NCBI GenBank assembly: GCA_025345505.1
Contig: JANVCC010000052.1
Location: 67,201-131,200 of the forward strand
From: Todiramphus chloris collaris
Taxonomy: Eukaryota > Chordata > Aves > Coraciiformes > Alcedinidae
Direction: 5' to 3'
Length of the DNA stretch: 64,000 bases
The number at the start of each line of letters is the position of its first letter. Positions within the stretch are counted from its first letter, which is position 1. The notes under the pieces are model-generated. The model saw only the letters and a program-made list of their open reading frames with translations, had not been told where the DNA came from and did not search any database. Position numbers and translations under genes: made by a program. Shown piece by piece: positions 1 to 64,000 of this stretch.

Positions 1-2050
1 GGCCCGGAACGGGGGAGCGATTCGCAGAAAGCTCGGAGGTGATGGGAGAACCGGTGGGAACTGGGCTTTGGGGACCCGTGGAGAGTCCCCTCGCTGGGCT
101 CTGGGCTTCCCGTGGGCCTCCCCGGCCCCAGAACGCGTTTGGCTGAGTTTGGGTTCATGTTTCTCTCGCTCTCCCCGCGATCGGAGACGCGAGCGGCGCA
201 GGAGCATCTGCCTCGGGTTCCTGAGCCAGCCGCATCTGCTGGCCCCGTGGCTCCAGCCCGGACTCCTCCACCTCCTCCAACCTTCTCCGTTCCCTTCCCA
301 CGTTCACTTCTTTTCTCCTTCCGCTCTTCTCCCCTTCCCGCAGACCCGGGACCTCCTTTCCGCTCCCATCTTGCCCTGCCGGCCGCTCTGGTGCGGCTGT
401 GGCTACCACCACCCGAGCCACGGTAGCCCTTGATGGCCAGCTCACGGCTTGTCACTGTGGCCATTTATTTCCCTGCGTGCTGGTGACGCCTCCTCGCTCC
501 CAGTCCCAGTCCCAGTCCGAGTCCCAGTCCCACCAGCCGTCCCCGCAGCATCACCCCGGCTCCCGGCAACGGATGCTGCTCCACCACAAGCTCCGGAGAA
601 GCTGTGGCTGGGTGGGGAGGAGAAGGGCAGGAGGTCCCGGGGTTGGTCACGGGCCATGGCAGCTCCTCGCTTCCAGCTCCAGGACCAGGTCAAGGAGTCG
701 GTGCCGTGGACACCGAGGAGTCGGTGCCGCGGACACCGAGGGTCAGGGTCCCGCTCACACGCACGGCTCCGAGGCTCTGCCCGCAGCTTCTCCTGCGTGC
801 TTGGGGAGGGGGGACCACGTCTTCGCCCCTCTCCTGCCTCCCTCTTCCCTTGGTCTGATCACAACAGGCCCCTTCTCCTCTCGCTCCCCAAACTCAAGTC
901 TTGCCCCTTCCAACCAGGGGGGGTCCACCCCGGTGAGGAACTGTGGAGCGGCAGGGAAGGAGACAACCCCCCACCTCCTGTCCCCTCCTGGGACAGCAGC
1001 ACCGAGCCACCAGCCTGTCACTTTGTCCTGGACTAGAGGAGGCTGCAAAACCTCCTTCTCCTCAGGAGGTGAGGATGGTGACCCAGCCCGGGATCCCGTC
1101 ACCGCTCTGCTCACCGCAGATGGCACGGGCTGTGGGACACACGTCCCTGTCCCGGCGTCCTGGTGACCGAATCCAAGGTGGGGAAGGAGCTCGTGGAGCT
1201 CCAGGTCATTCGCCTGAAGCCAAGTGTCAGTGCTGGCCCCACACAACCTCCTTATCCCATCCAGTCCGGTCCTCAAAAAGCTTTTTCCTTCGCCTGGGAG
1301 ACCCCTGCCCTGAGTGGCTCTTTTTCACTCTTTCAACGACCCAGAAACTGCCACCTTCCTCAGTTCATCTGGCACCAGAAGTTCTTCCAGCCCTCTGCTT
1401 GCTCCCGTCCTGCCCCCAGCGAAGCCCCAGGAACGCCGACGCTCGCGCTGGGAAGCAACTCTCCCCCACCGCCCCGCTCACCCCGTTCCTCGCGCCCCGG
1501 GCCGGCGGCGTGGCGCTGTCGGAAGACTCCCCGGCCACGCAGAGTGCCTCCAGGACCCACTTCCAGGCCTCTGATGGAGGCTCCTTCTCTTTCCCCTGCT
1601 CGGCAGACGTCCCCGTGCCACCGCCCGGCCAGACGCCGGGTGGGTTCGCTGCTCAAACCCTCACGCCTGGGTCGAGCCCCCTTCCCGAGCGCGCCCGCGG
1701 GGACCTTCCCGCGCCCACCACACCGCTCTGATCCCCATCCCTCTCCCCGCCTTCGTTTCAAGTGTCACCAAACCCGGCAGCAACCTCCGGGAGCTTCCCC
1801 ATCCCCGGGACATCCACCTTACCCCCAAGACGATGACCATTCCCACCAGGGTCCAGCTTTTCTCTTCCAGCGGGACGAAGCTCCAAGTAATCCAGGGAGG
1901 GAGGAACCTCTCGGCTCATCCGCCCATTGAGAAGGCAGAAAGTTTCCCGGGGTGGATTTGGGGCTGGGGGGTGAAGGGGGTCAGGGGGAACCCTGGCAGC
2001 CTTGGGGGCAAGGCATGCTCCTCCTCGGGCCACCGCGCGTTGAGATGGGC
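1..2050. other. GC-rich non-coding DNA, no gene recognised
   Basis: Many overlapping open frames on both strands reflect the high GC content; none resembles a known protein. Small tandem duplications are visible: a CCCAGT-type hexamer run at about 498-532 and a 24-bp unit repeated twice at about 694-741. If the minus-strand promoter at 2079-2189 is real, the left part of this stretch would be its 5' exon and first intron; a GT-type donor on the minus strand lies near 1820. The coding exon of that transcript is not here. Confidence 0.5.
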
Positions 2051-2078
2051 ACCCCAAGGAGGCATGTGCCCCATAGGC

Positions 2079-2189
2079 TATATATACACCCCAGCCTCGC
2101 ACGCCGGGTCCGACCCCGGCTGCCTCATTGGCCGCTCCGGTGCTCCCCCCCTCATAAATATTAAAGTCAAGAGAGGGGGATTCCATTGG
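2079..2189 (-). promoter_or_regulatory. TATA/CCAAT promoter of an unseen minus-strand gene (NHLH1 candidate)
   Basis: Read on the minus strand there are two CCAAT boxes (2189-2185 and 2131-2127) followed about 40 bp downstream by TATATATA (2086-2079). This is the order and spacing of a strong RNA polymerase II promoter, and it would start transcription near 2050, leftward. The TATA itself is palindromic, but the CCAAT boxes give the direction. In mammals the gene beyond NCSTN in this direction is NHLH1, a neuronal bHLH factor with a non-coding first exon. That identity is inference from gene order only; no bHLH coding sequence occurs in the window. Confidence 0.55.
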
Positions 2190-3234
2190 CTGTACGGGAG
2201 GTTGGAACCCCCGGGAGAGGAGGGAGGTGGAGGTTGGATGTGGTCCTGGAGGGTGGATGGAGGTGGTGGGCTGGGAGGGAGGCAGAGAGGGAGGGAGGAG
2301 GGTGGGGGTGCTCCGGGAGAAGGCGACATCTGTTCTCCATGCATATTTCATAAAGGAGAAATAGAGAGACGGGAGCGAGCGCGGAAAGGGGAGAGGGAGA
2401 GGCGGGCGGGCAGGCGAGTGGGACGGAGAGCAGCGGCCGAAGAAGAAGCAGGACCAACGGCACAGCCCTTCCCGGCAGCTCCCACCCGTGTGCAGCCCCC
2501 ATGCCACCCGCCACCCACCCTGGCATGGGTGCTGAGCCGGGCAGCGCGTCCGTGCTGTGCTGGGCTCTGCGGGTGCGTGGGTGGGGTGGGTGAGCACCGG
2601 TGGGTTGCCCAGACCACGGGCAGCCTCTCCCAGGCGGGCTCTACCAGCAGCAGCACCGGGGCTTGCGGTAAAATTCACCTCTGGTAAAGTTTGGTGGGGA
2701 AAGAGAAAGAAAGTGCAAGGGAGAGGTGCCCGGGATGCGCAGCTATCGCTCCGAAACGCCGATCCCCTGCCGAACCGTGAAACAAGCCTCTCTTCTGAGG
2801 GTTAAACTCAGGGCTCTGCCTCTCACCAAGCCCTGCTTTCGAATTAAACTCTTGCCTCGGGAAAATCCGCTCCAGTTTGTCCCGGTTATCCATCGACTCC
2901 CCGCTCGGAAACCCCCGGCGTCCCCATCCCACACGTGCGTGTCCCTGGCCGGACTCTCCCACCTTCACCTTCCTCCTTCCTGGGTGATCTGACCCCCCAC
3001 ACCTTCCTTCACCCCGCTCCCAGGCCCCGGGGAGGGGCTGGTTCCCCCTCCCCAGCGAAGCCCCGGTGATGGGGACGGGCACCCGGGCAGCCCATGGCTG
3101 GGCTCGGCAGATGGTCGCGGAGTTTCTCCGGGCGGGCGGCGGGGATCAGGTGGCGGTGAGAATCCAGCCTCGCCATTGCTATGGCACCCATTAGAAAACA
3201 ATATTCCCTTCGTGAGCTCGTGGCCGGAGCTTCA
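2190..3234. other. Promoter-upstream region, no gene
   Basis: GC-rich DNA with a purine-rich plus strand (2210-2310 and 2350-2450). At 2339-2351 there is an octamer-like POU site (ATGCATATTTCAT) about 250 bp upstream of the predicted TATA box at 2079-2086. No open frame with recognisable protein content. Confidence 0.4.
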
Positions 3235-3344
3235 GCCAGCCCCGGGAATGACCAGCCATCCCTGGGAATGACTAGCCAGCCCCGGGAATGACCAGCCATC
3301 CCTGGGAATGACCAGCCAGCTCTGGGAATGACCAGCCAGCCCCG
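3235..3344. repeat. 20-bp minisatellite
   Basis: About five and a half copies of a 20-bp unit of the form CCAGCCAGCCCCGGGAATGA, with variants in the central CCCCGGG (ATCCCTGGG, AGCTCTGGG). The array is imperfect, so it is not a very recent expansion. Confidence 0.85.
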
Positions 3345-3867
3345 CTCGGTGTGCCGGGAGAGAGCGGGATGGGATGGGACACATGATGGGTGACGGTCAC
3401 CCGGCTCCTTGGTGTGCACCGGTCGCTCCCCTCGATGCGTGAGCGGCACGCGTGGGTCTGGCCACCCCGCTGAGTACCCTGTGTCCCCCATTTCCTCGCT
3501 GCATCCTCTGCCTGGGTCCCCCCCATCACCCCACAAGAGCCTGGCTGGATTTATTTCTGGCTCTGAGCACCCTGTCCCCAGCTCCACTCCTTCTCCTGCC
3601 CACCCCCAGGGCCAGCTCCAGCTCCTCTCCCCCTGCCAGGACGCCAGCGGGGCCCCGCTTCTCTCCGCAGCTGATGCTGGGCTGCTCCGGGCAGCCTGCC
3701 GGGCTGGGCTCGAGGAGGAGGGGAGGGATGGAAGGGATGGAGGGAGGGAAGGAGCCGAGCTGGCTGATGGAGCTTCTCCACTGGGGACATCAGGCCCGAG
3801 CTGTGCCGGCCTCGCGGCCATCGCGGCGTCCGGGAGGGCGGATGGGTTTTGGCTGCCGCTCGGGTTC

Positions 3868-4332
3868 TTAGAACCATGGAATCGGCTGGGTTGGGAGAGA
3901 CCTGGGAGCTCGTGGAGGACAAGGGAAGGGGTTGGGAGAGACCTTGGAGCTCCTGGAGGACAAGCGTTGCCCCAGCACTGCCAGGGCACCACTGACCCCT
4001 GTCCCTCAGCACCCCTGCCCCTCAGCACCACAGCTCCACGGGGGGCTGGGAAACCCCTCCAGGGGTCACGGGGACTCCCCCCCTGCCCTGGGCAGCCTGG
4101 CACAGCCCTGGACAGCCCTGCAGGGGAAGGAATTGTTCCTCAGCTCCAACCTCAGCCTCCCCTGGGGCAGCTTGAGCCCGGTTCCTCTTGTTCCTTGAGC
4201 CCGACCCCCCTGGCTCCAAGCTCCTGAATTCCAGGGAGCTGTCAGTGCCAGAAGTTCTCCCTTGAGCCTCCTTCTCTCCAGGCTGGACCAGCCCAGCTCC
4301 CTCAGCTTCTCCTCACCAGGCTTGTGCTCTAC
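3868..4332 (-). mobile_element. CR1 LINE 3' fragment
   Basis: Starts with the reverse complement of the CR1 3' end (GGTTGGGAGAGACCT) and runs into the Leu/Ser-rich-looking CR1 3'-UTR segment. The first 40 bp are duplicated locally (3885-3925 and 3929-3965), a small internal rearrangement. Confidence 0.85.
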
Positions 4333-4499
4333 CACTTGTGCTTCTCCTCTCAAGCCGAGGCAGCGGCAGATCCATCCTCCCAGCCCAGATCCCTGCGGCT
4401 CTCCCAGCTGCCTGGCTCACCGCTGAGGTGGGGACGCCAACCGGGGACAGCTCAGCTGCAGTGACACAAACCCAGCGCCTGCTCCCCGCAACCGAAGCA

Positions 4500-4640
4500 A
4501 GCTCTCGGGGCAGCCTGGGCCAGGGGCTCATGACCCTCAGCACCAACACTTTCTCCCTTCTCTCTGGCCTAAATCTCCCTCTCTTAGTTCAAACCCTTCA
4601 CCCCTTGTCCTGTCCCAACAGGCCGCTGCTCAGAAGGTCG
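4500..4640 (-). mobile_element. CR1 LINE internal fragment
   Basis: Matches the segment with GCCTGGGCCAGG, then CTTCTCTCTGG and CCCCTTGTCCTGTCC, in the same order as the copies at 8838 and 22626. Both ends are truncated. Confidence 0.75.
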
Positions 4641-5829
4641 TCCCCATCCTCGAGGGATGTCCTGTTGGAAAACAGTTCCTCCTTGTACCTGAGAAGCATC
4701 CACGGGCAGGATGCAGCCCTGGCGCCGCAGCCCTTGCAGAGCCAACCCGCTCGTGGAGGGTGAGATGAGCCCCGGGGAGCAGGGGAAGATGAAGCCACCG
4801 CCACAGCTCTCGTGGGAGGGCGACGTCGGAGCGAGAGACTCCAGACGGTTCTCCTGCAACCCAAGCCAACGTTCCCCCCATGGCTGGGAGCTGCTGTGGT
4901 CCCTGGGATTTTGGCTGCCGCCTCCTGCTCTACCTCCTCAGCGAGGACTTCGGAGCTTCCAATATCCCGAGGCTGACAAAAAAAAAAAACCAAAATCCTG
5001 ATGAGATTTGGGGGAGGGAGATCGAGAGACCCTGTGGCTTTGTTCTTCACTTGTGAGTTTCTCAACTTTGTGGCTGGCAGACCCTGGTCCTCCCCGTCAA
5101 ACCCGAGCGGGTTTCTCAAGCGCAGGAACCCACAAGCTGGAGCCTGCAGAAAAAAAAAAAAAAAACCTCCCGAGTTCTTCCTCGGGCTCCCTTTCCACAC
5201 GGAGCTCGAGAAGAAAGCGGCTGGTGAGCGTCGGCGGGAGCCGAGCCAACTTTTGAAAAGCCCTCGGTACCTTCGGCTTGACCCGGGGAGGTGGAGGGAC
5301 CCAAGAGGGTCCATCGTGGCCGCTCCACCCGAGGGGTGGAAGCCCACCAGCACCTGCCCACCTCCATCCAGAAGGTTCAAGGCTCACGGGCTTTGGGGGG
5401 TGACCCGAGCCGGGTGTGCGGTTCCCGGCCCCCTGCGTGCGCGCGCGGGGAGGGCACGGGGAGGTATGAAAAGAGAGGAGGAGAGGCAGCATTTGGCAGG
5501 AGATGAGGCGACATATTGTACGAAGCCACTGGGGACCACACTGGCCTGGGCTTGTCAGGGAAAACAGGCAGAGTTAACCCTCGTGCTGCTGGAGCAGCCC
5601 CAGCCGGAGCCAGACGCGCTGCACGGAGGGGCTGGAGGCCCTGGCATCGAGGACTTTTTGGGGGCAAGGATGTTAGAGGGTGCAAACACGCGTGCCCACG
5701 CGTGCCAGCCTGGGCTGCAGAGCGCACGGGAAGTGGCTGAGCAAGGTCCAGCACCTCTCAGCAGCGTGTGTCTGTGCACACCCGTGTTCACGTGCGTGTG
5801 TACGAGGGGATGGAGCATGGCCCGGGAAG
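4641..5829. other. Intergenic, no gene
   Basis: Contains two A-runs (4978-4990 and 5152-5166) and alternating CACGCGTG/TGTGTGCG purine-pyrimidine stretches (5685-5810). Open frames on both strands are composition artefacts. Confidence 0.4.
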
Positions 5830-6280
5830 GGCAAGGGAGCTGGGGAAGGGGCTGGAGCAGGAGAAGCTGAGGGAGCTGGGCTTGTCCAGCCTGGAGAGAA
5901 GGAGGCTCAGGGGAGACCTCCTGGCTCTGACAGCTCCCTGTAATTCAGGAGCTTGGAGCCAGGGGGGTCGGGCTCTGCTCCCAAGGGACAAGAGGAACCG
6001 GGCTCAAGCTGCCCCAGGGGAGGCTGAGGTTGGAGCTGAGGAACAATTCCTTCCCCTGCAGGGCTGTCCAGGGCTGTCCCAGGCTGCCCAGGGCAGGGGG
6101 GGAGTCCCCGTGACCCCTGGAGGGGTTTCCCAGCCCCCCGTGGAGCTGTGGTGCTGAGGGGCAGGGGGCAGGGGTGCTGAGGGACATGGGTCAGTGGTGC
6201 CCTGGCAGCGCTGGGGCAACGCTTGTCCTCCAGGAGCTCCAAGGTCTCTCCCAACCCAACCCTTCGATGATTCTATGCAG
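5830..6280 (+). mobile_element. CR1 LINE 3' fragment
   Basis: Sense copy that ends in the diagnostic CR1 tail (CTCTCCCAACCC then GATGATTCTATG). Same subfamily as the copies at 43478 and 49575. Confidence 0.9.
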
Positions 6281-6617
6281 AAGCACCCGGGCCGCCTGTT
6301 AACCCTTGCTCGGAGTGACAACCCCCCACCAAGACAGAGCTCGAGGCCTCTTTTTGGGCTGGTACCCGAGAGCACCACAACCGCCTGCCCACTGACACGG
6401 GCTGGGTGGCACGCGTGTGCGTGGCAACGCGGGTTGGGTGGCACACGTGTGCGCGTGGGGCAGTGTCCCGAGCGAGGTCCGTCCGCCCTTCAAGCACGCG
6501 TGCTTCCCACGCCCGGCCGCGTCCGTTGCTGAGAGGAGACCCCCGGATGGGTGCAGCTCTCCCCGGGCCCTGGGCGCGCTCGCGGGGCGAGTGACGGACG
6601 CTCTCGGTGCCGACGGC

Positions 6618-6732
6618 CCCTCTCCTCTCCTCTCCTCTCCTCTCCTCTCCTCTCCTCTCCTCTCCTCTCCTCTCCTCTCCTCTCCTCTCCTCTCCTCTCC
6701 TCTCCTCTCCTCTCCTCTCCTCTGCTCTCCTC
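6618..6732. repeat. (TCTCC)n pentanucleotide microsatellite
   Basis: About 22 units of CTCTC/TCTCC, almost perfect until two interruptions at the right end. A pure polypyrimidine strand of this length can form H-DNA. Confidence 0.95.
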
Positions 6733-6926
6733 GCCTTTGTCTCCCCGGCTTTTATTGAGCGCGGGTTTTGTGCGCGGTCGGCGACAGACGGCCCCGGTGC
6801 TCGATAACCAGACAATCTGTCACCAGCACCGCTGACAGCTTTCACAAGGAGCCCCTTTCCTTTCATCCTGCCCGGTTCCCTCCGCCGCTGCTTGTCCCCC
6901 TTCCACACGTGCTCCCTGGCTTTGTT

Positions 6927-6953
6927 CCCCCCCCCCCCCCCCCCCCCCCCCCC
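6927..6953. repeat. C27 homopolymer
   Basis: An uninterrupted run of 27 C on the plus strand, directly before an AT-richer segment (6955-7060). Run length is likely imprecise in the assembly. Confidence 0.9.
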
Positions 6954-6954
6954 A

Positions 6955-7060
6955 AAAGCCAAATAGCGACAGAAGCTCCTGATCATAATATTGCTCTAAT
7001 CGAGTCTGTCATAATCGGATCCAATCTAATTATGTCCAGATCCCTCTCTTCTCCCGACTC
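6955..7060. promoter_or_regulatory. Candidate conserved non-coding element
   Basis: An AT-rich island in GC-rich surroundings with packed homeodomain/POU-like cores (CATAATATTG, CTAATCGAG, CATAATCGG, CTAATTATG). No coding potential. The element call rests only on composition and motif density. Confidence 0.3.
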
Positions 7061-7827
7061 TCTCTATTGCCTGTCCATCTGTCCTCCTCTTCCCTTCCAG
7101 TCTTTGTGTCCATCCATCTGTTATCTGTGGGCCTTTCTCCCTTCCCATCATCTCCCTGGGCCCCTGCCCCATTCACAGCGTGGCCGCCCCGGCCCTTTCC
7201 TCCAGCGGCTCCCTCTCCAATCCATCTCTCTTAAAGGCCTCTCCATCAATCCATTTAAGCAGCAGCTCCCTGCCTCCTCCAGCCCATCTGCTTCTCCCTT
7301 TCTGCTGGCTGCGGGATGCGGAGATGCGGTTTTGTTTGTACGTCGATCTTGATTAGCCCCAGAAACCTCAGCGCTGAAAGCTGCGCTGGCACCGGGGCTG
7401 GGATGGGGGGGGGGGGAGATCACCTGGGTAGCGGGGAGCTGTCGGTCCTAAGCAGCATCCTCCATCCCCACCTCCGCCTCTGCGCCCGGGCTGGGCACCG
7501 AGCTGGAAGAGGATGGAGATCAGGAGTCCCCGGGAGCACGGGGCTGCACGAGGCGGGCTGGGCAAGGGCAGGATCGAACCCGCGTCGCCCCAAACGTCCT
7601 TCTTTTTTTTTCTTTTCGTTTCTCTCACCTTGCTGTTTTCCTCCGGGAAGCGGCTGGACGTGGGACAGACGTGTGGACAGACACAGGAAGGGTGGTGGGA
7701 CCTGCCTGGGTGTCCTCGCTGCACACAGAAGGGAGGACAAGGTCAAGAAGAACCAGGGCGGACGGTTCCCTGCCCAGCGTGGCCAGAAGGTGCCCAGGGA
7801 TCGGTCTGCTGTGGGTTTTGGGGCACT

Positions 7828-7970
7828 CCCTTCTCTCCACTCTGAGTTCCCCTCTTGGAGCTCAAACCCATCACCTCTTGTCCCATCCCAACAGCCCCTG
7901 CCCAAAACTCCATCCCCAGCTTTCTTCCAAGCACCCAGAGGCCCCCAGGTCTCCTCCACGCAACGAACGT
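7828..7970 (-). mobile_element. CR1 LINE internal fragment
   Basis: Carries the CTTCTCTCCACTCTGAG - CTTGGAGCTCAAACCCATCACC - CAAAACTCCATCCCCAGC order found in the complete copies at 9852 and 22626, in antisense. Confidence 0.8.
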
Positions 7971-8200
7971 CGCTCTGCAATGGCCCAAGCTCAGTCCCCA
8001 GCTCGGGCAAGTCCTCGTTGGCCGTTCCTATCGCTCACCCAACGTCTGCTCCTGCCCTTTGCTCTTGCTCTGGTCTCCAGAAATCAAAGCTCTTCACCTC
8101 CTCCCTGGGATGCAGCCCTCTTTGAGCCGCTGACCAGCTGGATTTGGGGCAGCATCTACCACCATCTCGTAGCAAACTGATTATTTAAGAAGACACCAAT

Positions 8201-8230
8201 TTTTTATTATTATTATTATTATTATTTTTT
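8201..8230. repeat. (ATT)n microsatellite
   Basis: About eight ATT units ending in a T run, in the AT-richer part of the intergenic region. Confidence 0.85.
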
Positions 8231-8837
8231 CTTTCTGTCTCCACCGCTTCCTTCTCCCAGAAGCCAAACAGCCCTGGCTTTGTTCTGGGTATTAATTAAC
8301 TTTCCTGCCTCTTAATATTCCAGAGCCATAAAGTTCCCAGGAGCTGGGGGGGGAGGAGGTTGGGCGCTAAGAAAACACACGTTTCCTCTGCTTTCTCCTC
8401 GTCTCATTGCCTGTCACCCCCATATGTCTTCCCCCCTCCGGGCACGGGGGCAGCTGCAAACCCTCCTCTCTGGGCTCAGCCCCAGCCTTCGGCCTCCCGG
8501 GAGGCAGCTGAGGTCGCAGGTCAAGAGAGTCCGGGGCATCTTCTTTTTGTGTGGAAATCCCTGCTAGGGCGGCACGGGGGAGAGGGGGGGAAATTGATGC
8601 CGGCGAATTACGCGGGCGCGGGAAAGAGGAGGGGGGGAGCGTAGGTGCCTGGGGGCTCGGGGACAGCGCGTGCCAGCTGCCCTCCCCCTCGCCCAGAGGA
8701 GCCAGGAGCTGCCCAAAGAAAACCCAACAAACCCCCCCCCAGGTCTGGGCTTTGGGTCGGGGGGAGCCAAGGGCCGGCTCGGTGGCTGAGTGACAAGGGG
8801 GGAGTTGGAGGGAGAATCTGGGGTGGTTATCGTAGGA

Positions 8838-9098
8838 TGCCAGGCTGGTTTGGGTGGGGAGGGACCTTCAAAATTCACCTGGTCCCACCCCCCTGCAGGG
8901 AGCGGGGACGTTGGCAACTGGAGCAGGGGGCTCAGAGCCCCGGGCAACCTCCCCTGGGCTGGCTCCAGGGATGGGGCAGTGCCCACCTCTCGGGGCAGCC
9001 TGGGCCAGGCTCTGCCCACCCCCAGCACCAACAATTTCTCCCTTCTCTCCGTTCTGAATCCCCCTCTTGGAGCTCAACCCCATCACCCCTTGCTCTAA
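8838..9098 (-). mobile_element. CR1 LINE 3' fragment
   Basis: Begins with the reverse complement of the 3' terminus (GGTTTGGGTGGGGAGGGACC) and is truncated after the CCCATCACCCCTTG segment. Confidence 0.9.
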
Positions 9099-9851
9099 GG
9101 ACAGGACTTCTGGTTCCACGCAAGGCAGGGCCCAGGGCTGAGGCTGGTTTTGGAGGACAGCGCGGAGAAGAGTGAGGCAGGGAGCCCTGGGTTTCTACTT
9201 CTGGCTCAGCCCCTCCTACCCAAGAGATCCAGCAGCAGGCAGGGAATTGCTTCCCCCTAAGTACACCAGGAAAGGTGCTTCCAGGGTCCAGCTGGTCCTC
9301 TCCAAGCCTGTGCTTCCAGCCCCCTGGATCTGAGCGAGGGGAGGAGGTGGGAACGGGCGCAGAGCTGCAGCTTTTTACCTTCGAGCACCAGGAGCCGGCC
9401 CCTGGGAGCAGCTGCCCCAGCCCTCGCTGCCGCCAAGGGCCTGTTTGTTTTGAGGAGCAGTTCAGCAAGACCTGCTAGAAGTTGCATCACTCCTTGTTCC
9501 CCTGGCTGCAGAACTTGCTTCTTCCAGGCTCCATCTCTCAGGGGTGAATTCGCCCGCAGCCGCTGAGCCGCTTTCTCTTTTCCTTCTCCATTTCTCGTCA
9601 CAGGTTGAGCTGGGGGGAGACCTCCCAGAACCTTCCCCCCCCCCCAAACCAAACCAGCCCAGTAACTGCCCTGCTGAACTCGGTGCCTAAAAGATGCCAA
9701 CTGCTTGGATGGAACTCAAAGCCGTCCGGCATCTGTAAGGTTCAGGAACAACTGGTTAGACCAGGAATGATGTAAAACAACCTCAAAACGTAGTAGTTCT
9801 GGAAGCAAGTCAAGTAGCCCTGCTTTGGAGCAACAAACAGGAGTCAGACAA

Positions 9852-10254
9852 GGGCTGGAGCCCCTCTGCTGGGAGGCCAGGCTGGGAGAGCTGGGGGGGT
9901 TCAGCCCGGAGGGGAGGGGGCTCCGGGGAGACCTTCTGGGGGCCTTTGGGTGCTGAGAAGAAAGCTGGGGATGGAGTTCTGAGCAGGGGCTGTTGGGATG
10001 GGCCAAGGGGTGAGGGGTTTGAGCTCCAAGAGGGGGATTCAGAGCAGAGAGAAGGGAGAAATTGTTGGTGCTGGGGGTGGGCAGAGCCTGGCCCAGGCTG
10101 CCCCGAGAGGTGGGCGCTGCCCCATCCCTGGAGCCAGCCCAGGGGAGGTTGCCCGGGGCTCTGAGCCCCCTGCTCCAGTTGCAGATGGCCCTGCTCCCTG
10201 CAGGGATGACCTTGAAAGGTCCCTTCCCACCCAAACCAGTCTGGGATTCTATGG
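9852..10254 (+). mobile_element. CR1 LINE 3' fragment
   Basis: Sense copy from the CTCTGCTGGGAGGCCAGG segment to the GGGATTCTATGG tail; about 400 bp. Very similar to the 45105 copy. Confidence 0.92.
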
Positions 10255-11905
10255 AAATAGAGCGTTTTCCCAGCCCCTGATCTCGACTGCGATGCTTTTC
10301 CCTCTTCCCCTGCCTGTACCGGGTAACCTTCGTCAGCTGGGAGAGCATCTTAAACCACCCCAGCGCGGGCTGCCAGGAGAAATCAGTCGCAGGCAGAAAC
10401 CAGCCCCGTATCTCCAGAGCATTCCCGTGTACTGGTTCCCAGCTGGACTCCCGTGCTCCGGGCCCAGGGATGCCAGACGCGAGCGGTGCCGCTCCGTTCC
10501 CTTCCCGGGGCCGAGGGGGCAGCCAGGAGCGCTCCGCTCGGAGCCGCCGCTTCAAAGGCAGGCACCCAGGCTGGGTGGCGTTTGCTTTCCATATGTTTTG
10601 CCTAATTTCCCATGCAAACTTTTCTAATTATCAAAGCAAATGGGCTCAGAGCTGGGAGGGGCGGGGGGGGTGGTGGTGGTGGGGGGATTATCTCGGGCGG
10701 CTTCGCCCCGTCCCCCGGCACGGCTCGGGCTCCACCTTCTTTAGCCAGAGGACGTCCGTGGCTCCCCAGAACTTGGTTTGATTCCTATGGCAGAGATGAG
10801 AAATTAATCTGAACGTATAGCAAGACTCGAGCTCCTTTCCTGCCTTCACCTGCTGAGAGGGCCCTTTCTCCCCCGTCGCTTATTAGCATTAGGGATGCTC
10901 TAATTAATGCACATCATCTCGGGAGCGGCGGAGGAAAGCGTGTCGGGGGAGTTATCAACTTTGGGGTTGGCGCAGCTGAGGACAAGCTGCCGTTCCAGTG
11001 GGATGGGCTGGGCTGGAACCGGAGCCACGACATCCTCCCCCCCCCACCCCACGTTACCGAGGCAGAGGCGCCGGGGTCAAAGCTGTTTCGTTTTTAACCC
11101 AGGGCTGTGGATCTGCCGCAGATCCCTGGGCTGGATCCCAGTCGCTCCCTGGACTGAAGGCACGGGAAGGGTGGATGAAAAGCCAGTTCTTCCAGGGCTG
11201 AGACACGAGAGCTGGACTGGGAGCCAGCAGCTCCCTCGGGGCAGCGCTTCAGCGCCGCGCGCAGAAGCGGCAAAGGTTCCCCGGTCCCAAGGGAAGGGAA
11301 CGAGAGCTCCCAGCTTCCCCCATCAGCTCTTTGTCTGAAGAGCTGGAGTGAGACCAAAGAACTGAATAGGTCACGGGGATCCCAGTTCCTCCCAGCGTGC
11401 CCCAGTTGGGATCTGGGGAGGTGGGGCAGGGGAAGGCGAAGACCTTTTCGCATCATCTCGTTTCTGTCTAAAAGGGGATGCGATTCTCCACGACACAAAA
11501 AGCAGCTCCTCTCCCCTTGGTGCTTCAAATCCTGCTCACCTCAAGGTCTCAGGAACATCCCCTGAAACAGGGTTGGTGGCCCCGCTGGGATCCTCTTGGG
11601 AAGGAGCAGGGAAAAGGAGCCGGGTGGCTGGGACTCGCTCGCGTAGCTCGGCTGCTTCCCCGTCGAATCCCACAATCCCCATTTCTTCCTCGCCCTCTCC
11701 CATCCAAGGCTCGGGCCCAATCCCAAGCTGTCGGGGTCTAAAGGTTTCTTTCTGTTGGTGTGGAGCCAACCAAATCCCAAAGCAGACACTCCCCTGTTTC
11801 TCCAGAGACCAAGCACACCACGACACGCAGCGGGGCTTGGTCCTTCTGGCAGCGACCGAGACAAAACAGGCACCGGGTTCATCTGCAGAGCGGAGATTTT
11901 TGGGG
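10255..11905. other. Intergenic region downstream of NCSTN, no gene
   Basis: Two AT-rich islands stand out, 10575-10650 (ATATGTTTTGCCTAATTTCC, then ATGCAAACTTTTC) and 10875-10925 (CTTATTAGCATTAGGG, CTCTAATTAATGCACATC). Both carry octamer/homeodomain-like cores and may be regulatory elements. The rest is GC-rich without protein-like frames. Confidence 0.4.
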
Positions 11906-11914
11906 TTTTTTTTT

Positions 11915-11938
11915 TTTAATTAAACAGAACTATTTATA
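11915..11938 (-). terminator. Probable NCSTN polyadenylation signals
   Basis: On the minus strand TATAAA (11938-11933) and ATTAAA (11920-11915), both known weaker variants of AATAAA, occur about 500 bp downstream of the NCSTN stop codon, followed by an A/T run. No perfect AATAAA was found nearby on this strand. Confidence 0.5.
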
Positions 11939-12422
11939 TATGTACAAAGCCCAGAAAATATTGCACCATTAATAAAAACAGACACTGGACATCTGCCCGC
12001 CCGTGGAACACACCTCGCCCTCCCGGCCGACGGCGGCTGTCGGGCGTTAACGGGCAACCTGCTCTGTCAGACACCACGGGGGATCCGCTGGTCCACGGCC
12101 GTCCCAGAGACAACACCTTCCCCCCCTTCAGTTTAGGGAACTCCTCCATCCCCTCATCACCTCGGTGGCGTTTGGGACCGAGCAAGTTGCTCCGAAGGAA
12201 AGAGAAACTCAGAAGGAAGGCTTTGGGAACTTCTCGCCCACGGTGTCTTTAGGGTTTGGTCGGCACGGTTTTCTGGGAAAGTCTCGTAGGTTTTAGGGCT
12301 CAGGCCCCAGAACCAGAGCACGGAAGCTCTGGGGGAGAACCACCCGTGGCCCCATCCAGGGAAAGGAGCCTTCCAGTGTAGCTTGATCTTTCACAACTGT
12401 AATCCAAGGCCCGAGGGCATCT

Positions 12423-25072
<12,650 letters not shown>

Positions 25073-25328
25073 CCCCCGCCCTCCCCGGCCTCTCCCCGTC
25101 CCTTCCTCCGCCGCCGCCGCCGCCGCCATTTTTCCAGCCCTTCCGCTTCCGGCCGAGGCCACGCCCAGGCCTGGGCGCTACCGGAAGTCGCTCGGCACCG
25201 CCGGGAGGACTGAGACTCTATGGTTCGGGGAGGGGGGAGGCGGAAGCGGAAGTCAGGCAGGGGAGCTTCCGGGCCGCTACGTGGAGGGCCGGGGCGCAGG
25301 GCCGGGGCTGGGGCGGCGGCTCGGGGCG
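25073..25328. promoter_or_regulatory. Bidirectional NCSTN/COPA promoter
   Basis: Only 256 bp separate the divergent start codons. The segment is CpG-rich, has no TATA box, and carries several ETS-type sites: CCGGAAGT at 25181-25188, GCGGAAGC/GCGGAAGT at 25240-25253 and CTTCCGG at 25266-25272, with more CTTCCG near 25141-25151. TATA-less CpG promoters with paired ETS (GABPA-like) sites are typical of housekeeping head-to-head gene pairs. Confidence 0.85.
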
Positions 25329-45705
<20,377 letters not shown>

Positions 45706-46587
45706 GCCCTGCCTGGCCCCCTGGGCAACGCTCGCGTTGCACCGCAAGCGCCGAAACTTTCCCCTCCTGGCTTTTTTAGTCGTAGTCTCTTCCCCCGTAG
45801 CCACCCTCCTGCTGTGTCCTACCTGCTCTTTCCCCACCCGGGAATGCTGTCCTGAGTCTCTTACCCCCTTCCAAGCAGCAGCAAATTCTGCTTCTTGTTT
45901 CCAGACCCAGCTGGTGTGAGATTTCCACCTACTGTTGTCCCAAGGCAGATCTTTCCCAGAGATTAAAGGGTGGCTTTTGCCAAGGCCTGGTGACAACACC
46001 TTGTTCTCAGCAGCAGCTGCCTCTCAACTCCTCTTGGTGTTGAGCTCCTGAAAGAATCACTCAAAAGCCTCTGGAGAGCGGCTCCAGCAGCTCTAGAGAG
46101 AGGAGGAGACTCTGGAGAGCAGGAGCAGCCCAGCTTGCCTCTCCCAGGAGCAGGGCACTGCCTGGAACCAGGATCTTGTCTCTGCTCCAGGAGAGCAGCT
46201 CTGCCTTCCGGCGCTGCTGTTGAGGGTTTGTTGTGTTGTCCTGGCAACGTTGCTCAAACTGAGCAAACTCTCTCATGACCAAACTCTTGATCTTCCTGTT
46301 TTGTGGCTCCGTTGGGCTGGCGGAGGCAGAAGAGAGATTAAATTGCCTCTTTTTTTTTTCACCTTCCCCTTCCTCTTCTGCACTCATAAGCTACCGGACG
46401 TGAAGGGTTTTGAAGATTGCCAGAAAAAGGAGATTGCTCCTGAAATGATTTCTTGTGCTCCCGCTAATTAGTGGTGTCTAATTACTGTCGACAGGGCCCC
46501 AATCCTCCTTGGTGATGCTCCTGTCTCTGCATTTACCTCCCGGGGTTGTTCCCTTGGGTAGTTCTGAACCTTTCCCCATGGTACAGC

Positions 46588-46772
46588 CTGGGGGGGAAGG
46601 GTTCTCCAGAGCTTGGGGAGGGGAGGTTCCAGAGGTGGGGGGGGGGGGGGTCTGGGGGGGGGGGGGGGGGAAGTTCCAGATCTTGGGAGGGGGAGGGTTC
46701 TCCAGACCTTGGGGGTGGAGGTTCCAGAGCCTGGAGGGGTTTCTCCAGAGCCTGGAGGGGTTTCTCCTCAAA
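46588..46772 (+). repeat. G-rich degenerate repeat with G12 and G16 runs
   Basis: Units of the form GGGTTCTCCAGAGCTTGGGG / GAGGTTCCAGAGCCTGGAGG, with uninterrupted G runs around 46637-46650 and 46655-46670. The plus strand, the COPA transcript strand, could form G-quadruplexes. Confidence 0.8.
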
Positions 46773-46905
46773 GTTTCTGTCAGTGAGAAGGCTGAGAACA
46801 CGTGTGTTCTCATCGGTGAAGAAGCAGGGAGTGGGATCTCGAGATCCCCTTCCCTCTGTGGCTCCAGTGCTCTCCTTGTGCTTTGCCCCTGGCTCGCGAC
46901 GCCGA

Positions 46906-46911
46906 AATAAA
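46906..46911 (+). terminator. Poly(A) signal AATAAA, COPA distal candidate
   Basis: Perfect hexamer followed by a GT-rich stretch (GCTGCTTGACGCTGCGGGGG). Faces the S100A11 signal on the other strand 30 bp away. Confidence 0.6.
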
Positions 46912-46941
46912 ACGCTGCTTGACGCTGCGGGGGTTAAACCT

Positions 46942-46947
46942 TTTATT
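46942..46947 (-). terminator. Poly(A) signal AATAAA of S100A11
   Basis: Read on the minus strand, AATAAA occurs 131 nt downstream of the S100A11 stop codon, which gives a short 3' UTR typical of S100 genes. Confidence 0.75.
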
Positions 46948-47077
46948 TTATACATAAAAAGGAGGAGTGGGGATGTCCCCGTCTGAAGGGAACCGCTTCC
47001 AGCTTTGCTTCCAGCTTTGCCTCGGTGGTCTTGTTCCAGGAATGTTCACAGTGGTGGAGGAGACCCAGCAGCCAGGG

Positions 47078-49198
47078 CTAGGGGGCAGGGCCCTTGAGCA
47101 GGGTGTTGTGACAGGCCACCGCAATGCCCCCGATGAGGTTCAGGAACTCCTGGAAATCCAGCTGCCCGTCGCTATTCAGATCCAGTTTCTTCATCATCCT
47201 GTCCACGACCCCGGGGTCCTTCTGATTCTGCGGAAGAGCAGGGAGAGGGGAAGCACTGAATTGTAGAAGCGTTCTGGGTGGGAGAGACCTGGGAGCTCCT
47301 GGAGGCCAAGCATTGCCCCAGCGCTGCCAAGGCACCCCTGCCCCTCAGCACCCCTGCCCCCTGTCCCTCAGCACCACAGCTCCACGGGGGGCTGGGAAAC
47401 CCCTCCAGGGGTCACGGGGACTCCCCCCCTGCCCTGGGCAGCCTGGGACAGCCCTGGACAGCCCTGCAGGGGAAGGAATTGTTCCTCAGCTCCAACCTCA
47501 GCCTCCCCTGGGACAGCTTGAGCCCGGTTCCTCTTGTCCCTTGGGAGCAGAGCCCGACCCCCCTGGCTCCAAGCTCCTGAATTTCAGGGAGCTGTCAGAG
47601 CCAGAAAGGCTCCCCTGAGCCTCCTTCTCAGGTGCCCCTCACCAGATTTGTGCTCTAGACCCTTCCCCAGCTCCGTTCCCCCTTCTCCGGCCACGCTCCA
47701 AATCGATGTTCACGTCGAGGTGAAGGCGCCTCTGGCTGAACCCCCTCCCCACCACCCTAGGTATGGAACTGGAGCTGCAGCTGCCGAGTTCATCCCCAGG
47801 GGAGAGGGACGGGCAGAATTCAGTCAGGCCAGCTCTTGTCAGACCATGACCTGGCTTCTGGTGGGACCCAACTCTTCCCGTTGCCCACCCCACGGTGCCA
47901 AGGCTTTTAGCCGCTGTCCTGCTCGCTGCAGTGCATGCCTCAGGAGCCTCCTTTTAGCCCGGCTTTTGCTCACCTTGGTGAAAGCAGCCAGCTCCGTGTT
48001 CATGAAGGCCAGGAACTCCTTCTTGGAGAGGGTGCAGTTGTCCCCTTCGCGCCCCGCGTAGCGCTGGAAGACGGCGAGGAGGGACTCGATGCAGCGCTCG
48101 GTCTCGGTGGGCTGCAGGAACGAGGTCAGGTCAGCGTTGCACGGAGCTCTGGGCTCGCAGGGGAGCTCCCTGACCCTTTCTGGAGGAAGGTTGGCCCGAA
48201 GGAGACCTCCTGCAGTGGCGGAGGCTCCTGTGCCCAACTCGCCCAGCCGCATTTTTCTTCGGTGTTGTTTTTTTTTCGGGTGCTTTGGCACAGCCCGTGG
48301 GTGCAGGGAGAACCCAGAGGAGCGGGGAGTGGTTGATGGAAAATCCCCTGGGGATGTGTCAGCTCCCATCAGAGGAGTGTCCTGGACTGGGAAGAGCTGA
48401 GGCTGTGCTGGCTTTTTTTTTTTTTCTATCCTTTCCAGCATGGCCTTGTCTGGGGCAGCTTTTCTGGAAAGCTGAATCTTTGTGTTTTCCCCCACCCCTT
48501 CCCCCTCCTGCCCTGTCTGAATGGAGCAGAAACTCTGAGTCACGACGGAAAAATGTGGAGTTGGCTCCCCAGAGTCCTGGCTCCGGGCAGGGCCAGAGCT
48601 GGGCTGGCCCATGGGCTTCTCCAGTGAGGAAGGTGAGGGAGATTTGGGGGGGATGTGGGGCTCCTTCCCCTCCCCACGGCTCCAGCCTTTGGGGCAGTGC
48701 AGGGATGAGCCCTCCACCCTCCCCTGCCCGACCTCAGCCTCCTGGAGCCTCCCAGCCCCATCCTGCCCTGCCCCAGGCTCAGTTCGGCCTTTTTTTTTGG
48801 TGAATTCTACGAGTTCCTTCCCCCCTCAGCTCCTCGGCTCTTGGCTCCTGTGCCCCCCCTGCCCCGGTTTTTGGGGGGGACAGGATGAGGCAGAGCCTGG
48901 TGCTGGGCGCTGGAAGCCTCAGTGGGGTAAAAAAAGAGGAGGGGATGGTGGGGAACACCACGGATGCCCTGCCCCCGGTCCCCAGCACCCCCCGGGCAGC
49001 CCCCATCCCCAGCACCGATGCAGCTCAGCCCCCCCGGGGCAGCCCCCATCCCCAGCAGCGATGCAGCTCAGCCCCCGGCACCGTCTCCTCCTCCCGCTGC
49101 CAAATCGCGGCTCGGGGGCTGCTTTCGGGGAGCTTTCCCCCCCCCCCCCCTTGCTCCCCATCCTGCCCCATCCCGGGACCTCGTCTCATACTCACCAT
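47078..49198 (-). CDS. S100A11: S100A11 (calgizzarin)
   Basis: S100A11 is a small dimeric EF-hand protein that binds annexin A1 and acts in keratinocyte growth control and membrane repair. Exons: 49198-49196 (the ATG alone), 48111-47974 and 47227-47078; 291 nt, 96 residues plus stop. Exon 2 begins PTETERCIES and carries the S100-type pseudo-EF-hand (RYAGREGDNCTLSKKEF); exon 3 begins NQKDPGVVDRMMKKL and has a canonical EF-hand (DLNSDGQLDFQE), both diagnostic of S100A11. The exon 2/3 phase is 0. The start is the least certain part: the ATG at 49198 is in a strong Kozak context (GCAGCCATGG), followed at once by a GTGAGT donor, so exon 1 would contribute only Met; mammalian S100A11 has about five more residues there. 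A CR1 copy sits in intron 2. It is the S100 gene flanking the epidermal differentiation complex. Confidence 0.92.
47268..47665 (-). mobile_element. CR1 LINE 3' fragment
   Basis: In S100A11 intron 2, same strand as the gene, starting about 40 bp from the exon 3 acceptor (47227). Runs from TTCTGGGTGGGAGAGACC to CACCAGATTTGTGCTCTAG. Confidence 0.9.
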
Positions 49199-49395
49199 GG
49201 CTGCGGGGATGGGGATGTCCCGGGAGGGGTCTGGGGGTCTCGGTCCTCGGCTGGGGGCCCCGGTGCGAGGTGGCAAGAGCAGGAACCGGGCTGGTTCTGA
49301 GTCTTCACCGCGCAGCCACCGCCCTTGCGAGCCAGCGCCCAGCCCCTGACTCAGCCCCGGGGGCTGGTTGGGCAACCGGCGGGCTAACGGCAGAT
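49199..49395 (-). promoter_or_regulatory. S100A11 5' region with AP-1 site
   Basis: GC-rich, no TATA box on the minus strand. A perfect AP-1 site (TGAGTCA on the minus strand; TGACTCA at 49347-49353) lies about 150 bp upstream of the start codon. AP-1 sites are common in promoters of epidermal genes; the assignment to S100A11 is by position. Confidence 0.5.
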
Positions 49396-49574
49396 CCCGA
49401 CCTGCCCCTGGCCCTCGGCTGGGGCGCAGGAATGCGCCCGGCCCCTCTTCTGCACTCTCCAGCCTTCTCCTTCCGAGAGTTTTTCTTCTTTACGGTTCTG
49501 TTTTCTCCCCTCCGTGCTTTGCCACCCGCCCCTTTGTGGTTCTTTCCTTTGCTTTTTTTTTTTTTTTTTTTTTT

Positions 49575-49950
49575 CTTTTAGCCTGGAGAGAAGGAGGCTC
49601 AGGGGAGAGCTCCTGGCTCTGGCAGCTCCCTGTAATTCAGGAGCTTGGAGCCAGGGGGGTCGGGCTCAAGGAACAAGAGGAACCGGGCTCAAGCTGCCCC
49701 AGGGGAGGCTGAGGTTGGAGCTGAGGAACAATTCCTTCCCCTGCAGGGCTGTCCAGGGCTGTCCCAGGCTGCCCAGGGCAGGGGGGGAGTCCCCGTGATC
49801 CCTGGAGGGGTTTCCCAGCCCCCCGTGGAGCTGTGGTGCTGAGGGACAGGGGGCAAGGGTGCTGAGGGACAAGGGGCAGGGATGCCCTGGCAATGCTTGG
49901 TCTCCAGGAGTTCCAAGGTCTCTTCCAACTAAAATGACTCTGTGATTCCG
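49575..49950 (+). mobile_element. CR1 LINE 3' fragment preceded by a T run
   Basis: Intergenic, upstream of S100A11. Starts in AGCCTGGAGAGAAGGAGG directly after T20 (49553-49574) and ends AAAATGACTCTGTGATTCC. Confidence 0.9.
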
Positions 49951-51905
49951 ACTCCCCAGGGTCAGGGCTGAGTGCCCCCCAACCCTCCCTGCAGCACCTG
50001 CAGCCTTTCCTCTTGCTAGGGTGAGGTTTGGCCACCACCACCCCACCCCACCCCGGCTTTTCTGATGAGTCCGGCAAAAGCAGATCGGGCAGAGGGGAGT
50101 CAGGATTTGTCCCCAGGAGTCGGGATTTGTCCCCAGTGGTGCTGGTTCCCGAGCTCCCCACCAGGACTGGCCACTTTTGTGCTGCGGGAAAACCTGGAGG
50201 GCTGAAAACAGGGAGAGGTGGAGGTACCCAAGAGGTACCCAAGAGGCACCCGGCAAGGCGAGCGCTGTGCCCCAGTAGCTCAGAGGAGGGATGCTGGGAG
50301 GCTGTGGGGCTTGTGCCGCTGGGGAAGAAGAAGAAGAGCATGGGGCTGGGATTCCGGCTGGGATTCCGGCTGCTCCCCGTCCATCTGGAGCCAGGGAAGC
50401 TGCTCCCACACATGATGTTCACCAGCCTGCGTGGCCATCCCGGGGTTACCTCATCGACTCCCGGCTCCGGGAGCTGCCTCCTGTCCCCAAAAGCTTCGGG
50501 GGGAGCCTGGAGGGGAGAGGTTGGGGGAGTGGGGGCTGTGCCCGAAGTGGGTGGGATCTGGGACAGCTTCCAGGGACGGGGCTCTGAGAAATCCCGCTGG
50601 AGACCAACTCAGCACGGAGCAGGGGAAGGGGAAGCTGTAAATTCAGGGGACAACCTTCTCTTGCCCCTAAGTGCTCCTTGTTTCCCACATACGCTGGGGA
50701 AAAAAAGTGCTTCCTTCCACCATCCAAGCCCTTCCAAAGTGGAAACAGGCCAGCCTATGTCAATCAAAAGGGATGGGAGCCGAGGGCAGGAAACCCTCGG
50801 TGGTTCTTGCGTTTTGTGCTTTCACAAGCTCCTCTTTGTGCTCCCCTAACAAAACCAGGTGAGCTCCTCGGGGGGGAGGGCGTGAGGGTTATTTCCCCCC
50901 ACTTTGCAAGAGCAGATCCCAGAAGGGGTGGTGGCCGGAGCCTGTCCTGGCTGCAGCAGGGGATTCGAGAGGTTTTCTGTGCCGCGCTGCTCTGTCTGTG
51001 TGTTCCCAGCCCCGGTGTTTGCAGACAGACCATCTGCTCTGCCATATGTTTGTCACCAAGACGTGTGGTGGGGACATCGCTGAGAGCATCGCCCTGTGCA
51101 TCTGCCCCACCAGATGCGACAGACCCTTCCGAGTCCCTCTGGTACCAGGTTCAAAGCATCACGGGGTGGTGGCTGTGGCTTGGTGAGCGAGAAGCTCTGG
51201 GTGTTGTCCTGTGAGGATGTGGTGGGTCTGAGATGCTCTTGTTCCTCCTGGCCAGCCCTGTGACCAGCCAGTGGTGGGCTCTGGTTCCATTTAAGAGCAA
51301 GGCACAGATGGTGTTGGGGTTCTCCTCTCTTCTTGTAATGTTGCTGCCCCATCTGCTGCTGAGGGAACCGGTTCTTTCTTGCTCAAGGGAAAGAAAAGTG
51401 AATAAAATTGGATTTGCTGGGTATCTCCACCCACAGCCTTCTGCACCGTGCGCGGAATCCGGGGCATTTTCTGTGCTGTGCTGCTGCTTCTCCCCTGCCC
51501 AAGGATTCAGGAGTGGTCCCAGGTACAGGACAGCCCAGGGGAAAAGGCAGACGGGTGCACGTGGCCAGGAAAACGTTCATCTGGGTGGCTTTGGTCTGTT
51601 GGTTCCCTGCTCAGCGCACGTCTGCTGCTAAAGCTGGAGGGCATGGGCATGTCCACGTGTTCCTGTGTGGATCTCGGGCCACAGCATGTGCGAGCAGCTG
51701 TGGGGGTCCAGAAATCAATCAGATCAGTAACTATTTTTTTAGAGGTATGTGGGCTCCTAGATGTGGAATTAGAGGGGGGATTTGGTGGGATTTTCAGCAG
51801 GCCTGGGTTTAGGAGGAACATGTGATCTGAACCAGGCCACCCTCCCAACCAGGCTGAGGCTCTTGTAGGAATGAGATGGAAGGAGGAAGGATGGCAGCAG
51901 TCAGT
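49951..51905. other. Intergenic between S100A11 and SCFN, no gene
   Basis: No EF-hand or other recognisable protein in any frame. Short direct repeats occur, such as GGGATTTGTCCCCAG twice (about 50104-50140) and GGGATTCCGGCT twice (about 50348-50372). In mammals S100A10 lies beyond S100A11 on the other side; no S100A10-like exon is visible here. Confidence 0.45.
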
Positions 51906-51919
51906 GCGGTCTTCAGCTA

Positions 51920-51925
51920 TTTATT
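51920..51925 (-). terminator. Poly(A) signal AATAAA of SCFN
   Basis: AATAAATAG on the minus strand, about 680 nt downstream of the SCFN stop. The intervening sequence is plausible 3' UTR with no other perfect minus-strand AATAAA noticed. Confidence 0.6.
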
Positions 51926-52601
51926 TGGATTTTTCATGCAATACATCAGTGTGAAGAAGAAGAAAAGAGACACCCCCCAACCACCATTCCCCTGCAGTAA
52001 CCACAGCACAACTCGGCTCCTTCGAAGCCTCAGTGAGGCTGGAGCTGGGATTCTGCTCAGCTCTGAGGAGAGCAGAAAGGTGGAAGTGAAAGATCTACAA
52101 ACGTGGACGTTGGGGTTTTTTTTTTCCCAGCTTTGAGGTTTTTCAGCCCCCAGAATGAGTGTGATCGAGCTGCTGGGATTTTTAGTGTTGTTTTGTCTCA
52201 TCTTGCACAGAAGGAGCTCACAGGAGAGGCAGCGATGGGCTGAGTGTGGTGCAGGGTGGTCACGCCACAGGGCAGAAGAGATGACAGGGACATCAAGGAC
52301 AGGGAGACCCAAGGAATCCAATTAGAGCTGAAAGGTGAGTAAATACTGCGAGAGGGTGGAGAGACACGAGGTGGGCAGGCAGGAGCTGCAGTTCCTGGGG
52401 GAACTCTCCCCCTGCCTGACCCCTGATACCTGGAAAACCCCCAAACCTCTTTGACACCCTCTCAGAGCACCCTGTTAACCCTTTAGTGTTGGAGGCTTCT
52501 CTGCCAGCACACGGCAACATCTGAAGCTGAAAGCAGAGAGTAGAAACAATCCTCTAAGAGACTTGGAGAAGCTCCACCAGCCTCAGGGAGAGGACTTCCC
52601 C

Positions 52602-55285
52602 TTAAGAAGCGTTGGCTTCAGCCCCAGCAGGTCGGCTCGGTGCCTCCTGGGAGAGCAGGGGGACAGGGGGACCCTGTCTCTGCTTGGTGCCAAGACGTGG
52701 CTCCTCCTCCCGTTGAGGTTGGGCATCGCTTGCTTGCCGTGAGCTCCTCTTGCTGTTCTCCTCTTGCAGTATCTGGCGGCTCTTCGCTGGTGGGGGAAGT
52801 TCTGCATCCTCTCGGCAGTGGTTGCCTTCATCTCTCTGGGGAGGTGGCAGACAGCTCTCCTCATCAGCTTGCCGGGCAGGCTTGCAGGCTTCCTGCGGCT
52901 CTGGAGCCTGGGGCAGAGGTGGGCAGCTCTTGGCCTCCCTGTCCTCACGCTCCCTCACCTGGGAGTTGGATTCAGGCTCCCGTGGGATCCTCTCCCTGTC
53001 AGCTTTTGATCCATCTCCCTGGGGTTGATGCCTCTTCTCTCCTGCATCAGGGATCTTGGGGTGCTGGCTGTCCCTCCTGTCTTCCCTGGGCTTTGCCCGG
53101 CAAGGGACACCCTTAGTGCCACCCAGCTCAGTGGCAGAAGCCTGGGGAGCTCCTTCCTTCACCCCTGTTTCAGACCTCTCCTGTGGCTTTTCAAGATCCC
53201 TTCTGTTTTCCTGGGAGCGAGAAGCTGGGCCCCCCCCTTGCTGCAGTGATTCGGGTTCCCCTGAGTCCCGCTCATCCCTCTGGGGTCGTGGTTCTGGATG
53301 GTTCCTCGTGTCACAGGGACCTGCAGGTGGCTGAGGCGACACATAGCACTTCTTCACATAGACAGGCTGGCCCAGGTCNNNNNNNNNNCTTCACGCTCTC
53401 GTGTCTCTCTCTGTCTGGTGGTGACATCTCGTTCTTCTCTTTCACGTCTCTGACGGCTGCGTCTCTCATAGTCCTCCAGGTCCAGTTCCTGCTGCCGATC
53501 GGTTCTCCTCTCCTGCACGGGCTCTTTTCTTCTTCCTATGTCATTCTGTTCATCCCACTCCAGATCCTCATTAATCTCTCTCTCACCTTCTAGATATTCA
53601 GTCTCCTGTTCCTGCCTCTTCCTTTGTTCATATTCACCGCGTCCTGGCTCACAGGTTTCGTAGCGCCTGAGGTCAATTTCTAGCGGTTCCCGTAGGTATG
53701 ACTGATGTGGGCGTCTCGCGTCCAGCCACTCAGCCTCACGCGGCTGGCGGCTGTTGCATTCAGATGCTTTTTGTTCCAGCTCCTGTAGGTGGTCACGGCT
53801 TTTCTCTTCTATGAGTAATTCAGGTTTCCGTGGCTGGTTGTGCCTTCCTCTATCTGCTTCTTGCGGCCACTGGGTTTTTTGATCGTACGCTGGTCTTGCT
53901 GGTTCCTGTGGCTGATGGCCACTCCACCGGTTTGGCAGCGGTTGAGGTTCACAGGTCTGGCTGCGACTCCTCACGTCTGCCAGTTGCTCTGGCCGAGGCC
54001 TCTCTTGACGTCTCCTCTCCTCTGCCTGCTGCCTGGGCTCCTCTGCTCGCACGCTGCTGCGTCTGCAGAGTTGGATGTCCTGTCTGGCTGGATCCGGTGG
54101 CTGATGTCTTCTCTGGTTGTTCCATCGGTCACGTGGCTCTCGGCTTCGTTCTTCATGTTCCTGAGGGATCAGCTCCCCCGGCTCACTGCTTCGTTTGCCC
54201 TCGTTCCTGCTTCGTGCATTACGTTGCTGGTGTTGGCTCCTCGTTTCGTCTTGTGTTTTGAGCTCTTCGACTCTGGGGTCTCGTCGCAGCTCAGGCTCGC
54301 ACCGCAGACGACGATTCCTCTCGCAGGTTTGTGGTTCCTCCTCCTGGAGCTGCCGACGGCTCCCTCTGCTCTTAATTTCAGGCTCTCGGAGTGACTTGCT
54401 GCTGGTTGTCAGCTTTGTCCTTTGCAGGAGGTAGGGTTCCGTTGGCAGGTACCAGTAGCAGGCCTTAGCCACTCTGAACACCAACAGCAGGAACTCATTA
54501 AAATCTATTTTCCCATCACTGTCCCACTCCAGAAACTGCAGAATCTTGTCAATCGTCTGAGGGTCATGTGGCTTCTGCACGGAAAAGATGCACAAGGAAA
54601 GAAGAAAAGCATTTTAGTCTTCCTGCTAATTGCAGGGAGGTGGAAAGACAGGGACAATTGAATCTTAAAATGCCCTGGATTGCAAGGGACCTTCAAGCGT
54701 TATCTGGTCCAACACCCCTTCAGTGAGCAGGGACACCCTCAACCTGATCAGGTTGCTCAGAGCCTCATCAATTGCAATCTTTGCTCCTTCCATCTCTCAC
54801 ACCTTTGCTTTTGCAGCTCAGCAACAACTCCATGCCTTTGTTCTCTGTTGTCCTGTCTGTCCCCTGGCTGCGGCTTCTCTCTGGGCTCCCCTTTATCCCT
54901 CCATCAGCTGCATTTCCTTCTTCCCTTTGAGAGAAAACTCCACAGTTTCTTCTACAGCTTTTGCCCATTACCTTGTGGCAAAATGGGCTGGAAGAGCTGT
55001 CAAAGCAGGAACAGTGCTGCTCCCCTTTGGTCAAAGCCTCCCTGACCCACTCTTATAGATCATCACCCCTTCTCCAGAAGGAGATCTTGCAGTCCCTGCG
55101 CTCCAGTGCTGGCCTTGAGCCCCCCGACCCCACACAGCAGCACTCACAGCTATGACATCTGCAAACTCCCTCTCGAGGAACTCTTTCATCTTCCTTCGGC
55201 TGAGGTTGGAGGCGTCTCCATCTTCCTTTGCGTAGTTGTGGAAGATGCTGATGATGGTGGAAACGCTGTCCAAGAAGCAAGACAT
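52602..55285 (-). CDS. SCFN: Scaffoldin-like S100-fused protein (trichohyalin-like)
   Basis: S100-fused-type proteins have an S100-like N-terminus and a long low-complexity tail and are cross-linked into cornified cells; avian scaffoldin is the trichohyalin-like member of skin appendages. Coding exons: 55285-55148 (46 codons, EF-hand 1) and 54574-52602, spliced in phase 0 (GTGAGT donor; TGCAG acceptor). Exon 3 starts KPHDPQTIDKILQFLEW, then EF-hand 2 (EWDSDGKIDFNEF; first loop position Glu not Asp), KACYWYLPTEP, and a tail very rich in Arg, Glu and Gln. A 10-N gap (53379-53388) interrupts the tail: 395 codons plus 1 nt precede it and 258 codons follow in another frame, so the missing length should be 2 modulo 3 if the gene is intact. 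The part after the gap starts DLGQPVYVKKC, is richer in Pro, Gly and Ser, and ends EANAS. At least 699 residues. Position next to S100A11 mirrors mammalian TCHH. Confidence 0.85.
53379..53388. other. Assembly gap (10 N) inside SCFN exon 3
   Basis: A fixed-size run of N within the Arg/Glu-rich repeat region. The reading frame changes across it, so it stands for an unknown length of sequence. Confidence 0.95.
54660..54785 (-). mobile_element. Old CR1 LINE 3'-end fragment
   Basis: In SCFN intron 2. Degraded start (GCCCTGGATTGCAAGGGACC) and GATCAGGTTGCTCAGAGCC. Confidence 0.8.
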
Positions 55286-55847
55286 CTTCCTGCAGATTCA
55301 AGCAAGCCTGCAAGGAAAGGAGCAGACCAAAGGATGGGAGGTTTGCTTGTCAAAAGAGGGAGAACCGCTGGGGTTGGGCTGAGAGCTCAGTGCCACATCG
55401 AGTTTGTGTCTCACCAGAGCGCTGGGATGAAATTCAAATGCTTAGGGGTTTTAGTGGGATGAGGAGTGGCCTCCACCCTGTCCACTGACGTATTTGAATG
55501 ACGTTTGATAGGGGATGGCAAGATGCCTGCACTTCTGGATCACAGGGAGGGAACTGGGGATGGTGACTCATGAGATGCCCCAAGAACCCATCCCCATGGG
55601 GCTATATCAGGTACTTATGTTTCCAGGAGTCACCACACTGCTACCTCTGCCTGGCACTGAGATACACCAGCTTCTGTGTGGCAGGTTAGGGGGTGTCTAA
55701 CACAGCCCCAAGACAAGATCCCCCTGGATCAGAGACAGGTTGAGTGCTCACGGGGGGTTAAAACCAGCCCCGTGGCTGATGCTCCTGTAGCCAGGAGCAC
55801 CACAAAGCAATGGATGAAGCTTTTGTTGCAGTATCAGTTCATTGAGT

Positions 55848-56345
55848 CATAGAATCACAGAATGGTTTGGATTGGAAAGGACCTTCAAGATCATCTCATT
55901 CCAACCCCCCCTGCCATGGGTAGGGACACCTTCCACCAGACAACGTTGCTTCAAGCCCCATCCAACCTGGTCTTGAACATTTCAGGGGATGGGGCACCTG
56001 CAGCTTCTCTGGGCACCCTGTTCCAGTGTCTCACCACCCTCAGAGTGAAGAACTTCTTCCTAATACCTAATTTAAATTTACCTTCTTTCAGTTTAAAACC
56101 ATGACCCCTTGTCCTGTCACTACACTCCCAATGCAAAGACTCTCCCCATCTTTCCTGTAGGCCCACCTTAAAGTGCTGGAAGGCCACAAGAAGGTCTCCC
56201 TGGAGCCTTCTCTTCTCCAGGCTGAACAACCCCAACTCTCTCAGCCTGTCCTCACAGCAGAGGGGTTCCAGCCTCCTGATCATTTTTGTTGCCTCCTCTG
56301 GACCCTCTTGAGCAGGTCCGTGTCTTTTTCTTACACTGAACACAG
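55848..56345 (-). mobile_element. CR1 LINE 3' region, complete 3' end
   Basis: In SCFN intron 1, same strand as the gene, about 500 bp. Starts TCATAGAATCACAGAATGG and reaches TCTTACACTGAACACAG. This copy follows the classical chicken CR1 consensus closely. Confidence 0.95.
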
Positions 56346-56943
56346 TGCTCCGGGTGGGATCTCACAAGGCAAATGGATTTTGCCCAGAGGAGAACTCGGA
56401 TCACCTCGGTCAGAGCTACTTATTTGATTTTCCTGAGATCTGCTTGGCAGAAAGCAGTGCTCCTCTTGGAGCTTTGCATCTGGAAACCTCAAAAGCCACC
56501 TCCTTCCTCCCTTCCTTCCTCCTCGCAGGATTCCCAAGCCTGGTATCAGCTCCGACATCTTGGCATGCAGCTGGAGAAGCTGTGCCATGTCTGCCTTGCT
56601 GCCTCCTCAACGTGCACGTGAACACGCATGGGCACCCCTGCCCACCATGTCCTGGGCTTTGCCGTTTCTGTAGCAAACAACATTTCTCCAACCTGTTTGT
56701 TCTGTCTGGGGGCTCCAGACCAAAATAAGATACAAAACCTGTCTGCCTCTTGTTTTCCCTTCGAGAAAAGCTGCCTCTGTGCACAGAAACGTGAATAACA
56801 CAAACCAACGACTTCTACTGGATAGAAAAACAGAAGGCTCGCAGAAGATCCCACGGTAGGAACACCACCACCACCCAATGTGAGTCCTCGTGGAAGCCAC
56901 GAGTCCTCACCCAAGCAAAATGTGCCTTTCAAGAGCGACTTAC

Positions 56944-57059
56944 CCAAAATCACTGATGGGATCAAGCGGGGTTCCTGGGAAGCCGTGCGGAGTGATCAGA
57001 GGACCTGAGAGCTTTTATAGGGTCCCTTGACGGAGCTGCAGAGAGGAGACACCCTTTTG
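56944..57059 (-). promoter_or_regulatory. SCFN promoter and non-coding exon 1
   Basis: On the minus strand: an AAAAGGGTGTCTCCTCT element (57058-57042), then TATAAAA (57019-57013), CTGATC (56999-56994), a predicted start near 56988 and a strong donor GGTAAGT (GT at 56943-56942). Exon 1 would be about 45 nt, non-coding, as in other S100-fused genes. The following exon begins a few bases before the ATG at 55285, after a TGCAG acceptor. Confidence 0.8.
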
Positions 57060-58335
57060 TGGACGTTGCCCTGATTCATCTTTGGCCAAGCCCAGCTGCA
57101 CCTTCATGTCCTCAAACGGGTTATTTAACTTATCATCCCCTTCCCTATCATTTTAACCCAGAAATAGCTGTTGCCATGTGGCAATTCAGGCACTGGCTGG
57201 TTCCACCTCAGCCCGGACTGTAAAGTTATTTCTCAGGCTGGTTGTATTTTGGATTTGAAAAAATCTGGAGTAGCTATAAAGTAGATAATGTGTTACTGGG
57301 AGGGGCAGAAGAAGAGGTAAATGGTGAGATGCAGGTGCCCAGCAGTGAAACCCCCAAACCCTCCAGATCTTGGCCTCTCTGCTGTCCTCGTAGAGGGTTT
57401 TATTTTTGGCAACTTCTCATTAAGGAGCCTTCTTGTTAAATTGTCTAGGTTTTTATCGAGGTGGGGGGGGAAAACCCCAAACAAACCAAATGAACCACAA
57501 ACAGAACATTTTTAAATGTTGAAGTCTGCAAAATGAATTTTGGTACAAGAAAATATCTGCTCAATGAGCAGCGACTTTTCATTGAGAAAAGTCGTTATAA
57601 AGCAGTTTTCCTATTAACTGTCTTCCCCGAATGACTTCCATTTCAATTTTGCTTGATCTTTAATTAAAAATGAAAGCAGAAGCCTCTCTGCTGAGAGGTC
57701 GATTCATGTTGAGTCTTCATCTGGTGGCCCAAGGCAGCTTTTGCTGTAATTACCTCTGGAATCTTCTCTCTTTTTTTTTTTTATTAATATTTTAACAGTA
57801 AATTAATTAGAGACCAACTGATTCCTTTATTAACCCTGAACTCTCCCAGCACACAGAGCGAATAAGGAAGGCGCCAGCCGTGCCACCCGGGTCCCTGCCT
57901 TTGGTTTTGGAGGGAGGATGGTGCCTTGACAAGCGTGACGGAGACATTGCGGAGAGCCTTCAGAGCATGAACTTGTCACGCAGCCTTGGGTGAGTGGCTC
58001 ATCTGGCCCATCTCTAAGGTAAGATCATCCTGGGTGTAGGAGCCTAATTAATTAGTGCTGGTAACACCTCGGGGATACTCATACCAGCGCGTACGAAGGA
58101 TCGTTATTAACCGTGCTTCATTTTTCAGCTTTTTTTTCCGGATTAAATTACACTTGTGCAAATTATACCCCACCTGTGGGATAATAATACCCTTGGGAAA
58201 CTGTAATTTTATGGTAGATTGGAGTTATTATTAAAATTAGAGTATTAGAGTGCGGCTTGGTGTCCTGTAACAGTCAGTAATCCCCCCCCCCACACCTCCC
58301 GTTGAGGTTGGGGCAGTGTGGGGCGGTCCGTTGGG

Positions 58336-58390
58336 GGATGGATGGATGGATAGGTAGAGGGAGGGAGGGATGGACGGATGGATGGATAGA
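58336..58390. repeat. (GATG)n microsatellite
   Basis: GATGGATGGATGGATAGG, then GGGAGGGAGGGATGGACGG and further GATG units; an interrupted tetranucleotide array. Confidence 0.85.
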
Positions 58391-58557
58391 GGAGAAGGTA
58401 ACATTGCATTTTGGCTGCTCTTTGCTGCCCTTCCCAGGACAAAGCGATGAGTTTCAAAGCGCGTTCTTGGCAGCTCTGAAACCTCTTATTCTCCAAGGGC
58501 TTTGTTTTCCTGTAAGATGGGCTTTGGGTGTGTTTTTAAAAGCTATTACCCAATTGA

Positions 58558-58625
58558 ATCATGGAATCATAGAATGCCTCAGCTTGGAAGGGATCTCCAA
58601 AGGTTATCTAGTCCAATATCATGGA
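58558..58625 (-). mobile_element. CR1 LINE 3'-terminal fragment
   Basis: About 70 bp: ATGGAATCATAGAATGCCTC followed by GCTTGGAAGGGATCTCCAAA. Only the extreme 3' end remains. Confidence 0.85.
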
Positions 58626-59334
58626 CTCCATCCTGTTTCTTACCCAGTTCCGTACCCATCCCTGTTGCCGTTGATACGGGGTAACTTCTGCTGTGTTTAA
58701 TCTTAGAAGAACTGGGCTCCTCGTGTGGTCTTTAAAAGACCTTTTGTCTTCCAGCACCTCCCAGGTTCTCAGGACTCTTAGACAAGGATTTGTGTCCGTG
58801 GGTAATTTTCATGTTCTCCTTAAAATGACCCACACACCAAAAAAAAAAACCAACCCTTTTAACTTAAAACATGATGTTCCTGATGGCAAAAGTAGTATTC
58901 TGGAGAATAGAGCATATAATGAACACGTCCCCAACAAGTTTCAGGGCCTGCCTGAACTGGGAGGTTAGGTTTTTATTGATGCTGTGAAAGGTGGTAGCTG
59001 ATGGAGGACCAGACTACGGGGGAATGATTTGGTCTGGTGATTTTAGACCGTAAGCCAGGGCCAATAAGAAGCCGAGGGCTACTGGACAAACCTCTACCTG
59101 AGACCAATTTGACAAGGAAAATGGAGTTCTCTGGAAAACAAAATGTTTTGAGGAATGAGGTTTTGACAGATAGGGGAGGAAATGTTAAGTACTGGCCCTC
59201 CCGTTGCGCGTCCACGGCTGTCAGCACTTTTTTGCTAATATTTTTGATCCATAATGGAACCAACTGGTGTACTGAGTGTGTAAGACACTGAATTTTGACT
59301 TGGAAACCAAATAATTTTTGTGGTGTGTGTTGGC

Positions 59335-59440
59335 CGGGGCTCTGAGCAACCTGCTTTAGTTGCAGATATCATTGCTCCCTGCAGGGAGGTTGGGTGAGAT
59401 GATCTTTAAAGGACCCTTCCCACCTCAACCATTCTATCAA
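59335..59440 (+). mobile_element. CR1 LINE 3'-terminal fragment
   Basis: GGCTCTGAGCAACCTGCTTT to CCTCAACCATTCTATC; sense orientation, intergenic. Confidence 0.85.
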
Positions 59441-60495
59441 TGTTCTGGGAATAGTTTTGAAATGCTTTTTCTTTTTTTCTGATTCAGCACTTAGCAAATT
59501 GTGAAATTCCAGGGTGTCCTGGCGGAATGACGTTGTATTTTCCAGTGAGGTCTCTGCGTGCTGCTTGTCACCGGCCACAGAGCAGGAGGTGCGGGTGCAT
59601 TTGTCATGGGCTGATTTTGCTGATAGGTCACCAGTAACAGATGACAGGATGAAAAACAGGCTGAGCATCCCCCTCCCTGCGGGATGCCGAGGCGCAGGGC
59701 TGCCTGGTGGTCCAGCACGTCTGAACCCCCTAATAAACCCCTCTGACTTCACCAGGCTGCTCATGCCCTTAGAGTTCTCCACATTCCTATGGGCACATGA
59801 GGACCTGGGACCCTGCACTGAACCCCAGTTTGAGATTTGGCTCCATTTCTGCAGGGTTTACCATGGCAGCTTTGTATCTCCAGCCTCCCAGTTGTTGCTG
59901 GGACTGGATGTACCCAAATAATCATTTTCCCTGCGTTTAATACGTCTCCGCTCCTTCCTTTGGAGACCTCCACAGCTAATAGGGATTTTTGATCTTCGTA
60001 GCATGCTCCACATTCCCCTTGCTTGGGAGATTTATTAATAAGTGAGGTTAAATAGGACAAATCCCTCCCATTCGGCGCTGAGCAGCTGTTTGTTCTTTTC
60101 ACAGCAGACATGAAAGGCGCCTGGAGCAGATGGAAGCTGTGAGGAATCTGTTCAGGTCGGCCATGCTGTTGTGCTAACCCAGACTTCCACCCGCTCCGAG
60201 GACATCCCTGGCAGGGATGTCACATCCCTGCTTGCGGGGAGCGACCCATTCCCCTCGGCTAAATTGACAAGGTGGACGAGCAGCAGCTCCTTTGGACCAT
60301 CCACCCCTGAGATGCACCTGCCTCTCTGCAGCCATCCCTCTAGCTATGCCCTGGAGCAACTGTGGCTGGAGGTCAAGGGATGGACACTCAGGTCCTCTAC
60401 ACCACATCAGCCTGGCTGGCTGCTCAGAGCCAGGCTGAGGGAACCCGTTTGCAGGAACACACTGAGACACTGGTTTTGCCTTTTTTTCTTCCTGT

Positions 60496-60501
60496 TTTAT
60501 T
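60496..60501 (-). terminator. Poly(A) signal AATAAA of CRNN
   Basis: Minus-strand AATAAA about 257 nt downstream of the CRNN stop, giving a compact 3' UTR. Confidence 0.7.
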
Positions 60502-60603
60502 GCTTTGCTTACACAGAGAGAGGTGGCCGCATGGAGAGCAAGAGAGGTTTCTAGTCATGCATCACTCAGGGCAAACCAGGGGTGTGAAGCCCAGAGGTTA
60601 ATA

Positions 60604-60668
60604 AGGAATTGGACAGGATAAGAGGGTATTGGACAAGATAAGAAGGAATCGGACAAGATAAGAAAAAC
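60604..60668. repeat. 20-bp tandem repeat in the CRNN 3' UTR
   Basis: Three units of the form GGAATTGGACAAGATAAGAA with minor differences (AGGATAAGAGGG in the first), lying between the CRNN stop codon and its poly(A) signal. Confidence 0.85.
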
Positions 60669-60757
60669 AGAAACGCAAAAACCAGAGTGGGACTGGGCAA
60701 AAGGTACCTCCTCACGGGGGGCAACAGCCTCACTTGGACAGGAGCTCGTTTCAGCCT

Positions 60758-62110
60758 TTACTGTTGTGGTGGCCACTGATACAGGCACTGCTGGAGCTGT
60801 TGCTCTAGAGCAGGTTGTCTTCGGCCATGAGCATCTTGCCGCTGCGCTGGACAAGACGGAGACTCTGCCCTGCGAAGCTCCTGCTCCAGCACCTTGATTT
60901 CAGGGAGCTGATGGGAAGCTGGGTCACGGCGCATTCCCTGGGGCTTGGGATCCCAATGAGGACTTGGACCCCTCTGTGGGGGCAGCAGGTTCTGGGGCTT
61001 GCTGGGGTTCGGGTCCTGCCAAGAGGCTTTGCAGACCTGTGTCTTGTCTAGGTTTCTTTCTCCCGTCTCAGAGGGACAACTCAGGTCCTGCTCTACTGAC
61101 TCCATCTCTGAGCTCTGAGGGTAGTTTGAACCCCATCCTGGTGCCTCATTTTCTTGGTCCTGGTGGGTTTTTTGATCCTGTTTTGGCATCTCAGACTCTT
61201 TGGCCTTATTTCTATCCTGTTCTGAGGTTGCGATGTCCAGAATCTCGCCTCTTTCTGGATCCCCTTCTGCTGCTTCAGTCTCGTCATCCCTATGGGTACC
61301 CTGGTCCTCCTCTCGTGTCTCACCCTCCTGGATATGGTGGGGGTCCCGGTCCTTCTCTGGTGTGTCACCTTCCTGGATTTCACGGTTGGCTGGTTCCTGT
61401 GTCTCAGTGTCCTGGACCTGATTGCTCACACCCTGCTCGGGGACCTGCTGGTTGCGAGGGACCCTCCCCACCATGCGCAGCCCCAGCAGCTGCTCCCCAT
61501 CTGCCTTTTCTTGCTCTGTCAGCTCCTGACCATCTTCTGGTGCCTGGCGCTGCTGGAGCGGCTTGTAACAAGCCTTGGCCATGCAGAAAACCAGGCTGAG
61601 CAGCTCGCTGAAGCCAACCCTACAGTTGCTGTTGTCATCCAGGAAGCAGAGCACCTTCTTCATGGTTTTGGGATCCTGTGGGTTCTGGAAAGAGACAAAG
61701 GTGTTGGTAAAACCCATGACCCATTTGTGCCATTTCTCCAGGAGTGCTTGAGCAGGGTCAGGGCAGAAATCCAACCCCATGTCCCCGCACTCCCACAGCT
61801 CGTGTTGCTCCCCAACCAAGCTCTACAAGCTGCTGGCACTGGGAAGAGGAGCAGCCTCTCCTCTTCCCTGCAGACCCTGGGCTTTGAAGGCATCTGAGCT
61901 AGGTGTCCTGTCCACCCGCACAGGGCCATACAGCCCAGCCCCAAGGCAGACCTGTGGTGGGGGCCGGATCCTCACCTCCATTGCCTCGGCGAACTCCTGC
62001 TCGATGAGCTGCCTCAGCTCCTCCCTGCTCAGGGGGCTGTGGACGCCATCGCCTCCGGCACACGTGTAGAAAGCAGCAGCGATGCCACTGATGTCTGGGA
62101 GCTGGGCCAT
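60758..62110 (-). CDS. CRNN: Cornulin, S100-fused-type protein
   Basis: Cornulin is an S100-fused protein of stratified epithelium, expressed late in keratinocyte differentiation. Coding exons 62110-61976 (45 codons) and 61684-60758 (308 codons plus stop), phase-0 junction; 353 residues. Exon 2: MAQLPDISGIAAAFYTC, then an S100-type EF-hand 1 (AGGDGVHSPLSREELRQLIEQEF), the usual cornulin start. Exon 3: NPQDPKTMKKVLCFL, then a degenerate EF-hand 2 (DDNSNCRVGFSE: Asn at position 5, Cys for the invariant Gly at 6), KACYKPL, and a tail rich in Glu, Gln, Asp and Thr with loose repeats around E-x-EQD-type cores, ending QCLYQWPPQQ. The tail is shorter than that of human cornulin (495 residues). Same orientation and three-exon plan as SCFN about 5.5 kb away. 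Identification as CRNN rather than another S100-fused gene rests on the tail composition and gene order. Confidence 0.85.
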
Positions 62111-62666
62111 CTCCTTGCAGAACTGAGGCAGCCTGCGAGACAAACACAGACAAAAAAAACCCGGAGCTCTATTTTTGTTTATTCGCTTGGTTTTCAGTTA
62201 AGTTATTCTTAACCAACACAGCTGGGCAGGCAGGGAGAGAAAGAAGAGCCACTGGGGAGGGCACAGATAAAATGAAATGGTTCAAGGGAATGGAAAGAGA
62301 GAACAAGAAGCATCTCAGGGGGAAAAAACACCTGAAAAATGGAATTGAACTGGGGAGATTGTTGGGTGCGAGGAGCAGCAGGTGATGGACATGGAGACAA
62401 AAGGCTGAGGGGGGACATGGTAAAAGAGGAGAGGTAAAAAAAAAAAATTCCCTTTTGGCTTTCTCTGGAGCAGAGCTGTGGATGGAGGTTGTCGTTAAGG
62501 AATCATGGAATTTGTGGAATTCCACGTCTCTTTTATTATTATCTTTTTTTTTTTTCTTTTAGGAAAGCTCAACAGTGGCAGCTCCAGGGACATCTTCAGG
62601 GCCAGAAGGTCCTGCTTTCCTGCTGGGAGCAAAGTTAGACAGAGTGAAAAGCCCATCCAGGCTTAC

Positions 62667-62785
62667 CTGGGCGAGGAGTAGAAGTGCTGAGCTTCAGGAG
62701 CACGGTCTGGAGCAGATCAGCTCTTGGCCATCTTATATACACTTGAGGATCAGAACCTGCATCTTCTAGAGGAGACACCCCTTTG
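62667..62785 (-). promoter_or_regulatory. CRNN promoter and non-coding exon 1
   Basis: On the minus strand: AAAGGGGTGTCTCCTCT (62784-62768), TATATAAG (62739-62732), CTGATC (62720-62715), a predicted start near 62708 and a strong donor CAG/GTAAGC (GT at 62666-62665). Exon 1 would be about 42 nt. Exon 2 begins after a TCGCAG or CTGCAAG-type acceptor upstream of the ATG at 62110. Confidence 0.8.
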
Positions 62786-64000
62786 GCAGCACGACACGAA
62801 ACATCTCTCCCCTAATTACGTTGTCATGCCCCTGTCTTCATTTGTCTCTTTCTCATTAACTTCTCCTCTGAAGTTTTTTTTTTTTCCTCTAGAGCCAACG
62901 TGTGGTCCTTCCTGATCCTGCCCCACCTGCAGACTCATTTCAGAGGAATTTATCAGAAAAAGTCTATTTTTACCACCAGAGGATTTACTTGAAGGTGATG
63001 GCCGAGCAACACCCGCGACTCTTGTGTTGGGCGAACGTGTTTTGCGAGGAGGAGCTCGCCAGGGAAGACACCACCCAGCAGTGCTTGCACGGTGAGTACA
63101 GAGCAAAGACAACAAAGGAAGAAAAAATGAGGAGATCGTGATGCCAAGATTAATGCGATTCCTTCCAGAAACTCCCTCTTCTGGATCTTGACGGGAGGTA
63201 GGCGTCGAGTGGAAAAATTCTTTTCAAACAGTGCCACCAAGTGGCACTTGGAGCAGGACAGAGGGGTGACGTGGCCTGTCCCAGGGCCAGTGAGCATGAC
63301 GGGGAAACTGAGGCACGTGGCAGAAGCCCCTTCTGTGCCACTCCTGCACTGCACCAGTCCCCAGTTCAACTCTATGTACTGTGGGTGAGGCCACCCTACT
63401 GGGGCCCAGTAGGTTAACTGGGAGCCCCACAGATTTAAATGTTCACTCAGGGAAGTAAATTTTATGCCTCCCCTTGTTGTCTCATCACTCTCCAGCTGCT
63501 CCAAGTGCAGCATGGCATGAAAGTTGTTTCCCAGGCACTTTGAGTCAGACTTCCAGGTGTCCTCACTTGAGCTTTCCGTCTTTTAAAGTCCTTTTTTTTT
63601 TGGCCAGTACACTGATAAATAAGAAAGACTGGGGGAAAAAAAAAAATATATATTAGAAATCTATGGAAAAAGTGATATTAGAAATCTATGGAAAAAGTGA
63701 TATTAGAAATCCATCAAAAATATTGGAAATTAATGAAAAAAAATATTCAAAATGAATGAAAAAAATGGTATTAGAATTCCATGAAAAAATATGATATTAG
63801 AAAACCATGAAAAAAATGATGTTAGAAATCCATGGAAAAAAAAGATACGAGAAATCCATGTAGCTTTTAACGTACAAGGTGTTTCAGGCATGGAAAAGAA
63901 GATAGATCCAGTTTTGTACTACAAAAAGCAATCCAAAAAGCACTTGTAGGAAACTGCCCTGGTTTGCTCCGTGCCTGGCAGGGGGCTCGTCCTGGCTGAA
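62786..64000. other. Intergenic upstream of CRNN, no gene recognised
   Basis: No frame resembles a further S100-fused, beta-protein or PGLYRP gene. From about 63640 the sequence becomes A-rich with a degenerate repeat. Confidence 0.45.
63645..63860. repeat. Degenerate A-rich tandem repeat
   Basis: About nine units of roughly 20-25 bp of the form GATATTAGAAATCTATGGAA plus an A run, with substitutions and variable A-run length. Confidence 0.85.

Follow-up and report, generated by a model that had tools for sequence, protein, structure and literature searches.

The window, that is the whole stretch of 64 kb analysed here, covers C36:67201-131200 of a 1.17-Gb assembly. On its minus strand lie two adjoining genes, SCFN and CRNN, each with an S100 domain that is split across two coding exons. 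The gene names are those of the original prediction; they agree with the S100 domain, with the layout and with tails rich in repeats. In the PDB, the SCFN domain matches S100 proteins; filaggrin's comes third, behind two chimeric constructs. Both genes have a TATA box followed, about 70-76 nt downstream, by the sequence-predicted donor of exon 1. The features are listed below.

57042..57059, minus strand: SCFN shared element CAAAAGGGTGTCTCCTCT, the 17-mer of the original prediction plus one matching base
62768..62785, minus strand: CRNN shared element CAAAGGGGTGTCTCCTCT
57013..57019, minus strand: SCFN TATA box TATAAAA, starting at 57019
62733..62739, minus strand: CRNN TATA box TATATAA, starting at 62739
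56989..56995, minus strand: SCFN initiator-like TCACTCC, inferred transcription start (by the general initiator consensus)
62704..62710, minus strand: CRNN initiator-like CCAGACC, inferred transcription start (by the same consensus)
56938..56943, minus strand: inferred donor GTAAGT of the SCFN non-coding exon 1, 99 nt from the 3' end of the element
62661..62666, minus strand: inferred donor GTAAGC of the CRNN non-coding exon 1, 102 nt from the 3' end of the element
57072..57078, minus strand: AP-1-like TGAATCA in the SCFN promoter
55148..55285, minus strand: SCFN coding exon 2, which encodes the first half of its S100 domain
61976..62110, minus strand: CRNN coding exon 2, which encodes the first half of its S100 domain
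60758..61684, minus strand: CRNN coding exon 3, open up to the stop

The reading frame of CRNN is uninterrupted over both coding exons (60758-62110, minus strand); cornulin has been reported missing in songbirds (PMC10801484), and the source species is therefore probably no songbird. In SCFN, exon 3 (52602-54613, minus strand) is broken by a short N run from about 53354 to 53390, which hides the length of the gene in this haplotype; for scaffoldin of chicken a length of about 3200 residues is reported (PMC10801484). An N run is also enclosed by a long AAGGAG-type simple repeat at 16800-17700 of the window.

The original prediction described a 17-nt element common to the two promoters, ending 22 nt before the TATA box in SCFN and 28 nt before it in CRNN. 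Read again on the minus strand, the letters are AAAAGGGTGTCTCCTCT at 57058-57042 for SCFN and AAAGGGGTGTCTCCTCT at 62784-62768 for CRNN, and the match gains one upstream base (C), so that 17 of 18 nt are identical (CAAARGGGTGTCTCCTCT). Re-measurement gave the same two gaps. The element lies about 49-76 nt ahead of the inferred transcription start, and the two promoters have matching geometry, since the exon-1 donors are at nearly equal distances from it (99 and 102 nt). The AP-1-like word TGANTCA, present in SCFN, is absent from the CRNN stretch 62666-63068. The shared element is thus confirmed and goes beyond chance, and the case for it is a computational one, built on one genome.

Further EDC DNA was added from C36:131201-198140 and C34:198001-288000, where cysteine-rich EDC genes and corneous beta-proteins (beta-keratins) are found; the Pfam family Keratin (PF02422) was run on two of the beta-proteins and the others were judged by eye. 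C36:131201-198140 contains no copy of the 18-mer at three or fewer mismatches. There is a copy with four mismatches at C36:182813, 21 nt before the TATA box of a beta-protein gene, and promoters were therefore listed by the presence of a TATA box and an exon-1 donor, which gave 27 and then 25 candidates. A de novo motif search in 14 of these promoters, with those of the S100-fused genes (SFTPs) excluded, returned TG[TG]CTCA at widths 12 and 15. In 12 of the 14 promoters the width-12 search puts its best site 17-23 nt ahead of TATA; with width 10 a different word won and its positions are scattered. The width-12 profile places the SCFN element as the top site of 200 nt and the CRNN element outside the top three.

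For counting, three staggered duplicates among the 25 candidates were merged and three promoters were dropped, leaving 19. The dropped ones are 237314 and 240246, where no gene was seen, and 248565, as 250395 is nearer to the same gene. Four of the promoters kept (141862, 154184, 175811 and 197282) belong to frames that were absent from the first listing and found later. TGNCTC occurs at a gap of 22-32 nt to TATA, limits set once the sites were known, in 7 of the 19 promoters, the gaps being 25, 25, 27, 27, 28, 29 and 29 nt; if none is dropped the count is 7/22, because the dropped promoters have no TGKCTC. All seven boxes continue with A (TGNCTCA). As a control, a region five times wider holds one such site, and in 2000 shuffles the mean is 0.206 and the maximum 2. 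When all windows are searched, the best 6-mer with one N is found in 8 of the 19 promoters, a number that none of 150 shuffle sets equalled. Six of the seven carriers are beta-protein paralogs and the remaining one is EDDM-like, a label taken from its DPCC repeats and from the listing in PMC8394334; the other 12 promoters are without the box. In the S100-fused genes, TGTCTC stands 26 nt before TATA in SCFN and 32 nt before it in CRNN, the latter 3 nt outside the 25-29 range.

Aligned on TGNCTC, SCFN reads CACAAAAGGGTGTCTCC and CRNN GCCAAAGGGGTGTCTCC. The beta-proteins read CACAAAGGATGTCTCA (231221), CACAAAGCTTGGCTCA (201551), GCAAAGAGGTTGTCTCA (182852) and CCCGAAGCGTGGCTCA (221100), and there are two more without CAAAG, GCATGGGGTGGCTCA (227071) and GTGCAGCGTGCCTCA (240822). 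The EDDM-like box is CCCTGAAGTGTCTCA (141862). The two SFTP boxes read TGTCTCC and all seven others TGNCTCA. When the seven boxes are made into an 18-column profile, the SFTP element takes first place among 283 positions in SCFN as well as in CRNN, at 12.6 and 11.5 bits against 5.1 and 6.1 for the runners-up. It is still first in both when C36:182852, the member that was found by similarity, is left out, and a profile of the five other beta-proteins gives it first place in SCFN and second place in CRNN. The flank letters alone (182852 excluded) tie the SFTP element to the other boxes weakly, as among 552 other TGNCTC sites 16 and 34 reach an equally high score. By the same flanks, a leave-one-out comparison does not recognise the EDDM-like site or 182852, for which 363 and 123 of the 552 sites are as good.

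The pattern AAGNNTGKCTCMN{18,34}TATAWAA gives 66 rows genome-wide and 67 in the control. On C34 it has five rows, all of them at 124-302 kb; 0.055 would be expected for a contig as long as C34. Four of these were already known (SCFN, 201545, 221094 and 231215). The fifth, C34:301995, falls in previously unread DNA; its letters are CACAAAGACTGTCTCA, placed 25 nt ahead of TATAAAA, and it has a donor at +68 and lies upstream of a beta-protein frame. For C34 from 248 kb to its end, about 0.04 rows are expected. The looser CAAAN{3,5}TGKCTCMN{18,34}TATAWAA has 78 rows genome-wide against 62 in the control. Eleven of the 78 are in the EDC, namely six distinct C34 promoters together with two rows on C35 and three on C36, which we take for haplotype copies, and the other 67 are near the control level. 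Since this pattern was derived from the same six promoters, its result speaks for specificity and not for discovery. In 210,651 nt of EDC sequence the box, searched without TATA, occurs nine times, and six of the nine lie 24-31 nt before a TATA box (25 nt in SCFN and 31 nt in CRNN); among those six, one had been found by similarity and one had been fetched owing to the pattern match. The excess of boxes is thus local to the EDC, as genome-wide the looser boxes have 66 and 78 rows and their controls 67 and 62. Another pattern, GGGTGTCTCC before TATA, was rejected, with 31 rows genome-wide against 81 in the control and so no excess.

The element is most likely one of a limited number of TATA-proximal boxes in the EDC cluster. 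The earlier proposal that it co-ordinates the two S100-fused genes is supported as to a kept site that both promoters share; "two S100-fused genes" is probably too narrow, because related boxes precede beta-keratin and EDDM-like genes.

The original prediction also likened the GGGTGT core to a KLF or CACCC box. The minimal KLF4 core is RRGGYGY, and longer forms are RRGGYGYRRY and CCACRCCC. The minimal core is present in both copies of the element, and this part of the likeness stands; the window holds the same word 106 times, or 1.66 times per kb. As to the longer forms, RRGGYGYRRY is missing from the element and occurs in the SCFN promoter at 57104-57095, and CCACRCCC is in neither the SCFN nor the CRNN promoter. 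The part in common with other cluster promoters is CAAA..TGKCTCM, and most of the related boxes lack GGG. A KLF4 reading is weak because this shared part is not the KLF core.

For AP-1 the consensus is TGASTCA, and the two promoter stretches scanned do not contain it. All seven boxes outside the SFTPs are one base off TGACTCA; their third base is T in three, G in three, C in one and never A. For this reason, and because the SFTP form has a final C, no box is an AP-1 consensus site. Consensus words for GRHL, p53/63, NF-kB, TFAP2, TEAD and TCF, searched in about 400 nt per promoter, were rejected as none falls within the element; one GRHL-like word is at 57122-57115.

The published literature bears on these readings. 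For SFTP promoters, putative sites of KLF4 and AP-1 have been described (PMC5366951, citing Mlitz 2014). They are in the TATA-side proximal promoters of the same family, and, similarly, our element contains the minimal KLF4 core and SCFN has an AP-1-like word. The published KLF4 site, compared by its description, may be the same as the element, and the available part of that article mentions neither the 18-nt extent nor a likeness to beta-keratin promoters. It has further been reported that EDC genes have in common a TATA box, a non-coding exon and AP-1 sites (PMC11431283) and that the proximal promoters of avian EDCRP are conserved (PMC4423139). SCFN, CRNN and the other promoters follow this scheme of TATA and exon 1, while a box 24-31 nt before TATA goes unmentioned in the accessible portions of both sources. 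In a literature text search the string GGGTGTCTCCTCT was not found, and no such box is named in titles and abstract openings among the matches listed. The earlier statement that no description was known has to be read with caution, since putative SFTP sites are in print (PMC5366951) and the box itself may have been described before.

From this an alternative can be formulated, in which the site is confined to the S100-fused genes, is likely the published SFTP KLF4-type site, and resembles the beta-keratin boxes by coincidence. It would fit the minimal core, as generally given, in both copies, the reported SFTP sites (PMC5366951), the weak tie by flank letters, and the observation that deletion of a KLF motif weakened a zebrafish periderm enhancer (PMC7039683). 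However, the frequency of the core in the window, the longer forms lying elsewhere or nowhere in these promoters, the missing GGG in most related boxes and a conservation that spans 18 nt, well beyond a KLF core, all argue against it, and we consider it a doubtful, if serious, candidate.

A second alternative is chance, as scanning 64 kb will turn up such pairs. All our chance tests on the SCFN/CRNN match are post hoc, i.e. chosen once the match was known. In the window, the SCFN and CRNN elements are the only two sites at three or fewer mismatches, and at least two such sites are held by 26 of 100 shuffled windows. Plain BLAST of an 801-nt promoter against the window gives an E of 0.15. Local alignment at any offset reaches the observed score in 2 of 2000 shuffles for the 451-nt promoter pieces and in 2 of 5000 dinucleotide shuffles for the 300-nt promoters (Gumbel p 6e-4). 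Collinear alignment, anchored on the exon-1 donor and allowing +-10 nt, reaches it in 0 of 4000 shuffles, with a Gumbel p of about 2e-5. Real DNA was compared as well: among unmasked 451-nt pairs from the repeat-rich window 115 of 2794 reach the score, and among repeat-masked collinear 300-nt pairs 4 of 39,479, or about 1e-4, three of the four being a single poly-T pair. The strength of the match is that two paralogous promoters match at the same place.

The genome-wide numbers enter on both sides. The exact 17-mer is found at 7 places in 1.17 Gb and its reversed control at 4, both counts being lower bounds since the search omits simple repeats and very common words. C34 carries the same locus as the window, with 99.5-99.7% identity where the two were compared, and the loci on C12 and C13 are 99.6% identical; the C34 copy and the C12/C13 pair are likely haplotype copies, the other haplotype having been left in the assembly. 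Merging the haplotypes leaves four distinct places: SCFN, CRNN, C12/C13 and C31. At the C12 and C31 places, loci of 3 kb were examined, and no EDC-like gene was found among their open frames of at least 60 codons. A copy number close to that of the reversed control, like the BLAST and shuffled-window values, is what chance would give; yet two of the four places are 5.7 kb apart, in paralogous promoters and at a matching distance, and the collinear and masked comparisons make this hard to obtain. On balance we regard coincidence as unlikely. A search of genome_contigs and viral_contigs for stray bird DNA with relatives of SCFN or CRNN found none.

The original prediction had further offered a selected binding site, or alternatively a kept remnant of tandem duplication, and had described the surrounding promoter DNA as diverged. 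The last is borne out: with the element set aside, 1154 of 3000 shuffles align as well as the upstream 150 nt and 1316 of 3000 as well as the downstream stretch of about 100 nt. Homology past the element was accordingly rejected, global alignment over these stretches being at shuffle level. The S100 domains of SCFN and CRNN share 37 of 91 residues, 141 of 273 coding nucleotides and 34 of 91 third positions, and at the rate of identity in third positions the probability of at least 17 of 18 identical letters is about 6e-7. CRNN orthologs are known in mammals and sauropsids (PMC10801484), so the split between the two genes is old. The genes do adjoin, both have S100 domains and their exon layout matches, as a neutral leftover of duplication would have it. 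However, with flanks and third codon positions saturated and the split old, such a remnant is disfavoured, and for a short gene-conversion tract 18 nt would be unusually short; we find either version very improbable. An island of identity in saturated DNA instead supports the selected site, which is likely.

That the element is a fragment of a repeat family deserves next to no credence, because the exact 17-mer is at so few places (7 against 4 in the control), the C12 and C31 loci have only a 181-nt stretch in common, which lies over 1 kb away, with no shared flanks at the element, and self-comparison of the window masks neither promoter, all in line with the earlier view that no transposon explains the match.

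Our preferred reading is that the element is a putative proximal transcription-factor site, selected in both S100-fused genes since a very old duplication, and we consider this about evenly balanced between right and wrong. The analysis shows the letters and their position, the island of identity, the scarcity of the element in the genome and related boxes in register ahead of other EDC genes; from these we infer binding, the kind of factor, an effect on transcription and a shared origin of the boxes. In the proposed mechanism, a factor of keratinocytes or of the periderm would bind the box beside the TATA complex and help to recruit that complex as the cluster opens in differentiating epidermis, and SCFN and CRNN would be switched on via the same site. 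Both genes have been reported in chicken periderm (PMC10801484) and both are enriched in embryonic scales (PMC8394334).

More tentatively, and with somewhat less confidence, one epidermal factor may read the CAAA(N3-5)TGKCTCM box of the S100-fused genes and of the unrelated beta-keratin and EDDM-type genes. If true, families without common coding ancestry would be co-expressed partly via a core-promoter module that was spread or kept across the cluster, and the box may help to switch on skin-protein genes jointly. This bears on how structurally unrelated epidermal genes in one cluster are turned on together, and it would tie periderm scaffolding proteins to scale and feather proteins at the level of the promoter. 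A box shared by S100-fused and beta-keratin genes, its distance to TATA nearly fixed, would offer a concrete site for mutation.

Several beta-protein promoters in C34:198001-288000 share more letters than the box, often CCAGGC 10-20 nt before TATA, a possible second element.
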